The notes: a model not told the origin generated them from the sequence alone. A stretch of 64,000 nucleotides of DNA from Chitinispirillum sp. (GCA_007115975.1 SKJJ01000140.1:1-64000); one strand, 5' to 3'; shown: positions 1 through 64,000, counted from the first letter of the stretch. A program made the numbers and translations.

Positions 1-21
1 GACAATTCCGATTGTCCAGTA

Positions 22-121
22 CATCCAAAAAGTGGAGCATTCCGATGCGCAACGCTACAAACGGTACCGAGTGAAGCGAGCATGGAGGAGAACCGGTGCC
101 GTCTTCGGCAGGTGCCCAAAT
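22..121. repeat. Dispersed ~100-bp intergenic repeat, copy 1
   Basis: This stretch is nearly identical to 23776-23871. The two copies differ by four substitutions and a 4-bp indel near position 65. The element contains a small hairpin (TGCCG-tctt-CGGCA) near its right end, and both copies end in the same GGTGCCCAAAT. Both lie between genes and carry no usable frame. It is preceded by a short palindrome at 1-16 (GACAAT/ATTGTC) that may belong to an upstream gene's terminator. The family is not recognised; a miniature mobile or REP-type element is possible. Confidence 0.85.
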
Positions 122-297
122 CCTTTTACATATTTTACTCATGTTTTTTCTTACTCATGTTTTTAACAATTTTCTCTAAAGAGCCTTCTTCATTAACACC
201 CCTCCTACAACTAACAGAACAATAACTCTTCGTCACCCTCGTAGTTTCAACCCAAACTAAATCAGGTATTATCAAAATTCAGGTGGAGTTTTTCAAA
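122..297. other. Intergenic leader of the C39-like peptidase gene
   Basis: No coding region is seen here. The stretch is AT-rich between the repeat and the peptidase gene. It ends in AGGTGGAG at 281-288, a good Shine-Dalgarno for the ATG at 298. Confidence 0.5.
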
Positions 298-1173
298 ATG
301 AGATGGTTCTCGCTTTTAATGATTACAATTGTTTCTCTTTTTCAAATCTCACACTCATCCTTACCTACCGAAGACTATTCCGGTTACCAGACCACCAGTC
401 AAACATCAAAAGACGCGCCGGCAGTGTTTCTTGATCTTCTCCAAAGCTACCCCCACTATTTTCAGCGAGACACTTTGTTTGGCGGATTTGAATATACCGG
501 CCGTGTGTACTGCGGGCCGGTGGCGGTATCCAATGCACTGATAAAGTTTTACAATAGTGGGCATACTGGTCTATTTGATGACACAGGAGACGAGGCGCGC
601 AACCAGTATGAACTGATCAAACTGCTTGGTTCTTCGCACTATTTCAATACCGGTAACCGGGGTACCGGCCCCTATTCGATCAGCAAAGGTCTGGAACGTT
701 TTTTCAATGACCGCAATATTTCCGGTGTAAATATCAAGTATCAGGGATGGCGTACCGTTCCGTTGCGTTTTTCAGAAAGCAACACTGCACCTGATATCAA
801 CGAGATGAAAAACGCTCTGCGCAACAATCAGGCAGTTCTGCTGAATTTTGGCTGGTACAGGTACGACAAAGTAAACAATGTCTATGAGCGCACCGGCGGG
901 CACTGGGTTACTCTGGCAGGGTATGGGCATGACGGCAAGGGGGAAAGCCCTTCAAGCCTGGTGATCCGAGATCCTGGCAGACGCAACCGACCCGAAAGCT
1001 ATGTGGCTATCGAGCAGATAAACAGCGGTACACTTAAAGGATCTTTGGGGGGCTTACCCGCTGATGCTCAGGGTTACTATAGGTTCAGGCATACCCGCAG
1101 AAGGTATGGAATCATTGATGGGATAGTGATAGTGGAGATGCCGGAAAAGGGTCTATTTTCGGATCGAGGGTGA
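298..1173 (+). CDS. Secreted C39-like (papain-fold) peptidase
   Basis: Predicted exported cysteine peptidase of the C39-like type. The N-terminus (MRWFSLLMITIVSLFQ) is a signal peptide. A catalytic-type cysteine sits in YCGPVAVSNAL near residue 72, and the matching histidine in GGHWVTLAGYG near residue 200, followed by an acidic DPGRR segment. The frame is open from a GTG at 283, but AGGTGGAG at 281-288 lies at ideal distance from the ATG at 298, so that start is preferred. The gene is convergent with the beta-helix gene at 1178, with almost no space between. The substrate is unknown. C39 relatives include bacteriocin-leader peptidases, but no transporter or bacteriocin gene is nearby, so a general secreted hydrolase is the safer reading. 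Confidence 0.72.
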   Translation: MRWFSLLMITIVSLFQISHSSLPTEDYSGYQTTSQTSKDAPAVFLDLLQSYPHYFQRDTLFGGFEYTGRVYCGPVAVSNALIKFYNSGHTGLFDDTGDEARNQYELIKLLGSSHYFNTGNRGTGPYSISKGLERFFNDRNISGVNIKYQGWRTVPLRFSESNTAPDINEMKNALRNNQAVLLNFGWYRYDKVNNVYERTGGHWVTLAGYGHDGKGESPSSLVIRDPGRRNRPESYVAIEQINSGTLKGSLGGLPADAQGYYRFRHTRRRYGIIDGIVIVEMPEKGLFSDRG

Positions 1174-1177
1174 CAAG

Positions 1178-1864
1178 TCAGAACATTTGCAGGACCGTAT
1201 CCCACAGGTACTGAATGGACACCGCATCGTTGTTTTTTCCAAGTGAATCATCGGACTGAATGTTGACGATATTATCGTGGAAGACATTTCTGGCAACCGT
1301 TGCAGCAGAACTCATCTGAAAGTGCAGACCGACATTGTTGTTGGATATTTTGTTATCAAAGATCAGGGGAGAAGCAAAGTCAACGGCTATTGCAAAAACA
1401 TTGTTGTAAAATGTACAGCCCTTGATATGAGGGGTTGCATTGCGTGTTGAATAGATACCATAGTGGTTTTGTCTGAAAGTGGATGATTCGATAACAGGAT
1501 CCGCACTCCAGACAACATTTCGGTATGCGCCTTCAATAATGCAGTGTTTGAGATGTCCGTTGGCCTCAGCGCCTGAGATTTCTATGCCTCTCCAGGTATT
1601 TTTTCTCTGTGTGTCACTAAATTCAGAACCGGTAAAAACTATCGGTTTGGCACCTTCTCCTTTTGCAATTATGTTTCCTCTGACAATTAACCCGTAATAC
1701 CCGTCAAATCTGATTGTAACCCCGGGTTGAATAACAAGGGTTTGTCCCTCGCTGATGACTATATCGCTGAGCAACACGGTATCTTTAGAGATGGTAATTT
1801 GCGCGCACAAAGCAGACTTTACAAAAAACACAAAAGAGAATAAAAGTATTAAGGAAAATTTCAT
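1178..1864 (-). CDS. Secreted right-handed beta-helix repeat protein
   Basis: A 228-residue protein with a clear signal peptide (MKFSLILLFSFVFFVKSALCA). Repeated short strands of the parallel beta-helix type follow, such as IEGAYRNVV, GCTFYNNVFAIAV and NKISNNNVGLHF. This architecture (NosD/pectate-lyase-like helix) is typical of extracellular carbohydrate-binding or carbohydrate-cleaving proteins and of surface proteins. No catalytic residues can be assigned. It is transcribed after the lipoprotein gene at 1882, with an 17-bp gap, so the two probably form an operon. A second, longer beta-helix protein lies at 3720. Confidence 0.7.
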   Translation of the reverse strand: MKFSLILLFSFVFFVKSALCAQITISKDTVLLSDIVISEGQTLVIQPGVTIRFDGYYGLIVRGNIIAKGEGAKPIVFTGSEFSDTQRKNTWRGIEISGAEANGHLKHCIIEGAYRNVVWSADPVIESSTFRQNHYGIYSTRNATPHIKGCTFYNNVFAIAVDFASPLIFDNKISNNNVGLHFQMSSAATVARNVFHDNIVNIQSDDSLGKNNDAVSIQYLWDTVLQMF

Positions 1865-1881
1865 ACACCATCCTAAAAAGA

Positions 1882-2682
1882 TTATTCGATCAACTCCAGA
1901 TGCACCGTTTCCTTGAGTTGTATATTACATCTGTCCTGGTAAGACATCTCAAAGTTAGCGTTTGTTTTTATGAGACGGTTCTTTTTCAGATCAATAACGG
2001 CATTTCCTACCCCGGAGCCACTCATTGGCAAATCTCCCACTACGGAGTTTATATGATCAAGGGAGACTCGGTATGAAAAAAGCCAACTGAGAATCGCTCT
2101 TGATGGATTGGCGTTTTTGGTGATAATGCTGTCGAGACGAAAGATCTGGTAGAGTTGGCCGGTGACCTGCCCCTGATTGGTTTCGATGGGAAACTGATAC
2201 TCTCTTTCCCATGATGCCCCCACACTCATTTTTGAGGCGGGCAACACAGGAATTGCTCTTGCAACACTCCTCAAGATATCCCAATTGGCAAGAGGTATCG
2301 CACTGGCAATGGCTGTATCTGAAACGCTTACACCTTCAGTGGGAGACACTGCTATTTCCAAAACACTGAGTCTGTTTTCCAGTTCAAACATCTGTCCGTC
2401 AGTAAGAAAGTCTGATTTTATCGTGAAATCTTTTGTTTTAAACTGAGCAGACTCTTTGGTTGACGAGCCGGCACCCTGGAGATATGCCCGTAAGGATCCG
2501 GAATAGGCCTGGGATGAGTCCTCGCACTCTACCGCTCCTCTTAAATCGGCACCAAGCAGGTACAGCCAGGACGGCGCTTCAGAGAAATCAATTTCCAGCA
2601 ATACGCTCTCTTTTCCTCCGCATGCGGCCACTAAAAGCATCAAATAGAGAAGCAAAGGGAGTCTTTTTTTTAAATCATTCAT
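1882..2682 (-). CDS. Lipoprotein of unknown function (possibly DUF6263-like)
   Basis: A 266-residue lipoprotein. The N-terminal signal ends in the lipobox LVAAC near residue 21, followed by GGKES. The body is beta-rich. The segment MSVGASWEREYQFP and the late ISW/SYR strands recall the DUF6263-type fold, but that comparison is from memory and tentative. AAGGAGAAG lies about 10 bases before the ATG. It faces away from the regulator gene at 2791 and heads a two-gene unit with the beta-helix gene at 1178. No function is assigned. Confidence 0.6.
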   Translation of the reverse strand: MNDLKKRLPLLLYLMLLVAACGGKESVLLEIDFSEAPSWLYLLGADLRGAVECEDSSQAYSGSLRAYLQGAGSSTKESAQFKTKDFTIKSDFLTDGQMFELENRLSVLEIAVSPTEGVSVSDTAIASAIPLANWDILRSVARAIPVLPASKMSVGASWEREYQFPIETNQGQVTGQLYQIFRLDSIITKNANPSRAILSWLFSYRVSLDHINSVVGDLPMSGSGVGNAVIDLKKNRLIKTNANFEMSYQDRCNIQLKETVHLELIE

Positions 2683-2790
2683 GGTTATTCACTTCTCCTT
2701 GCAAAATCCAATCCCAAGCTTTAAAATATAATGAACGGATCAGATATACTAAACAGAATCGACAAAATTATATTTTATGCACAATAAACT

Positions 2791-3723
2791 ATGAAACCAT
2801 TAACCCGAAATCTCAAATCCGGAATGCACCTTTTTTTCGAGAAGGACCGATCCCGTGAACTGTATATAATACAGTCGGGTAGAATACAGGTGTACAGAAG
2901 AGTGGGTAACCGTGAGGTTGAACTTGCCGTTCTCCGCAAAGGAGCCGTTCTTGGCGAGATGGCGCTAATCGATGGTAAACCAAGGAGTGCTTCAGCAAGA
3001 GCACTTGATACAACAGTAGTTGTAATTGTTGATGCGGAGAGTTTTTATGACAAGATAAAAGGAGTTCCTCCATGGTATCTGTCTATAATCAAAATGACAT
3101 CTCAAAAAATAAGAAACGCCAACAACCACCTGAACAATACTGCTCAGACCAACCAGAGTGTATCAATTATTCTCACTATATACTACTTTTTTGAGGCATC
3201 GGAGGGCAACCCTCTTGAACTTGAGACAGTAAAGAGGCGGCTCATTCAGCTTCTTGGTGTCACTCACCAGAAGGCCACTTCAGTGTTCGCCCATCTCCAT
3301 ACGTTCGGGATTATCCTTATTGATAATGACACGATACAGCTTACCGACCGAAGCGCCTATAGAGAATACTGTCAGTTTTTGCGCCTTATGCTCCACAATC
3401 AGATAAAAAAATATCTTAACAGCCCGGCGGAACTGCAGCGTCGATGCGCCCAATTATTGGAAAACCAGAGTGAGTTGAGGAGTGCTAAAAGTATTGAAAT
3501 CACAGAAAAAACGTTTTGTGATCTATTTGCAGGATCAGAATCGGAAAAACAGAAGATATCGCAATTTCTCGATACCCTTTGTGATTATGAAATGCTATTT
3601 TGCAAAAGAGATCCGGCAAAAAGGGAGTGTGGGTCAGACGAAAAAATGGTAAAACTGCAGAATCCCGGCTGGATCTATATGTATCTTATACATAAACACC
3701 TTAACAAGTACTCAGAGTTATGA
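2791..3723 (+). CDS. Cyclic-nucleotide-binding-domain regulator, Crp/Fnr-like
   Basis: A 310-residue protein. Residues about 10-120 form a cyclic-nucleotide-binding beta barrel. The pattern GRIQVYRR...LRKGAVLGEMALIDGKPRSASARA matches the phosphate-binding cassette (GEMAL...RSASA). Downstream, a segment around 145-190 (LETVKRRLIQLLGVTHQKAT...) resembles a winged helix-turn-helix. The last 120 residues are not recognised. It is therefore likely a cAMP- or c-di-nucleotide-responsive regulator, although DNA binding is inferred. The stop overlaps the ATG of the next gene (ATGA at 3720-3723), so it is translationally coupled to a secreted beta-helix protein. Confidence 0.7.
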   Translation: MKPLTRNLKSGMHLFFEKDRSRELYIIQSGRIQVYRRVGNREVELAVLRKGAVLGEMALIDGKPRSASARALDTTVVVIVDAESFYDKIKGVPPWYLSIIKMTSQKIRNANNHLNNTAQTNQSVSIILTIYYFFEASEGNPLELETVKRRLIQLLGVTHQKATSVFAHLHTFGIILIDNDTIQLTDRSAYREYCQFLRLMLHNQIKKYLNSPAELQRRCAQLLENQSELRSAKSIEITEKTFCDLFAGSESEKQKISQFLDTLCDYEMLFCKRDPAKRECGSDEKMVKLQNPGWIYMYLIHKHLNKYSEL

Positions 3724-4778
3724 AACAAATTCTTATTATTGCCATGTTTTTAGGCAGTGTGTACGGACAAACCAGAGTATCCGGTGAAATTGACAGCGAC
3801 ACCAGATGGGTGCCCGATCAAGGGCCCTATATTGTGGAAGGTGATATTGTAGTGATGCCACGGGCACGGTTGCTTATCTCACCGGGCACCAAAATTATAA
3901 TTTCAACCAAAAACAGATCCCCATCAGCGGACCCATTTGACAAAATGGACTCCTCTCTTATCTCAATAAGAGTCAAGGGAGCACTCAGTTGTGTGGGCAG
4001 AAGAGACCGACCGATTATATTTATATCCGAAGATCCTCAGTTTCAGGCGTTCAAGTGGCGGGGAATCATTCTTGATGGAGCATCAAAGCAATTTACAGAA
4101 ATAGCCTTTACAGAGATTTCCGGGGCCACAACCGCTGTAACCGCTGTTAACTCCGGGGCAATAGTGAGAAACAACATAATTGAAAACAACAATATAGGTG
4201 TACACTGTATGCACGGGGGATCACTGCGTATCTACAATAATATCATTACCCGTAATTTCACAGCAGGTATAAAAAGTGAATCTTCAAACCCCTCAATACA
4301 AAACAACATCATAGTGTCAAACCGCAATATCGGCCTGTGGTGTGACGGTATTTCAAAGGTCAACGTGGAGTTCAACTGTTTTTTTGGCAACAACGATGGC
4401 AATTTCCTCAACTGCGATCCAGAGCTGGGAGACATATCACAAGTAAACAGAAAGAGTGACAGCACGGACGGTTCATTCAATCTTTTCCGTGACCCGGTCT
4501 TTTCGGGTTCAATTGCAGAACGCAGAGCCATAGCTTTGGATACTCAAACTCCCACGAAACGATCAGCCATCGTTGACATATCACTGGCAGAGGTAATTTA
4601 CGATACCATTAGTGACTCGATACCAGTTCAGCACTATGGTGGGGCATCACACCGATACTCTCTTTCCCCCTATTCACCCTGCATTAATGCCGGTAACCCA
4701 AGGCGGGCATACAGAAATGAAGACGGGAAAAACAATACGATAGGTATCCACGGTGGACCAGAATTCACTTCAGACTGA
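3720..4778 (+). CDS. Secreted right-handed parallel beta-helix protein
   Basis: A 352-residue exported protein. The signal peptide (MKQILIIAMFLGSVYG) is followed by an N-terminal cap and then helix rungs rich in NNI/N-x-I patterns, such as VRNNIIENNNIGVHC, IYNNIITRNFTAGI and IQNNIIVSNRNIGL. A C-terminal segment contains SPCINAGNP, a motif common at the ends of secreted beta-helix (choice-of-anchor) proteins. It starts inside the stop of the regulator at 2791. It resembles the shorter beta-helix protein at 1178 in its cap (VLLISPGT/VIQPGVTI-like strands), so the two may be distant paralogues. The ligand is unknown. Confidence 0.72.
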   Translation: MKQILIIAMFLGSVYGQTRVSGEIDSDTRWVPDQGPYIVEGDIVVMPRARLLISPGTKIIISTKNRSPSADPFDKMDSSLISIRVKGALSCVGRRDRPIIFISEDPQFQAFKWRGIILDGASKQFTEIAFTEISGATTAVTAVNSGAIVRNNIIENNNIGVHCMHGGSLRIYNNIITRNFTAGIKSESSNPSIQNNIIVSNRNIGLWCDGISKVNVEFNCFFGNNDGNFLNCDPELGDISQVNRKSDSTDGSFNLFRDPVFSGSIAERRAIALDTQTPTKRSAIVDISLAEVIYDTISDSIPVQHYGGASHRYSLSPYSPCINAGNPRRAYRNEDGKNNTIGIHGGPEFTSD

Positions 4779-5147
4779 AACATTTTTTTGATCCTGAACA
4801 TCAGCAATCAGATCACCCAGTTTTTGCATAGCAACAGGTTTTTCCATGCAGGTGACATCAAGCCTTTGCAGCTGCTCTGTTGCAATCTCAGACAGATACC
4901 CTGAGATCATCACTTTTCTCACTGACTGATCAGCTGATTTGAGCAACTCTATGCCATCAAGACCCGGCATTTTATAATCGGTGATAAGAATATCGGGTCG
5001 GTTATCTCCCATGAAATCTTTAGCCTCTAACGGGTCATTGAATGTATGAACGTTGGATTCACCGGAAAAGATCTCAACGAAAGACCTGAGCAGTTCCGTG
5101 ATCTGCGGCTCATCATCAACAATTATGATTTCAAGAGTCTGTGACAT
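4770..5147 (-). CDS. Stand-alone response regulator receiver (CheY-like)
   Basis: A 125-residue single receiver domain. The acidic pair (VDDEP) sits near residue 12, the phosphoacceptor aspartate in LITDYKMPG near residue 57, the conserved Ser in KVMISGYL and the Lys in MEKPVAM near the end. There is no output domain, so it acts by protein-protein contact. The gene is convergent with the beta-helix gene and overlaps its end by 9 bp. No cognate kinase is adjacent. Confidence 0.85.
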   Translation of the reverse strand: MSQTLEIIIVDDEPQITELLRSFVEIFSGESNVHTFNDPLEAKDFMGDNRPDILITDYKMPGLDGIELLKSADQSVRKVMISGYLSEIATEQLQRLDVTCMEKPVAMQKLGDLIADVQDQKNVSV

Positions 5148-5249
5148 CTGAGGGTACCCGTCATCTTAGAAGTGTCCTGAAACTATTTTTAATCCGAACA
5201 TCCAACACAAACTAACATAAATTTTGCAACAGAAGAATCGTATTAAAAA

Positions 5250-8200
5250 ATGCAGTTACCGAAAATGATTACAGATATACCCGGCGCTTACGATAAAAAC
5301 CTACCCATATTCAGCTTCAGGGATAAGATTGTTTCCTGTATAAGAGACCAGCAGGTGGTAATTATTGCCGGGCAGACCGGTTCAGGAAAGACTACCCAAC
5401 TGCCTCTTTTCTGCCTTGAAGCCGGGCGGGGAAGAGACAAAAAAAAAATCGGATGCACGCAACCCAGAAGAATTGCTGCGACCTCCCTGGCCGCACGGGT
5501 GGCATCACAGCTAAAAGCTCCCCTTGGATCAGTTACCGGCTATAAAATTCGTTTCTCCGAAAAGAGCTCCCCGGATACGGTCGTACAGTTTATGACCGAT
5601 GGTATTCTTCTATCAGAGATTGAAAGAGACCGTCTACTGCGCCGATATGATACGATAATCATTGACGAGGCCCACGAACGATCGCTCAATATCGATTTTC
5701 TGCTCGGTTATTTCCGTCAACTACTGCCAAAACGCCCTGATCTAAAGCTGATAATCTCTTCGGCAACAATCGATACATCCCTCTTTTCAAAGGCATTTTC
5801 AGATGCCCCGGTAGAAGAGGTATCAGGCCGTCTGTTTCCAATAGAACTTCTTTACAGAGCCAGTGAAGATGAGAACAGTTCCTACATAGAAGAAGCCGTG
5901 AGCACAGTACATGACCTCTTTGAGATGCAGGGAGCGGACCACACTCTAATATTTATGCCCACAGAACGGGATATCCGTGAGACCTGTGACACTCTTGAAA
6001 AAGAGTTCTCTAAGGATACCGATATCATCCCGCTTTTTTCAAGACTTTCAAGAAAAGAACAGGACAGGATTTTTGCCACAACAGACCGAATCAAAATCGT
6101 TGTATCCACCAACATTGCAGAGAGCTCTATAACCGTTCCAGGCATTCGGTATGTGGTAGACACCGGACTGGCAAGGATATCCCGCTATGCACCCCGTTTG
6201 CGCACAAACAGACTACCTGTCGAACGAATAAGCAGAGCCAGTGCAGATCAGCGAAAGGGACGCTGCGGCAGAGTCAAAGACGGGGTATGTGTCAGGCTTT
6301 ACAGCGAAGAGGATTACCTGAGCAGAGATGAGTTCACTACCCCTGAGATAAAACGGTGCAACCTTGCGGGTGTCATTCTGAATATGAAAGCCCATAATTT
6401 GGGAGAAATTGAAACATTTCCGTTTCTTGACCCTCCGGCACCGAACAGAATCACCGGTGGGTTTACTGTTTTAAAAGAGTTGGGTGCAATCGACAATGAC
6501 GGCAACCTTACTTCAATTGGCAAAAACATGGCGCGACTTCCCTTTGACCCCCATATTTCACGGATGATCATTGCTGCCCAAAAAGAGAATGCCCTCAGGG
6601 AGGTGAAAATCATTGCAGCGGCATTATCGATAATTGACCCAAGAGAGCGCCCCTTTGACCTCAGGGGTGAAGCAGATGCAGCCCATCGTAATTTTCTCGA
6701 TCAGTCTTCGGATTTTCTGAGCTATCTGAACATCTGGGATATCTTTAACAGCACATGGAAAGCACTTAAGACCCAGAATCGGATGAGAAGGTTCTGCAAG
6801 GAGCATTTCCTTTCGTTTGTGCGAATGCGCGAATGGAATGATGTTTATCGGCAGCTTCATACCACATTAACCAGGATGAAGGGTTTTTCTGAAAACAAAA
6901 CAGCTGCCTCCTACGATTCGATACACCGGGCGCTGCTTACCGGGCTTCTGTCCAATGTCGCATATCTGGATGATAACGGAAAGTACAGTGGGGCCCGGGG
7001 TAGAGAGATGGTGATATTTCCGGGTTCAGTTCTTGCCGGTAAAAAACCGAAATGGGTAATGTGCCATGAAGTTGTTGAGACCTCAAGGCCGTATGCCCGG
7101 ACAGTGGCAACAATTAATCCGGCTTGGCTTGAGGATCTTGGGGGGTCTCTGTGTAAAAGGAGTTACGAAAATCCCTGTTTTGATCCCGACAGAGGAACAG
7201 TGCGGGCAACTGAAAAGGTTTCACTTTTCGGAATGCAGCTTGGGATAAAACGGAGAGTGCGTTATGGTAAGGTCAATCCTCACGAAGCGGGGCAGATTTT
7301 CATTCAAAGCGGTCTTGTAGAAGAACAACTCAGAAGTAACCATCGTTTTTACCGGCATAACATAGAGGTCAGAGAAAAAATTTTATCTACAGAAGACAAA
7401 CTTCGGAGCCGAACTCTTTATGCGGGAGATTCTGAACTGTATCGTTTTTATTCCCAAAGAATCCCGAAAGTGTCTTCCATACACGATCTTAACGCAGTGA
7501 TAAAAAAAAGGGGGGACAGGTTTCTTTTCATTGAAGAATCTGCACTACTCTGTGACGTCGTGCCCGAAGAGATAAATGCATATCCAGAGCATACAAAAAT
7601 TGGTGAGCAGGTATTCCCTCTCTCATATTCATTCAGCCCCGGAGAGCACAATGATGGAGTAACGCTACACATACCCTCTTCTGCGGCATCATTTGTCCAA
7701 CACTATACGCTCGACTGGATTGTCCCCGGTCAGTGGAAAAACAGGGTCAGGGATCTGCTCAGCTGTCTTCCCCGAAACGTGCGGAAGCAATTTATCCCCC
7801 TTAATGAAAGGGCCACTGAAATTGTTTCTATTCTAAAACCCTGCGCGCAAAGTTTCAATGAAGCGGTTGCAAAGGTGGTTAAAGACCTTTACAATATTGA
7901 CATTTCATCAGAACTTATTGATAAACGCAAGTTATCAGAACACCTTATTCCAAGGGTAGAAATTCGGGGTAAAGACGGGCAGGTTGTTTTTTCTGGCAGA
8001 GGTGCAGAATGTCTCAAAGAAAGACCTGTACAAAGCTGCTCTTGTGATTCACATTGGGAGGAAAAATTCCGTTCGTTTACTAAATGTAACCTGAGGGAGT
8101 GGCCGGAAGAGGACTTAAGTCAGGTAATCACGCTCGGTTCAGACAGTGAAGGAGTCGCACTCAGGGGATATCCTGCCCTTAGGACGAATGATGATTCTGC

Positions 8201-8951
8201 AGATCTTGTTTATTGTAAATCACAGGAAGAGAGTGACCGAGTACACAGACAGGGGTGTAAGAGACTGCTTGAGATTGCATCCGCAAAAGATTTGGCATGG
8301 ACCGAACGTGACCTCTCAATATCCCGGGAGCTGAAATTACAGTGCGTCCCCTATGGCGGAGGTGATCAGGTCAAAAAGATAATCTTCAATATGATAAGAG
8401 AATATGCACTTGATCTCCCTGCAGTTTTGCCAAGGGACAAGGAATCATTTATTGGCGCTGCAAATAGCACCAGAGAAAAACTCAAAGGCACCGGTTATCT
8501 GGCGCTTACTACACTTGAGAAGGTGCTTCAATTTACAACAGAGCATACAAAAAAACTCAAAAGCATGGGGCCAAAAATCCCGTCCGATTTGAAATCTGAT
8601 CTCAACAATGACATTCTGAAGTATATAGAGGATTTTAAATCAGGAGATCTCCGATTCGAACAATATTTGGAATACCCCCGTTATTTAAGTGCCTTCACCC
8701 TGCGGATTGAAAAGGCGGTGTTTTCACCACAAAAATATCGGGAGCTTCGCGGTGAACTTTCAGTCTTCCAAAAGGCGCATAAGTCCCACCTCAGAAAAGA
8801 TCTATGTTCTGTAAAAAGGTCTGAGGTTGATCATTTAGGAGAGATGATAGAGGAGTATGCTATATCGCTTTTTGCTCAGCAGATGCGTACGCGGTTTCCA
8901 GTTTCAGCGAAGAGGTTGAGGAAGAGGATGGAGGAGATAGAGAGGGGTTGA
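5250..8951 (+). CDS. hrpA: ATP-dependent RNA helicase HrpA
   Basis: A DEAH-box helicase of 1233 residues, the usual length for HrpA. Walker A is GQTGSGKTTQLP near residue 39, motif II is DEAHERSLN near 139, motif III is SSAT near 172, and motif VI is ADQRKGRCGR near 330. The helicase-associated and OB-fold regions follow, then the long C-terminal DUF3418-like part typical of the bacterial protein. HrpA unwinds RNA and, in E. coli, resolves stalled or collided ribosomes. No strong Shine-Dalgarno precedes the ATG at 5250. An ATG five codons in (5265) is an alternative. The gene stands alone. Confidence 0.93.
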   Translation: MQLPKMITDIPGAYDKNLPIFSFRDKIVSCIRDQQVVIIAGQTGSGKTTQLPLFCLEAGRGRDKKKIGCTQPRRIAATSLAARVASQLKAPLGSVTGYKIRFSEKSSPDTVVQFMTDGILLSEIERDRLLRRYDTIIIDEAHERSLNIDFLLGYFRQLLPKRPDLKLIISSATIDTSLFSKAFSDAPVEEVSGRLFPIELLYRASEDENSSYIEEAVSTVHDLFEMQGADHTLIFMPTERDIRETCDTLEKEFSKDTDIIPLFSRLSRKEQDRIFATTDRIKIVVSTNIAESSITVPGIRYVVDTGLARISRYAPRLRTNRLPVERISRASADQRKGRCGRVKDGVCVRLYSEEDYLSRDEFTTPEIKRCNLAGVILNMKAHNLGEIETFPFLDPPAPNRITGGFTVLKELGAIDNDGNLTSIGKNMARLPFDPHISRMIIAAQKENALREVKIIAAALSIIDPRERPFDLRGEADAAHRNFLDQSSDFLSYLNIWDIFNSTWKALKTQNRMRRFCKEHFLSFVRMREWNDVYRQLHTTLTRMKGFSENKTAASYDSIHRALLTGLLSNVAYLDDNGKYSGARGREMVIFPGSVLAGKKPKWVMCHEVVETSRPYARTVATINPAWLEDLGGSLCKRSYENPCFDPDRGTVRATEKVSLFGMQLGIKRRVRYGKVNPHEAGQIFIQSGLVEEQLRSNHRFYRHNIEVREKILSTEDKLRSRTLYAGDSELYRFYSQRIPKVSSIHDLNAVIKKRGDRFLFIEESALLCDVVPEEINAYPEHTKIGEQVFPLSYSFSPGEHNDGVTLHIPSSAASFVQHYTLDWIVPGQWKNRVRDLLSCLPRNVRKQFIPLNERATEIVSILKPCAQSFNEAVAKVVKDLYNIDISSELIDKRKLSEHLIPRVEIRGKDGQVVFSGRGAECLKERPVQSCSCDSHWEEKFRSFTKCNLREWPEEDLSQVITLGSDSEGVALRGYPALRTNDDSADLVYCKSQEESDRVHRQGCKRLLEIASAKDLAWTERDLSISRELKLQCVPYGGGDQVKKIIFNMIREYALDLPAVLPRDKESFIGAANSTREKLKGTGYLALTTLEKVLQFTTEHTKKLKSMGPKIPSDLKSDLNNDILKYIEDFKSGDLRFEQYLEYPRYLSAFTLRIEKAVFSPQKYRELRGELSVFQKAHKSHLRKDLCSVKRSEVDHLGEMIEEYAISLFAQQMRTRFPVSAKRLRKRMEEIERG

Positions 8952-9120
8952 CAGCTGTAATAATTTGCAGTTAAAGGGTTGGTTGATTCTTTGATTTTTT
9001 GTTGTATGGGTCGCCCTGCTTGAGAGCCCCCAAAATCCCCCGAGGAGGGATTCGCTGGCAGGTGGGTGTGCCTGCGCCTGCTTAGCGGTTAGGAGGCCCT
9101 GACAAAGAGGAACTACGAGC
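8952..9120. other. Intergenic spacer with GC-rich palindromes
   Basis: This stretch lies between the converging hrpA and glycosyltransferase genes. It holds short GC-rich inverted motifs around 9034-9080 (CCCCCGAGGAGGG, GCAGGTGGGTGTGCCTGC). No gene is evident. Bidirectional transcription termination is possible, but there is no T-run. Confidence 0.35.
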
Positions 9121-10338
9121 TCAATTAGGGCATCGCCGCGTGTAGCCACTCCCCTCAATCAACTCCCCATACAATTCAGCAATAGCCCCGACAGTCACAT
9201 CCGGAGAATACAGTTTGTCAAATCGGTCCAGTGCATTTTTCCCCATTCTCATTGTTGCTTCATCATCAAACAGCATCTTTTCCAGTGCATCTTTTAAGGA
9301 ACTGGTGTCAGCCGGAGGGACAAGTAAACCACAGTGGTTGTTTACAACAATTTCATTGATTGGTTCTATGTCTGTTGAAACGACAGGCTTTCCGTAGCTC
9401 ATAGCTTCGGCAAATACAATTCCGAATGTCTCATCTCTGGATGGCACACATAAGAAGTCACAGTTTGCAAGAAGCCAGATTTTAGTGCCTTCGCAAACTT
9501 CCCCCATATCAATTACCCGCTCACTCTCAGCATTCTTTGGGATTTTTTCCCCGGGACCGGACAGAACCAGTTTTACATCGGTCGTAATCTGCATATATGC
9601 ATTGAGCAGTTCACCGACCCCCTTATGGGTTTCTCTTCGACCGAGAAACAGAATAAATCTACCCTCAAGAGGTTTTACCTCCATTGTCGGGCAGCAGGCT
9701 TTTGAGATGACTGGCGGTATGACCTTTATGGGAGTCCTGAGGTTTGTTGCTCGGTTACGAAAATCCTCTGCGGACTTTGAGCTCAGTGCTATAACAGCAT
9801 CGCTTTTTGTGTACGCCTCCATCTGACGCGGAGAATCGCCCCATCTCCCAAAGTGTATAGATGGCAGCTGCACAATCGGAACACCGTGTTCTTTACATAC
9901 TTCCTGAGCGCAGCGTGCAATGTATCCGGTTGCATAACAATGGACCAGATCATATCCTGCAAGATATCTTTTTAGCATCTTTTTATAGGCGTATCGGTAG
10001 AAGATGAAGAGGAAGTCGAAAAGTTTCGGTGCTGTTGATCCTCTTCTCAGGAGTGGAACACCCCAAAGCAGCAGCGGAAACAGTGCAGCCTTTCGAAAAA
10101 GTGATGGTCGTATGATTACAATCTTTTTCCCTGCAGGATCTGTCTTGATCTCTTTTTGAGGTTCTATGCAGCCATACCTGCGGAAAAGCGAAACAGGATG
10201 CTTGTAGAGGTGATGAGTATAGACAGTACATTGAAACTGCGCAGGCAGATGAGCCGCCAACTGCCTGACCGCTTCTTCAACTCCACCTTTGAGAGGCCAG
10301 TATGCTTCAGTCACGAGTGCAATTTTTTTGGTTTTCAT
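9121..10338 (-). CDS. Glycosyltransferase family 4 (GT-B)
   Basis: A 405-residue GT-B glycosyltransferase. The N-terminal domain begins KIALVTEAYWPLKGGVEEAV, with the glycine-rich GGVE loop of GT4 enzymes. The C-terminal nucleotide-sugar domain has FLGRRETHKGVGELL and the EX7E motif in DETFGIVFAEAMSYGKPVV. It would transfer a sugar from an activated donor to a cell-envelope or exopolysaccharide acceptor at the cytoplasmic face; donor and acceptor cannot be read from sequence. No other envelope sugar genes adjoin it. It diverges from the helicase at 10655. Confidence 0.85.
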   Translation of the reverse strand: MKTKKIALVTEAYWPLKGGVEEAVRQLAAHLPAQFQCTVYTHHLYKHPVSLFRRYGCIEPQKEIKTDPAGKKIVIIRPSLFRKAALFPLLLWGVPLLRRGSTAPKLFDFLFIFYRYAYKKMLKRYLAGYDLVHCYATGYIARCAQEVCKEHGVPIVQLPSIHFGRWGDSPRQMEAYTKSDAVIALSSKSAEDFRNRATNLRTPIKVIPPVISKACCPTMEVKPLEGRFILFLGRRETHKGVGELLNAYMQITTDVKLVLSGPGEKIPKNAESERVIDMGEVCEGTKIWLLANCDFLCVPSRDETFGIVFAEAMSYGKPVVSTDIEPINEIVVNNHCGLLVPPADTSSLKDALEKMLFDDEATMRMGKNALDRFDKLYSPDVTVGAIAELYGELIEGSGYTRRCPN

Positions 10339-10654
10339 AATCAGAGGTTCTTAAAAGGCCTTTTTTCCCACTCGGGTACGGAACCAGGTTTCGCTTCCGG
10401 GTTTCGTACTTTTCTTGACTCAGAATATCCTCAAAAAGATAAAAATACACATAAATTATACCATTTTTCCACTGCATTAACCGTATTAAAAGGTAGATGA
10501 AGAGTGCTGGCAAAAACCGGATGGTACAATGAATTTCAGTTTTCTTTTAGCCGGGCATAACAATCGCACCTTTTTCTCACACTCGTTCTTCACATAAGAT
10601 ATTTTATTGTTATTACTTTTCACAGCACCTAAAGTATAGCCAACAGGAGACACA
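10339..10654. other. Divergent intergenic region (glycosyltransferase / helicase)
   Basis: No gene is seen. The AT-rich region must carry promoters in both directions. An imperfect inverted repeat lies at about 10373-10410 (GTACGGAACC ... GGGTTTCGTAC). A TTGACT lies near 10413 without a convincing -10. An AGGAGA at 10645-10650 serves the TTG start at 10655. Confidence 0.4.
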
Positions 10655-12577
10655 TTGAAATACCACAATCTTGAGCTTGATCCCTTTCAGGTAGAAGCAG
10701 TAGAAGCAATCGACAGGGGTGAATCTCTTATCGTCGCCGCCCCCACCGGTTGCGGTAAGACACTTATAGCGGAGTATGCTGTCGAGGAATCCATGAAGCA
10801 TGGGAAGAAGACCATCTACACAGCTCCGATCAAAGCGCTCTCCAACCAGAAGTACCGCGATTTCCGGCATCGCTTTGGCGATGAAATGGTTGGTATACAG
10901 ACCGGAGATGTTACCATCAACCCTGATGCACGCTTGCTGATAATGACCACTGAGATTTTTCGCAATCTTATTCTGGAAAAGTCACCGCGCCTGATCGACA
11001 CTCATTACGTTATTTTTGATGAAATACACTACCTTGATGACCCTGAGAGGGGTACTGTCTGGGAGGAGAGTATTATTCTTGCTCCCCGCAGTATCAGGTT
11101 TATGTGCCTAAGTGCAACGGTCCCCAATATCAAAGAGCTTGCGACATGGATGGGTACCGTACGAGACACTACGTTTAAAATCATCGAGGAGACAGAGCGC
11201 CCGGTACCTTTGCAGAATCATTTTTTCCACCCAAAATTTGGTATCATGAATATCAAATCCATAAAGCGCAAATATCGAGAAAATCCGGCAGTGCGCAAGA
11301 AGTTCCTGCGCAGAAAGCCTTCATCAAGAAGAATTGTCCAGTATGTTATAGAACAGGATCATTTACCTTCGCTCTATTTTTGTTTTAACCGTAAGGCGTG
11401 TGAGCGTAATGCTGAACAGCATATGCACCTTAACCTGCTTAGTGATGACGAGAGGCAGCAGGTAAGCAAACTGGTTGACGAACTTGCAGTGCAGTATAAC
11501 CTTTGCGATTATGAACGTCTTGGATATCTCAAAACATTGTGGGAGTCGGGCTGTGCCTATCATCACGCGGGTATTCTTCCTGCAGCAAAGGAGATAGTCG
11601 AACGACTTTTCACCGCAGGACTTGTAAAGATCCTCTTCTGTACCGAAACATTCGCTCTTGGTGTAAACATGCCTGCTACCTCGGTTATATTTGACGAGTT
11701 GGAGAAGTTTGACGGCGTCCAGTTCAACTACCTGATGACCCGCGAGTTCAACCAGATGGCAGGCAGAGCCGGCAGGCGGGGAATGGATGAGGTGGGTTAT
11801 GTGTATTCCCAAATAATACCTGAGGCAACAGACCCCAATCAGCTTCAGAGACTTCTTTACAGCAAGAACGAACGAATCAACAGCCGCTTTTTCGCCTCCT
11901 ACTCAACTATACTGAATCTTTACAGTCAGTTTGGAGAGAGTGTCTTTGAAATATTCCAGAAAAGTTTTCACAATTTTCGCAAAGGAACATTTTCGGTAAC
12001 CAAGGCATACCGCACCGAAGAGGATCAGATAAAAAGACGGATAAAATTTTTGAAATCAGCGGGTTTTCTCGACGGGATCATTTTAACCCAAAAAGGTCAA
12101 CTTGCAGCCGGGGTGAGTGGCTACGAAATTCAGGCAGCAGAGCTCTATTTTTCAAGAAGTTTTGAAGAGTGCAGTGTCGATCATCTGCCGGTTATTCTGA
12201 CGGCTTTAATTACAGAAGAGAACCGCAGGAAAAACGTTCCAGTTTCATCTTTTCAACTCAAATTTGATGCAGAAAAGGTTATCCGTAAACTAAGGACAAG
12301 AGAGATCAAATACGGTATTACTAATCCCATTCGGGAGATGGACTTCTCCCTTGCTGCTCCGGTCTACTCCTGGTCCAAAGGGTGTGACCTCAAGGCTCTT
12401 GGGGAATTTGGTATTCCTGAAGGGGATCTGGTACGTACCCTGCGCATGGTGGTTCAGCTCTTGCGCACACTGCGAGACAGAATACCTGACCCTGAGATAA
12501 GTGACAAAATGCATCAGGCCCTTGTACTGGTTAACCGGGATGTGGTTGATGCTCAGGCACAGCTTGAGGTGGGGTGA
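10655..12577 (+). CDS. Ski2/Mtr4-like superfamily 2 RNA helicase
   Basis: A 640-residue DExH helicase of the Ski2-like group. Motif I is APTGCGKTLIAEYA near residue 30, motif II is DEIHYLDDPERG near 124, motif III is LSATVPN near 150, and motif VI is NQMAGRAGRRGMDEVG near 366. The C-terminal part is shorter than in eukaryotic Mtr4 and lacks an arch domain. The start is TTG at 10655, with AGGAGA four bases upstream; no in-frame ATG lies close. It probably takes part in RNA turnover or remodelling. It ends flush with the cheR stop, tail to tail. Confidence 0.88.
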   Translation: MKYHNLELDPFQVEAVEAIDRGESLIVAAPTGCGKTLIAEYAVEESMKHGKKTIYTAPIKALSNQKYRDFRHRFGDEMVGIQTGDVTINPDARLLIMTTEIFRNLILEKSPRLIDTHYVIFDEIHYLDDPERGTVWEESIILAPRSIRFMCLSATVPNIKELATWMGTVRDTTFKIIEETERPVPLQNHFFHPKFGIMNIKSIKRKYRENPAVRKKFLRRKPSSRRIVQYVIEQDHLPSLYFCFNRKACERNAEQHMHLNLLSDDERQQVSKLVDELAVQYNLCDYERLGYLKTLWESGCAYHHAGILPAAKEIVERLFTAGLVKILFCTETFALGVNMPATSVIFDELEKFDGVQFNYLMTREFNQMAGRAGRRGMDEVGYVYSQIIPEATDPNQLQRLLYSKNERINSRFFASYSTILNLYSQFGESVFEIFQKSFHNFRKGTFSVTKAYRTEEDQIKRRIKFLKSAGFLDGIILTQKGQLAAGVSGYEIQAAELYFSRSFEECSVDHLPVILTALITEENRRKNVPVSSFQLKFDAEKVIRKLRTREIKYGITNPIREMDFSLAAPVYSWSKGCDLKALGEFGIPEGDLVRTLRMVVQLLRTLRDRIPDPEISDKMHQALVLVNRDVVDAQAQLEVG

Positions 12578-13420
12578 TCAGGTTTTCTTTTGATAGTAAA
12601 CTGAGCGCTGATACCGTTGAGGCACAAACTCCGGACAGAGGGTTGTAATCGACTCGGTAGATCCGATTACCAGGTACCCATCGGGTGCAAGTACGTTTTT
12701 GATTCTCTGGAAAAGTGTTCTTCTGTCAGCTTCTTTGAAATAGATTGCCACATTTCTACAGAAGATAATATCAAATTTGTAGGGAAAAAACAGTGGCTCC
12801 ATCAGGTTAATCTTCTTGAATGTAGCCATTGCCCGTATCTCATCTCTTACTTTCCAGACAGATCCCTCTGGAGTGAAATGCTTTGCAAGTTTTTCAGATT
12901 TGAGTCCGCGGTCAATCTCAATCCTTTGATATTGTGCGTAGCTTGCCTTTGCCACTGCCTCATCGGAAATATCGGTCCCCAGAATTCTTGGGTCATACCC
13001 CCTCATGGAACCGAAAAGTTCTTTCAAAATAATTGCAATGCTATATACCTCCTGCCCCGTTGAGCAGGCTGCAGACCATATTCTGATAGGTATGGTAGCA
13101 CCACTTCCCAGCACCTTTTTTCTCTTATCCACCAGATCGGGAAGAATTTTAAACTGCAGAAGATCAAACGGAGAGGTGTCTCTGAAAAAGGATGTCTCAT
13201 TGGTTGTAATGGCATCGATCACTTTCTTGCGAAGCTTACCTGAAACATCTGACTTGACTTTATAAAGCAGATCACTCCAGACATGGGTACCAATCTCCTT
13301 ACCAAGATTAGTCAGCCTGCTTTCGAAGAGATATCCCTTGGATGAGTCGAGGTTAATGCCAGTAATGGAGTATACAAAAGTAGACCAGGCGAGCGTATCT
13401 TCAGCAGTTATTTTATTCAA
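12578..13420 (-). CDS. cheR: Chemotaxis protein methyltransferase CheR
   Basis: A 280-residue S-adenosylmethionine-dependent glutamate methyltransferase for chemoreceptors. It shows the CheR hallmark TTNETSFFRD near residue 92, the SAM site IRIWSAACSTGQEVYS near 128 and FDIIFCRNVAIYF near 225. The start is a TTG overlapping the cheB stop (TTGA at 13417-13420), showing translational coupling. It is the last gene of the minus-strand chemosensory operon that begins near 23.5 kb. It should balance CheB in adapting the two receptors encoded upstream. Confidence 0.93.
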   Translation of the reverse strand: MNKITAEDTLAWSTFVYSITGINLDSSKGYLFESRLTNLGKEIGTHVWSDLLYKVKSDVSGKLRKKVIDAITTNETSFFRDTSPFDLLQFKILPDLVDKRKKVLGSGATIPIRIWSAACSTGQEVYSIAIILKELFGSMRGYDPRILGTDISDEAVAKASYAQYQRIEIDRGLKSEKLAKHFTPEGSVWKVRDEIRAMATFKKINLMEPLFFPYKFDIIFCRNVAIYFKEADRRTLFQRIKNVLAPDGYLVIGSTESITTLCPEFVPQRYQRSVYYQKKT

Positions 13421-14538
13421 CGGATTCTTCTCTCCACCTGATTAACAATAATCTTTGGGATCATATCCAGAGAAAGGATTTCATCTGCCACACCTGCTTC
13501 AACTACTGCTCTGGGCATTCCATAGACAACCGAAGTTTCCTTATCCTGAGCGATACTGTAACAGCCTGTTCTCTTAAGCAGCTTCACCCCCACCATGCCA
13601 TCATTGCCCATGCCGGTTAGTATTGCAGATAGCGATGTACCGGGAAAATTCATTGCAACAGAGCGAAAAAGATAGTCAACAGATGGTTTACAGTTATTCT
13701 CCGGAGGATCATCGGTTATCTTTATAACCTCTTCACCGCCGGGCCCTTTTACAAGACGCATCTGTTTCCCCCCGGGTGCGATATAGGCAGTTTGAGGACG
13801 TGCAACGATGTTGTGCTGTGCTTCACAGACATCAATTTCGGATTTATCATTGAGACTCTGTGCAAGCGCGGCAGTGAACACCGGTGGCATGTGCTGTACT
13901 ATAAAAACCGGAACCCGCAGATTCCCCGGCAAAGCAGGTATAACCAAAGAGAGGGCATTGGGACCACCGGTTGAAATACCAATGAGTACCCGGTCAATTT
14001 TGGCGGGGAGTTTTTTAACCACATTATTAGGGCTGGCACTGGTACCCATCGACTGACCCACTGAACACTGTGATTTACAGGATGTTACTTTACCGTCCTT
14101 TTCACGGGTATAGCCAACGGTTTGAGGTCCCTGCTTTCTTTCCCACGCTTTTAAAACAGGTTTAAGGGAATCCTTCAGAGCCGTGCGGTTCTCCTCAACA
14201 CTTCCCCCTGTGGGTTTTGTAACAAAATCAAAAGCACCTTTTTGAAGAGCTTTAATAGTGAGAGCGCCCCCCTTGAGCGTCAGCGCACTTACAATAACAA
14301 CCCCTAAAGAGATTTTTCTCTTTGCAAGCTCCTCAAGTACCTCTATGCCGCTCATATCGGGCATTTCAATATCGAGTGTTATCATATCAGGCTTTAACTG
14401 CTCGATTTTTGCCAGGGCGGTACGCCCATTGGGAGCAGTTGCCACAACCTCTATACCTTCAACACCTGAAAGTGCATCTGAAACAATTTTTCTGAACAGT
14501 GCCGTGTCATCTACTACTATAGCTCTGATATTTTTCAT
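13417..14538 (-). CDS. cheB: Chemotaxis response regulator / protein-glutamate methylesterase CheB
   Basis: A 373-residue two-domain protein. The receiver has VDDTALFR and phosphoacceptor Asp56 in TLDIEMPD. The linker at about 125-185 is long and polar. The C-terminal methylesterase carries the catalytic Ser in GISTGGPNAL, His in VQHMPPVF and Asp in LTGMGNDGM. It removes methyl groups from receptors, or deamidates them, when phosphorylated by CheA. Its stop overlaps the TTG start of cheR by 4 bp; cheW lies 11 bp upstream. Confidence 0.95.
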   Translation of the reverse strand: MKNIRAIVVDDTALFRKIVSDALSGVEGIEVVATAPNGRTALAKIEQLKPDMITLDIEMPDMSGIEVLEELAKRKISLGVVIVSALTLKGGALTIKALQKGAFDFVTKPTGGSVEENRTALKDSLKPVLKAWERKQGPQTVGYTREKDGKVTSCKSQCSVGQSMGTSASPNNVVKKLPAKIDRVLIGISTGGPNALSLVIPALPGNLRVPVFIVQHMPPVFTAALAQSLNDKSEIDVCEAQHNIVARPQTAYIAPGGKQMRLVKGPGGEEVIKITDDPPENNCKPSVDYLFRSVAMNFPGTSLSAILTGMGNDGMVGVKLLKRTGCYSIAQDKETSVVYGMPRAVVEAGVADEILSLDMIPKIIVNQVERRIR

Positions 14539-14549
14539 CGGTATTCCGT

Positions 14550-15005
14550 CTACTCCCTTAAAAGGCGCTCTATGTTAACCAAAGCAACAAGGTGTTTATC
14601 GACAGGAAAAACTCCGTTTATAAGCTCGGCCTGAACACCCGCTACATTTCCCGGGGTCTTCTGAACCTGCTCTCTGTCGACATTTGCCACATCCCCTACC
14701 TGCTCCACCAGCAGCCCGACATACTCACCACTCCATCGCACAATAAAGATACGTCTGGTTTCAGTCTCAGGGACAGCACCCAGATTTAGTTTTTCTCCTG
14801 TATCAACAACCGTTACGATTCGTCCCCTGAGGTTCATTACCCCCAGCACAAAAGCAGCAGAGGAGTATACCGGAGTAATATCCCTCACAACCACCACCTC
14901 CTGTACCTTTGAAGTATCAATCCCAAAGCGGGCCTGTCCTATAAAGAAGGTGGATACCAGCAGTGAATTTTCATTTAAAACATCTTCAGTTTGATCCATT
15001 TCCAC
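14550..15005 (-). CDS. cheW: Chemotaxis coupling protein CheW
   Basis: A 151-residue single CheW domain that links receptors to CheA. Conserved features are FGIDTSKVQEVV, VMNLRGRIVTVVD and VGLLVEQVGDVANV. The frame can begin at a GTG (15005) with AGGAG four bases away, or at an ATG two codons on (14999). Either is plausible. The start lies within the end of the hemerythrin receptor gene (20-bp overlap), so translation is coupled. Confidence 0.93.
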   Translation of the reverse strand: MEMDQTEDVLNENSLLVSTFFIGQARFGIDTSKVQEVVVVRDITPVYSSAAFVLGVMNLRGRIVTVVDTGEKLNLGAVPETETRRIFIVRWSGEYVGLLVEQVGDVANVDREQVQKTPGNVAGVQAELINGVFPVDKHLVALVNIERLLRE

Positions 15006-17148
15006 TATTCTCCTGGTCGAGGTATTTATTCACTACAGGTCCATACTTTTTATCTGTTGCGGTAATATGTTCTACCAACCACTCCTGTAAAATGGAGATC
15101 AGCTCGTGAGGAACGGAAGAGTCCCCGTCACGCCAGCGCTGCTGCATTTGTTGGGCGGTGCCAAGCAGGCTTTTGTGAAGTTTGATTTGCTGATCCAATT
15201 GGGGATATTGAGCTTTACGCATCAATTCTTCCTCTGCAGAAAAGTGATATTTGGTGTAAGAGATCAGATCCTGAAGGATTTTTTTAACCCGTTCAGTTCC
15301 CTCACCCTTCTTGAAAGCAGTGTAGAATTCGTTGATCATGCGAACCAGTTTTTTGTGATGCTGATCCATTGACAATACACCAACCGAGTATTCATCGGTC
15401 CATGTGATCAGTTCATCTTCTGTGCCTGATGATTCCATATTTTCAATGCTCATGCTTTGAAAGTGTTCTCCGATTTTAAATTTACCCACGACCCCTTTGA
15501 GTTCAGACACAAGCTTTGAAAGATCCAGTGCATTTGCCTGAGCCATTTCACCGCTTTTGCGAACCTCTTCCACGGCACTGTTTACAGCCGCGATATCCTT
15601 TGCTACGTCCTGGGAAACTCCGGCGGTTTCTCCAACCAGATGACTTGACTCACCGACATCATTATTGACGTTATAAATGTTTTCAGAAATATCTTTTGTA
15701 GTTACCGCCTGTTCCTCTATGGCAGTTGCGATTGTATTTACAATATCTCCCACATCAGCAATAACTACCGAGACTCCGTCAATATCTTCAATAGCCGATT
15801 TTGTCGATTTTTGAATATCACTTATTTTCCCTCTGATATTATCGGTTGATTTGGCAGTCTGTTCAGCAAGTGTTTTTATCTCACTTGCGACTACAGCAAA
15901 CCCTTTACCAGCGCTACCAGCTCTTGCTGCTTCAATAGTAGCATTAAGAGCCAGGAGATTGGTCTGATCAGAGATGGCATTAATCGTATCCACTACCACC
16001 CCAATCTCTTTTGCTGCTGTTTCCAGCTTTTTCATCACGCCATTGATATCCCTGCTCTTATTAACGGCACTTACACTTACCAACCGTGCTTTTTCCGCAT
16101 TGGATGCGATCTCCTGGACAGTTGCACTCATCTGCTCAATAGCTGTTGCACCGGAGGCCAGACCGCCTGATGCCTGCTCCATTTTCTGGGCAACAGAAGA
16201 GGTATTGGCACTCATCTCCTCAGCGGCAGCAGCAACCATTGAAGACCGCGAAGAGGTCTCCTTTACCCCAGTGATCATCTGCTTTGCTATTGAGCTCATA
16301 TCCTTTGATGAAGCATTGATAATCTCTGCACTTTTATTGACCTTCGCAATTATTGCCTGTATATTTTCAATGAACAGATTGAACCATTTTGCCACTTCGC
16401 TGAATTCATCATTACTCTCCTCTGGCAACCTTTTGGTAAGATCGCCCTCTCCCCGGGCAATGTCTTTGAGCCTGTCGGTAATCAAGCCGAAAGACCGATT
16501 AATAGAAGTTATCAACACTATTGCACCGAATCCGAGAAGAATTACCAGTACTGCGGCAATGATTATCACCGGTAAAAAAGCTCTTAACACACTCTCATTG
16601 ACATCATCGGTATACACGCCCGTGCCAATAATCCAATCCCACTCTCTGAATAGCACCACATAGGAGATTTTCGGTGATGGCTCAGTCTGGCCCGGTTTTG
16701 GCCAGATATAATCGACAAAACCGGCACCGTCTCTTCTTGCCACTTCAACAAATGCCTGAAAAAGATTCTGTCTCTTACCCATAGCAACGTTATAGGTTTG
16801 ATTGTTCATTACCTGGCCATCAAGAGCAGGGTTAATGGGATGCATGATCATTGACGGAAAGGGCAGGGTGTTATCATTTATCCAAAAATACTCCTGCCCC
16901 TCATAACGCAGTTCCTTCAATACATTCATAGCCAGTTGCTGAGCTTCCGCAGTACTCAACTTTCCGGCTTTTTCCTGTCGGGCATAAAACTCAAGTATCC
17001 CAAGGCCTGTCTGGGCTGCGGCTTTAGCCACACCGAAACGGGTATTCATTATTGCCCTGTAACTGCGTACCCCAACAATGCTCAGTAGTCCAGCAACGAA
17101 CAGTGCAACGATAAGGATTGCACCTTTGAGTTTATTTTCTATTTTCAT
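14986..17148 (-). CDS. Methyl-accepting chemotaxis protein with Cache sensor and C-terminal hemerythrin
   Basis: A chemoreceptor of about 720 residues. TM1 near 7-27 is followed by a single Cache-type periplasmic domain (YFWINDNTLPFPSMIMHP..., GTGVYTDDV) to about 190, TM2, a HAMP region (INRSFGLITDRLKDIARGEGDLTKRL) and the signalling hairpin ([18 protein letters not shown]). The last 130 residues form a bacteriohemerythrin four-helix bundle with the diiron pattern MDQHHKKLV, YHFSAEEELM, LHKSLL and EHITATDKKYG. Such a domain binds O2 at a diiron site, which suggests oxygen sensing from the cytoplasmic end. The frame opens at a GTG (17184), but AGGG seven bases before the ATG at 17148 supports the shorter start. 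Confidence 0.9.
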   Translation of the reverse strand: MKIENKLKGAILIVALFVAGLLSIVGVRSYRAIMNTRFGVAKAAAQTGLGILEFYARQEKAGKLSTAEAQQLAMNVLKELRYEGQEYFWINDNTLPFPSMIMHPINPALDGQVMNNQTYNVAMGKRQNLFQAFVEVARRDGAGFVDYIWPKPGQTEPSPKISYVVLFREWDWIIGTGVYTDDVNESVLRAFLPVIIIAAVLVILLGFGAIVLITSINRSFGLITDRLKDIARGEGDLTKRLPEESNDEFSEVAKWFNLFIENIQAIIAKVNKSAEIINASSKDMSSIAKQMITGVKETSSRSSMVAAAAEEMSANTSSVAQKMEQASGGLASGATAIEQMSATVQEIASNAEKARLVSVSAVNKSRDINGVMKKLETAAKEIGVVVDTINAISDQTNLLALNATIEAARAGSAGKGFAVVASEIKTLAEQTAKSTDNIRGKISDIQKSTKSAIEDIDGVSVVIADVGDIVNTIATAIEEQAVTTKDISENIYNVNNDVGESSHLVGETAGVSQDVAKDIAAVNSAVEEVRKSGEMAQANALDLSKLVSELKGVVGKFKIGEHFQSMSIENMESSGTEDELITWTDEYSVGVLSMDQHHKKLVRMINEFYTAFKKGEGTERVKKILQDLISYTKYHFSAEEELMRKAQYPQLDQQIKLHKSLLGTAQQMQQRWRDGDSSVPHELISILQEWLVEHITATDKKYGPVVNKYLDQENSGNGSN

Positions 17149-17205
17149 TTTATACCCTGAGTTGTGATTCGAAAAAAAAAGCACTTTGTAGTGCAGTGAA
17201 ACTCA

Positions 17206-18885
17206 CTATACCTTAAATTTCCCAACCATTGACTTAAGCTGTTCAGCAAGCTTTGACAGTTCTTCGGAACTAATATTTACCTGTTCACTGGATCCAGACA
17301 TCTCTTCAGCAGACTTGTTTACACTCGAGATATCCTTTGCAATAGACTGAGAGACCTCTGCAGTCTGGGCAACTCTTTCGTTTGCTTCCTTAACATTGCT
17401 GCTGGCTTCGGATATATTTCCTGCAATATCCCGTGTGACCGTAGCCTGCTCCTCAATGGCTGTTGCGATTGTATAGATAATCTCTCCAACCTCACGGATA
17501 ACGCCACTGATTTTGTCAATGTCGGTGACAGCTGTTCCTGTTGATGACTGTATGGCCGATATTTTCTCTTTTATATCCCCGGTTGCCTGAGCGGTCTGTT
17601 CTGCAAGTGCCTTAATCTCACTTGCCACAACGGCAAATCCCTTACCGGCAGCACCAGCTCTTGCCGCTTCTATGGTGGCATTGAGAGCCAGAAGATTGGT
17701 CTGTGCAGAGATGCTTGTAATCGTCTCTGTAACAGCACCGATCTCCTGTGCCGCATTTCCAAGTACTTTCATCATGTTGGTGACATCTTCAGCCTGCTTT
17801 GCGGCATCCGAACTTACCGTGCGCGCCTTTTCGGCATTACTTGCTATTTCTCCCACCGTTGCACTCATCTCCTCTGTTGCAGTAGCAACTGAAGAGAGAC
17901 CGCCCGATGCATGTTCCATTCCGCTTGCCACCGACGCAGAGTTTGCGCTCATCTCCTCTGCAGCCGCCGCCACGGTTGAAGTGCTTGTTAGGGTGTCCTT
18001 TGAACCTGCAGTCATCTGATTGGCAACTGCAGAGAGTTCAGTTGAAGCCGAAGCGAGGGTTTGAGCATTACCACTTATGTCACGAATCATCTTCTGGATG
18101 TTTCCAATGAACATGTTAAACCATTTCGCCATTTCACCCAGTTCATCTTCAGTTTTTGCTTTAAGACGAACAGTAAGATCCCCTTCTCCCTGAGCTATAT
18201 CCTTGAGCATTCCAACCATTGCCCGTATGGGAGAGGCGATTAAACCCGCAATTATTGAACTAATAAGAATACTGGCAACGGTGCCTGTTATCATGAAAAC
18301 AATCATAATGAGGCGTGCTCCTGCGGCTGCAGATTCTGCATCACTTCTCACACTTTCAGCCCGTCGGTTGGCCGCAGTTACCAACTCTTCGAGAGTAGCC
18401 TGTACATCCCTAAGATTGGTCATGGTCACCTTCTCAAAGTAATCATATGCTTCCTGACGATGCGCTTGTCCTCTGGAAAGGATCGTCTCTATTTCTGAAG
18501 CCGACTGGTGTAGTTTTCTGTGGGGACCATCAAGACGGGACAGGGGTTCTTTAAGCTCCGGTATAATCTGTTCCATAGTAGCCCGTTCCTCACCGAAATA
18601 CCACTCCCCCAGGCCGCATCTTCTGTGATCAATCTGAACACCGAGTGCCGTTCTCTCAGTGTCCCTGAAGAATTCGCTTGCACCCTGCACCCACTCAAGG
18701 TGGTCAACTTCCAGCTGGACAAATCGTCTCGATGCGTTTTGTATTTGAGCAACCAAAGTGAGATCATTACTAACCGCATTAACCGATGTCCAGCCGATGA
18801 CACCGACGGTAAGGGTTATGACTCCTGCAACTACTGCAGCCACAAGTAGCTTGATTTTAATGCTTGCCGTTTTCCATGAAATCAT
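17206..18885 (-). CDS. Methyl-accepting chemotaxis protein with N-terminal CZB (zinc-binding) sensor
   Basis: A 559-residue chemoreceptor. TM1 lies near 10-32. A CZB-like domain at about 50-130 shows [19 protein letters not shown] and [10 protein letters not shown], which supply the His/Cys/His set expected to bind zinc. TM2 is near 190-212, followed by HAMP ([20 protein letters not shown]) and the conserved signalling tip ([18 protein letters not shown]). The CZB lies between the two membrane spans and so outside the cytoplasm, whereas the best-studied CZB domains are cytoplasmic and C-terminal. AGGAG lies five bases before the ATG. The signalling half closely resembles that of the adjacent hemerythrin receptor, pointing to duplication. 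Confidence 0.9.
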
Positions 18886-18922
18886 ACGTACTCCTATGTT
18901 TTGAGGTTAGTTTATTCTCAGT

Positions 18923-21900
18923 CTATTTTGAAACCATCTCTTTTTTGATGACCGTCTGAAGCGCTTCAATCAGTTTATCCCGATCCAGTTTAATCTGATA
19001 ATCAGTTATTCCTACTTTCAAACCCATAGCTTTGTCATCATCTCCGGCCAGTGAAGTAACAGCAATAACGGGAAGTGATGCCATGGAGGAGACCTCCCTT
19101 ATTTTTGTACACAGTTCAAAGCCATTCATTCGAGGCATTTCGATATCAGTAACAACCGCATCAATTTCATTCGGATGCTTTCTAAGTTTTTCCCACCCAT
19201 CAAGACCATCCACCGCCTCAATTACATTGTAACCGGCTTCGGAAAGGTGTTTACACATCTGTCCTCTGAAAAAGTCACTGTCTTCGGCCAAGAGCAGGGT
19301 ACTACCGGCCCCGTTTTTAACCTTTGGAGCATCTTTCACCCAATCGGGCCAGGCGGTTTCGACAATCTCGTAGATGTCAACCATCAGGACAGTTGTGTCC
19401 TTTATGATCATTGAACCGCTGATACCTTTATGGCGTATCGTTTCACTGTTCAGACGCACAGGAGTTTCAATCACCTCAACTGGCATCAATGCCACCAGGC
19501 CTACATCCCTGTTATTTACGGAGGTAACAATGACCGCCAGATTGTCGCTGTCTTCAGGAACAACAGCAACCTGAGCGCAATCAGCAATAGTGACAAGAGG
19601 CAGTGTCTCTTCTCGGTACTGCATGGAGCGTTTTCCTGCTGTTTTTTCAATCTGATTGTATTCTATTCGTTCCACTCTTTTTACCAGCTCAAGGGGCATC
19701 GCACACCGTTCAGAGGGGGAGTTATTAAACAATAACAATGAGAGATTCTCCTGAGTTGCTTGCTCCTGAAGTTTAAGCTTTAGCTCTTTTGCTCTTGTGG
19801 AGGCAGCAACAGCGGTAAGGTTTGCCTTGATCGCCAACCCTGCAGCATCGATTATCAGAGCAACTTTTCCGTCGCCCATAATTGTTGCCCCCGCATATTC
19901 AGGGAGTCCTTTAAGATGTCGTCCAAGTGGTTTGACCACGATCTCTTCACTGTTATGAAGCTCGTCTACCAGTATTCCATACTGCATAAGTCCAGAGGAA
20001 GCAATTACGACATTAAGATCACCTGATGCACAGTACCTGCGGTCATCATTTTGTCTTTTATTATTTTGATCACCCGCACTTCCCATATCTTTACCACCGA
20101 CTGACTCCAGCGAATGCTGAGGTGAACGCCTGTCGGCGATTCTGGACCTCCTGTCAACTTCCCGACGCCCTGTTACAGGATCTATATAGGTAGTTACCAT
20201 ACCTATGACATCAGAGAAACGAACCAGCGGCAACATATTCCCCCGTAGCACAAGCACCTCAGCATCCCCCACCACCTCTATCCTCCTCTTTACGTCAGCA
20301 GCTCTGATCCGGAGTAATTCAGCAACGTTTACCTGTGGAACTGCAAAGCGTTCCTCCTCCACAGATACGATAAGTGAGGGGATAATGGCTAAAGTGAGCG
20401 GCAGTTTTATAACAAATCTGGTTCCTTCACCGAGCACTGTTTCAATTTCTACTTTTCCACCCAGACGGTCTAGATTGGTTTTAACTACATCCATACCCAC
20501 GCCTCTGCCAGAGATGTCGGTGACTTTTTCAGCTGTTGAAAGTCCGGCCAGAAATACCAATGCTGCCTTGTCTTTATCTGTCATGACCTTAATTTGCTCA
20601 GGCTTTACCAACCCCTTATCCAGAGCCTTATTTGCGATTCTTTCAACATCAATTCCCTTGCCATCATCAGAAATTTCTATAACCACCTGACCAGCCTGAT
20701 GTGATGCTTTAAGCAGCAATTTCCCCATACGGTCTTTTCCTGCTTTTTCTCGCTGATCGGGTGTTTCGAGGCCATGATCAACGGCATTTCTAATCATGTG
20801 TGTTAAGGGATCGCTCAACCCCTCAATGAGAGTTTTGTCAAGTTCGACATCTTTCCCTTCTATTACAAAGTCAATTTCTTTTCCCATTTTAATTGACGTA
20901 TCACGCACAACCCTTGGAAATTTATTGAACACATTTCCCACCGGCTGAAGCCTGGTTTGCATTATAACCTCCTGCAACTCTCCGGTGACCAGATCAATTC
21001 TCTGGGCAGCAGCCTTGACAGCATGGGGATCATTGCGGTTCATTGAGTCGATAAGCTGATTTCTGCTTAAGACCAATTCTCCGGCCTGATTCATCAGCAT
21101 CTCAAGCACCTCAACATTGACTCTCAGAGTCTCATTAGCCATAGCCGCAGCAGGAGATTTCTTCTCTTTAGCGGTATCGACATCTTTGCTTTTATCTTTT
21201 TGCCCTTTCACTTTAGAAGCATCACTCTTTTGACGTTCCGAAGGAGGTGCGGGCTCTTCCTTAGGCTCTTCATTCTCAGCATCATCTCTGTCTTCTTCTG
21301 AGCTGCAGTTTTTCGGATCAAAAAGCACTTCAACTCTCTCTTTTTGAACATCCGCCACAGCATCAATCATATCCGGTTCCAGCACCGTTCTGAACACTAT
21401 GTCCAGTGGTACCTTTTTAACCGGTGGGTCATCCAATAATCCCACCGATTCAACATCCATCTTTGAGCTGATCACATACCCGGTAGAAGAGATACTTTTA
21501 ATCACCTCAAGGGGCGATTTTCCTTTGTTTTCCAAGTCATGAATCAGATCATACACTATTCGGTAGATATACTGCCGCTCTTTACACGCCGCCCTAAATT
21601 CTTCATCCGCAATACCCTCGGGGGAGTCTGCATTACCTTTTGAATCACCTTTTGTAACCGTTGTTGCGGTAGAAGTTGCAAGACCATTTACAATGCCTTC
21701 CAGTCCCGCAAGGTGAGGAGTGATATCAACTGTTTCACATCGTGAGGGGTCATTTATCATGTCTCTAAGCGAGTCAAAGGCAGCCAGAAGGATATTGGTG
21801 ATTTCCGGATTTGGGACAAGGCTTTTGGATCGGATAAGATCAAGAACATTTTCTGCCTTATGAGCCAGGGTCTGTATCACGGTAAGGTTAAAAAAACCTG

Positions 21901-22054
21901 CCCCCCCCTTCATTGAATGAGCCGCTCTGAATACTTTATTAACCAACTCGGAGTCGATATTTTCACCGGCCTCCTCGATAGTGAGCAGATCATTCTCGAT
22001 ACCTTCCAAATGCTCCTTTGATTCTGTTAAAAATTCGCTTAACAGTTCATCCAT
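18923..22054 (-). CDS. cheA: Hybrid chemotaxis histidine kinase CheA with C-terminal receiver
   Basis: About 1043 residues. The Hpt domain has phosphoacceptor His46 in FRAAHSMKGGAGF. A P2-like region follows at about 145-245, then a charged linker (EEPKEEPAPP... KGQKDKSKD). The P3 dimerisation helices precede a P4 kinase with N box HMIRNAVDHGLE, G1 DDGKGID and G2 GRGVGMDVV. A P5 CheW-like region carries a polar insertion (RREVDRRSRIADRRSP), and a second CheW-like segment precedes a receiver (LLLAEDSDF, VVTDIEMPRMNG). The ATG at 22054 has AAGGAG seven bases away and follows the STAS stop by one base, so the longer frame from 22093 is rejected. The built-in receiver may act as phosphate sink or output; no separate cheY lies in the operon. 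Confidence 0.94.
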   Translation of the reverse strand: MDELLSEFLTESKEHLEGIENDLLTIEEAGENIDSELVNKVFRAAHSMKGGAGFFNLTVIQTLAHKAENVLDLIRSKSLVPNPEITNILLAAFDSLRDMINDPSRCETVDITPHLAGLEGIVNGLATSTATTVTKGDSKGNADSPEGIADEEFRAACKERQYIYRIVYDLIHDLENKGKSPLEVIKSISSTGYVISSKMDVESVGLLDDPPVKKVPLDIVFRTVLEPDMIDAVADVQKERVEVLFDPKNCSSEEDRDDAENEEPKEEPAPPSERQKSDASKVKGQKDKSKDVDTAKEKKSPAAAMANETLRVNVEVLEMLMNQAGELVLSRNQLIDSMNRNDPHAVKAAAQRIDLVTGELQEVIMQTRLQPVGNVFNKFPRVVRDTSIKMGKEIDFVIEGKDVELDKTLIEGLSDPLTHMIRNAVDHGLETPDQREKAGKDRMGKLLLKASHQAGQVVIEISDDGKGIDVERIANKALDKGLVKPEQIKVMTDKDKAALVFLAGLSTAEKVTDISGRGVGMDVVKTNLDRLGGKVEIETVLGEGTRFVIKLPLTLAIIPSLIVSVEEERFAVPQVNVAELLRIRAADVKRRIEVVGDAEVLVLRGNMLPLVRFSDVIGMVTTYIDPVTGRREVDRRSRIADRRSPQHSLESVGGKDMGSAGDQNNKRQNDDRRYCASGDLNVVIASSGLMQYGILVDELHNSEEIVVKPLGRHLKGLPEYAGATIMGDGKVALIIDAAGLAIKANLTAVAASTRAKELKLKLQEQATQENLSLLLFNNSPSERCAMPLELVKRVERIEYNQIEKTAGKRSMQYREETLPLVTIADCAQVAVVPEDSDNLAVIVTSVNNRDVGLVALMPVEVIETPVRLNSETIRHKGISGSMIIKDTTVLMVDIYEIVETAWPDWVKDAPKVKNGAGSTLLLAEDSDFFRGQMCKHLSEAGYNVIEAVDGLDGWEKLRKHPNEIDAVVTDIEMPRMNGFELCTKIREVSSMASLPVIAVTSLAGDDDKAMGLKVGITDYQIKLDRDKLIEALQTVIKKEMVSK

Positions 22055-22055
22055 A

Positions 22056-22397
22056 TTACGACTCCTTGCTGCTATCAGCCGGACAGATTTCAAAGTGAGA
22101 ATGCAGGCGCAGTGTGGTCATAAACTGATATATAGGCTCACTTACCTGACTAAGAACTAATTTACCGTTCTTTGCTTTAAGAGAGTTATGTAGTGCTATA
22201 AGCAGCCCGATACCGGCGGAATCTATAACACCAATATCAGCGATATCAACGACGAACTCATTGGCTTTGTCGGATAAATCGATCTGTTTTTTTAGGACAG
22301 CTCTCAGTTCACTACAGTTTTCAGCACACAGGTCGCCTTTAACTTTCACACTACACACGCCCGTCTCTTTGTCCAAGTCAATTTCATAGTTACTCAT
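22056..22397 (-). CDS. STAS-domain anti-sigma-factor antagonist-like protein
   Basis: A 113-residue single STAS domain (SpoIIAA/RsbV type). The conserved core is VVDIADIGVIDSAGIGLLIALHNSL, with the phosphorylatable serine in DSAGIG. AGGAG seven bases before the ATG at 22397 supports this start over the in-frame upstream one at 22421. It sits between a PP2C phosphatase and cheA, which implies that the phosphatase dephosphorylates it. The partner kinase or anti-sigma factor is not in this window. Confidence 0.87.
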   Translation of the reverse strand: MSNYEIDLDKETGVCSVKVKGDLCAENCSELRAVLKKQIDLSDKANEFVVDIADIGVIDSAGIGLLIALHNSLKAKNGKLVLSQVSEPIYQFMTTLRLHSHFEICPADSSKES

Positions 22398-22421
22398 ATA
22401 ATTCTCCTGCTTTAATAGCAT

Positions 22422-23540
22422 TTATATTTTCACCAAAAGGAACGTCCTGTCATCAACAGGTTTGTTACCCTGCATGACAGATTCTGCCATACAGGTTATG
22501 GCATCCTCACTTTTGGTAACCAGGCAACGTTTTGCAATCTCAAGCAGTTCGCCCTGTTCTACATTTGCATTATTATCATAAGAGAGCACACCATCACTAT
22601 ACAGAAGAAAACTATCGCCGGGAGCGATAGTAACTTCAGAAACCGCTACCTCTATTTTGTCAAAAACGCCAATCATTTCACCTTCAGCTGTTACATAGAC
22701 CGGGGCACTTTTTTGAGAGAGGAAAATAGCAGGCGGGTGCCCGGCATGAACGAGTGTGGCTTTTTTAGAGAGTCTGTTAACTCGTAGCCATACCATTGTC
22801 ACATACGTTTCATCCGTTAAGAGCGGTTTAATCAGTTTGTTGAGTTCAAAAATTAATTCAGACTGCGAATAGAGCGGCGAGCAATTCTGGTGTAACAACA
22901 CCTTTAACCCTGCGGTAACCAGTGCTGATCCGGTTGAGTGCCCACACACATCGCAAACAAAATAGTCAAATACGGATTCTCCCGACCGGATAACTTCATA
23001 AAAATCCCCCCCTGCACGATTAAGGGGTTCATAGAAAACCTGGAAATTACCCTCGGGAAGGTTTTGTGGTTTTATCAATATGGACTTCTGAGCACTGGAG
23101 AGATTCTGCAACTGCGCTGCCTGATAATCCGTTACCGACTTGTGAGCTCGGTAGAGTTTAAGATGTGTTTTCACCCTGGCAAGTACTTCATACAGATTGT
23201 AAGGTTTGGTGATGAAATCTACCCCACCCGCTTTAAACCCCTCAATTTTAACATCCACATCATCTTCAGCGGAAAGAAAGATGACGGGGATATCGGATAT
23301 TTGAGGGTCTTTTTTCAGTTCCCGGCAACACTCTATACCTGTTTCATCGGGCATATTAATATCGAGTAAAATCAGATCAGGCCTACACTCCATAGCCTTT
23401 TCCCTACCCTCTTTACCATTAAAAGCGGTAATTATCGAAAGACCCTCCCGATTAAGATTCATCTCAATAACCTTAACCGAAACAGGATCATCATCAATCA
23501 CCAGCACGCTTGGCACATGCACTACACCGGAAGCCACCAT
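22422..23540 (-). CDS. Receiver-linked PP2C-type (RsbU/SpoIIE) serine phosphatase
   Basis: An N-terminal receiver (VLVIDDDPVSV, phosphoacceptor Asp in LILLDINMPDETG, Lys in FITKPYN) joins a C-terminal PP2C SpoIIE domain (GGDFYEVIRSG, YFVCDVCGHSTGSAL, ATLVHAGHPPAI, SFLLYSDGVLS, DDRTFLLVK). It is expected to dephosphorylate a STAS protein in response to phosphorylation. The neighbouring STAS gene and the CheA downstream make a phosphorelay from CheA plausible. The frame is open to 23633, but homology begins after MVASGVVHVPSV. The ATG at 23540 has AGGA at a rather long distance; 23552 is the alternative. First gene of the chemosensory operon. Confidence 0.87.
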   Translation of the reverse strand: MVASGVVHVPSVLVIDDDPVSVKVIEMNLNREGLSIITAFNGKEGREKAMECRPDLILLDINMPDETGIECCRELKKDPQISDIPVIFLSAEDDVDVKIEGFKAGGVDFITKPYNLYEVLARVKTHLKLYRAHKSVTDYQAAQLQNLSSAQKSILIKPQNLPEGNFQVFYEPLNRAGGDFYEVIRSGESVFDYFVCDVCGHSTGSALVTAGLKVLLHQNCSPLYSQSELIFELNKLIKPLLTDETYVTMVWLRVNRLSKKATLVHAGHPPAIFLSQKSAPVYVTAEGEMIGVFDKIEVAVSEVTIAPGDSFLLYSDGVLSYDNNANVEQGELLEIAKRCLVTKSEDAITCMAESVMQGNKPVDDRTFLLVKI

Positions 23541-23553
23541 ATCAAAAAACATC

Positions 23554-24020
23554 CTATCGGCAGTGTAAAGTTTAATAAACCATATTTTATGATATACAGA
23601 GACAAAAATCAATATCTTTCTACTGTCTCTCAAAAAATGTTTGACCCAAAAAAAAATGAAGGAAGCCTTATAAATCCCATAGGTATTGAGTTAAGACTAG
23701 GCTAATCCTCTTTGCCCCGGCTAAAGAACTCTTTTGTATGTTTAATACAACTGAAAATTGACGATGTGTAAATACCATCCAAAAAGTGGAGTATTCCGAC
23801 GCGCAACGCTATAAACGGGAGTGAAGCGAGCATGGAGGAGAACCGGTGCAGTCTTCGGCAGGTGCCCAAATTCTTACCTAATCCCATTTTTATTTTTTTG
23901 TACTGCCGGTTAGAAAAGACCGAAGTTTAATCACCCTCCCTTCGGCGGAAAAGGGTGTGATTTATAGTAAGGAGATCACATATTGCACACTCTGTTCTGT
24001 CGGAACCCAACGTTATATTC
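23554..24020. other. Intergenic region upstream of the chemosensory operon
   Basis: About 470 bp without a convincing gene. It should carry the promoter of the minus-strand chemosensory operon. It holds copy 2 of the dispersed repeat (23776-23871). A short open frame at 23702-23887 runs through the repeat and is not considered real. An A-rich run lies near 23648-23657. Confidence 0.5.
23776..23871. repeat. Dispersed ~100-bp intergenic repeat, copy 2
   Basis: This is the second copy of the element at 22-121, in the same orientation, 23.75 kb away. It lacks 4 bp relative to copy 1 and has a few substitutions. The central part, CATGGAGGAGAACCGGTGC, is unchanged apart from its immediate right neighbour base. 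No target-site duplication can be assigned confidently. Confidence 0.85.
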
Positions 24021-24653
24021 TCACCCCTTGAGCGACTCCACCTTCACCATGCCACCGGTGAGCACCATCTTAACGGCATCTTCTACTGGGATATCGAGGG
24101 GCCGGATTTTATAATCTGGCATTATGATCATAAATCCGCTTGTAGGGTTAGGTGAAGTGGGAACAAAGAGGGTGTGGCATTCTCTCTTTGCTCCGGAAGG
24201 GTCCCTAACCGCTCCGGTGTTGAATGCAATCACCCAGATATCAGCCGAGGGGTACTCCACAAGCACCGGTCTGGTAAAGAAGCTTTCACTTCCTTCTGGG
24301 CCACCAACCATATCCACAATCTGCCTGGTAGCTTTGTAGATCGATTTAAGAAGGGGTATAGAGCTAAAAAACACATCGACTTTTGCGATAATGGTTTTAC
24401 CGATAATGGTTTTGACCATAAAGCCGAAACCGGCAATAAGCACCACTAAAAATAGTGCCGTAAGAATTTCGATCACTACAGCCCAGAAAGGTATCTCTCG
24501 GTAGTGATAAGGGATAAAGACCAAAATGGTTTCGAGTGCTGCCCGTGCCCAGTTGAAGAGAAAGTTTATCACAAACCAGGAGACAATAAGGGGGAGCAGG
24601 GCGAGTAGTCCCTGTAAGAAGTATCGGAGAAAGTGGGGGTGTTTTCTTTTCAA
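24021..24653 (-). CDS. DUF502-family membrane protein
   Basis: A 210-residue inner-membrane protein. Two long hydrophobic segments lie at about 10-32 and 52-78 (IPFWAVVIEILTALFLVVL). The soluble remainder has the DUF502 features IPLLKSIYKATRQIVDMVGGPE and VFVPTSPNPTSGFMIIMP. The biochemical role of the family is not established. The start is a TTG with AGGAG five bases upstream. It lies alone, flanked by palindrome-containing spacers on both sides. Confidence 0.85.
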   Translation of the reverse strand: MKRKHPHFLRYFLQGLLALLPLIVSWFVINFLFNWARAALETILVFIPYHYREIPFWAVVIEILTALFLVVLIAGFGFMVKTIIGKTIIAKVDVFFSSIPLLKSIYKATRQIVDMVGGPEGSESFFTRPVLVEYPSADIWVIAFNTGAVRDPSGAKRECHTLFVPTSPNPTSGFMIIMPDYKIRPLDIPVEDAVKMVLTGGMVKVESLKG

Positions 24654-24704
24654 AGCTCTCCTAAACCAGCAGGGACACTGCTTTTCGTTGTTCGATGCGA
24701 AGCT

Positions 24705-24800
24705 GTGCGGAGAGCAGGCAGTAGTCTGCTACGTAGGGAGTAGAGGGCTACGGAGAACGGGCGTTCTTACCTCTGCCTGCGATCCCGATAATCGCCGCAC
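24705..24800. repeat. Nested imperfect palindrome
   Basis: The outer arms GTGCGG (24705-24710) and CCGCAC (24795-24800) enclose the inner arms GCAGGCAG (24714-24721) and CTGCCTGC (24773-24780). Together they would form one long stem-loop in the spacer between the DUF502 gene and the receiver gene at 24872. There is no T-run, so a simple terminator is unlikely. A REP-type element is possible. Confidence 0.6.
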
Positions 24801-24871
24801 AAGTCTGCGAACTTACGTTTTTAATGATTTTCAACCAAAAAACTCCTGGTTTTATATATAGAGCCTATTGG

Positions 24872-25246
24872 TCACGACGAGTAGATATTTCGATCTGCAA
24901 ACAGATTTTTCAGAATACCGGGTGAGACAGGCTTTTCCAGGAACAGATCGGCTCCGGCATCAATGGCTTTGTCTTCCGTTTGTTTATCACCGTATGCAGT
25001 CATTACGACGCTGAAGCAGTTGAGCTGAGTTTTTCTGGCGGAGCGGACCAGAGATAGCCCTGGCATGGAGGCGGTGCCCTGGAGCCTGAGATCAACGATA
25101 ATGGCTGCATATTGTTGGCTCTCAAGACAATTTTGAGCGCTTTCTACACAACCAACCACCTCCACCGCAACGCCGGGGCTTTCAAGTAGCCTGCTATAGG
25201 CGACCTGTATCGACTCCTCATCATCTGCAAGCAGAATTTTTTTCAT
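24872..25246 (-). CDS. Stand-alone receiver-domain response regulator
   Basis: A 124-residue receiver: KKILLADDEES, phosphoacceptor Asp in AIIVDLRLQGTASMPG, Thr/Ser in VVMTAYGD, Lys in FLEKPVSPG. GGAGGAG eight bases before the ATG at 25246 identifies the start; the longer frame to 25279 runs through this Shine-Dalgarno. It is a close relative of the divergent receiver at 25468: both share the unusual DLRL-x-GT after the phosphorylation site. There is no output domain and no adjacent kinase. Confidence 0.87.
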   Translation of the reverse strand: MKKILLADDEESIQVAYSRLLESPGVAVEVVGCVESAQNCLESQQYAAIIVDLRLQGTASMPGLSLVRSARKTQLNCFSVVMTAYGDKQTEDKAIDAGADLFLEKPVSPGILKNLFADRNIYSS

Positions 25247-25467
25247 ACCTCTATCTCCTCCGCAGAGAAAGGGGAGCAAATTGTATACCCGGATCTTTTT
25301 TAGTGCACTCCTTTACCCCACATAGTATCTTCTAAACACACCCACCAAAACACACACCTCAAGAGTCGTTTTTTACACTTGCCAAATCTTGTACAAAATG
25401 TTAACATACCATTGATACCCTGTTTTTTGATCATTTTTAGTACATTTAAGAGGTGTTCCAAGAGTAT

Positions 25468-25836
25468 ATGAATACAAAAAAAATTCTTGTAGTTGATGAC
25501 GAGCCGGCGATCCTGATGGCTTTCAAAAAGCTTCTTGTCAGACCTGGTATTGTAGTGGAAACAAGTGAGAGTCTTGAAAGTGCCAAAGAGATGGTAATGA
25601 GCGGCAGCTATGATGCAGTCATTGCGGATTTGCGGCTTTCAGGTACAATGGATCAGGAGGGTTTTGAACTGATTAAGATTACAAAAGCCAAATCCATGGC
25701 GATAAAAGTTGCCCTTATCACCGCCTATGGCAGCCACGGAATCGAACTGCTGGCCAGAAAGCTTGGTGCCGATTTCTATTTTGAGAAACCGTTTTCAGCC
25801 AGCAATCTTGAGCAAATCATCCAATCCATTCAATGA
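25468..25836 (+). CDS. Stand-alone receiver-domain response regulator (paralogue of 24872)
   Basis: A 122-residue receiver: KKILVVDDEPA, phosphoacceptor in AVIADLRLSGTMDQEG, conserved Thr in ALITAYGS and Lys in YFEKPFSAS. The frame opens at a GTG (25453) that lies directly against AGAGG. The ATG at 25468 (AAGAG upstream, short spacing) aligns better with the paralogue and is preferred. It is divergently transcribed from that paralogue across a 220-bp shared intergenic region, which suggests duplication by inversion and possibly shared regulation. Confidence 0.85.
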   Translation: MNTKKILVVDDEPAILMAFKKLLVRPGIVVETSESLESAKEMVMSGSYDAVIADLRLSGTMDQEGFELIKITKAKSMAIKVALITAYGSHGIELLARKLGADFYFEKPFSASNLEQIIQSIQ

Positions 25837-25922
25837 CATCCCTGTGAGGCAGTTGGCGTCGTTATCCCCATCTGGCTCACTTTTCGCTCTTCTTTTGTTT
25901 AAAAACCAGAGGAGAAGCTACT

Positions 25923-26480
25923 ATGTACCGTATAATACCACCATTTTTTACTGCACTTTTTTCGGCATTTCTCTTTTCCTGTCCCCAGCGCACCGATCCA
26001 ATTGATCCCGGAGTACTCATGGCAACTGCTCAGTTACAGGGCTGGGATCTTGAGATAGACGGGACCATCAGTTTTTCGGAAATAATAATGCACGGCACCC
26101 ATATTTTTGGGGATATCAGAGGACTCGAACCCAACAGAATATATGCCATCCACATCCATGAAGGCAGCAGTTGTGAAGACAGCGATGCCCCCGGGGGCCA
26201 TTTTGATCCTGCCCGGAGCGGTGTACACGGTCACCCCGGACTCTCCCCTGCACACCGCCATGCCGGAGATCTGCCCAATATTCAGGCTGGCTCGGCCGGA
26301 ATAGCACAAGTCGACTACATCACCAACTCCATCGGCCTGAGGGAATCACCCTTTTCGGTTATAGGAAAAACAATCGTTCTCCATGCAGATGCTGATGATT
26401 TCACCACACAACCCTATGGCGGCGCCGGTGAACGCATAGCCTGTGGAGTGATCACTGCTGCCAACAACCCGAGTAACTGA
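25923..26480 (+). CDS. sodC: Cu/Zn superoxide dismutase, lipoprotein
   Basis: A 185-residue exported enzyme that dismutates superoxide outside the cytoplasm. A short lipoprotein-type signal ends in LFSC near residue 20. Copper and zinc ligands are visible in order: IHIHEG, GGHFDPA, HAGDLPNI and VLHADADDF. The disulfide cysteines are in SSCED and RIACGVI, the latter with the active-site arginine in GERIACG. GGAG lies nine bases before the ATG. An extra His-rich stretch (VHGHPGLSPAHRHAGD) is typical of bacterial SodC. Its presence suggests intermittent exposure to oxygen. Confidence 0.92.
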   Translation: MYRIIPPFFTALFSAFLFSCPQRTDPIDPGVLMATAQLQGWDLEIDGTISFSEIIMHGTHIFGDIRGLEPNRIYAIHIHEGSSCEDSDAPGGHFDPARSGVHGHPGLSPAHRHAGDLPNIQAGSAGIAQVDYITNSIGLRESPFSVIGKTIVLHADADDFTTQPYGGAGERIACGVITAANNPSN

Positions 26481-26493
26481 TCCGCTCTATTTT

Positions 26494-27372
26494 TTAATCG
26501 GTATCACCAAACCGAAAAAGACGCTCCATCTCCTGGGTTGCCCGCATATCAACGACTGCTCCTTCTCCAACTATTTGGAGAGCCACCCTTCCCAGCAGTT
26601 TGTATAATTGATAATTTATCTCTCCCTGTTTTCGCAAAACCGCAAGTTCACCCCCCACTGTGTTGGTATCCCCCCTGGATACTGGCCCGGTCAGTGAATT
26701 CAAAAATCCACCCTCTATGCAATTTTCCACCACCTCCGGACACAATGCCCTGAGCACCATCCGGCTCTGATCTTGTGTAACACCTGATTGGCCAAGTACC
26801 TCTGCTCCGACTTTCAATAGCGATACCACGTAGTTGCTGAGAAAAACGGTCGCTGAATGGTACAACCTCTTTTTATCAGGATCTACGGTAAAAAGCACCG
26901 CACCAATGGCGCCGAACGCCTGACGGAGGTATTCAACCGCTTCTGGAGTGCCTTCTGCAGCGCAGGGGGTACCAGAAAATGTGGCTGCCGCTTTTTGAGG
27001 ATCAGCAAAAGATTTTACCGGATGAACCGAAGCAGTATCACAACCTCTATTTGCAAGGCACTGAAGAATTTGGGAGCTGTGATACCCGCTGCAATGAAAC
27101 ACAATTGCACCCTCCTCTATATCCATGCTACAAAGCACCTCTGCACATGAAGCTATCTGATCATCAGGCACAGCGAGCAATACAACCTTCCCTAAAGCCC
27201 TGTTTTTCAAGGAGGTACAACTCTCCCCTTCTCCTATAAATTCCCTGGCCTCAGCAGCGAACGTATCTTTCTTGTCAAAAACATGGTCGATTTCCAGGAC
27301 ACCGGCTCTTTTCCACAGCCTTCCCAGTGTTCTGCCAACCCGTCCTCCACCGATTATTGTCAGCTTATCCAT
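26494..27372 (-). CDS. Rossmann-fold / DUF2520 oxidoreductase-like protein
   Basis: A 292-residue protein. The N-terminal Rossmann fold has LTIIGGGRVGRTLGRLW and VVLLAVPDDQIAS. The C-terminal helical DUF2520 domain contains VHPVKSFADP and LYHSATVFLSNYVVSLL. It resembles NAD(P)-dependent reductases of the ketopantoate/6-phosphogluconate type, but no substrate is established for the family. AAAGGT lies before the ATG. The gene is convergent with sodC and lies downstream of epmB in the same orientation. Confidence 0.8.
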   Translation of the reverse strand: MDKLTIIGGGRVGRTLGRLWKRAGVLEIDHVFDKKDTFAAEAREFIGEGESCTSLKNRALGKVVLLAVPDDQIASCAEVLCSMDIEEGAIVFHCSGYHSSQILQCLANRGCDTASVHPVKSFADPQKAAATFSGTPCAAEGTPEAVEYLRQAFGAIGAVLFTVDPDKKRLYHSATVFLSNYVVSLLKVGAEVLGQSGVTQDQSRMVLRALCPEVVENCIEGGFLNSLTGPVSRGDTNTVGGELAVLRKQGEINYQLYKLLGRVALQIVGEGAVVDMRATQEMERLFRFGDTD

Positions 27373-27398
27373 ATATTACCTTTCAGGGATGAAACCAG

Positions 27399-28373
27399 TC
27401 ACATGATCACACATTTACACCGTTGCCCCTCAACATCACGCACGTACCGTGGCACGGCATATCCCGACAATCTCTCTCTGAGCCCTTTTACAATCTCTTT
27501 TCCGGCCTTCTCATCCACTTGAAAATGTGCTGTCCCGTTTGCTCTGTCAAGCTGGTGCAGATAGTAGGGAACGACACCAATCAGCACAAGCGAGGAGAAC
27601 AGGGAAGCAAGTACCTCAACGGAATCATTTATCATATTCATCAGCACTGTCTGAGAGAAAAGCAGCACTCCCCGTTTTCGCATCTGTGCAATAACCCTTC
27701 TGCAACCCTCGCCGATTTCCTGCGGGTGATTAACATGCAGCACAAGCACACACTGTTTTTCATGTATCAGCTCAGATAGTACCTCATAAAACTGGGGAGT
27801 AAATCTGGAAGGGTGAGTTACCGGAAGGCGGCTGTGAATCCTCAAGGTTTTAATGTGAGAGATCTCTTTTACTTTTTTGAAAAAAGCGGCTAATTGTTCA
27901 TCAGAGAGCAACAACGGCTCTCCGCCACTGATAATCAGTTCATCTACAGAGCTGTTTTTTTTGAGATAATCTAATACAGAATCGGACATCAAACTGCTGC
28001 CGAACACCTGTTTTGAATAGATGTTGCGGCGAAAACAGAAACGACAATTACCAAAACAGGATTGGTTGATCAGGTACAATGCTCTGTTTCGATATTTGTG
28101 TATCAGGCCTGGTGAAACCATTGCAGAGAGATCCCCCACGGCATCATCCAAAAAACCATCGACACGGCATAGTTCGTCCTCTCGGGGCAGTACCTGGAGC
28201 AGCAACGGATCAAACCACTCTCTGGGTTTCATCATTTGCACATACTCCTCAGAGACAGCAAAGGGGAAATCGGGTGCATCAAGCAGCTCAAAGGGAGCAG
28301 TGTTTCTGCTCAGAGAGAGTCTTTTGAGTAACGTGTCTATCGATTCAATAATCTGGCCTGATTTGCTATTCAT
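27399..28373 (-). CDS. epmB: EF-P lysine 2,3-aminomutase-type enzyme EpmB (radical SAM)
   Basis: A 324-residue KamA-family radical SAM protein. The cluster motif is CFGNCRFCFRR (CxxxCxxC) near residue 107. The glycine-rich ISGGEPLLLSD, the RIHSRLPVTHPSR stretch and the late PYYLHQLDRANGTAHF are all family hallmarks. EpmB makes (R)-beta-lysine for attachment to EF-P. Encoded near efp and epmA, it is confidently EpmB and not a catabolic lysine aminomutase. AAGG seven bases before the ATG at 28373 is preferred over the upstream TTG at 28388. Confidence 0.9.
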   Translation of the reverse strand: MNSKSGQIIESIDTLLKRLSLSRNTAPFELLDAPDFPFAVSEEYVQMMKPREWFDPLLLQVLPREDELCRVDGFLDDAVGDLSAMVSPGLIHKYRNRALYLINQSCFGNCRFCFRRNIYSKQVFGSSLMSDSVLDYLKKNSSVDELIISGGEPLLLSDEQLAAFFKKVKEISHIKTLRIHSRLPVTHPSRFTPQFYEVLSELIHEKQCVLVLHVNHPQEIGEGCRRVIAQMRKRGVLLFSQTVLMNMINDSVEVLASLFSSLVLIGVVPYYLHQLDRANGTAHFQVDEKAGKEIVKGLRERLSGYAVPRYVRDVEGQRCKCVIM

Positions 28374-28479
28374 TAATATCCTTTTCAAAACACCTATCTT
28401 GGAGACAGCACCTGTTCAAAGCAGGATACCGATTTGGTCCATGCAAATTACATTCAAAATCGCAACCGCTCTAAATATA

Positions 28480-28514
28480 AAAGATCGATGCCGTTCTTAG
28501 CGACACCGATCTTT
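28480..28514 (-). terminator. Rho-independent terminator of the GH18 gene
   Basis: A 14-bp stem with two mismatches (AAAGATCGATGCCG paired with CGACACCGATCTTT) surrounds a 7-base loop. On the minus strand it is followed by TTTTATATTT. It lies 28 bp beyond the stop of the GH18 gene, upstream of epmB. Confidence 0.8.
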
Positions 28515-28541
28515 GTGCTGGAAGGTTTAGATTATACAGTT

Positions 28542-29813
28542 TTATCGAGCCACACCAAATTTTTCACTGTAGCTATATGAGTCCTGACTGTTAACACCAT
28601 CAGCTTCAACCCTTAACAGATAGGTACCTGAAGGGATTTTTCTTCCATTTTGGTTTATTGTGTTCCAAATAAGAGTTTTGCTGTTTCCATTGATATCGGT
28701 TGTAAAATTTCTGATCCAGATCTGTTTTCCGGAAGCATCATAAATAGAAGCTCTTGCTTTTGTCTGAACCGGAGATTTTATCTGAAATTTCAGATCATTG
28801 CATTTCACATTGACAGGATTCATTCTCAACCTAATGCCGTACTCTGACCTTTGGACAGGGGTAAAGTAAGCTGCCTGCATCGAGGTGGACGGATCACGGT
28901 CTTTAATCTGTTTGAGTTTATTCCATACCGAAGCAGTGCGCCAGGCATCATTAGGATTACCAGCTCCATCCGCAAGTGATGCATCCCATATCCCGATACC
29001 CACTTCACCATCTTCAACCACCCAGTCTATCTGCTCCTCAATGGTATTGCCCTGCCAGCTTGACCCGGCATAGGTTGGCATACCGAGCATCAGCTTTTCC
29101 GGTATATTTATAAGATTTTTTTGACCAGAATATGAAGCCCATCCATTCGCATTTCTTCCGATCTCCTCATACCCCATACTGGTGATACCGTCGGTGATAT
29201 CTGCAAAAGCATTCCAGCCATCAGAATTGGGATAGTGCCAGGTATAAGCGAATGTGGCAATGGTAAGTTGCTTGCCAATAGCCCTGAGTTCGTTTGAAAG
29301 CTCTGCCATAAAGAGCATAAAGTTGGTGTGATCGCTGTTTTCACCACCGGGCCACTCATAATCAACCTCAACCCCATCAAGCCCCAGTCGCTGGACTTCT
29401 GAAACGAGGGTGTTTACGTGGTTTGTTCTCTTCGCAGGATCATCGATAATAGGTTGTACAATATCCCAGTTCCACGTGCTATCGTTATTATAAATACAGA
29501 GCATGACTTTTACATCTTTACCCTGAGCCCAGTCGGTAAATTCAGTCACCGTAGCATCATTTGGGGTCTGCCATTCGTGATCGACGTATTTAATACCTCC
29601 GGTGGAGGGTACCGGTCCCCAGAACTGCAGGGCAAGGTGGGTGATACCATCTTCCATTTTCACACCGCCGAAATCGGTATTGAGCATATTCAGACAAGCC
29701 TGCCAGTTGTAGGGAGGAACCCAGGTGATAATATTTGAAGCATACCCTGTGCTAAAAAGCGACATAGTGATGAACCAGATTGAACAGAACAATTTTCTAT
29801 TTGTTAGACCCAC
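28542..29813 (-). CDS. Secreted glycoside hydrolase family 18 (chitinase-like)
   Basis: About 423 residues. A signal peptide (LFCSIWFITMSLFSTGYA) precedes a GH18 barrel. The active-site strand reads LDGVEVDYEWPG: the catalytic Glu and its preceding Asp of DxxDxDxE are kept, but the second Asp is Glu. Further barrel strands are ITDGITSMGYEEIG and LMLGMPTYAGSSW. The last 85 residues look like an FlgD/Ig-like secretion-associated domain (RKIPSGTYLLRVEADG). A substrate such as chitin or another GlcNAc polymer is likely but not proven. The frame is open to 29900, but AGGAG five bases before the GTG at 29813 and the signal peptide define this start. It is inserted between the EF-P genes. Confidence 0.85.
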   Translation of the reverse strand: MGLTNRKLFCSIWFITMSLFSTGYASNIITWVPPYNWQACLNMLNTDFGGVKMEDGITHLALQFWGPVPSTGGIKYVDHEWQTPNDATVTEFTDWAQGKDVKVMLCIYNNDSTWNWDIVQPIIDDPAKRTNHVNTLVSEVQRLGLDGVEVDYEWPGGENSDHTNFMLFMAELSNELRAIGKQLTIATFAYTWHYPNSDGWNAFADITDGITSMGYEEIGRNANGWASYSGQKNLINIPEKLMLGMPTYAGSSWQGNTIEEQIDWVVEDGEVGIGIWDASLADGAGNPNDAWRTASVWNKLKQIKDRDPSTSMQAAYFTPVQRSEYGIRLRMNPVNVKCNDLKFQIKSPVQTKARASIYDASGKQIWIRNFTTDINGNSKTLIWNTINQNGRKIPSGTYLLRVEADGVNSQDSYSYSEKFGVAR

Positions 29814-30083
29814 ACTTGCTCCTGTTAAACAGTTGAAAGATCTGCTACACTGTATAAAATGAATAAAAAATATAGGGATTAAAGAAAACAATGTCAACAT
29901 GTTTCACATAACACCGTCACTATACCCAAAATCAAACATCTCTAAAGGTACAAAAACGACCTCTGTGCAATCTGGTTTTATCCTGTTTGATCCCCCAAAC
30001 GCGATTTTAATTGAATTTACGAAACATATAAACGTATTTTTATACACTGATAATTTCGTATTTCAAAAAAAAGGGAACGGTCA

Positions 30084-30647
30084 ATGGGAACAGTAAGTAC
30101 AAACGAATTCAGAAAAAAACTAAAGGTAATAATGGATGGACAACCGTGGATAATCGTTGAAAACGACTTTGTAAAACCGGGAAAAGGACAGGCCTTCAGC
30201 AGAGTAAAGCTTAAAAACCTCATCACCGGAAGAGTTCTGGATCGTACCTTTAAATCGGGTGAAACAATGGAGACCGCTGATGTGACCAGTGCAGCCATGC
30301 AGTTTCTCTACAGTGATGGTTCCAGTTACAGCTTCATGAATTCTGAGAATTTCGAGCAGATCGAAATTTCCAAAGAGCAGCTTGGTGATGATGTCAAGTG
30401 GCTCAAAGAGGGCGTGGAGTGCGAGGTGGCATTCTGGAACAGTCAGGTAATATCCGTGGCTCCCCCGACATTTATGGAATTTGAAATAACCTACACAGAG
30501 CCTGCAGTTAAGGGTGACACCGCTACCAACGTAACAAAAAAAGCAACTATCGACACGGGGTATGAAGTTGATGTGCCGTTATTTGTCAACGTTGGCAACA
30601 GAATAAAAATCGACACCCGCACCGGTGAATATCTTGGTCGCGTATAA
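30084..30647 (+). CDS. efp: Translation elongation factor P
   Basis: A 187-residue EF-P that relieves ribosome stalling at polyproline. Lys34 sits in FVKPGKGQAFSR, exactly at the position that is beta-lysylated in E. coli. The three beta-barrel domains follow, with the family C-terminus VGNRIKIDTRTGEYLGRV. EpmA lies 36 bp downstream on the same strand and EpmB about 1.7 kb upstream on the other, so beta-lysine modification is expected. AGGGAA precedes the ATG. Confidence 0.95.
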   Translation: MGTVSTNEFRKKLKVIMDGQPWIIVENDFVKPGKGQAFSRVKLKNLITGRVLDRTFKSGETMETADVTSAAMQFLYSDGSSYSFMNSENFEQIEISKEQLGDDVKWLKEGVECEVAFWNSQVISVAPPTFMEFEITYTEPAVKGDTATNVTKKATIDTGYEVDVPLFVNVGNRIKIDTRTGEYLGRV

Positions 30648-30683
30648 CTTTTTCTGTTTTTTTGTCCGGTGGTTTTTCCAACG

Positions 30684-31652
30684 ATGAAGGGCAATGAATT
30701 TTCTGTACAATCGGCCCGCCTGCGGGCCGCTGTTTATGAGCGAATCAGGGCGTTCTTTAAAAGCAGAGATGTGCTTGAAGTAGAGACTCCCATTATGTCC
30801 AGGGGCATTTCAACAGACTGCCATCTGGACATCTTTTCCACTTTTTTTCACCCCGACGGCTTTTCTCAAACAGAAAACAGCACCCCCCTTTTCCTTCAGA
30901 CTTCACCAGAACTGTTGATGAAACGATTGCTCAGCGATGGGTTTCCCGATATATACCAACTCTGCAAAGTATTCAGAAATGGAGAACAGGGGCGCATTCA
31001 TAACCCGGAGTTCACCATGCTTGAGTGGTACAGACGCGACTTTACCATGAGCGATTTCATGAATGAGGTGTACGCCCTTTGCATCTCCGTACTGGGTAAA
31101 AAGAAGAGTCAATTTATAAGGTATGAAAATGTGTTCTCCACTACCACAGAGCTTAATCCACTGAAATCATCGTTTGATGAACTACTCTCTTTTTGCAAAA
31201 AAAAAGGGACCGATCCGGTTCACTGTTCATCCAAAACCGACCTGCTTAACTTTATGATGAGTGAGTATGTGGAACCTGCTATGGATCAGGACACACTGGT
31301 TTTTGTGCACGACTTCCCCCGCGAACAGGCAGTTTTCGCAAGGATCAACCCAAATGATCATCGCACAGCGTTACGGTTTGAACTATACCATAAGGGGTTA
31401 GAACTCTGCAATGGGTGGGAGGAACTTGCAGGAGCGGACTGTAAAGAGATCCAATCACGGATGGAACTGGAGAACACGCTTCGAGCACAAAGGGGAAAAC
31501 CCCTTTTGCCGGTGAACGACAATTTCCTTGATGCTGCTGGTATGTTGCCAGCCTGTTCCGGAGCGGCCCTTGGTGTGGACAGGCTTGTTATGGTTGCATT
31601 GGGGGTGCGGTATATTGATGGGGTGCTCTCTTTTGATTTTAAAAACTGCTGA
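30684..31652 (+). CDS. epmA: EF-P--(R)-beta-lysine ligase EpmA (GenX/PoxA)
   Basis: About 322 residues, corresponding to the catalytic core of class II lysyl-tRNA synthetase without the anticodon-binding domain. Visible motifs are EVETPIMS (motif 1), FRNGEQGRIHNPEFTMLEWYR (motif 2 region) and GAALGVDRLVMVALG (motif 3). It activates beta-lysine and attaches it to Lys34 of EF-P. The frame opens at a GTG (30669). The ATG at 30684 matches the usual N-terminus better, but neither start has a clear Shine-Dalgarno. It follows efp directly and is almost certainly co-transcribed. Confidence 0.9.
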   Translation: MKGNEFSVQSARLRAAVYERIRAFFKSRDVLEVETPIMSRGISTDCHLDIFSTFFHPDGFSQTENSTPLFLQTSPELLMKRLLSDGFPDIYQLCKVFRNGEQGRIHNPEFTMLEWYRRDFTMSDFMNEVYALCISVLGKKKSQFIRYENVFSTTTELNPLKSSFDELLSFCKKKGTDPVHCSSKTDLLNFMMSEYVEPAMDQDTLVFVHDFPREQAVFARINPNDHRTALRFELYHKGLELCNGWEELAGADCKEIQSRMELENTLRAQRGKPLLPVNDNFLDAAGMLPACSGAALGVDRLVMVALGVRYIDGVLSFDFKNC

Positions 31653-31680
31653 CCTGTTTGGTATGTTGTATAACCGCACA

Positions 31681-31785
31681 TATCCGCACAGGTTAGAAAA
31701 CCCTGTGCGGATATACGTAAGCCCGTTGGGCTAAGGAGTGGGGAAATCTCCCCCAACCCAAAAATCTTACCCCAACGGGCTTACG
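31681..31785. repeat. Two adjacent perfect inverted repeats between epmA and flagellin
   Basis: The first hairpin pairs TATCCGCACAGG (31681-31692) with CCTGTGCGGATA (31702-31713), a 12-bp perfect stem. The second pairs CGTAAGCCCGTTGGG (31716-31730) with CCCAACGGGCTTACG (31771-31785), 15 bp perfect. Its 40-base interior contains another small GC-rich hairpin (GGGGA...TCCCC). Only two bases separate the hairpins. They could insulate epmA from flagellin transcription; there is no T-run. Confidence 0.85.
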
Positions 31786-31838
31786 GAATAACCTTCCCCA
31801 CGGATTCCTTCCCGAGGCGATCTTATGAAAAATAATAG

Positions 31839-31865
31839 TAAAGTTTTTCTGAAAAGTGCCGATAA
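31839..31865 (+). promoter_or_regulatory. Sigma-28 (FliA) flagellin promoter
   Basis: TAAAGTTT at 31839-31846 and GCCGATAA at 31858-31865 are separated by exactly 11 bases. This matches the enterobacterial sigma-28 consensus at every position. It lies 82 bp upstream of the flagellin ATG. The organism should therefore encode FliA and probably FlgM elsewhere. Confidence 0.93.
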
Positions 31866-31947
31866 CATGATAGGGGAAGATGTATTATAAGGATAGGGAT
31901 TTGTTTTTTCCGTATTTTTGTCGGAAATTTAAAAAGGGAGGTGCTGT

Positions 31948-32787
31948 ATGTTGCAGGGAGCACGGAACATCGTTTCCGGACAGCCAAACAGAACAGTTGA
32001 CGGGCTTCAGCGCACAAACCGTGAATTGAGGACAATACTTGAGAGGTTATCAAGTGGCAGACGGGTAAACAGAGCATCAGATGATGCCTCAGCCCTTGCG
32101 GTGTCTGAGGGGCTTCAGAACAGAATCAGGGGCTTCAAGATGGCCTCGCGGAATGTTAACGATGCCATGTCTGCTCTTAGCATTGCAGACAGCGCAGCAA
32201 ACAGCGTCACCAGTCAACTTCAACGACAAAGAGAACTTGCTGTGGCCGCAAGTTCCGGCACACTTAGCGACCGGGACAGGGAAGCACTCAATACAGAATA
32301 CCAGGCGATCACCCAAGAGATCAACCGAACAGTATCATCGGCTAATTTCAACCGCCAGCGTGTTGCAGACGGTACAGACCTTGGCTCAGGAGATGCCACT
32401 ATCCAGAGCGGTCCAACTGCTGAGGACAGCCTTGCCCTACCACCCATCGACTTAATGACACCGATTCAGCAACTTGAGGCCTCCTCTGTTGCAACCTCAG
32501 AAGGTGCACGGGAAGCAATATCCGCTATAGATTCTGCTATGGGGAGTGTTTCTGCTCAGGCTTCAACTATTGGAGCCACTTACAATAACATGCTGTCGAA
32601 CCTTAGTAATCTTGAAGTAGCAATGGTAAATACCGTTGCAGCAGAGTCAATAATTGCAGATCAGGATATGGCAGAGGGAATTGCCCGGATGATACAGAAG
32701 ACGTTGCTCAATGAGGGCGCAACAACTGCTTTTCAGCGTTTTCAGGAGATTAGCAGAAACCAGGTACTGGGCTTGCTTCAAGGTTAA
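31948..32787 (+). CDS. Flagellin
   Basis: A 279-residue flagellin, the filament subunit. The N-terminal D0/D1 helices contain LERLSSGRRVNRASDDASALAVSEGL. The C-terminal D1/D0 helices contain ALSNLEVAMVNTVAAES-like sequence and end IQKTLLNEGATTAFQRFQEISRNQVLGLLQ. The central variable part is small (about residues 150-175), so D2/D3 are essentially absent. GGGAGGT lies five bases before the ATG, and a perfect sigma-28 promoter lies upstream. A FliS-like chaperone follows. Confidence 0.93.
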   Translation: MLQGARNIVSGQPNRTVDGLQRTNRELRTILERLSSGRRVNRASDDASALAVSEGLQNRIRGFKMASRNVNDAMSALSIADSAANSVTSQLQRQRELAVAASSGTLSDRDREALNTEYQAITQEINRTVSSANFNRQRVADGTDLGSGDATIQSGPTAEDSLALPPIDLMTPIQQLEASSVATSEGAREAISAIDSAMGSVSAQASTIGATYNNMLSNLSNLEVAMVNTVAAESIIADQDMAEGIARMIQKTLLNEGATTAFQRFQEISRNQVLGLLQG

Positions 32788-32804
32788 AAACAGATGGATT
32801 TAGT

Positions 32805-33152
32805 ATGGATGGTCGCTCTGAAATTACACAGCACTACGACCGGATGCAGATAAGCACCTCAGGCCTTCCACACCTTATTTGTCTGATGCACCATAAAATT
32901 GTGCTCTATATAAAAAAATATGGTAACACCCATAACCGCAGGGACATTGATACCGCACAAAATCTATTGGCAACCCTCTCAATGTCCCTCAAAGAGCAGG
33001 ACCACCTCTCTGTGTTGCTGCAGAACACCTACTCATACTGCTACTTACTACTTGAAGAGTGCGGAGTAGAGGGTTTAAGTAACGCAACTGAGATAATTGA
33101 GATACTTGAGGATACGTTCAGCGAGCTTTGCGGAAATAGTAAAGAAGTATAA
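32805..33152 (+). CDS. Probable FliS-like flagellin chaperone
   Basis: A 115-residue, mostly helical protein directly after flagellin, 17 bp on. The order of helices (LPHLICLMHHKIVLYIKKY, DIDTAQNLLATLSMSLKEQ, LQNTYSYCYLLLEEC, IIEILEDTFSELC) resembles FliS, which binds the flagellin C-terminus before export. The sequence is divergent and the typical FliS N-terminal motif is weak, so the call rests mainly on size, helicity and position. Confidence 0.6.
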   Translation: MDGRSEITQHYDRMQISTSGLPHLICLMHHKIVLYIKKYGNTHNRRDIDTAQNLLATLSMSLKEQDHLSVLLQNTYSYCYLLLEECGVEGLSNATEIIEILEDTFSELCGNSKEV

Positions 33153-33426
33153 AGTCCTGCTGGCGATGGAGTGATACCCCCGTAGCAACGCTCCCCGAGC
33201 AGCAGGCCAGCCTGCTGTATCGAGAGGAGATTGTATACACCAAAACCTTCTGACCTCTGACAGTGACAGCTCCCCTCAACACACCGATATCGGAATGTCG
33301 GCACTCACTCGGGCACAGGACTGTACTGCCGCAACTGCATGCCGACATTCATAAGTCTGGGAACAACAACTCACCATTTGACTGCAATATACCCCCTAGT
33401 GCGGGGCGACAACACTACATATTTAG
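33153..33426. other. Intergenic region with a perfect inverted repeat
   Basis: No gene is seen between the converging FliS-like and PaaK-like genes. GAATGTCGGCA (33293-33303) and TGCCGACATTC (33340-33350) form an 11-bp perfect inverted repeat with a 36-base interior, which itself contains small GGCA/TGCC pairs. This could act as a two-way terminator. Confidence 0.55.
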
Positions 33427-34722
33427 TCACGACTTACTCTGAAAACGCCAGTCGAGAATCCGTTCAGAAACGGGCATTTTACCCCGAAGCGATCGTATCG
33501 TGTTTACATTGGAGATCAGGACCGGAAAAAACTCCCCTGTTACTTCTCTTAATTTGGTTGAGATGGTTTCTACCATTGAAGCTGGAGTAGCTACATGTAT
33601 TGACACTCTGTCTGATCTGGAGCTGTCATCCTCGATAACTATCACATAGTCGTTTATCCCCTCAAGCTCATCAAGGGCATTGATCAAGGTGAGAGGAAAG
33701 ATGACACCCTTCTCTTTTTTGATCAGCTGATCTTTACGCCCAAGTATCGGCCCGATTCGGTCGGAATTTCTTCCGCACTCGCATCTGCCCGGTATTTTAA
33801 AGGTGATATCCCCGGTTTGGAAGCGGACAAGCGGTATCCCCTCAACACCAAACGGTGTGGCGACAAGCTCACCGGGAGTTCCATCCTTAACAGCATCTCC
33901 ACATTCATCCACAATTTCTGTATACACAAGTACCGGGATACAATGAGCACCGCTTCGAAAGGAACAATCACAGTAGGGTGCAGATACCTCAGTAGTACCA
34001 TACATGGAGAATACTTGTGCTCCCCAGATCAGTTCATTTTCAACACTCACTGGATCAAGCTCCATATTCCGGGTTCGCACGCTCTCCTTTGTACACAAAA
34101 GTTTTGTAACAGAGCAGTTTTCAGTACCGTATCCGCCTTTGTTTAATTCCTTTCCAAGGTTCCTCAGCAGGGATGGCTCTCCAACCACTACCGTGGGCTT
34201 GAGGTGGTCGAGGTACATTTTCAACTTTTCAGCAGAGACTCCCGTGCCTGCACGCACGGCATTGGCACCCATAGATATCACCCCTCTGTAACAGCCCATT
34301 GCCGAAAAACTGGGAGATTCCAGAGCAGAAAGAATCAGCACCGTATCATTTTTTGATACCTCACAGCGATGCAAAGAGATGGCGTTTCCATAGGCTAGTC
34401 GCTCAAGGTCATTTCGTGTAAATGTAAACAATTTGGGTTTGCCCCGGAAGCCGGTATTCATAACCGATTCCACAACATGCTCTTGAGTAACATTGGAAAA
34501 ACAACTTAGGTTTTCCCACATGGAAGTGCCGCATGTAAATGGCAGCTTTGAGAAATCTCCCAGAGACTGGATATCTCCGGGGTCTACACCTTTTAGGAAA
34601 TCGCGGTAGTAGGGGGATATTTCAAACAGGTGTTTTATATGATTACGCAAAGCTCTGAGGGTCTTTGCTACAATCTGTTCTTCAGAAAGGGATTCCCAGG
34701 AAAATTCAGGATTAAAAAGCAA
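33427..34722 (-). CDS. PaaK-like acyl/aryl-CoA ligase family adenylating enzyme
   Basis: About 431 residues of the phenylacetate-CoA ligase (PaaK) group. Features are YYRDFLKG, TGFRGKPKLFTFTR (degenerate phosphate loop), GANAVRAGTGVS, FSMYGTTEVSAPYC (adenylation motif), VRFQTGDI and GRKDQLIKKEKGV near the C-terminus. It should activate a carboxylic acid as an acyl-adenylate; whether CoA or a protein is the final acceptor is unknown. The frame is open to 34758, but GGAGGT seven bases before a TTG at 34722 marks the likely start. It lies on the same strand as radC and the lipoyl-KASIII/E1 pair, so a link to acyl-group supply is possible. Confidence 0.78.
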   Translation of the reverse strand: MLFNPEFSWESLSEEQIVAKTLRALRNHIKHLFEISPYYRDFLKGVDPGDIQSLGDFSKLPFTCGTSMWENLSCFSNVTQEHVVESVMNTGFRGKPKLFTFTRNDLERLAYGNAISLHRCEVSKNDTVLILSALESPSFSAMGCYRGVISMGANAVRAGTGVSAEKLKMYLDHLKPTVVVGEPSLLRNLGKELNKGGYGTENCSVTKLLCTKESVRTRNMELDPVSVENELIWGAQVFSMYGTTEVSAPYCDCSFRSGAHCIPVLVYTEIVDECGDAVKDGTPGELVATPFGVEGIPLVRFQTGDITFKIPGRCECGRNSDRIGPILGRKDQLIKKEKGVIFPLTLINALDELEGINDYVIVIEDDSSRSDRVSIHVATPASMVETISTKLREVTGEFFPVLISNVNTIRSLRGKMPVSERILDWRFQSKS

Positions 34723-34813
34723 TGAAAGTACCTCCGGGGGAGAATAATGGCGATGCAAACAACTTCAAGGTAGAAAATACTTTTTTTCCAGCATCAAAAA
34801 AACCAATTTTCTT

Positions 34814-35572
34814 CTAGCGGGGCCACCTGCTGCTCTCGCGCATACTTACCACCTGGGCTTTTGAGATGATGAGATGGTCCAGCAGAGGGATCTCGAGCAG
34901 TTTCCCTATGGTGAAGAGTCTTTCGGTTATAAGCCAGTCTGCCTCAGAGGGGTTAAGCCCTCCCCCGGGATGATTATGAGCGAGAATAAAGGATGCTGCA
35001 CCGCACTTAATCGCACGTTCAATCACCGCCCTGGGGTAGACTGCACACTGGTTAACGGTGCCCTCACAGACCACCTCAGTGGTAAGGATATGATTTGCGT
35101 TATCCAGAAACAGTGCTGCAACGTACTCATCCCGGCGGTGCCCGTAGTTAAACCTGAAATACTCCTCCACATCTCTTCGATGTGATATTACCGGTTGACT
35201 CAGACACTTCTCTTTGAGACAATAAGCAATTATATCCCGAAGCAGAGGAAAAAAAGCTGCCGACCGGTCCCCCACACCTTTTACACTTGCAAGTTCTGAA
35301 GGGGAAACATTTATAATGGTGCTAATGCAGTTATATCTGGCTAAAAGTTCCCTTGCTATTGGTTTTGTATCCCTTCTCGGTATAAGAAATGACAGCAAAA
35401 ACTCCAGTATTTCATGTTCATGAAAAGAGGTCAGTCCACCGGTGAGAAATTTTTGGAGCAACCGTTTTCGATGTCCGTGGTGATGGGGTACAGGTGCCAA
35501 CTGGTGTGAATCACCATTTTTGTGGGCCACGCCAGCTCCAGCCGGCTTTTCGCTTGAAGAGTGAATTTTCAT
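34814..35572 (-). CDS. radC: RadC/JAB-domain protein
   Basis: A 252-residue RadC family protein. N-terminal helix-hairpin-helix elements lie around PSELASVKGVGDRSAAFF. The C-terminal JAMM/MPN metal site is in FILAHNHPGGGLNPSEAD, with family landmarks LFLDNANHI and VYPRAVIERAIKCGAAS. The family was named for DNA repair, but its true activity is unsettled. The N-terminus carries a His-rich extension (PVPHHHGHRKR). GAGGTGG lies before the ATG. Confidence 0.9.
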   Translation of the reverse strand: MKIHSSSEKPAGAGVAHKNGDSHQLAPVPHHHGHRKRLLQKFLTGGLTSFHEHEILEFLLSFLIPRRDTKPIARELLARYNCISTIINVSPSELASVKGVGDRSAAFFPLLRDIIAYCLKEKCLSQPVISHRRDVEEYFRFNYGHRRDEYVAALFLDNANHILTTEVVCEGTVNQCAVYPRAVIERAIKCGAASFILAHNHPGGGLNPSEADWLITERLFTIGKLLEIPLLDHLIISKAQVVSMRESSRWPR

Positions 35573-35696
35573 ACACCACCTCTTTTTGAAAAACCAACAT
35601 TGGTAGCAACCAAAAACCTGCCTGAATAAAAGCAGAAGCTGTGTTGCAACTATTTTTCAAGGGAAAAAGTATCACAGAGATGTAAACAACTCTTCT

Positions 35697-37016
35697 CTAC
35701 CACTCAAGCGATAGACCTGCAGCGGTGATTCCTGCACCTACGGTACAGAATATAACCTTATCACCAGCTTGAAGCCCGTTTTCTATTTCCGAAAGGGCAA
35801 TAGGTATACTTGCGCTTGAGGTATTACCGACTCTGTCGATATTGAGATAAAAGCGTTCAAACGGTATACCGCTTTTTCTCGCTGCAGCCTTGATAATTCT
35901 TCCGTTTGCCTGATGGGGAACAACCCAGCGTACATCGGTTGCTTCCCAGCTGCTTTTAACGATAAGATCCCTCACCAGCGATGAGAAACTCTCAGTTGCA
36001 ACCCTGAAAAGCGATTTACCATCGAGACGAACCCAGGGATCAAAATCAGTTGAATTATCAGGGACCTCATATCCCGGATAATGACGTCTGGCCATATGCA
36101 GGCCATCACTGTCGGCACTGAGGATCTCCTGTTTTATAAGATGGCCCGGTCGTGATCCGGAAATAACCGTAGCACCGGCACCATCACCAAAGAGAAAATA
36201 GGTGTCTTTGTCGTTTTTATCAAGCACCCTTGACTGCATATCAACCGCAGTAACCAGTACATTATCTGCAATCCCTGAAAGAATAAGGCCCTTTGCCATG
36301 GATATTCCATACAACCACCCGGAACACGCTGCATTCAGATCAAAGGCAGGTATCCCCCTTGCACCCAGTTTCCCCTGCAGAATACAGGCAGTGGATGGCA
36401 TAACCACATCTGGGGTGGTCGTTGACACCACTATGGCACCAATATCCTTTGGGGTAAGCCCGGAGCGTTCAATGGCCTTCACCGAAGCCTGATAGGCCAT
36501 ATCGGATGGCTTTTCATCTTGAGCCGCCCAGCGCCTCTCCTTGATCCCTGTCACCCCGAAAACATACTCTTCTGTTATATCCGGAAACTGGGAGAGGAGT
36601 TCGTCTGTTTTAACCACACGGTCTGGAAGATAGATACCGATACCTAACATTGAGATATCTTTCACAGTGGTTTTTTCCGGATTTCCCATAGAGAGTTCCA
36701 TTTTGGGTACGCCCGCCTCTTGCGCCGTGCTCTCTGTGGCAGGAGAAACAACTGATCGCATCGACTCATCGCTGGTGGTAATCTCCATGACCGCATTTTC
36801 AAAAGGAACCGACGTCCCCTCAGGATAGAGCAACTTCCCTACCGTGCCGTCACAAGGAGCCTCAAAATCGAAGGTTGATTTTGCACTCTCCACCTCTGCA
36901 AGAACCTGCTCTTTCTTAAAGAGATCACCCTCACCTACAAGCCACTTAATTATTGTTGCCTCTGTCTCAGCTGCAGCCTGAGCCGGAAGATAAATTTTGG
37001 TGTTAAAGGAACTCAT
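35697..37016 (-). CDS. Lipoyl-domain / ketoacyl-ACP synthase III fusion
   Basis: A 439-residue fusion. Residues 1-80 are a lipoyl (biotinyl-lipoyl) domain with the modification lysine Lys46 in EVESAKSTFDFEAP and the hairpin CDGTVGKLLYPEGTSV. A 40-residue linker (SPATESTAQEAG) leads to a complete FabH-type synthase at about 121-439, with catalytic Cys231 (LNAACSGWLYG), His368 (VVPHQAN) and Asn398 (RVGNTSSAS). FabH condenses an acyl primer with malonyl-ACP. The start overlaps the stop of the E1 gene (ATGA at 37013-37016). I infer that E1 loads an acyl group on the lipoyl arm and passes it to Cys231 in cis. No E2 or E3 gene is nearby. Confidence 0.9.
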   Translation of the reverse strand: MSSFNTKIYLPAQAAAETEATIIKWLVGEGDLFKKEQVLAEVESAKSTFDFEAPCDGTVGKLLYPEGTSVPFENAVMEITTSDESMRSVVSPATESTAQEAGVPKMELSMGNPEKTTVKDISMLGIGIYLPDRVVKTDELLSQFPDITEEYVFGVTGIKERRWAAQDEKPSDMAYQASVKAIERSGLTPKDIGAIVVSTTTPDVVMPSTACILQGKLGARGIPAFDLNAACSGWLYGISMAKGLILSGIADNVLVTAVDMQSRVLDKNDKDTYFLFGDGAGATVISGSRPGHLIKQEILSADSDGLHMARRHYPGYEVPDNSTDFDPWVRLDGKSLFRVATESFSSLVRDLIVKSSWEATDVRWVVPHQANGRIIKAAARKSGIPFERFYLNIDRVGNTSSASIPIALSEIENGLQAGDKVIFCTVGAGITAAGLSLEW

Positions 37017-39013
37017 TTTCTATTACCCTCTCCAAGTATCTTTGTAATGGCAGCGGTGATTTTGTTCTGATCAGGCAGATAGGCACTTTCCAGCTCTTTT
37101 GCAAAAGGAACCGGTGAATCGGCAGTACTTACCAGTTTTGGGGGAGATTTCATAGAGCCGAAGCACTCCCTTGTGACCAGTGATATAAATCGATCACCCA
37201 GCCCGGCAGTTTCGCCACTCTCCTGAACAACAAGCAACCGGCCAGTAGACCTGACAGACTCCACTATCGGATCAAAGTTCAAAGGGTTTAATATAAATGG
37301 ATTCCATACCGATGCGGAACAGTTATTATTCTCAACCGCTTTAAGCGTCTGTTCAACCATGGCTCCCATGGCCACAATAGTCAGATCCGTTCCCTGTGTG
37401 TACTGTCTGGGACGATAGACCCGGCTCAAATCACCATCAAAATCGATATCTGCCTGTTGTCCCCAATAGAGCATTTTGTGCTCCATTACGATGCATGGGT
37501 TGGGATCATGAAATCCGGCAAGCAATGCCTCATAAGTCTCCTGAGGAGTCACCGGATAGAGCAGTTTAACACCTGGAAACCTTGTCCAGAGCCCCTCAAA
37601 TTCCCCCGAATGGAATGCACCCAAAGTAATTCCAGCACCACAGGGCAGCCTAAAGAGAAGTGGTGCGGCTTTTCCTGTGCGGTAAAACCATGTACCGCAG
37701 TTAAGCCCCAACTGTGTCACGGCTTCGGTAGCGAAATCGGCAAACTGGAACTCCATAATGGGCTTTGTACCAGTTTGTGAAGCCCCGAGACAGAACCCCA
37801 CCGTGGCAGACTCACAAATAGGCATATCAACTACTCGTTTGGGACCATGGTTTTTTATCAGCCCTTTGCAGGTTTTGAAAGCAGAACCATACTCTCCAAT
37901 ATCCTGACCACAAATAAAAGCATCGGAATTTTGTGCAAGGATATGATCCAGAGCAGTATTTACAGCATTAAGGTTTCTCACCTTTTTTACAGAGAATGGT
38001 TGTACGGAGGGCATTTCAGTTTTACAATAGACACCGCCGGAATGGACAACAGGGTCGGGTCTTTGGCATTTGACCGCCTCTGCAGTTAAGGCATCCAGCT
38101 CATCAGAGAGCTGTTTTTCAAGCACTCCAAGATCCTGCTCTGAAAAAATACCCTGCTCTATAACCAGCTTTCTTGCTGCAGCAACCGGATCCATTGTTAG
38201 AAGCTTGGCTTTATGCTCATCCCCGACATATTCACAGGTATCGTATACCGCATGCCCTTCAATGCGAGCGGTTCGTGCCTCGATAAGAACCGGCTGAGGA
38301 TTCTCTGCCATCAATTTCAGTGAATCGGTAACGGCACTATACACCTCCCAGGGATCCAGACCGTTAATCGTGCGCCCGGTTATGCCGTAGCCCTTGGCAC
38401 GATCAGAAAGTTTCTCACAGTTAAACTGAACCGTGGTGGGGGTGGAGAATGCATACCCGTTATTTTGAATCAGGAAGATAACCGGTACTTTTTGAACGGA
38501 AGCAAGGTTAAGTGATTCGTGAAAGTCACCGGTACTGCTTCCGCCATCGCCAATTACAGTCAACCCGAAGGCATCTTCACCATTTTTTCTTGCAGCCCAT
38601 GTACCACCCACAGCAAGTGCAAGCATGTCCCCAAGATGGCTGATCATGGGAAATCTGCGTTTGAAGGCATCTCCATAGTGTACGTTCCCCTCTCTTGCAT
38701 GAGTGGGACTGTCGGCATTGGCCATATGCTGGCATACTATAGAATAGGGAGATGCGCCATTAATGATATGGGAACCGAGATCACGGTGAAGCAGTGCAAA
38801 GATATCTTTTCCCGGCCGAAACGGCATTGCCATTCCAACGGCTGTAGCCTCATTGCCCCTGCTTACCACAACGGTACCTTTTACCATACCCTTACGGAAC
38901 AGCTCTTTGAACCTGGTATCCATTATATAGGTCAGATACATCAGGGGATACGCTTTGGTATAAAACTGCTCCCTTGTCATAACCTCAGGAAAACGAGGTA
39001 TGCTGCTCTGCAA
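37013..39013 (-). CDS. 2-oxoacid dehydrogenase E1, alpha and beta fused (branched-chain type)
   Basis: A 666-residue protein that unites E1-alpha and E1-beta. The alpha part (about 1-310) has the thiamine-diphosphate motif IGDGGSSTGDFHESLNLA and VSRGNEATAVGMA. The beta part (from about 335) shows FICGQDIGEYGSAF, MPICESATVGFCLG, EFQFADFA and CGAGITLGAFHSGEFEG. It decarboxylates a 2-oxoacid and reductively acylates a lipoyl domain. The organisation resembles branched-chain (BkdA/B) or pyruvate enzymes; the substrate is not readable. The frame starts at a TTG (39013) without a good Shine-Dalgarno; an ATG at 38980 (GAGG very close) is an alternative. It overlaps the lipoyl-KASIII gene by 4 bp. 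Confidence 0.9.
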   Translation of the reverse strand: MQSSIPRFPEVMTREQFYTKAYPLMYLTYIMDTRFKELFRKGMVKGTVVVSRGNEATAVGMAMPFRPGKDIFALLHRDLGSHIINGASPYSIVCQHMANADSPTHAREGNVHYGDAFKRRFPMISHLGDMLALAVGGTWAARKNGEDAFGLTVIGDGGSSTGDFHESLNLASVQKVPVIFLIQNNGYAFSTPTTVQFNCEKLSDRAKGYGITGRTINGLDPWEVYSAVTDSLKLMAENPQPVLIEARTARIEGHAVYDTCEYVGDEHKAKLLTMDPVAAARKLVIEQGIFSEQDLGVLEKQLSDELDALTAEAVKCQRPDPVVHSGGVYCKTEMPSVQPFSVKKVRNLNAVNTALDHILAQNSDAFICGQDIGEYGSAFKTCKGLIKNHGPKRVVDMPICESATVGFCLGASQTGTKPIMEFQFADFATEAVTQLGLNCGTWFYRTGKAAPLLFRLPCGAGITLGAFHSGEFEGLWTRFPGVKLLYPVTPQETYEALLAGFHDPNPCIVMEHKMLYWGQQADIDFDGDLSRVYRPRQYTQGTDLTIVAMGAMVEQTLKAVENNNCSASVWNPFILNPLNFDPIVESVRSTGRLLVVQESGETAGLGDRFISLVTRECFGSMKSPPKLVSTADSPVPFAKELESAYLPDQNKITAAITKILGEGNRK

Positions 39014-39666
39014 AGATTCTATACAGGTATGAACTGCGTTAGTTGAAGAAGTGATAGTTTCCCCCCTAAGATGAGCTATTTCTGTTTAGAAATTGATCGG
39101 GTAAAGTGTAGGATCAAAATAATAAATTCATATGCTTAAGTGAGTGAAATTTATCCGCAACCTGTTTAAATGTTTAAGTTGCATAGTACTGCTGACTGCT
39201 TATGCTTTCTATGGGAAAGCATTTATTCCCGGGGATTGCCGTATGCTGCCTAGAGAGCTTTAAAAGACGGGGATGAGAAATCATTCAGGTTGTGGTGTGG
39301 CTGCAGACTGCTTCAACACCGTACCGAGTGAATTTGCATTTGCCGTTGTGGTATATATTTTGTTGTTATATGAGTTGCCGTTCAGGGCTCTGCTTTGCTT
39401 TTTAATCTGGAGGTTGGGATGAGAGGACAATCTGAATAGCAGATGTACGACATTTATAAGCTATGCCAAAAAAATAACTATCCGCATTGAGTACCTAACA
39501 ACTTTGGAACGGAATAAGGCCAAATGGTTTTTCCCCAGGGCTTGGGTTATGCATAAAATTTCCCAAATAAAAACTCAACAGCGAGGAAATTGCAGCGGGC
39601 CTGCAGGTGAAGAGATCTTTTTTCAAGCGATACCCGATTCTGACCATTTAAAAGAGAGGTGAGTTT
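39014..39666. other. Long intergenic region, divergent promoters
   Basis: About 650 bp without a credible gene. It separates the minus-strand E1 operon from the plus-strand lactate dehydrogenase gene, so two promoters are expected. A perfect 8-bp hairpin (ATGCTTTC-tatgg-GAAAGCAT) lies at 39202-39222. GAGGTGAG before 39667 is the ribosome binding site of the next gene. No repeats shared with the rest of the window were noticed. Confidence 0.5.
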
Positions 39667-40719
39667 ATGAGCGAGAGGATTAAAGTAGCATTTTTTGATA
39701 CGAAACCTTACGACAAAGATTTTTTTGACCGCACCAATGAGAAATACGGCTACGAAATAGCCTATTTCCCTAACCGCCTTGATTCAAGTTCGATGGGACT
39801 TGCTGCCGGTTACGAAAACATTTGTGCTTTCGTAAATGACGATCTCAATGCTGAGGTTATCACAGAGCTTAAAAAAAATGGTACAAGATTGATAGCCCTT
39901 CGCAGTGCCGGCTATAACAATGTAGACCTTAAGGCAAGCTATGGCAAAATCCACATAGTCCGTGTACCGGCCTATTCCCCCCATGCAGTTGCAGAACATG
40001 CGGTGGCCCTCATGCTCTCTCTCAATCGCAAGACCCACAAGGCATATTTCAGAACTAGGGATAACAACTTCTCATTAAATGGTCTTCTGGGATTTGACAT
40101 GAACGAAAAGACCGTCGGTGTAATAGGGACCGGTAAAATCGGTAAGGTCACGGCAACTATTCTCAGGGGTTTTGGCATGAACGTTCTTGCTTTTGATGTC
40201 TATCCCGACAAAGATTTCGCAAAAGAAAACAACGTCCAATACACCGACCTGGCTACACTTTACCAAAAAAGTGATATAATTACCCTGCATTGCCCGCTAA
40301 CACCGGAGAATGTTTACATGATTAATGCAGAGAGTATCTCCCAAATGAAAGATGGAGTGATGATTATAAACACCGGGCGCGGTAAACTGCTTAATACCCA
40401 GGATCTGATAAGGGGGTTAAAATCAAAAAAAATAGGTTCTGCCGGACTTGATGTTTACGAAGAAGAGGGAGACTACTTTTTTGAGGACTTCTCAGCAGAG
40501 GCGATAAGTGATGATGTGCTTGCAAGGCTCCTGTCATTTCCCAATGTACTGGTGACTTCTCACCAGGCATTCTTTACCAAAGAGGCACTCGACCAGATAG
40601 CACTCACAACCCTTGAAAATATACGCAAGTTTCATCAGGAAGGTAATCTTCCCTATGAGATATGCTACCAGTGCAAAAATGGAGATTGCCCTAAACAGGA
40701 AACCGGTCGTTGCTTCTGA
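39667..40719 (+). CDS. ldhA: D-lactate dehydrogenase-type 2-hydroxyacid dehydrogenase
   Basis: A 350-residue NAD-dependent D-isomer-specific 2-hydroxyacid dehydrogenase, most like fermentative LdhA. The substrate arginine and glycine lie in LRSAGYNNVD, the Rossmann motif is VGVIGTGKIGK near 155, and the catalytic Glu/His region includes GLDVYEEEGDYFFED and VTSHQAFFTKEAL. It would reduce pyruvate to D-lactate. It has an unusual C-terminal tail with four cysteines (CYQCKNGDCPKQETGRCF) beyond the normal end. GAGGTGAG lies before the ATG. It is monocistronic. Confidence 0.88.
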   Translation: MSERIKVAFFDTKPYDKDFFDRTNEKYGYEIAYFPNRLDSSSMGLAAGYENICAFVNDDLNAEVITELKKNGTRLIALRSAGYNNVDLKASYGKIHIVRVPAYSPHAVAEHAVALMLSLNRKTHKAYFRTRDNNFSLNGLLGFDMNEKTVGVIGTGKIGKVTATILRGFGMNVLAFDVYPDKDFAKENNVQYTDLATLYQKSDIITLHCPLTPENVYMINAESISQMKDGVMIINTGRGKLLNTQDLIRGLKSKKIGSAGLDVYEEEGDYFFEDFSAEAISDDVLARLLSFPNVLVTSHQAFFTKEALDQIALTTLENIRKFHQEGNLPYEICYQCKNGDCPKQETGRCF

Positions 40720-41132
40720 CCTTCACCATTTTTACCGGGGGGGGGGTTAAATCACCAGTCTTTCATAGCCGGCAATACCGCTGGAGCCCCCCTAAAGTAA
40801 ACTAACAACGTTGTCAAACCAAAGCCAGTAGGGGGTAACCTCCCAACAACAGTACAAGTTTCTATTCTCATCCGTGTCTGTTGTGCAAATTTATACTTGA
40901 AGCATGGTGGAGGTCGCCATTTAATGTCACTGAAAGAAGTGGGGAATCTACAGCATGGTGGAGAAGAAACAGCTTTTTTTTGTCCAATAATCATAGGATT
41001 CAGGTACTATTGATACTGTAAAACTAGGTCATTACAGTGACTATTTATATTGTACTTGAGACCCAAAGGTATAAATTGTTTAAAGGCATCCTAATCGAAA
41101 CCATACCATAACAATTTCAAGTCTGAACCGAT
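40720..41132. other. Intergenic region with a ten-G tract
   Basis: No gene is seen. A run of ten G residues (40737-40746) lies 17 bases after the ldhA stop. Near-repeats of GCATGGTGGAG occur around 40902 and 40953. The function is unknown. Confidence 0.45.
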
Positions 41133-41849
41133 ATGAAAAAAGAGATCCTCATTGTAAAAAACCACTCCAGTGAAGGCCCTGGTCTTCTTGAAACAGTACT
41201 CACTGAAAACAAACTCAGGTACAACCTTATCGATCTTGATCAGGGGGACGACTTTCCACCGGCAGAAAATTATGGGGCACTGGTGGTCCTTGGCGGCCCC
41301 GACAGTGCAAATGACAAGGTCAGAAAAATGGAACACCAACTCAAGCGTATCAGTGAGGCTTTGGCTGCACAGATTCCCTATATTGGAATTTGCCTCGGGC
41401 TTCAGGTGTTGATTAAGGCTGCAGGTGGTGAAGTCGTACAGAGTCCGGTAAAGGAGGTCGGATTTATCGATCCGGAAGGAGACAATTACAGAATAAAACT
41501 GACCCAAAAGGGTATACGAGATCCTCTTTTTAAAGGCCTCCAAAACCCGTTCGATGTTTTTCAGCTTCACGGTGAAACCGTTCAACTCACTTCAAATATG
41601 ATTCTGTTAGGAGTGGGCAGGCATTGCCGCAATCAGGTTGTGAAAGTAGGCACCAATGCCTATGGCATACAGTGCCACTTTGAGCTTACATCTCAAATGT
41701 TAAATGCATGGGCGGATGAAGTTCCGGATCTTTTACAACTGAATAACAGAAATCTTCAGCAGAGTTTTGACACGGTGCGGGATGAGTACACACGGACCGG
41801 ACGAAAACTATTCAATAACTTTTTGCGAATAGCAGAATTAATAGCCTGA
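41133..41849 (+). CDS. Class I glutamine amidotransferase (GMP-synthase-like)
   Basis: A 238-residue GATase1-fold protein. The nucleophile cysteine is in YIGICLGLQVLIKAAGG near residue 90, preceded by LVVLGGPDSAN. The histidine/glutamate pair is in GIQCHFELTSQML near 185. It resembles stand-alone amidotransferases (YfeJ/gamma-glutamyl type) and lacks a synthetase domain, so it may deliver ammonia to a partner or hydrolyse gamma-glutamyl compounds. The ABC exporter genes follow after 92 bp on the same strand. Confidence 0.82.
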   Translation: MKKEILIVKNHSSEGPGLLETVLTENKLRYNLIDLDQGDDFPPAENYGALVVLGGPDSANDKVRKMEHQLKRISEALAAQIPYIGICLGLQVLIKAAGGEVVQSPVKEVGFIDPEGDNYRIKLTQKGIRDPLFKGLQNPFDVFQLHGETVQLTSNMILLGVGRHCRNQVVKVGTNAYGIQCHFELTSQMLNAWADEVPDLLQLNNRNLQQSFDTVRDEYTRTGRKLFNNFLRIAELIA

Positions 41850-41941
41850 ACCATAAAATTCTGGCAACGACCTGTTTTAATTGCAAGCTTTGTAGTGTTA
41901 GTATAGATATTAAAGAAGAATGAATCAAAAGAGATTACCAA

Positions 41942-42604
41942 ATGATACAATTTGAAAACATTACGGTAAAAGAGGCTGATAAAACGATCCTTCGAAACAT
42001 CACCTTTACCGTCACTGACAATGAAAAGGTTGTCCTGTACGGTAGATCGGGCAGTGGCAAGACCACAATCCTCCGCACTCTACTTGGAGGACACCGACCC
42101 GTTGAGGGACAGATCAGATTAAACGGCCAGTTGGTAGACAAACACTCCATTGGCTCTATACGAAAACAGATTGCCTACATAGGACAGGAGCCGGTCCTGG
42201 GTGATGGCACGATCAGGGATGTACTGTTGCTTCCTTTTAGGTTTAAAGCCAACGCGATGCATCATCCCGATAATTCAAAGCTAAGCCTGGCACTCGAGCG
42301 GGTTGGCCTTCCAGCTTCACTGCTCCATACCGACTCTGCAACAGTCTCCGGGGGAGAAAAACAGAGAGTTGTTGTTGCCCGTGCGCTTTTACTGAATAAA
42401 AATGTGTTCTGCATCGATGAAGCGACTTCAGCGCTGGATATCGCTAGTGCAGAGATTATAATTTCATTGTTTCGTGATAAGCAGTTTACTATTCTGTCGG
42501 TTTCCCACGATCCGCGATGGCTTGCAATCGCAGAAAAATTCATTACGATAGACAACGGTATAGTAAAAGAAATTTCCACTGACCGGTCTAAATTCATTCA
42601 TTAA
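41942..42604 (+). CDS. ABC transporter ATP-binding protein, FetA-like
   Basis: A 220-residue ATPase. Walker A is YGRSGSGKTTILR near residue 33, the Q loop is YIGQEPVLGDG, the signature VSGGEKQRVVVARAL is near 137, Walker B is NVFCIDEATSALD, and the H loop is ILSVSHDPRW. Paired with the permease at 42616, it corresponds to the FetAB (YbbL/YbbM) exporter type, which is linked to iron export in E. coli. Here the substrate is inferred from the family only. The stop precedes the permease's Shine-Dalgarno directly. Confidence 0.85.
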   Translation: MIQFENITVKEADKTILRNITFTVTDNEKVVLYGRSGSGKTTILRTLLGGHRPVEGQIRLNGQLVDKHSIGSIRKQIAYIGQEPVLGDGTIRDVLLLPFRFKANAMHHPDNSKLSLALERVGLPASLLHTDSATVSGGEKQRVVVARALLLNKNVFCIDEATSALDIASAEIIISLFRDKQFTILSVSHDPRWLAIAEKFITIDNGIVKEISTDRSKFIH

Positions 42605-42615
42605 AGGAGAGCACT

Positions 42616-43404
42616 CTGGAAACAATTGACATTTCATTTCCGGATCTGGCAATTGTCTACACTCTGCTGGCAATTCCTCTTGTTGTTTTTTTCAGTACCG
42701 GTATCAGCCTTATAAGAGCATCTTTGATTGCAACATTGCGGATGACAGTGCAGATTGTACTGGTTGGACTCTATTTGGGTGTCCTCTTTGATTTAAATAA
42801 CCTATGGCTGAATATATTTTGGTTTGTAATAATGTTGTGTGTTGCCAACACAACCATAATCGCCAGAGCGGGCCTCAGACTCCGTTTCTTTTTTCTACCC
42901 GGACTCACCGGAGTAACCCTTGGAACATTGACTGCCGTTATCGTGGTCGTTTTTCTCGCCATTCGTCCAACTCCTGCCTATGATGCGCGATACCTTATCC
43001 CTATCGGCGGAATGATTTTGGGCAATTGCCTCAGAGGGAATGTGCTAGCACTGGAGCGGTTTTACTCTTCCATACAAAAAAACCAAAAAGAGTTCACTAC
43101 ATATCTGTATATGGGCGCTACCCTCAATGAAGCGACCCGTCCCTTTTTTCAGGTAGCAATCAGAGCCGCTGCTTCGCCCCACATTGCCACCATGGCAACT
43201 CTTGGCATCGTCTCTCTTCCGGGAATGATGACCGGACAGATTCTTGGAGGATCATTTCCGATAGTGGCAATCAAGTATCAGATCGCTATAATGCTCGCCG
43301 TTTTCAGTGCAATGGCGCTCTCTGCATTTCTGAACATCAGGCTCAGTATGGCAGTGGCGTTTGATGACTTTGGGAATTTGCGCAGGGAAGTGATGAAGAG
43401 ATGA
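42616..43404 (+). CDS. ABC transporter permease, FetB-like (UPF0014), probable CTG start
   Basis: About 262 residues with several membrane spans. Family hallmarks are IPIGGMILGNCLRGN, YLYMGATLNEAT and GIVSLPGMMTGQILGG, followed by IKYQIAIML. No ATG, GTG or TTG lies early enough: the first TTG (42724) would delete the first membrane span (LAIVYTLLAIPLVVFFSTG). A CTG at 42616 has AGGAG at 42605-42609, six bases away, and gives the length usual for FetB (about 260). I therefore place the start there. It works with the ATPase at 41942. Confidence 0.8.
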   Translation: METIDISFPDLAIVYTLLAIPLVVFFSTGISLIRASLIATLRMTVQIVLVGLYLGVLFDLNNLWLNIFWFVIMLCVANTTIIARAGLRLRFFFLPGLTGVTLGTLTAVIVVVFLAIRPTPAYDARYLIPIGGMILGNCLRGNVLALERFYSSIQKNQKEFTTYLYMGATLNEATRPFFQVAIRAAASPHIATMATLGIVSLPGMMTGQILGGSFPIVAIKYQIAIMLAVFSAMALSAFLNIRLSMAVAFDDFGNLRREVMKR

Positions 43405-43509
43405 ATCCCCGCATCCTTGGCACTTCATGAAAGCCCTTACCAAAAAAGGACATTTATTGATAAGCTCCAATGTGCCAGACTGGCAGATGATACTAAGTAG
43501 AAAAAAACT

Positions 43510-44434
43510 ATGCAAATACTAAAAGCCACCATAAACGATGCATGTGAAATATTTGAATTGCAAAGGGCAGCATTATGATGAGTATGAAAAATATTTTCGG
43601 AAGTCCACTGCCATGAAAGCAATAATCAATCAAAAAGTCATCGGTTCAGTGAGAGCAGAAGTCATTAACGATTCATGCCACATTACAAGGTTAATTGTTC
43701 ATCCCGATTTTCAAAAAAACGGAATAGGCAGCAAGCTTATGATAGAGATCGAAAAATCTTTCATGGGTTCTGTCAAGCGGTTTGAACTTTGTACCGGCGA
43801 AAGGAGTTACAGCAGTCAATCTCTATACAAAAACTTAGGCTACACAATTTTCAAACGCACTGATGGTCATGAAATCCCCCTTGTGTTTATGGAAAAGCAT
43901 CTGGTTGATGAGGACCAACTAACATTTATAGTTGCGAACTTTAAAGACAAAGAACAGGTCAGTGCCATACAGAATCTGGTACAGGAATACTTTGAATGGG
44001 GAAACGGGATATCCGTTGAAAAGCACGGATTCAACTTTGATATTATGGGAATGCTGAATGAATTCATATCTGATCTGGCATCTTATTCAGCACCGGATGG
44101 AATATTATACCTAATAAGTTGCCATAGTGAATTCATAGGGTTGGGCGGATTTAAAAGGCATTCGGAACATTCCTGTGAACTTAAAAGGATCTATGTGCGC
44201 GAGAATTATCGTGAAAAAGGGTTCGGCCGACACCTTTTATCACTGCTCATTGAAAAAGCGCAAGTCTATGGCTATGAGGAGATGGTGCTGGAGAGTGCCA
44301 GATACATGACAAGTGGATACAACCTTTACCAATCATTTGGTTTTGAAGAGATAGAACTATATGATGGTGCGCAGACGCCTGTAGAGTATCGATCAATAAT
44401 CTACTGTATGAAGAAAAGGCTCAAGCCGATCTGA
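43510..44434 (+). pseudogene. Tandem GNAT acetyltransferase with disrupted N-terminus
   Basis: The gene encodes two GNAT domains. The first has ITRLIVHPDFQKNGIGSKLM and the second CELKRIYVRENYREKGFGRHLL. The expected GNAT beginning (MQILKATINDACEIFELQRAAL) is encoded from an ATG at 43510, but in another frame that stops at 43576-43578. The rest (HYDEYEKYFRKS...) continues in the frame open from 43538, and around 20 residues normally found here seem to be missing. A deletion with frameshift near 43560-43580 best explains this. Translation from the ATG at 43538 could still give a 298-residue protein, without a Shine-Dalgarno, so the second domain may remain functional. Confidence 0.65.
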
Positions 44435-44532
44435 GTAGAGCACACTTACGAAACTTTTCTGTAACTGATCCTTCCCATAAAACGTTTACACCAGTGTAAC
44501 ACATCTCACTTTTTTCTGCCAAGGAGTGATCC

Positions 44533-44964
44533 ATGATAAGCATTGTCATCACCACAATCATTCTGTCCGCAATTTTCCTCTCCTGTGAAACCGTCACTGT
44601 GGCAACCGATTTTTCGAAATTTTACCGCAAGAGAGAACCAGACCTTTAACATCCGGGGGTGGAACAGGAACAACTTATCAGCTTTCTGCTGGTAAAAGGT
44701 GACAGCCTTATCACCTGACAATTTATTACAGATGAGGCTGGTGGTTCCATTCAGAAAAGTCCACTACCAGGGGATTTAGTGGGCGTTCCAAGAGAAAGAG
44801 TATACCCTTATGCCATCAACCAAAATGGCAACTACTATTTTTCTGTTCTTAGACACAATTCAAAGCAAACCGATACACTAACAGAACAAACGGGAAACTT
44901 TCGTGGTCAAACATCTCGAAAACTTCATAATGCAGTGCACCGGTGCAGAAAAAATCAGCCGTAG
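44533..44964 (+). pseudogene. Decayed lipoprotein gene with two in-frame stops
   Basis: From an ATG at 44533 with AAGGAG upstream, the frame encodes a lipoprotein signal (MISIVITTIILSAIFLSC) and a short mature part ending at a TAA (44647). The same frame continues protein-like: VEQEQLISFLLVKGDSLIT, then a TGA near 44716, then FITDEAGGSIQKSPLPGDL and ERVYPYAINQNGNYYFSVLRH up to 44964. One frame keeping this character over 430 bp with two stops suggests a recently inactivated lipoprotein of about 120-140 residues. A genuine 38-residue lipoprotein is the alternative. The end overlaps the kinase gene. Confidence 0.55.
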
Positions 44965-45904
44965 CAGAGTGATCCAGGACCTCTGGCAGGGGTATGGCAA
45001 GCTTTACCGGTTTGTGCTTAAGGGTGGAAATCACACCAGTGTAATAGCAAAGCACATACAATACCCTGAAGGCAAATCTAATAGTCGAAACCTATCTCAC
45101 CAGCGAAAAGTACGATCATATCAGGTAGAGATCCACTGGTATGAAAGGTGGGCTGGCAGATGTAACTCACTGTGCCGGGTTCCGGATCTCCTTGGGGTAC
45201 ATACTGAGGGAACAGAGATTATTCTTGTTTTGGAAGATCTCGATAGCTGCGGTTTCTCAAAGAGACACTCAACTGCAAACGAACAGATTGCAAAACTGGG
45301 GGTCAGATGGCTTGCAAACTTCCACGCGGCTTTCATGCAGGAGAGTCCTTCGGGCCTGTGGGAAACAGGAACCTACTGGCACCTCTCCACACGGCGGGAG
45401 GAGCTCAACAGGCTCAACGACTCTGAGCTGAAAACGGCCGCACACAAAATCGACCAAAAACTGCACAGCACTGATTTTAAAACCATTGTCCACGGCGATG
45501 CCAAACTTGAAAATTTCTGTTTCAGTAAAAACTGCCGGTCAGCTGCTGCTGTTGATTTCCAGTACACCGGCGGAGGTTGCGGCATAAGAGATTTTGCCTA
45601 TTTTTTGGACAGCTGTTTCCCCGAAGAGACCGTCGAACGAATAGCTGAACCTATGCTGAAATTTTATTTTTCCGAGTTGAAAAATGCGCTTGTTAAATAC
45701 GAAAAAACAATCGATACAAGCAAACTGGAGAAGCAGTGGTGGGAGCTTTTTCCTGTTGCATGGGCAGATTTCTACCGGTTTCTCAGGGGATGGTCCGGGG
45801 GAAGATGGAATGGAGGAAAATTCACCCAAAGACTAATAAAAGAGGTGCTAGAGGATTTGGGTGATGAAAATGATCATAAAATTCAGCAAAAAGAGCACGT
45901 GTGA
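44903..45904 (+). CDS. Aminoglycoside/choline-kinase-like phosphotransferase
   Basis: A 333-residue kinase-fold protein of the APH/ecdysteroid-kinase-like group. The catalytic Brenner motif is TIVHGDAKLENFCF near residue 195, and the metal-binding Asp is in AVDFQYTGGGCGIRDFAYFLDSC. An N-terminal lobe LYRFVLKGGNHTSVIAKHI holds the ATP-binding lysine. It would phosphorylate a small molecule or lipid-like alcohol; the substrate is unknown. The GTG start at 44903 is weakly supported; an ATG nine codons later (44930) is possible. It lies 3 bp from the epimerase-like gene at 45908 and is probably co-transcribed with it. Confidence 0.78.
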   Translation: MVKHLENFIMQCTGAEKISRSRVIQDLWQGYGKLYRFVLKGGNHTSVIAKHIQYPEGKSNSRNLSHQRKVRSYQVEIHWYERWAGRCNSLCRVPDLLGVHTEGTEIILVLEDLDSCGFSKRHSTANEQIAKLGVRWLANFHAAFMQESPSGLWETGTYWHLSTRREELNRLNDSELKTAAHKIDQKLHSTDFKTIVHGDAKLENFCFSKNCRSAAAVDFQYTGGGCGIRDFAYFLDSCFPEETVERIAEPMLKFYFSELKNALVKYEKTIDTSKLEKQWWELFPVAWADFYRFLRGWSGGRWNGGKFTQRLIKEVLEDLGDENDHKIQQKEHV

Positions 45905-45907
45905 AAA

Positions 45908-46786
45908 ATGGATACCATACGACTCTGCAATGAAATTGTCAAAGCAGATATCAAAAAAACCGGTGCTGAGCTTTGCAGAATAACAAATGCAGCATCCGGT
46001 AAAAACTATCTCTGGGATCCAAATCCCAAAATATGGCAAGGGTATGCGCCAATACTGTTTCCGGTAGTTGGGGCTTTAAAAGAGGGCTGCTACCTTCTCG
46101 ACGGAGAAAAGTATTTCCTTCCCCAACACGGATTCGCCCGCAACAACCCCGATTTCAAACTGATCTCTTCCTGCGATACGGTATCCTCCTTTATGCTCAG
46201 ACACAACCAAAGCACACTAAAACAGTACCCCTTCCAATTTGAGTTCATTGTCACTTACGAATTAACCGGTAACCGTATAGTTGTCGGGCACACCGTAAAA
46301 AACATCAACAGTAAAGATATGTACTTTTCCCTCGGTGTTCACCCGGCTTTCAGGTGTCCTGTTTTGGTGAATGAATACTATAGTGATTACTTCATAGAAT
46401 TTGAATATCCTGAAACCTGCTATACCCATGAAATCCATCCGGGGGGCCTGATCGGTGAACAGGCTGATTTGATATTAGATAACAGCAAAAAATTAGATCT
46501 TCACTATGATCTGTTCAGCAAGGGGGCACTTGTCCTTAAACATATCAAGTCAAAAAAGGTGAGCTTGTGTAGTTCCATTTCAGGCAAACAGATCGGGGTT
46601 GATTTTGAGGGATTTCCCTATCTTGGCATATGGGCTAAGCCTAAAGCCGATTATGTGTGCATCGAGCCCTGGATGGGAATCGCGGATTCGGTAGATACCG
46701 ACCAGAATTTCATAAGCAAAGAGGGGATTATTAGACTGGCGGCAAAGGATAGTTTCAATGCGTCCTATTCGATTACTCTGTTTTAG
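45908..46786 (+). CDS. Aldose 1-epimerase-like protein (LacX type)
   Basis: A 292-residue galactose-mutarotase-fold protein. Motifs are YLWDPNPKIWQGYAPILFPVVG, FLPQHGFARN (conserved His), VTYELTGNRIVVGHTVKN and LGVHPAFRCP (second conserved His), with the late YVCIEPWMGIADS carrying a Glu. The family interconverts anomers of hexoses or hexose phosphates. It is coupled to a small-molecule kinase immediately upstream, which hints at a sugar substrate for that enzyme. Confidence 0.85.
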   Translation: MDTIRLCNEIVKADIKKTGAELCRITNAASGKNYLWDPNPKIWQGYAPILFPVVGALKEGCYLLDGEKYFLPQHGFARNNPDFKLISSCDTVSSFMLRHNQSTLKQYPFQFEFIVTYELTGNRIVVGHTVKNINSKDMYFSLGVHPAFRCPVLVNEYYSDYFIEFEYPETCYTHEIHPGGLIGEQADLILDNSKKLDLHYDLFSKGALVLKHIKSKKVSLCSSISGKQIGVDFEGFPYLGIWAKPKADYVCIEPWMGIADSVDTDQNFISKEGIIRLAAKDSFNASYSITLF

Positions 46787-47199
46787 AGTACACGTCCTTT
46801 ACCTCCCACCAGACCTGCTGTCCAAAAAGACTGCCATTGTCCCTTTTATTTTGCATAAATCAGATCGTCAGAAATTCCGGCTTGTCTGTTTTCTTCAACA
46901 GCCTTTTTCGACAGCTTTATTCGTAATTCTCCTACTATCTGCGAATTCCCGATACGCTTGAGTGCTAATTCTTTCCTTTTTCCCGTTTTTTCTTCACTTC
47001 ATCTTGCAGGGCGATATATTCTAAATTGCGGGCCCTACAATAAATACCCCCCCCCACAAGTGTAGTAAAAAATCAGGCCCCCAACTATGCTCTATTATAT
47101 AGTGTCTAAACATTTTGACACATTATTGTTGTTTTAATTATATTGTTGGACGCACTGAAAACCTCTCGGTGTGCATTTAGTAAAAAAATGATGGATGTC
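46787..47199. other. Intergenic region before tRNA-Val
   Basis: About 410 bp with no convincing gene. A run of nine C residues lies at 47047-47055. The tRNA promoter is expected near 47100-47190, where the sequence is AT-rich, but no clear -35/-10 pair is assigned. Confidence 0.45.
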
Positions 47200-47273
47200 G
47201 GGCGTTTAGCTCAGTTGGTTAGAGTACTACCTTGACATGGTAGGGGTCACCGGTTCAAATCCAGTAACGCCCA
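47200..47273 (+). tRNA. tRNA-Val (anticodon GAC)
   Basis: The 74-nt sequence folds as a tRNA. The acceptor stem is GGGCGTT/AACGCCC, the D arm GCTC...GAGT and the anticodon stem CTACC/GGTAG, with loop TTGACAT reading GAC (valine codons GUC/GUU). The T loop is TTCAAAT, and one C-A mismatch lies in the T stem. The discriminator base is A, and CCA is not encoded. It lies upstream of thrS on the same strand. Confidence 0.95.
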
Positions 47274-47450
47274 TTTATCCTCCGACATGCTCCTCGGTTC
47301 ACCTCTTACCCCGGGGCACCGCACAGTTTTTACTGGCGGCATAAATAAAACAGAGGATGACAGTTTTAGCAAAAAGATCTTTGCGCCTTCATTAAAAATC
47401 GTGTTTGTCTGTTTGTTGTTGTAGCGTAAATATCTTGTTACGGAAAAAAA

Positions 47451-49355
47451 ATGAAGATCATACTACCTGATGGAAAAGAATTCCAGGCACAAGAGAATTC
47501 TACTGCATTGGATATTGCAAAAGCAATCAGTCCCCGTCTTGCCAAATCTGCAATTGCATGCACGATAAATGATGAACTAAAGGACCTCCTGACTCCTCTC
47601 AAGGAGGGTGACCGGATTGCCATCGTGACCTTTGATGATCCGCAGGGAAAGTCAATATTCTGGCACTCCTCATCTCATATCCTTGCCCAGGCTGTTCAGG
47701 AGCTGTTTCCTGAGGCCAAAATCGCTATTGGGCCTGCAATAGAGAACGGTTTTTACTACGATTTCGATGTGGAAAAGCCTTTTACTCCCGAGGATCTTGA
47801 GCGAATAGAAAAACGGGCAAAAGAGATTATCCTGCAGAAAACCCCCTTTTGCAGAAAAGAAGTATCGGTTGAGCAGGCGCGTGAGATTTTCGGCAGCAAG
47901 GGTGAAAAATTCAAAGTCGAGCTTTTGGATAACATTGAAGGTAACGCAGGAATCTACGAACAGAATAACTGGATGGATCTTTGCCGAGGTCCTCACATTC
48001 CAAACGCCGGTTACATCAAGGCATTCAAATTGCTTAATGTAGCGGGGGCATACTGGCGTGGCAGTGAGAAAAACCCCATGCTTCAGCGCATTTACGGAGT
48101 ATCGTTTCCAAAGCAGTCGATGCTTGAAGAGCATCTTAGGCTTCTGGAAGAGGCGCAGAAACGGGATCACCGCAAATTGGGCAAAGAGCTTGATCTGTTC
48201 TCTTTTCACAATGAAGGTGTTGGGTTCCCTTTTTGGCACCCCAATGGCATGGTAATTTATAATACAGTACTCGATTTTTGTCGCAGGGAACACATAAAAG
48301 CCGGCTATCAGGAGATTAAAACTCCCATAATTCTTAAAGAGGAGTTGTGGCACCGAAGTGGGCACTGGGACAAATATCGTGAAAATATGTATTTCACTCA
48401 AATAGACGATTCTGTCCATTCGATAAAACCGATGAACTGTCCCGGCGGCCTTTTGGTTTACAAAAACGCTGCCCACTCATACAGGGAATTCCCTATTAAG
48501 CACTGTGAATTTGGTCTTGTCCACCGGCACGAAAAAGCAGGTGTACTTCACGGACTCTTCAGAGTAAGGCAGTTCACTCAGGATGATGCGCACATTTTCT
48601 GCCTGCCCGAACAGATTGAGCAGCAGATTTCAGAAGTCATAGATTTTATAATGAAGATTTACCGCACGTTCGGTTTTGATCAATATCAGATTGAGCTCTC
48701 TACCAGGCCCCAGGAGTACATCGGGTCTCTTGAGATCTGGGACAAGGCTGAAAATGCCCTGAAAAGTGTTCTTGAAAACAACAACATCGACTACCAGCTC
48801 AATCCCGGTGACGGGGCTTTTTACGGGCCCAAAATAGATTTTCACATAAAGGACGTGCTCAACAGAAGCTGGCAGTGTGGAACTATTCAACTCGATTTCA
48901 GTATGCCCGAGCGGTTTGATCTCGAGTACACCGATGCAGACGGGGAGAAGAAACGCCCCGTTATGATCCACCGGGCACTTCTGGGTTCGATGGAGCGGTT
49001 TATCGGGATATTACTCGAACACTTTGGTGGAGCTCTTCCGGTGTGGCTCTCTCCGGTCCAGTGCAGGATTTTGCCTATATCAGACAAATATCTCGGTTAC
49101 GCACAACTGCTCAGAGAAAAGGGGCTCAGTGCGGGCTTAAGAATCGAAATTGATGACAGAAATGAAAAAATAGGTTATAAAATCAGAGATGCAGAACTAA
49201 AAAAGATCCCTTTCATGGCCATTGCCGGCGAAAAAGAACAGGAAACTGCAACAGTATCGCTGCGCCGTCATACTAAAGGTGATTTGGGCGCCGTTAGTAT
49301 CGATGAGTTTATCTCTGAGCTTGCCAGGTTGTCGGCTGCAGGTTTCCAGGACTAA
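47451..49355 (+). CDS. thrS: Threonyl-tRNA synthetase
   Basis: A 634-residue class II synthetase. The N-terminal TGS domain (LPDGKEFQAQENSTALDIAKAISP) is followed by the editing domain with HSSSHILAQAV and the conserved CRGPHIPNAG. The catalytic core has RSGHWDKYRENMYF, MNCPGGLLVYKNAAHSYREFP and the late GALPVWLSPVQ anticodon-binding domain. It is full-length. It heads the translation operon thrS-infC-rpmI-rplT-pheS-pheT. No T-box or tRNA-like leader was recognised in front. Confidence 0.97.
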   Translation: MKIILPDGKEFQAQENSTALDIAKAISPRLAKSAIACTINDELKDLLTPLKEGDRIAIVTFDDPQGKSIFWHSSSHILAQAVQELFPEAKIAIGPAIENGFYYDFDVEKPFTPEDLERIEKRAKEIILQKTPFCRKEVSVEQAREIFGSKGEKFKVELLDNIEGNAGIYEQNNWMDLCRGPHIPNAGYIKAFKLLNVAGAYWRGSEKNPMLQRIYGVSFPKQSMLEEHLRLLEEAQKRDHRKLGKELDLFSFHNEGVGFPFWHPNGMVIYNTVLDFCRREHIKAGYQEIKTPIILKEELWHRSGHWDKYRENMYFTQIDDSVHSIKPMNCPGGLLVYKNAAHSYREFPIKHCEFGLVHRHEKAGVLHGLFRVRQFTQDDAHIFCLPEQIEQQISEVIDFIMKIYRTFGFDQYQIELSTRPQEYIGSLEIWDKAENALKSVLENNNIDYQLNPGDGAFYGPKIDFHIKDVLNRSWQCGTIQLDFSMPERFDLEYTDADGEKKRPVMIHRALLGSMERFIGILLEHFGGALPVWLSPVQCRILPISDKYLGYAQLLREKGLSAGLRIEIDDRNEKIGYKIRDAELKKIPFMAIAGEKEQETATVSLRRHTKGDLGAVSIDEFISELARLSAAGFQD

Positions 49356-49380
49356 AAAATAATAAACCAAGGAGGTTTGT

Positions 49381-49983
49381 ATTAACAGATTTCGTATGCC
49401 ACAACGACAACAGGACACTACACGTATCAACACGGATATCCGTGTGCCAAACGTAAGAGTAGTAGCTCCTGATGGAGAAGCGCTGGGAATTCTTCCAACT
49501 GAAGAGGCGCTTGCCAAAGCTGAATCATACGGTCTTGATCTTGTTGAAATAGCGCCAAGCGCCACTCCACCAGTTTGCCGCATAATGGATTACGGGAAAT
49601 TCAAGTATGAAAAATCCAAAAAGGCAAAGGATGCCAAAAAGAAACAGCATATCGTTCATCTTAAGGAGATAAAGTTCCATCCCAAAACAGAAGACCATGA
49701 CTTTAACTTCAAGATGGAGCATGCGAGAAAGTTTCTGCTAAAAGGCGACAGAGTAAAAGCAACTGTAGTGTTCAGAGGCAGAGAAATAACGCATCTTGAC
49801 TTTGGAAGAGATATCCTGAAAAAACTCAACGGCTATTTGGAAGATATCGCTCAACTGGAGAGCGAAGCTAGGATGGAGGGCCGCAATATGGTTTCCAATT
49901 ATATACCTGATAAAGCCAAGATCAAGGAGTACAATAGGAAATTAGATATAGACAAGAAAAAATCACAGCAAGAGAACCAATAG
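49381..49983 (+). CDS. infC: Translation initiation factor IF-3 (ATT start)
   Basis: About 200 residues. IF-3 blocks premature subunit joining and checks the start codon. The N-terminal domain has [22 protein letters not shown]; the C-terminal domain has [20 protein letters not shown] and [12 protein letters not shown]-like sequence. AAGGAGG at 49369-49375 lies five bases before an ATT at 49381 and 20 bases before the first ATG (49396). The ATT, in frame, is therefore the start. Rare AUU/AUA/AUC starts are a conserved feature of infC that lets IF-3 repress its own translation. Confidence 0.95.
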
Positions 49984-49999
49984 AAAACGGAGCTACAGT

Positions 50000-50194
50000 A
50001 TGCCTAAGATGAAAAGTCGCTCAGCGGCAAAAAAACGTTTTAGTTTGACAGCAAAGGGCCATGTTAAAAGGAAAAAGGCCTACAAGTCTCACATCCTCAA
50101 TAAGATGAGCAGAAAACGGAAACGCAACCTTCGTAAAACTGCTTTGGTATCTGCAGATGTTGAGAAAAAAGTACGTTCAATGATCAAGGTATAA
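50000..50194 (+). CDS. rpmI: 50S ribosomal protein L35
   Basis: 64 residues, basic, with the L35 pattern [30 protein letters not shown]. It lies 16 bp after infC with GGAGC before the ATG, in the conserved infC-rpmI-rplT order. Confidence 0.97.
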
Positions 50195-50230
50195 AAAAGA
50201 ACATATTCTACTAATTAAAGGAGCATTCCC

Positions 50231-50578
50231 ATGCCAAGGGCAAAAAACCGTGTAGCATCACGTGCACGACGAAAAAAAATAATCACTCAGGCTTCCGGTT
50301 ATTTCGGAAAGCGTAACAGTGCCATCAAAACCGCCAAGGATGCGGTCTACAGATCGGGCGTCTACGCTTACAGAGACAGAAGACAGAAAAAACGCAATTT
50401 CCGTTCCCTTTGGATTATGCGTATTAATGCTGCGGCTCGTATCAATGGAACAACCTACGGCAAACTGATCTGTGGATTAAAGGAAAAAGGCATAGAGCTT
50501 AATCGCAAGAGCCTGGCTTATCTTGCAGTACATGAACCGCAGGCTTTTACAAAAATAGTTGAAACAGTAAAAGGTTAA
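50231..50578 (+). CDS. rplT: 50S ribosomal protein L20
   Basis: 115 residues, the standard length. Typical L20 segments are RAKNRVASRARRKKII, YRDRRQKKRNFRSLWI and INAAARINGTTYGKLI. AAAGGAG lies before the ATG. L20 often represses this operon by binding its mRNA; no such site was examined in detail here. Confidence 0.97.
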   Translation: MPRAKNRVASRARRKKIITQASGYFGKRNSAIKTAKDAVYRSGVYAYRDRRQKKRNFRSLWIMRINAAARINGTTYGKLICGLKEKGIELNRKSLAYLAVHEPQAFTKIVETVKG

Positions 50579-50590
50579 GGTAAAAGACTC

Positions 50591-51622
50591 ATGAGCCAGG
50601 AGATTAATCTGCACACACCGCAATCACTTGATAAGCTTCAGGAGACGGCCCTTTTAGAGCTTGAAGCCATAAAGAACGAAAGCAGCGCTGAAGAATTCAG
50701 GATAAAATACCTCGGCAAAAAGGGAATTTTACGACTATTACTTAAATCTCTTGGCACTATGGCTCCCGAGGACCGTAAGGTTATGGGGGCCAAAGCCAAT
50801 ACCATTCGTGCTCTGGTTGAATCAAAATTTCAAGAGGCTCACTGGCGCAGCAATACGGAGGATACCCGTGACAGATCATTTGATCCGGGCCTTCCCGGTT
50901 TTCCGTTTCACCAGGGAAGCCTCCATCCGCTTATGCAGATCCGCGATGAGATACGGGATATCTTTTCAAGCATGGGGTTTTCAATAGATTATGGCCCCGA
51001 AGTGGAAACCGATTACTACAATTTCGAGGCGCTCAACACGCCTGCGCATCACCCTGCACGCGATATGCAGGATACATTCTACATCGACGAATCGATCGTT
51101 CTAAGAACCCACACCTCCCCTGTGCAGATCCGTGTTATGGAGGGGCAAAAACCTCCCATCCGTTCCATCATGCCCGGAAGGGTCTACAGAAACGAAGAGA
51201 TCAGCTCCAGAAGCTACTGCCTCTTTCACCAGGTTGAAGGGCTCTATGTGGATGAAAATGTGAGCTTTGCAGACCTTAAGGGTACACTGCTTGCATTCTC
51301 CAGGAGATTTTTCGATGAAAAAACCGAGATAAAAATTCGCCCAAGCTTCTTCCCTTTCACTGAACCCAGTGTGGAAATTGATGTCAGGTGCTTTTTGTGT
51401 AAGGGACAAGGGTGCAGTATCTGCAAAAAAACCGGCTGGCTAGAAGTGCTGGGGGCTGGAATGGTGCATCCCAATGTGTTCAAAAGCGTGGGTATCGATC
51501 CCGAAAAATATACAGGCTTTGCGTTCGGTATGGGTATAGAGCGAATAGCGCTGTTAAAATATGGCATAGATGACATCAGGTTGTTTTATGAAAATGATGC
51601 CAGGTTTCTCCAACAGTTCTGA
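50591..51622 (+). CDS. pheS: Phenylalanyl-tRNA synthetase alpha subunit
   Basis: A 343-residue class II catalytic subunit. The N-terminal coiled-coil part is followed by the core FHQGSLHPLMQIRDEIRDIF, HPARDMQDTFY, LRTHTSPVQIRVM, PGRVYRNEEISS, and the C-terminal motif 3 FAFGMGIERIALLKYGI. It forms an alpha2-beta2 enzyme with PheT, encoded 39 bp downstream. Confidence 0.97.
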   Translation: MSQEINLHTPQSLDKLQETALLELEAIKNESSAEEFRIKYLGKKGILRLLLKSLGTMAPEDRKVMGAKANTIRALVESKFQEAHWRSNTEDTRDRSFDPGLPGFPFHQGSLHPLMQIRDEIRDIFSSMGFSIDYGPEVETDYYNFEALNTPAHHPARDMQDTFYIDESIVLRTHTSPVQIRVMEGQKPPIRSIMPGRVYRNEEISSRSYCLFHQVEGLYVDENVSFADLKGTLLAFSRRFFDEKTEIKIRPSFFPFTEPSVEIDVRCFLCKGQGCSICKKTGWLEVLGAGMVHPNVFKSVGIDPEKYTGFAFGMGIERIALLKYGIDDIRLFYENDARFLQQF

Positions 51623-51661
51623 AATCAATAACATATCACATAAACAGTTCCGGTAAAAAGC

Positions 51662-54052
51662 ATGAAAATCCTATATAGCTGGTTAAAAGATTTTGTCGAT
51701 GTGAAAGCTTCGGTTGAAGATACTGCTGATGCCCTTACACGTGCGGGCATAGAGGTTGAATCAATTGAGAAGATCACCATTCCTCAAGGGGTTACCGTTG
51801 CAAAAGTCATCGCTGTTAAACCACATCCCAATGCAGATAAACTTTCGTTGTGTGAAGTCAGCACTGGAGGGCAAGAGGTTGTGCAGATTGTTTGCGGTGC
51901 TCCGAATGTAGAAGAGGGAATGATTGGTGCCCTTGCAACGGAGGGGACCAGCTTTGGTGATTTTAAAATTAAAAAAACAAAGATTCGCGGTGAAGTCTCC
52001 AATGGAATGCTTTGCTCGGAGCAGGAACTTGGTCTTGCAGAGCAGAGCGAGGGGATCATGTCACTACCCCCCAACTACCAGATCGGTAAAAATCTATCCG
52101 ATTATATCGAGGAAGATGCAGTCATTGAGATTGAGATCACTCCCGACAGAGGGGACTGCCTCAGCGTGCGAGGAGTTGCACGGGAGGTATGCACTGCTTT
52201 CAACCTGCCGCTCAAAAATGGTGCAAAACGCCCTTCTGAAAACGAATCTCGCACGATCGATTCTGCAATCAACATTACAATTGAAGATCCATCCCGCAAT
52301 CCCCGTTATTTGGGAAGAATCGTGCGCAATGTCACCATAGCCCCTTCACCGGAGTGGATGAAACGCAGGCTCACTCTTGCTGGTATCAGGCCTATCAATA
52401 ATATCGTAGATATCACCAACTATATCCTCATCGAGTACGGACAGCCAATGCATGCGTTCGATTACGACAAAATTGAGGATCAAAAAATCACTGTTCGCAC
52501 CGCAGGCTCTGATACCGATTTCACCACCCTTGATGGAGTCCAGAGAAAACTTCTGGAAAACGATCTGTTAATCTGTGATGGCAAAAGAGCTGTTGCACTT
52601 GCCGGAATAATGGGTGGAGCAGGCTCTGAGATAAGCCAGAAGACAACCAATGTATTTCTTGAGTGTGCATTTTTTGAGCCCATCGGGGTCCGAAAAACAT
52701 CAAAACGGCTTGGACTATCAACCGATTCATCATACCGCTTTGAACGGGGAGTTGACCCTGCAGAGGGATTGGTTGATGCACTGGATACTGCAGCTGCGCT
52801 TATTCAGGAGTTATCAGGTGGCACTGTGGATGCAGGAAGGATTGATATCTACCCCCAGCCAATCAAGGAGAAGCAGATCACTCTAAGACCCTCCAGGGTC
52901 AAGCGAATTCTTGGAGTTGAGGTGAAAGCAGAGCAGATTGTTACCTATCTTTCATCACTGCAGATGGGCTGTGTTACCGAGGGAAAAGATTCAATACAAT
53001 GTACAGTCCCACTGTTCAGACACGATATCACCCAAGAGATCGACCTCGTTGAGGAAGTGGGCCGCTTATACGGTTACGACAATATTGATGTGGCACAGGT
53101 AGCACCGGTTTCACTTGTTCGCCCGGAATCGATAGTGGAGAGAAAACGGGACATGGCCCGGTTTTCCCTCACCTATAGTGGTTTCAATGAGATAATCACT
53201 AACAGTATGACCGGAGAAAAGAAGAACCATCGAACGGCACCTGACAAGAATCCTGTCTCACTGCTTAATCCCCTTAACCCGGACATGGCTCAGATGCGCA
53301 CGACTATGGCCCCAAGCCTCATTGAGACCGTCGGGTACAATCTCAACAGAAAAAACCGGGGGAATAAATTTTTTGAAATTGGCAGGGTATTCGAAAAATC
53401 CCTAACCCCAACATTAGCTGAAGAACGGGATATACTGGCCATAATCATAGAGGGAGATTTCTGGAGACACTCATGGAACAGCGCTCCCAGACAGTCTGAC
53501 TTTTTCATTCTAAAGGGTGTGCTAGAAAACTTTTCAGCACACTGCAAAATAGGTGCGCTTACTTTTTCGACAAGTGAGCAAAGTGGTCCGTTGTACGGCG
53601 GTGAATCTGCGCTTATCACGGGAGACTACGGAATCACCGGCTCTGCAGGTAAGGTATCCAAAGAAGTATGCAGCTTTTTTGAAATAAAATCTCCGCTCTA
53701 TTACGCACAACTGGACATTACCCAATGGCTTACAAAAAGGGCGGACCTTCCCGGCTACAAACCACTTCCCAAGTACCCCTCTCTTGAGCGGGATTTCTGT
53801 TTCGTGATGCCCGAGGAGCTTTCATCCACTGTTATCGGGCAACAGATCAGTTCAATTTCGCCCTTGGTAAAAAATGTAATGCCTTTTGATGTGTACCGTG
53901 GGGAAAAGCTTGGTAACGGCAGCAAAAGCATAACCTTCTCGGTCTCCTTCCAATCACAGGAAAAAACCCTCAGTGACAAAGAGGTTGAACGGATCTGCAA
54001 GAAGATTATCTCCACCATGGAGGTAAGACATGGTGCAGTTTTGCGTGACTAA
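51662..54052 (+). CDS. pheT: Phenylalanyl-tRNA synthetase beta subunit
   Basis: 796 residues, the usual bacterial length. The N-terminal tRNA-binding OB fold (VKPHPNADKLSLCEV, VCGAPNV) is followed by the B3/B4 editing region, the B5 domain (INNIVDITNYILIEYGQPMHAFD), the catalytic-like core and the C-terminal anticodon-binding domain (FPVSFQSQEKTLSDKEV-like ending). It edits mischarged tRNA-Phe and binds the anticodon. Confidence 0.97.
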   Translation: MKILYSWLKDFVDVKASVEDTADALTRAGIEVESIEKITIPQGVTVAKVIAVKPHPNADKLSLCEVSTGGQEVVQIVCGAPNVEEGMIGALATEGTSFGDFKIKKTKIRGEVSNGMLCSEQELGLAEQSEGIMSLPPNYQIGKNLSDYIEEDAVIEIEITPDRGDCLSVRGVAREVCTAFNLPLKNGAKRPSENESRTIDSAINITIEDPSRNPRYLGRIVRNVTIAPSPEWMKRRLTLAGIRPINNIVDITNYILIEYGQPMHAFDYDKIEDQKITVRTAGSDTDFTTLDGVQRKLLENDLLICDGKRAVALAGIMGGAGSEISQKTTNVFLECAFFEPIGVRKTSKRLGLSTDSSYRFERGVDPAEGLVDALDTAAALIQELSGGTVDAGRIDIYPQPIKEKQITLRPSRVKRILGVEVKAEQIVTYLSSLQMGCVTEGKDSIQCTVPLFRHDITQEIDLVEEVGRLYGYDNIDVAQVAPVSLVRPESIVERKRDMARFSLTYSGFNEIITNSMTGEKKNHRTAPDKNPVSLLNPLNPDMAQMRTTMAPSLIETVGYNLNRKNRGNKFFEIGRVFEKSLTPTLAEERDILAIIIEGDFWRHSWNSAPRQSDFFILKGVLENFSAHCKIGALTFSTSEQSGPLYGGESALITGDYGITGSAGKVSKEVCSFFEIKSPLYYAQLDITQWLTKRADLPGYKPLPKYPSLERDFCFVMPEELSSTVIGQQISSISPLVKNVMPFDVYRGEKLGNGSKSITFSVSFQSQEKTLSDKEVERICKKIISTMEVRHGAVLRD

Positions 54053-54064
54053 AAACTTTTCCTA

Positions 54065-54094
54065 TTGACAAAAACGGTGCAGGGATCATATAAT
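54065..54094 (+). promoter_or_regulatory. Sigma-70-type promoter after pheT
   Basis: TTGACA at 54065-54070 and TATAAT at 54089-54094 match both consensus boxes exactly, with an 18-bp spacer. Transcription should start near 54101, giving a leader of about 250 bases before the ZapB-like gene. Confidence 0.85.
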
Positions 54095-54100
54095 CGCCCT

Positions 54101-54350
54101 ATAAAATTGCATTGTATTAATTGTTGTTTTTAGTATATATTACTATAGATTTACCGCTCAGGTACGATATACTTTTTCGGTACCTGGGACGAAACGTTCA
54201 TTTGGGTTATACCGGCTTTTAATCCAGGCCATGTCGCCAACAGCACAGACAGAGCAGGCTGTGCGTGTGGAATAGCGGGAACAGTCACCTGAATGGTTAT
54301 TACACAACAGTACAAGTCATTGTTTAGTTTATCACAAAAAAGGAGCCGTT
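54101..54350 (+). other. Structured leader or possible small RNA before the ZapB-like gene
   Basis: About 250 bases between a strong promoter and a small coding gene. Hairpins are visible: CAGGTAC...GTACCTG (around 54156-54190) and GCACAG...CTGTGC (around 54244-54265). A long 5' leader or an independent small RNA are both possible. 6S RNA genes adjoin zapA in some bacteria, but no full 6S structure is recognisable here. Confidence 0.35.
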
Positions 54351-54614
54351 TTGTCTATAGAATTTCTCTCAGAGTTGGAAACCAAGATAGATGTGCTGAT
54401 TAAATCATTAGCTCAAAGCAGGGAAGAAGTTGTAACTATTAGTACTGAGTTTGAAAAGGCTAAAGATAGAATTACCGAATTAGAGCTTGAAAATATGGAA
54501 CTTAAGTCTGAATCAGAATCAATTCGCAGTGATGTTGATGTAAAACAGGATAAAATTAATTCTGCAGCGCAGCGTATACAGGATTTGATATCAAAGTTGG
54601 ACACGGTACAATAA
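54351..54614 (+). CDS. Small coiled-coil protein, ZapB-like
   Basis: An 87-residue, almost wholly helical coiled coil (LETKIDVLIKSLAQSREEV, ITELELENMELKSESESI). Its position directly upstream of zapA and its size resemble ZapB, a coiled-coil partner of ZapA at the division ring. Sequence alone cannot prove this because coiled coils are low-information. The start is a TTG with AAAGGAG five bases upstream. The gene is 31 bp from zapA. Confidence 0.65.
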   Translation: MSIEFLSELETKIDVLIKSLAQSREEVVTISTEFEKAKDRITELELENMELKSESESIRSDVDVKQDKINSAAQRIQDLISKLDTVQ

Positions 54615-54645
54615 ACGCACCGTAAAGGTAGTCAGGGGATAAACT

Positions 54646-54939
54646 ATGGACTCGATGAATACAGTACGTGTAACTATATCTGGAGTCGAGTATTCCATAA
54701 TTGGCGATGTAGACAGTGAGACAACCAGGCAAATTGCTGAATATGTTAATTCCCAAATAGCGGAAATTGATAAAAGAACCGCATCAAGGGATAATATGAG
54801 ATTAACCGTTCTCTCTGCAATGAATATTGCAGGTGAATTGTTTAAAGCCAGAGCCCAACATCAAGAGGATATAAAAAAGCTTAAAGAGTGTGAGGAAAAG
54901 ATAGCTGCTTTGAACAACAAAATAGAATCTATGCTTTAA
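54646..54939 (+). CDS. zapA: Cell division protein ZapA
   Basis: A 97-residue ZapA. The N-terminal FtsZ-binding part (VRVTISGVEYSIIGDVDSETTRQIAEYVNSQI) is followed by the conserved RLTVLSAMNIAGELF region and a C-terminal coiled coil. It bundles FtsZ filaments at midcell. The zapA-rny order is conserved in many phyla. Confidence 0.88.
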   Translation: MDSMNTVRVTISGVEYSIIGDVDSETTRQIAEYVNSQIAEIDKRTASRDNMRLTVLSAMNIAGELFKARAQHQEDIKKLKECEEKIAALNNKIESML

Positions 54940-55100
54940 GCTCAAACATCCTTAGTCTTCTGCCTACTGCTTATCTGTAGTAGATCCTGCCTTCCTAAAT
55001 GGTTTCTTCAGGAAATACGGTGTCCGTTAAATCGGCAGCAAACCAGCTTCGGTGTTTCACCGAACTGTATACATATATTCACATATATCAGGAGGTTTTA
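54940..55100 (+). other. zapA-rny spacer with hairpins
   Basis: 160 bp containing a perfect 7-bp hairpin with a three-base loop (TTCGGTG-ttt-CACCGAA, 55048-55064) and weaker upstream stems. Small RNAs such as 6S are found at this location in some bacteria, but the sequence is not recognised. The open frame from 54999 through this region is not used as the rny start. Confidence 0.35.
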
Positions 55101-56690
55101 ATGGATCAGTTTTACCAATACATTGTATTTATTATTATTGCCGGTGCAGTGGCTTTCCCGCTTGGCTTTATCGGTGGCTTTTTCTGGCGTACCATTGCAG
55201 ATCGCAAATACAAGAAATTGCAGATGGAAGAGGCCAAGCGTGAGGCGAACCGCATCGTAAAAGAGGCAAAAAATGAGGCCGAACTGCAGAAAAAGACTGC
55301 GATCCTCGAGGCCAAGGATGAGTGGTTCAAAGCCAAAACTGAGTTTGAGAAGGAATCTTCAAAAATACGTGAGGAGATTCGTCAAAACAGACAGGAGCTT
55401 AAAGAGCACGAACTTGAGGTCAACCGCCGTGATGATTTGATCTTAAAAAGGGAGGCGGAGTTCACTGCAAGAGAGAGCTTCCTTAACTCAAAAGAAAAAA
55501 CTATCAGGACAAAAGACAATGAGCTTTCCCGTCTTATCTCACTGGAAAATGAGAAACTGGAAAAAATCTCTCACATGAGCCAGGAGGATGCTAAAAAGCT
55601 TCTGCTTGAGAACCTGGAAGGTCAGGTTCGCTATGAGTGCGCTCAAATGATCAAGGAAATCAAGGACCAGGCCAAAAGCGAAGCTGAAAAGGAAGCAAAA
55701 GAGATTGTTATTCACGCAATACAGCGTTGTGCTGCTGACACCACCGTGGAATCAACTGTTTCGGTTGTTCACCTGCCCAGTGATGAGATGAAGGGTAGAA
55801 TTATCGGCCGTGAGGGAAGAAACATCCGATCCTTTGAGGAAGCTACCGGTATTGATGTAATCGTGGATGACACTCCCGAAGCGGTCATCCTTTCAGGATT
55901 TGACCCGATAAAGCGCGAAGTGGCCAGACTGGCACTGGAAAAGCTGATAACCGACGGACGTATTCACCCCGGACGTATCGAAGAGTTGATTAAAAAGAGT
56001 GAAAAAGAGCTGGATAAAATAATGAAAGATGCTGCCGAAGAGGTTATTTATGAACTCGATGTTCATGGGTTGAAGCCAAAACTGGTGAGCTGCCTTGGAA
56101 GACTCAAATACCGCACCTCCTATGGACAAAATGTATTACAGCACAGTATGGAAGTCGCCATTCTGGCTGGACTTATGGCCACTGAACTGGGACTTGACCC
56201 AAAAATCGCCATCCGCGCTGGACTGCTGCACGATATAGGAAAATCGATCGACCGAGAAACCGAGGGAACTCACTCTGAACTTGGTGCAGAGCTTGCCTCC
56301 AAAAACGGTGAAAACAATATCATTATCAATGCCATTGCGGCCCATCACGAAGACGTTTCTCCCATATCGATGTACCCTGTTCTTATTCAGGCTGCCGATA
56401 CCATCTCAAGTACAAGACCGGGCGTGCGCAGAGAAACACTCTCCAACTACGTAAACCGTCTCACTAAACTTGAAGAGATCGCAGACTCTTTCCGCGGTGT
56501 ACAGAAAGCCTTTGTTATCCAGGCTGGCCGCGAAATAAGAGTGATGGTGGAACCCGAACAGATCAACGATGCTCAGGCTGAGGAGCTCGCAGGACAAGTT
56601 TCACAGAAAATACAGGAGGAGATGGAGTATCCCGGGCAGATCAAGGTTACTATCGTGCGTGAGAGCAGATACACGGAGTATGCTAAGTAG
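55101..56690 (+). CDS. rny: Ribonuclease Y
   Basis: About 529 residues. An N-terminal membrane anchor (YIVFIIIAGAVAFPLGFIGGFFW) precedes a long coiled coil (to about 180), a KH domain (MKGRIIGREGRNIRSFEEATGID) and an HD domain (QHSMEVAILAGLMA...GLLHDIGKSID). RNase Y is an endonuclease that starts mRNA decay at the membrane. The frame is open from 54999, but AGGAGG lies five bases before the ATG at 55101, where the membrane anchor begins, so that start is chosen. Confidence 0.96.
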   Translation: MDQFYQYIVFIIIAGAVAFPLGFIGGFFWRTIADRKYKKLQMEEAKREANRIVKEAKNEAELQKKTAILEAKDEWFKAKTEFEKESSKIREEIRQNRQELKEHELEVNRRDDLILKREAEFTARESFLNSKEKTIRTKDNELSRLISLENEKLEKISHMSQEDAKKLLLENLEGQVRYECAQMIKEIKDQAKSEAEKEAKEIVIHAIQRCAADTTVESTVSVVHLPSDEMKGRIIGREGRNIRSFEEATGIDVIVDDTPEAVILSGFDPIKREVARLALEKLITDGRIHPGRIEELIKKSEKELDKIMKDAAEEVIYELDVHGLKPKLVSCLGRLKYRTSYGQNVLQHSMEVAILAGLMATELGLDPKIAIRAGLLHDIGKSIDRETEGTHSELGAELASKNGENNIIINAIAAHHEDVSPISMYPVLIQAADTISSTRPGVRRETLSNYVNRLTKLEEIADSFRGVQKAFVIQAGREIRVMVEPEQINDAQAEELAGQVSQKIQEEMEYPGQIKVTIVRESRYTEYAK

Positions 56691-56977
56691 GGTGCAGGGT
56701 GCAAGTAGTAAGTTACGAGCTTGTTTCATGCTCCGCTCACCCTGAGCCAAGGTCCGCCAGAGTTGAAAGGTTCCTGTTTCGCACCATGTTTAGTATCAAT
56801 ACCTTAGATCTCTTCGATACGGCCCATCCGAGTCCCGACGTAAAGTCGGGACGCAGTATGAGCCTGCCGAGACAAACCGTGTGTGCATATATTCAGGTCC
56901 CGGCAGCGGCAGGATTTAAAGGGGGACACCTCCTCGACCGCTGACACTCGTCACTTTCAATAAAACAATGGTCAGTC
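56691..56977. repeat. Intergenic REP-like palindromes (after rny)
   Basis: No gene is seen. TCCGCTCACCCTGAG (from about 56732) opens an element also found at 59.0 and 60.5 kb. A perfect 8-bp hairpin, GTCCCGAC-gtaaa-GTCGGGAC, lies near 56835-56855. Its right part recurs inverted near 60504. The element looks like a degenerate member of a palindromic repeat family. Confidence 0.65.
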
Positions 56978-57769
56978 ATGAAAATACTCTTTATAGGCGA
57001 CATTTTTGGCAACCCCGGAAGAAGAGTTCTGGCACAAAGGCTCTCTTCACTTATTGATGAACAGCATGTGGATGTGTGCATTGCAAACGGCGAAAATGCT
57101 GCCGGTGGACGAGGTATCACCGGAAATATCTGTAAAAAACTACGAAAATACGGCGTACAGGTTATTACAGGGGGAAACCACTCCTTCAATATTGCAGATA
57201 ATGACCCCTCGTTTATGGATCACCCCACCGTTGTGCGACCACTCAACTATCCTCCCGGGAATTTTGGAAAGGGCAGCACAGTGTACACCCTTGAGGATGG
57301 AAGAAAGATCGGTGTTGTTAATCTCATGGGACGCACCTTTTTTCCGGAAACTCTTGATTGTCCTTTTCGCAGCGGTATGGAAGCAATCAGAGAGCTTAAA
57401 AAGCAGACCCCCATAATCTTTGTCGATTTTCATGCTGAGGCAACGAGTGAGAAGATCGCCTTTGCCTTCCATGCAGATGGTCTGGCAAGCGCAGTCATAG
57501 GAACCCACACCCATGTTCAGACTGCAGATGAGCGGATATTGCCGAAAGGAACAGCTTTTTTAAGTGATGCCGGGATGACCGGGCCGGAAAATTCCTGTAT
57601 CGGAATGAAACCCGGTGGTGTGATCTCCAGATACCTTCTTCAGACCCACATCCGCTTTGAACCCTCAGATGAGTCACCGGTTATAAGTGGGGTTATCATT
57701 GACGCCGATGAGGCTACCGGTAAGGCAATTTTGATAAATCGTGTCTATGAACGGATTACCCTGATATGA
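56978..57769 (+). CDS. YmdB-like metallophosphoesterase (TIGR00282 family)
   Basis: A 263-residue calcineurin-like phosphoesterase. Metal-binding motifs are FIGDIFGNPGRR (Asp), NGENAAGGRGIT (Asn), GGNHSFN (His), VDFHAEATSEK (His) and IGTHTHVQTADE (two His). The family hydrolyses cyclic nucleotides in Bacillus and commonly sits next to rny, as here. The stop overlaps the xseA start (ATGA at 57766-57769). Confidence 0.92.
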   Translation: MKILFIGDIFGNPGRRVLAQRLSSLIDEQHVDVCIANGENAAGGRGITGNICKKLRKYGVQVITGGNHSFNIADNDPSFMDHPTVVRPLNYPPGNFGKGSTVYTLEDGRKIGVVNLMGRTFFPETLDCPFRSGMEAIRELKKQTPIIFVDFHAEATSEKIAFAFHADGLASAVIGTHTHVQTADERILPKGTAFLSDAGMTGPENSCIGMKPGGVISRYLLQTHIRFEPSDESPVISGVIIDADEATGKAILINRVYERITLI

Positions 57770-59007
57770 GTCTTGAATTTGTTTTCTTACCCCCCTCAGA
57801 AGCTGACCAGCCCTATAGCGTAAGTGAGATAAACTATGGCATCGCCTCGACAATTGAGTCCTCAAACACTCTTGTTTGGGTCACCGGTGAAATCTCCAAC
57901 TGGAAAAGGGCCTCAAGCGGACACTGCTATCTGCGTCTCAAGGATGAGCAGAGCCAGATACCTGCTGTTATTTGGCGTGATAGCGCTCAAAAGCTTGATT
58001 TCAAGCCTGAAGATGGAACTGCGGTACTGGTTATAGGATCCATTAAGGTGTACCAGCGTGGCGGTTATTATCAGCTCACTATTCATAAAATGGCACCAGC
58101 AGGCAAGGGTACACTTTTTCAGGCCTTTGAGCAACTAAAAGAGAGGCTTGCAATTGAGGGACTTTTTGATCAGGAGCGAAAAAAAACACTCCCCAAATCA
58201 GTTCGTACCTTAGGTGTTATCACCAGCAAGCGCGGTGCTGCAGTAAAGGATATTGTCAGGGTGACAGCAACCCGCGCACCACAGACAGATATTGTGCTCA
58301 TTGATGTTGCAGTGCAGGGGGAGAAGGCACCCGGGGAAATTGCCCAGGCCATAAAGGACATGAACAGCTACGCAGAGGTGGACTGTATCATTGCTGGAAG
58401 AGGTGGTGGTTCAATTGAAGACCTCTGGGCATTTAATGATGAGTCGGTAGCCAGAGCCATTTTTGAATCGAAAATTCCGGTAATCAGTGCCGTGGGGCAT
58501 GAAACGGACTTTACCATTGCCGATTTTGTGGCAGATTACAGGGCCGCCACGCCATCAGCTGCTGCAGAGTTTGCAGTCGCCGACAGCAAAGAGAACCGCA
58601 GATATTTTGAAGCGTGTTCACAGCGGTTTATAAATGGATTTATAAACGGTTACTCTTCAATGATTCAAACCTACCACCACCTCCAGTCCTCCCGCTCTTT
58701 CCAAAAACCACTACGGCTTCTTCAGGAGGCCGCTCAGGATTACGACAGAAGCCAGGAGCGGTGCTACAGAGCACTGCACGGCTCGATGCGCAGTATGGTT
58801 GAGCGCCTGGGATATGCAGGAGCACGTCTGGAGACGCTCAGCCCACTCTCCGTTCTCAAGCGAGGTTACAGCGTTACCACCGATAAAAATGGTATAACGG
58901 TTCGCAGCTGCAGGGAGCTGAGTACAGGGGATGTTGTTTCGATCCGGTTTAGCGATGGTTCAGCAGGGGCGCGTATTGAAGGGGTGGAGGGTCGTTGTTC
59001 TGAGTAG
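57766..59007 (+). CDS. xseA: Exodeoxyribonuclease VII large subunit
   Basis: 413 residues. The N-terminal OB fold (VSEINYGIASTIESSNTLVWVTGEISNW, SGHCYLRLKDE) is followed by the catalytic region (GVITSKRGAAVKDI, IIAGRGGGSIEDLWAFNDE, AVGHETDFTIADFVAD) and a helical, then beta C-terminus (LKRGYSVTTDKNG). With XseB it degrades single-stranded DNA from both ends. It is translationally coupled to the preceding phosphoesterase. Confidence 0.96.
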   Translation: MSLEFVFLPPSEADQPYSVSEINYGIASTIESSNTLVWVTGEISNWKRASSGHCYLRLKDEQSQIPAVIWRDSAQKLDFKPEDGTAVLVIGSIKVYQRGGYYQLTIHKMAPAGKGTLFQAFEQLKERLAIEGLFDQERKKTLPKSVRTLGVITSKRGAAVKDIVRVTATRAPQTDIVLIDVAVQGEKAPGEIAQAIKDMNSYAEVDCIIAGRGGGSIEDLWAFNDESVARAIFESKIPVISAVGHETDFTIADFVADYRAATPSAAAEFAVADSKENRRYFEACSQRFINGFINGYSSMIQTYHHLQSSRSFQKPLRLLQEAAQDYDRSQERCYRALHGSMRSMVERLGYAGARLETLSPLSVLKRGYSVTTDKNGITVRSCRELSTGDVVSIRFSDGSAGARIEGVEGRCSE

Positions 59008-59294
59008 GGGTGGTGGAGAAATCCGCATAACCATCGAACATTTCCGCAGTATCTGTTTCCGCTCACACTGAGTAGGACGATTCCGATCGACCGTATCGAA
59101 GTGTTCCTGGAGCTGGTTAGGATTCAGGGAAAGAAACAGGAACCCTTCGACTGGAAGCTTAGGATGAGCGGATGGAGAGAAACTGACCTGGATCATGTGA
59201 ACACAGCCGCTGCGTCTCCCCAATACTTTGACAAACAGACTGAATTAATATACTTTTTTTACTCATACTTACAGATAAAAGCAAAGAACACGAT
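59008..59294. repeat. REP-like palindromic element between xseA and xseB
   Basis: No gene is seen. TCCGCTCACACTGAGT (about 59058-59073) and GGATGAGCGGA (about 59162-59172) are inverted ends of a roughly 115-bp element. Internal motifs GATCGACCGTATCGAA and AACCCTTCGACTGG resemble those in the elements at 56.7, 60.5 and 60.9 kb. It separates xseA from xseB, which are usually adjacent. Confidence 0.7.
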
Positions 59295-59567
59295 ATGCCA
59301 AAAACAGAAAAAACAAGAACATTCGAAGAGAGCCTTTCTGATCTAGAAAATGTAATAGACAAGCTGGAAAAGGATGATCTAACACTTGATAAAGCCCTCG
59401 ACCATTTTGAAAAAGGCATAGGTCTTATGCGCAGCTGCGATACGCACCTTAAAAATGCTCACGGAAAATTAAAAGAGCTTCTCAAGGGTGAAAACGGTGA
59501 ACTTGTGACAAAAATCTTGGGTGAAAACCTGGAATCATTTATCGACAGGAACTACAGTGATGAATGA
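59295..59567 (+). CDS. xseB: Exodeoxyribonuclease VII small subunit
   Basis: A 90-residue helical subunit: TFEESLSDLENVIDKLEKDDLTLDKALDHFEKG is the family signature, followed by LMRSCDTHLKNAHGKL. It overlaps the ispA start by 8 bp. It partners XseA. Confidence 0.94.
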   Translation: MPKTEKTRTFEESLSDLENVIDKLEKDDLTLDKALDHFEKGIGLMRSCDTHLKNAHGKLKELLKGENGELVTKILGENLESFIDRNYSDE

Positions 59568-60432
59568 TCTGACAACCTATATAAAATCCATAGGCGAAAA
59601 AACAGACTCCACACTTGAGAAACTCCTCCCAGCCTCCTCGCTGTATCCCCAGTCGATACATGAACTGATGCGATACTGTTGTTTTGCAGGTGGCAAACGT
59701 GTTCGCCCCTGCCTTGTGGTGGCGGCTTTCGAAGCGTGCAGTGGCAAGAGCGCCGGCGAAGATGTATTTAAAGCTGCTGCTGCGATCGAGATGCTTCACA
59801 CCTTCTCCCTTATCCACGATGATCTTCCGTGCATGGATGATGATGACTACAGAAGAGGAAAAAAGACTGCTCACAAAGCTTTCAATGAAGCGCTTGCGGT
59901 ACTTGGCGGAGATGCACTGTGTATCATTGCCTTTGAGGTACTGGCGGGTATTGGCAAGGTAGAGATCATCTCCGAAATCGCCCGTTCTCTTGGCACAATG
60001 GGAATGATCGGGGGACAGGTTGTGGATATCGAGTCTGAGGGTAAACCAGTAGATAAAGATATTGTTGAATACATACACAACAACAAAACTGCCGCACTCA
60101 TACGGGCATCAATCAATACCGGTGCAATGCTTGCCGGAGCCACAAAAGCAGAAATTGATAAACTCTCCTCCTACGGCACGCATGTGGGACTCGCTTTTCA
60201 GGTCGTTGATGACATTCTCGATGAGGAGAGTACCACCGAACAGCTCGGCAAAGATGCCGGGAGCGACCGGGAACGAGGGAAAGCCACCTTTCCGGCAGTT
60301 ATGGGCCTTGAACAATCCAAACTCTATGCCAAGGATCTGATCGACAAGGCATGGGAGGATATTGAATTTTTAGGTAACAAGGGGTATTATCTTAGAGAAC
60401 TGGCAGAGTATATACGCGTTAGGATTTTCTGA
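59560..60432 (+). CDS. ispA: Polyprenyl (farnesyl/geranylgeranyl) diphosphate synthase
   Basis: About 290 residues. The first aspartate-rich motif is HDDLPCMDDDDYRRGK near residue 84 and the second is FQVVDDILDEE near 220, with the GGKRVRPCLVVAA basic site near 45. It condenses isopentenyl diphosphate with allylic diphosphates to supply quinone or cell-wall lipid precursors. Chain length cannot be read securely; xseB-adjacent genes are usually farnesyl diphosphate synthases. The ATG at 59560, overlapping the xseB end, is preferred over the frame start at 59521. Confidence 0.92.
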   Translation: MNDLTTYIKSIGEKTDSTLEKLLPASSLYPQSIHELMRYCCFAGGKRVRPCLVVAAFEACSGKSAGEDVFKAAAAIEMLHTFSLIHDDLPCMDDDDYRRGKKTAHKAFNEALAVLGGDALCIIAFEVLAGIGKVEIISEIARSLGTMGMIGGQVVDIESEGKPVDKDIVEYIHNNKTAALIRASINTGAMLAGATKAEIDKLSSYGTHVGLAFQVVDDILDEESTTEQLGKDAGSDRERGKATFPAVMGLEQSKLYAKDLIDKAWEDIEFLGNKGYYLRELAEYIRVRIF

Positions 60433-61070
60433 TTTAGCACTTCGCCTTTTGCATCCGAATTTAAGATTTTTCAATACCTTAGAGAACTTCCGCTCACACT
60501 GAGTCCCGACTTTACGTCGCATTGGCGTCAACTTAAACTTAACAGGTGAAATTTACACATCCGGCAGGACATATGTTTTTTAATCAGTTTGCCTTACACT
60601 CATAAGAGCAGAGTTTGTGTTATAGGTCCATAGGGCCGTAATGTTTGTAGAACTGAATAGCACGATTGAACACAAAGCCCCAGCGGGGCGTCACGTCCCA
60701 TGAAAATGCTCAATTTTTGGCCAACCATTCAAAATAAACATTCCGGCCCTACAGGCCTTATAGGCTTATGCATACGTTTTATTCTACGAACATATCGGCC
60801 CTATGGGCCTACACTACTCTTTAATGCAATCTATTATTTGATATGCTTGTCTCCTGCTTAAATATGTCTTTGTAGCAAGTTTCCCTGATCCTTACGTTGA
60901 CGCCAATGCGGCTTTACGTAGGGATTCCGATCAGACGTATCGAAATGCTCCCATGTGTTATTACGGAGTAAGAAAAGCGATAGGAACCCTTCGACCCCGC
61001 CGGTGGCGGGATCAGTACAAGCAGTACAGGCTGGTGTGAGCGGAGGGGGGAACGGCTGAATGGCACACAA
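60433..61070. repeat. Repeat-dense intergenic region: REP-like ends and GC-rich hairpins
   Basis: About 640 bp without genes. CGCATTGGCGTCAAC (60518-60532) and its exact inverse GTTGACGCCAATGCG (60896-60910) flank a block with GCCCCAGCGGGGC (60677-60689), CATAGGGCCG (about 60630) and its inverted relative GGCCCTATGGGCC (about 60804), plus GGCCCTACAGGCC (about 60748). TCCGCTCACACTGAG near 60489 and GTGTGAGCGGA near 61035 are inverted outer ends shared with the elements at 56.7 and 59.0 kb. A composite of palindromic repeats is likely. Confidence 0.75.
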
Positions 61071-61100
61071 AAAAGGGAGAGGCTTTCACCTCTCCCTTTT
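61071..61100 (-). terminator. Rho-independent terminator of the hydrogenase operon
   Basis: A perfect 12-bp stem (AAAAGGGAGAGG / CCTCTCCCTTTT) with a 6-base loop. Read on the minus strand it is followed by a T-rich tail. It lies 24 bp beyond the hydrogenase stop and could act in both directions. Confidence 0.92.
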
Positions 61101-61124
61101 TACAACTGCAATTGTAATTCTACA

Positions 61125-62900
61125 CTATATCCGCTCTTTTGGAGTGTACTCCGTATGGAGCAGATGGTGTGATTTTTTACCAAGCGGCTCCTTAAGGAAT
61201 TCTTCGTAAAGCTGTTTGACCATCGGGTTTTCATGCGATTTCCGCAATGGTCTCCCTTCATCTTCTTTGTAAATAGCAGAAATTCTCAAGTTCCGTTTTT
61301 CGTCGGTGGTAAGACGAGGCTGTCCGCCGCCTCCGATACATCCGCCCGGACAGGTCATTACTTCCACAAAGTGGTACTGAGCCTCACCATTTTTAACCAT
61401 CTCGATAAGCTTTTTTGCATTTGCAAGGCCATGAACTACAGCAACTTTTACCGTTACCCCTTCAAGGAAACTCCAGTCTTTCACCGTCCCTTCTATTTTC
61501 ACCTCAGCCTCCTTTATACCCTTGAGTCCGGCAAGAGGCGCAACGTGGAGATTTTCCATGGGAAAGGGTTTACCGGTAACAATTTCATAAGCAGTACGCA
61601 GTGCAGCCTCCATGACTCCTCCGGTATTGGCGAAAATATCAGCAGCACCGGTTGATACACCAAGCGGATTATCCATCTCTTCATCAGGCAGAGCATTAAA
61701 ATCTATCCCCCCCTGCTTGATCATTCTGCCAAGTTCCCTTGTGGTGAGTACCACATCCACGTCCGGTCCGGCACCACCGTCTTCCATCTCAGGTCGTGCG
61801 GCCTCAAATTTTTTTGCAGTGCACGGCATTACCGAAACGACAAAAATATCTTCGGGTTTTTTGCCGAGTTTTTCTGAGAGATAGCTCTTTGCAAGGGAAC
61901 CGAACATCTGCTGCGGAGATTTACAAGTTGAAATATTGGGGAGGATTTCAGGATAGAATGTTTCAGCAAAATTGATCCATCCCGGAGAGCAGCTTGTGTA
62001 CTGGGGCAGGGCCACATCCTTTTTCTCAACAAGAGCAGATTTGAGCCTCATAAGAAGCTCTGTTCCCTCTTCTATAATGGTAAGGTCTGCAGTGAAATTG
62101 GTGTCAAAAACCTTATCAAAACCGATTCGCTTCAGTGCTGCAACCATCTTTGCGGTAACCAGTGTGCCGGGTTTATTTCCGAAACACTCGCCCAGAGCAG
62201 CCCTGATAGCAGGTGCAGTCTGAACGACCACCACTTTTTCCGGATCTTCCAAAGCAGCCCAGACATCATCAATTCGGCTCTTTTCTATGATAGCACCAAC
62301 CGGACATACCGCAGCGCACTGGCCACACTGAACACAGGAGACCTGGTCCAGATCAATTGCGAATGCCGGACCAATGACGGTTGCAAATCCTCTGTACTGT
62401 GGAAACAGTGCTCCCACCCCCTGGATCTGGTTGCAGACCGACACACAGCGCCTGCACTTTATACATTTGCCATTATCCCTGATCAGAGCATGAGTTGAGT
62501 TGTCAACCGAATTGTCGGCCTTTTCCCCCTCATACTTTATTTCCATAATACCCAGTTCATGAGCAAGGGCCCTGAGTTCACAGTCCTCGTTGCGTTCACA
62601 GGTCTGGCAGTTTCCATCATGCTCAGAGAGCAGTAGTTCCACAACCGTTCTGCGGGCCTCACGAACTCTTTTGGTATTGGTAAATATCTTCATGCCATCA
62701 ACTGCCGGCTGAACACATGAAGCAGCAAGCGCCCGTGCCCCTTCAATTTCAACCAGACACACTCTGCATGCACCTATTGCCTGTACTCCTTGAAGATAAC
62801 AGAGCGTAGGGATCTTAACCCCTGCAGCCCTTGCGGCATCAAGCACCGTTGAACCTTCCGGCACTGTAACCGGGGTAGTATTTATTGTTAAAGTCAACAT
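61125..62900 (-). CDS. NADH-type [FeFe] hydrogenase catalytic subunit
   Basis: 591 residues. N-terminal [2Fe-2S] domain (Cys34, Cys45, Cys48, Cys62), the His/Cys cluster HDGNCQTCERNEDC, and two [4Fe-4S] clusters (CIKCRRCVSVC; CVQCGQCAAVCP). The H-cluster domain shows L1 TSCSPGW (302-308), L2 MPCTAKKFE and L3 MTCPGGCIGGGGQP. L1 has Ser305 where the classical enzyme has the proton-relay Cys (TSCCP). The enzyme evolves or oxidises H2, here probably with NADH or ferredoxin through electron-input partners. A flavoprotein gene lies 30 bp upstream on the same strand, and a strong terminator follows. Confidence 0.95.
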   Translation of the reverse strand: MLTLTINTTPVTVPEGSTVLDAARAAGVKIPTLCYLQGVQAIGACRVCLVEIEGARALAASCVQPAVDGMKIFTNTKRVREARRTVVELLLSEHDGNCQTCERNEDCELRALAHELGIMEIKYEGEKADNSVDNSTHALIRDNGKCIKCRRCVSVCNQIQGVGALFPQYRGFATVIGPAFAIDLDQVSCVQCGQCAAVCPVGAIIEKSRIDDVWAALEDPEKVVVVQTAPAIRAALGECFGNKPGTLVTAKMVAALKRIGFDKVFDTNFTADLTIIEEGTELLMRLKSALVEKKDVALPQYTSCSPGWINFAETFYPEILPNISTCKSPQQMFGSLAKSYLSEKLGKKPEDIFVVSVMPCTAKKFEAARPEMEDGGAGPDVDVVLTTRELGRMIKQGGIDFNALPDEEMDNPLGVSTGAADIFANTGGVMEAALRTAYEIVTGKPFPMENLHVAPLAGLKGIKEAEVKIEGTVKDWSFLEGVTVKVAVVHGLANAKKLIEMVKNGEAQYHFVEVMTCPGGCIGGGGQPRLTTDEKRNLRISAIYKEDEGRPLRKSHENPMVKQLYEEFLKEPLGKKSHHLLHTEYTPKERI

Positions 62901-62930
62901 TAGACCATCTCCTTTACATAGATTTTGTGA

Positions 62931-64000
62931 TCATTTAGCAGTTTTTTCTTTTGTGACAGGATTTTTTCCGTAATCACATCGCAGACAACGCTTTGCCTGT
63001 CGTACTGCTACGCCTTCATTCCAAGCCATCTCCACTTCATCGAAATTGTTCTTTCTTCTATCAACAGACACAAGGTGCAGTTTTTCTCTCTGATAGGGCA
63101 GCGGATCGCTGTCCGGATCATAGGATGTATGCACATCCTGCTCCTTGCGCCAGAAGACATTTGATTCACCGTTAAAGAAAGTATCAATTCCCACCGCCGC
63201 CCGTTCTCCTGCAGCAACCGCTTCAATTACAGACGCTGCACCGAGATTCACATCACCTCCTGCAAAAACCCATGGCACAGAAGTAGACCCGGTGTCTTTA
63301 TCAACAGCGATACTTCCCCATGATGTTGTTTCAAGTTCTATACCGTTAAAGACCTCAGCGGTACTGACCTTCTGACCTATCGCAGCGATAATCTGGTCAG
63401 TTTCAATCACGAAATCACCTCCTATTTTCGTTTCAGGACGACGGCGACCGGAGCGGTCAAATTCTCCCAGAGTCATTGGACTGCAACGCAACCCTATGAC
63501 CTTTCCATCCTTAGCGACCACTTCGACAGGAGAGGTAAGCAACTGTAAAATTACGCCTTCCTGCTGAGCCTCATCGATCTCTTCGGCATATGCAGGCATC
63601 TCTTCCTGAGTACGACGGTAGACAACGGTAACGTTCTGTGCTCCCAGCCTCTGTGCCGTACGTGCAGCATCAATTGCCGCATTTCCGCCACCAATAACAA
63701 CTACATTTTTACCTACAGGAGCAGAACCCCTGAGGTTATATTGACGCAAAAAGTCGAGTGCATCAACAACCCCCTTGGAATCCTCACCGGCAATGCCAAG
63801 CCCCACCGGTTTCTGAGAACCGATTCCTACGAACACGGCTTGGTAGCCGTCATCTTTGAGACTTGCAAGAGTAAAATGATCCCCGAGCCTCTTTCCGGTC
63901 TCGATGTCAACTCCCATGCCTTCAATCATTCTGATTTCACGGGCAAGAACCTCTCTTGGCAAACGGTAAGCAGGGATGGTCTGGACCAGCATTCCTCCCG
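62931..64000 (-). CDS. GltD-like NAD(P)/FAD oxidoreductase, 5' end outside the window
   Basis: The C-terminal 355 or so residues of a pyridine-nucleotide flavoprotein of the glutamate-synthase-small-subunit type. PAYRLPREVLAREIRMIEGMG is internal in this family, and the frame stays open to the window edge, so the ATG at 63992 is not the start. NAD(P) motif: VVVIGGGNAAIDAARTA. FAD motif near the end: WVFAGGDVNLGAASVIEAVAAGERAA. The tail has CLRCDYGK. It sits 30 bp ahead of the hydrogenase and so probably supplies or receives its electrons, perhaps fused upstream to NuoF- or ferredoxin-like domains. Confidence 0.88.
   Translation of the reverse strand, partial: GGMLVQTIPAYRLPREVLAREIRMIEGMGVDIETGKRLGDHFTLASLKDDGYQAVFVGIGSQKPVGLGIAGEDSKGVVDALDFLRQYNLRGSAPVGKNVVVIGGGNAAIDAARTAQRLGAQNVTVVYRRTQEEMPAYAEEIDEAQQEGVILQLLTSPVEVVAKDGKVIGLRCSPMTLGEFDRSGRRRPETKIGGDFVIETDQIIAAIGQKVSTAEVFNGIELETTSWGSIAVDKDTGSTSVPWVFAGGDVNLGAASVIEAVAAGERAAVGIDTFFNGESNVFWRKEQDVHTSYDPDSDPLPYQREKLHLVSVDRRKNNFDEVEMAWNEGVAVRQAKRCLRCDYGKNPVTKEKTAK

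Follow-up and report, generated by a model that had tools for sequence, protein, structure and literature searches.

A lipoyl-FabH fusion paired with a fused E1 as a likely E2-less, CoA-free route from 2-oxoacids into fatty-acid synthesis

In the textbook view, fatty-acid synthesis is started by acyl-CoA. Two overlapping genes on the minus strand of the window (the whole stretch of DNA analysed, 64,000 nucleotides) raise the question of whether an acyl group made from a 2-oxoacid could reach FabH on a lipoyl arm, without passing through CoA. One gene encodes a lipoyl domain joined to a complete β-ketoacyl-ACP synthase III (KASIII/FabH), and the other a 2-oxoacid dehydrogenase (E1) whose alpha and beta parts form one chain. 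The features of the locus are as follows.

35697..37016, minus strand: lipoyl-FabH fusion gene, 439 aa; ATG at 37016, stop at 35697-35699
36780..36998, minus strand: lipoyl domain, residues 7-79 (Pfam PF00364, E 2.7e-13; K46 invariant)
36879-36881, minus strand: codon of the putative lipoyl-lysine, Lys46
36660..36764, minus strand: flexible linker (residues 85-119) whose length and sequence vary; disorder predicted for 90-116; without PSBD
35700..36659, minus strand: KASIII/FabH domain, residues 120-439, placed by profiles, alignment and fold
36324-36326, 35913-35915 and 35823-35825, minus strand: codons of the KASIII catalytic residues Cys231, His368 and Asn398, respectively
37013..39013, minus strand: gene for the fused E1 alpha-beta 2-oxoacid dehydrogenase; 666 aa when read from the called TTG start
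37013..37016, minus strand: ATGA overlap of E1 stop and fusion start (translational coupling)
39053..39067, minus strand: Shine-Dalgarno sequence AGGGGGG (39061-39067), with ATC in frame at 39053-39055 as the likely start of E1

The source genome bin, placed in the Fibrobacterota near Chitinispirillum by inference from named relatives, is 3.9 Mb in size and 97.5% complete. The initial annotation had described a single chain with a lipoyl domain and a complete KASIII, and profiles, alignment and an AlphaFold2 model all confirm this; the residues it had singled out (Lys46, Cys231, His368 and Asn398) are the correct ones, and neither the lysine nor the triad changes across 31 aligned homologues. 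The Pfam family Biotin_lipoyl passes its cut-off over residues 7-79, and ACP_syn_III and ACP_syn_III_C are placed inside residues 225-439. Two NCBIfam profiles, PRK09352 (beta-ketoacyl-ACP synthase 3; 311.9 bits) and fabH TIGR00747 (292.4 bits), also pass their cut-offs. The AlphaFold2 model (31 homologues; mean pLDDT 86) consists of the lipoyl domain, a linker disordered at residues 90-116 and the KASIII domain, and solved FabH structures match it with TM values of about 0.9 or more, the maximum being 0.94 (normalised to the target). By its thiolase fold, its Cys-His-Asn triad and a family profile above the cut-off, the fusion is a KASIII/FabH, while its lipoyl domain with a conserved lysine is one of the features of an E2. 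A Pfam search found neither a PSBD nor the E2 catalytic domain (PF00198) in the window's fusion protein.

The motif around Lys46, EVESAKS, is of the lipoyl type, its biotin counterpart being AMKM. Biotin on Lys46 can be ruled out by the ESAK/ESDK motif and by the profile relatives of the domain, which are E2s. The other PF00364 matches in the same genome are one strong match, a biotin protein with EAMK, and two weak ones, both adaptor proteins of the HlyD/RND type. An assembly or fusion artefact is excluded by the open frame in 26 genomes and in further phyla.

The neighbouring gene had been read as a fused alpha-beta E1 overlapping the fusion by four bases. The overlap is ATGA, and Pfam places E1_dh, Transket_pyr and Transketolase_C in a single polypeptide. 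The alpha part has the ThDP motif GDG-X26-NN and the Glu and His regions of the beta part align; with the three domains, these meet the criteria for an E1 of the alpha2beta2 type. The nearest match of the alpha part in the PDB is the human branched-chain 2-oxoacid dehydrogenase. The TTG at 39013 is doubtful as the start of this gene. The true start is probably the ATC at 39055, which would give a protein of 680 aa, because a strong Shine-Dalgarno sequence followed within a few bases by an in-frame ATC or ATT is kept in the loci of most Chitinispirillaceae relatives, and no well-placed ATG, GTG or TTG start for E1 was found at those loci. The best-known example of such ATC/ATT-type starts is infC. 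An ATC/ATT start combined with an ATGA overlap would hold both proteins at a low or regulated level.

The full-length fusion is present in 26 of the 61 sampled Fibrobacterota genomes, and in 2 more it is truncated at contig ends. The fused E1 (at least 54% identity) occurs in 28 of the 61, exactly those with the fusion, and the remaining 33 have neither. G035 does not represent a genome with E1 and without the fusion, since its contig stops inside the lipoyl domain. The distribution is patchy: of 149 genomes sampled from one class of planctomycetes, only 3 had the pair. Because 26 of 61 Fibrobacterota genomes and other phyla carry the fusion, it is more than a chance event, and its occurrence in several phyla rules out a single-lineage oddity. 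The domain pair is fused in the Fibrobacterota, Planctomycetota, Sumerlaeota and part of the Opitutae; a separation of the two domains in all relatives, which would have spoken against the initial annotation, is not what is found.

In Fibrobacterota, Planctomycetota and Sumerlaeota alike, the gene directly upstream of the fusion is that of the E1 wherever the contig reaches. Besides these two genes, no further nearby gene is evidently common to the Planctomycetota and Sumerlaeota loci; therefore the functional unit consists of two genes. That E1 and the fusion act together can be held with high confidence. In many Fibrobacterota the pair is followed by genes for a FlxY-like ligase, a GT2-DUF2062 protein and a TonB-receptor-like protein. 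The ligase (flexirubin family) scores 351 bits at locus L037, which is under its cut-off. A functional tie to the downstream RadC, ligase, glycosyltransferase and TonB-like genes was considered and rejected as not general across loci.

The Opitutae (Verrucomicrobiota) carry a second form of the system. In relatives from Pelagicoccus and the Opitutaceae, lipoyl, PSBD and FabH domains form one chain, with a Pfam E3_binding match of 39-44 bits (E 1e-9 to 4e-11; cut-off 23.7 bits) between the lipoyl and FabH domains. Other Opitutae encode the lipoyl-PSBD part on its own, in an ORF of about 155 codons that lies immediately upstream of the FabH gene. Of 113 genomes sampled evenly across the class, 6 have the fused form and 2 the split form. 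Judged by its order of domains, lipoyl-PSBD-FabH is the architecture of an E2 in which FabH replaces the acyltransferase. The question of whether the E1 is always adjacent, which the initial annotation had left to be checked, has a divided answer: it is so in the Fibrobacterota, Planctomycetota and Sumerlaeota loci, but in the Opitutae the E1 is encoded elsewhere in the genome. All 11 Opitutae genomes with a lipoyl-linked FabH have, besides E1s of the PDH and OGDH types, an extra orphan fused E1 alpha-beta that adjoins no E2 and not the FabH locus; these genomes usually have just two E2s. The orphan E1s are 38-41% identical to the window's E1 where aligned, and cluster with it in the E1 tree, apart from the sampled PDH E1s. 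The exclusivity of this grouping is not shown, because the tree sampled no other BCKDH E1s and long branches meet in it.

The E2 that would normally accept the acyl group appears to be missing from part of the family. PF00198 was not detected in ten fusion-bearing Fibrobacterota genomes (G000, G001, G005, G015, G018-G022 and G025), of which G000 is the window's own and two are only ~70% complete. E2s are present in many of the other relatives. The E1 of the ten genomes is therefore without a known acyl acceptor except the fusion; in G000, no lipoyl-type proteins were found other than the fusion and GcvH. LipA, GcvH and an LplA/LipM-like ligase are all encoded in G000. The lipoylation genes also serve GcvH, which limits their weight as evidence for the fusion. 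The E3 had been expected to come from elsewhere, and a free dihydrolipoyl dehydrogenase gene was indeed found in the genome (G000:C220; TIGR01350 at 536.5 bits, cut-off 408.8). GcvH, which works with free L-protein, is a lipoyl protein without a PSBD that is reoxidised by a free dihydrolipoyl dehydrogenase, although, unlike the fusion, it lacks a ketosynthase and its cargo is aminomethyl groups. The missing PSBD need not bar reoxidation of the window's fusion, because E3 reoxidises GcvH without one. Nevertheless, this absence leaves no explanation of how E1 and E3 dock to the window's form.

In E. coli FabH, the adenine of CoA is stacked between Trp32 and Arg151, while Thr28 contacts the adenine and the pantetheine is bound by Arg36 (PMC4606726). 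Trp32 and Arg36 are replaced in 44 of 44 lipoyl-linked FabHs, whereas canonical FabHs have Trp32 in 78 of 78 cases and Arg36 in 76 of 78. The canonical set includes 20 copies from the window's and related Fibrobacterota genomes, and some of the stand-alone FabHs compared were chosen by similarity to the fusion. Throughout the window's group (33 of 33) Trp32 is changed to Tyr and Arg36 to Val, the corresponding residues of the window's fusion being Tyr151 and Val155. Thr28 is kept in 1 of the 33 and is otherwise Ile, Val or Leu, and Arg151 is still Arg in 16. The group does not meet the FabH criterion of CoA-binding residues (Thr28, Trp32, Arg36 and Arg151). The replacements in the Opitutae (n=11) are Glu for Trp32, Val or Leu for Arg36, Lys or Arg for Thr28, and His for Arg151. 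Arg249, Asn247 and the triad are retained throughout. Loss of the CoA contacts together with retention of these residues is the pattern expected if the first substrate lacks CoA and malonyl-ACP is still used. The loss fits, but does not prove, CoA independence, because other KASIII paralogues of unknown substrate, examined as a control, lose the same Trp32/Arg36 pair. It is not a unique signature, as other KASIII families vary at these positions too.

Pocket residues are also altered (Phe87 to Met or Val, Leu189 to Ala or Ile, and Phe304 to Val), which is compatible with a bulkier primer. One clade of the midpoint-rooted FabH tree holds all lipoyl-linked FabHs (100/98). Each of the 20 Fibrobacterota genomes examined, including the window's, also has a canonical FabH whose CoA residues are intact.

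The proposed mechanism begins with the ThDP-dependent E1, which would decarboxylate its 2-oxoacid substrate, most likely of the branched-chain type, and reductively acylate the lipoyl group inferred to be on Lys46. The lipoyl arm, on its disordered linker of ~30 residues, would then present its S-acyl-dihydrolipoyl group for transthioesterification to Cys231, either of the attached FabH or of the partner subunit. Malonyl-ACP would bind next, and His368 and Asn398 would aid a decarboxylative condensation to 3-oxoacyl-ACP, a (branched) fatty-acid primer. The dihydrolipoyl group would be reoxidised by the free E3 of the genome. The FabH domain would stand in for the E2 acyltransferase, giving a shortened 2-oxoacid dehydrogenase complex that feeds fatty-acid synthesis rather than CoA. 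The initial annotation had already suggested that the acyl group passes to Cys231 in place of E2 and CoA. This is now supported at the level of sequence, though not demonstrated, and the PSBD of the Opitutae form, the ten genomes without a detected E2 and the lost CoA contacts are evidence that it did not have. There are no biochemical data, and direct transfer, condensation and CoA independence are inferences; a direct CoA-free hand-over followed by condensation with malonyl-ACP is nonetheless considered quite likely.

The identity of the 2-oxoacid is less certain, and a branched-chain substrate is favoured with moderate confidence. Anteiso-C15:0 (ai15:0) is dominant in the membranes of Chitinispirillum alkaliphilum, whereas Chitinivibrio and Fibrobacter lack branched dominant fatty acids (PMC4814513). 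The pair is absent from families f7 and f8 of the Fibrobacterota sample, which are likened, by inference, to Chitinivibrio and Fibrobacter, respectively. Among the Opitutae, Lacunisphaera (Opitutaceae) has iso-C15:0, anteiso-C15:0 and iso-C14:0 (PMC5303756), and Coraliomargarita has iso-C14:0 (PMC10288369). The correlation supports branched primers, although the data are for named species that are not matched to the genomes compared.

The same mechanism might instead prime a special lipid or secondary metabolite, such as a resorcinol, an aryl-polyene-like compound or a glycolipid. This possibility, which does not exclude the main explanation, is suggested by the ligase, GT2-DUF2062 and TonB-receptor-like genes that follow the pair in many Fibrobacterota. 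Such neighbours were not seen in the Planctomycetota and Sumerlaeota, the Opitutae genes of the system lie among housekeeping genes, no PKS or FAS genes adjoin, and the named relatives have branched membrane fatty acids. A specialised product is accordingly rather unlikely, without being dismissed.

Two further alternatives would deny the hand-over or the condensation, and both are regarded as improbable. FabH has a transacylase side activity, and the domain might act only as an acyltransferase from the lipoyl arm to CoA or holo-ACP, as an E2-like architecture with the CAT domain swapped and the ten genomes without E2 would allow. Condensation is favoured over mere transacylation because all lipoyl-linked FabHs keep His368 and Asn398, residues that malonyl decarboxylation requires and plain transacylation does not; furthermore, the lost CoA contacts speak against CoA as the acceptor. 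That the FabH domain takes ordinary acyl-CoA, its usual substrate, with the lipoyl domain as a docking or regulatory appendage and E1 serving another lipoyl protein, would suit the normal fold and triad and the E2s of many relatives, but meets the replaced Trp32 and Arg36, the ten genomes with no detectable E2 for E1 to serve, the canonical FabH already at hand in the 20 Fibrobacterota genomes and the strict co-occurrence of E1 and fusion.

The direct hand-over can be set against known systems. Branched-chain and pyruvate dehydrogenase complexes, with their lipoyl-PSBD-CAT E2, share with the system a ThDP-dependent E1, a modifiable lipoyl lysine, a linker and a separate E3, and the PSBD with the Opitutae form only. 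They differ in that KASIII replaces PF00198 and that the window's form has no PSBD; the inferred acceptor is the FabH cysteine and then malonyl-ACP, not CoA. Canonical FabHs, including the branched-chain enzymes of Bacillus and Staphylococcus, have the same fold, triad, PHQAN motif and Arg249, but lack the N-terminal lipoyl domain, the replacements at Thr28, Trp32 and Arg36, and the altered pocket, and lie outside the clade of the fusions. In the BKD and FabH route, too, a branched-chain 2-oxoacid E1 and a KASIII start iso and anteiso chains; however, E2 there frees acyl-CoA for FabH, whereas here both steps would share one chain. The system is rated as a 2-oxoacid dehydrogenase complex that ends in an enzyme other than the usual one. 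No published description of a fusion of a lipoyl domain with FabH, KASIII or another ketosynthase was found among 5.4 million open-access papers, a scope that leaves out most subscription journals.

It is likely, then, that at least four phyla have a 2-oxoacid dehydrogenase complex without E2, in which FabH takes its place and gives a CoA-free entry to (branched) fatty-acid synthesis. If this is true, the tethered transfer from lipoyl to FabH would be a CoA-independent entry to type II fatty-acid synthesis and would explain branched membrane lipids in anaerobes without any E2. The catalytic domain of E2 would be exchangeable for another thioester enzyme, and the system would show in nature, and offer as a template, how 2-oxoacids can be channelled into the making of carbon-carbon bonds.

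The E3 gene that could serve the lipoyl-FabH fusion lies on another contig of the same genome bin, and the other features listed here are in the window.

30084-31652, +, EF-P gene followed directly by an EpmA/GenX-like lysyl ligase gene
33427-35572, -, genes downstream of the E1/fusion pair (also at loci L034, L037, L041, L046 and L048)
39053-39067, -, Shine-Dalgarno sequence and probable ATC start of E1 (similar arrangement, with ATC or ATT, in most Chitinispirillaceae relatives)
39667-40719, +, D-2-hydroxyacid dehydrogenase gene, divergent, upstream of E1
G000:C220 (L191:232-2814), dihydrolipoyl dehydrogenase (E3) gene and upstream neighbour

In many Fibrobacterota the pair is followed by genes for RadC, a TonB-receptor-like protein, a FlxY-like AMP ligase and a GT2-DUF2062 protein. 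The receptor-like protein, roughly 800 residues long, is absent from the window's genus. The D-2-hydroxyacid dehydrogenase gene, likewise close to the pair in L025 and L026, encodes an enzyme that might use the same 2-oxoacids as E1.

Immediately upstream of the E3 gene is an OlsA-like gene, resembling lyso-ornithine-lipid O-acyltransferase; ornithine lipid is reported to be abundant in Chitinispirillum. Further KASIII paralogues lacking the Trp/Arg CoA signature occur in Fibrobacter and its relatives (L209-L215; genomes G058, G059, G054, G024 and G038), several of them as tandem pairs.

The Chitinispirillaceae E1 genes seem to start with ATC or ATT after a strong Shine-Dalgarno sequence (window, L025-L031, L034, L035, L037, L041 and L047); no correctly placed ATG, GTG or TTG was found at these E1 starts. 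The E1 start codon is ATG in Fibrobacterota families f3 and f6. IF3-dependent control of E1 through the ATC/ATT start is possible.
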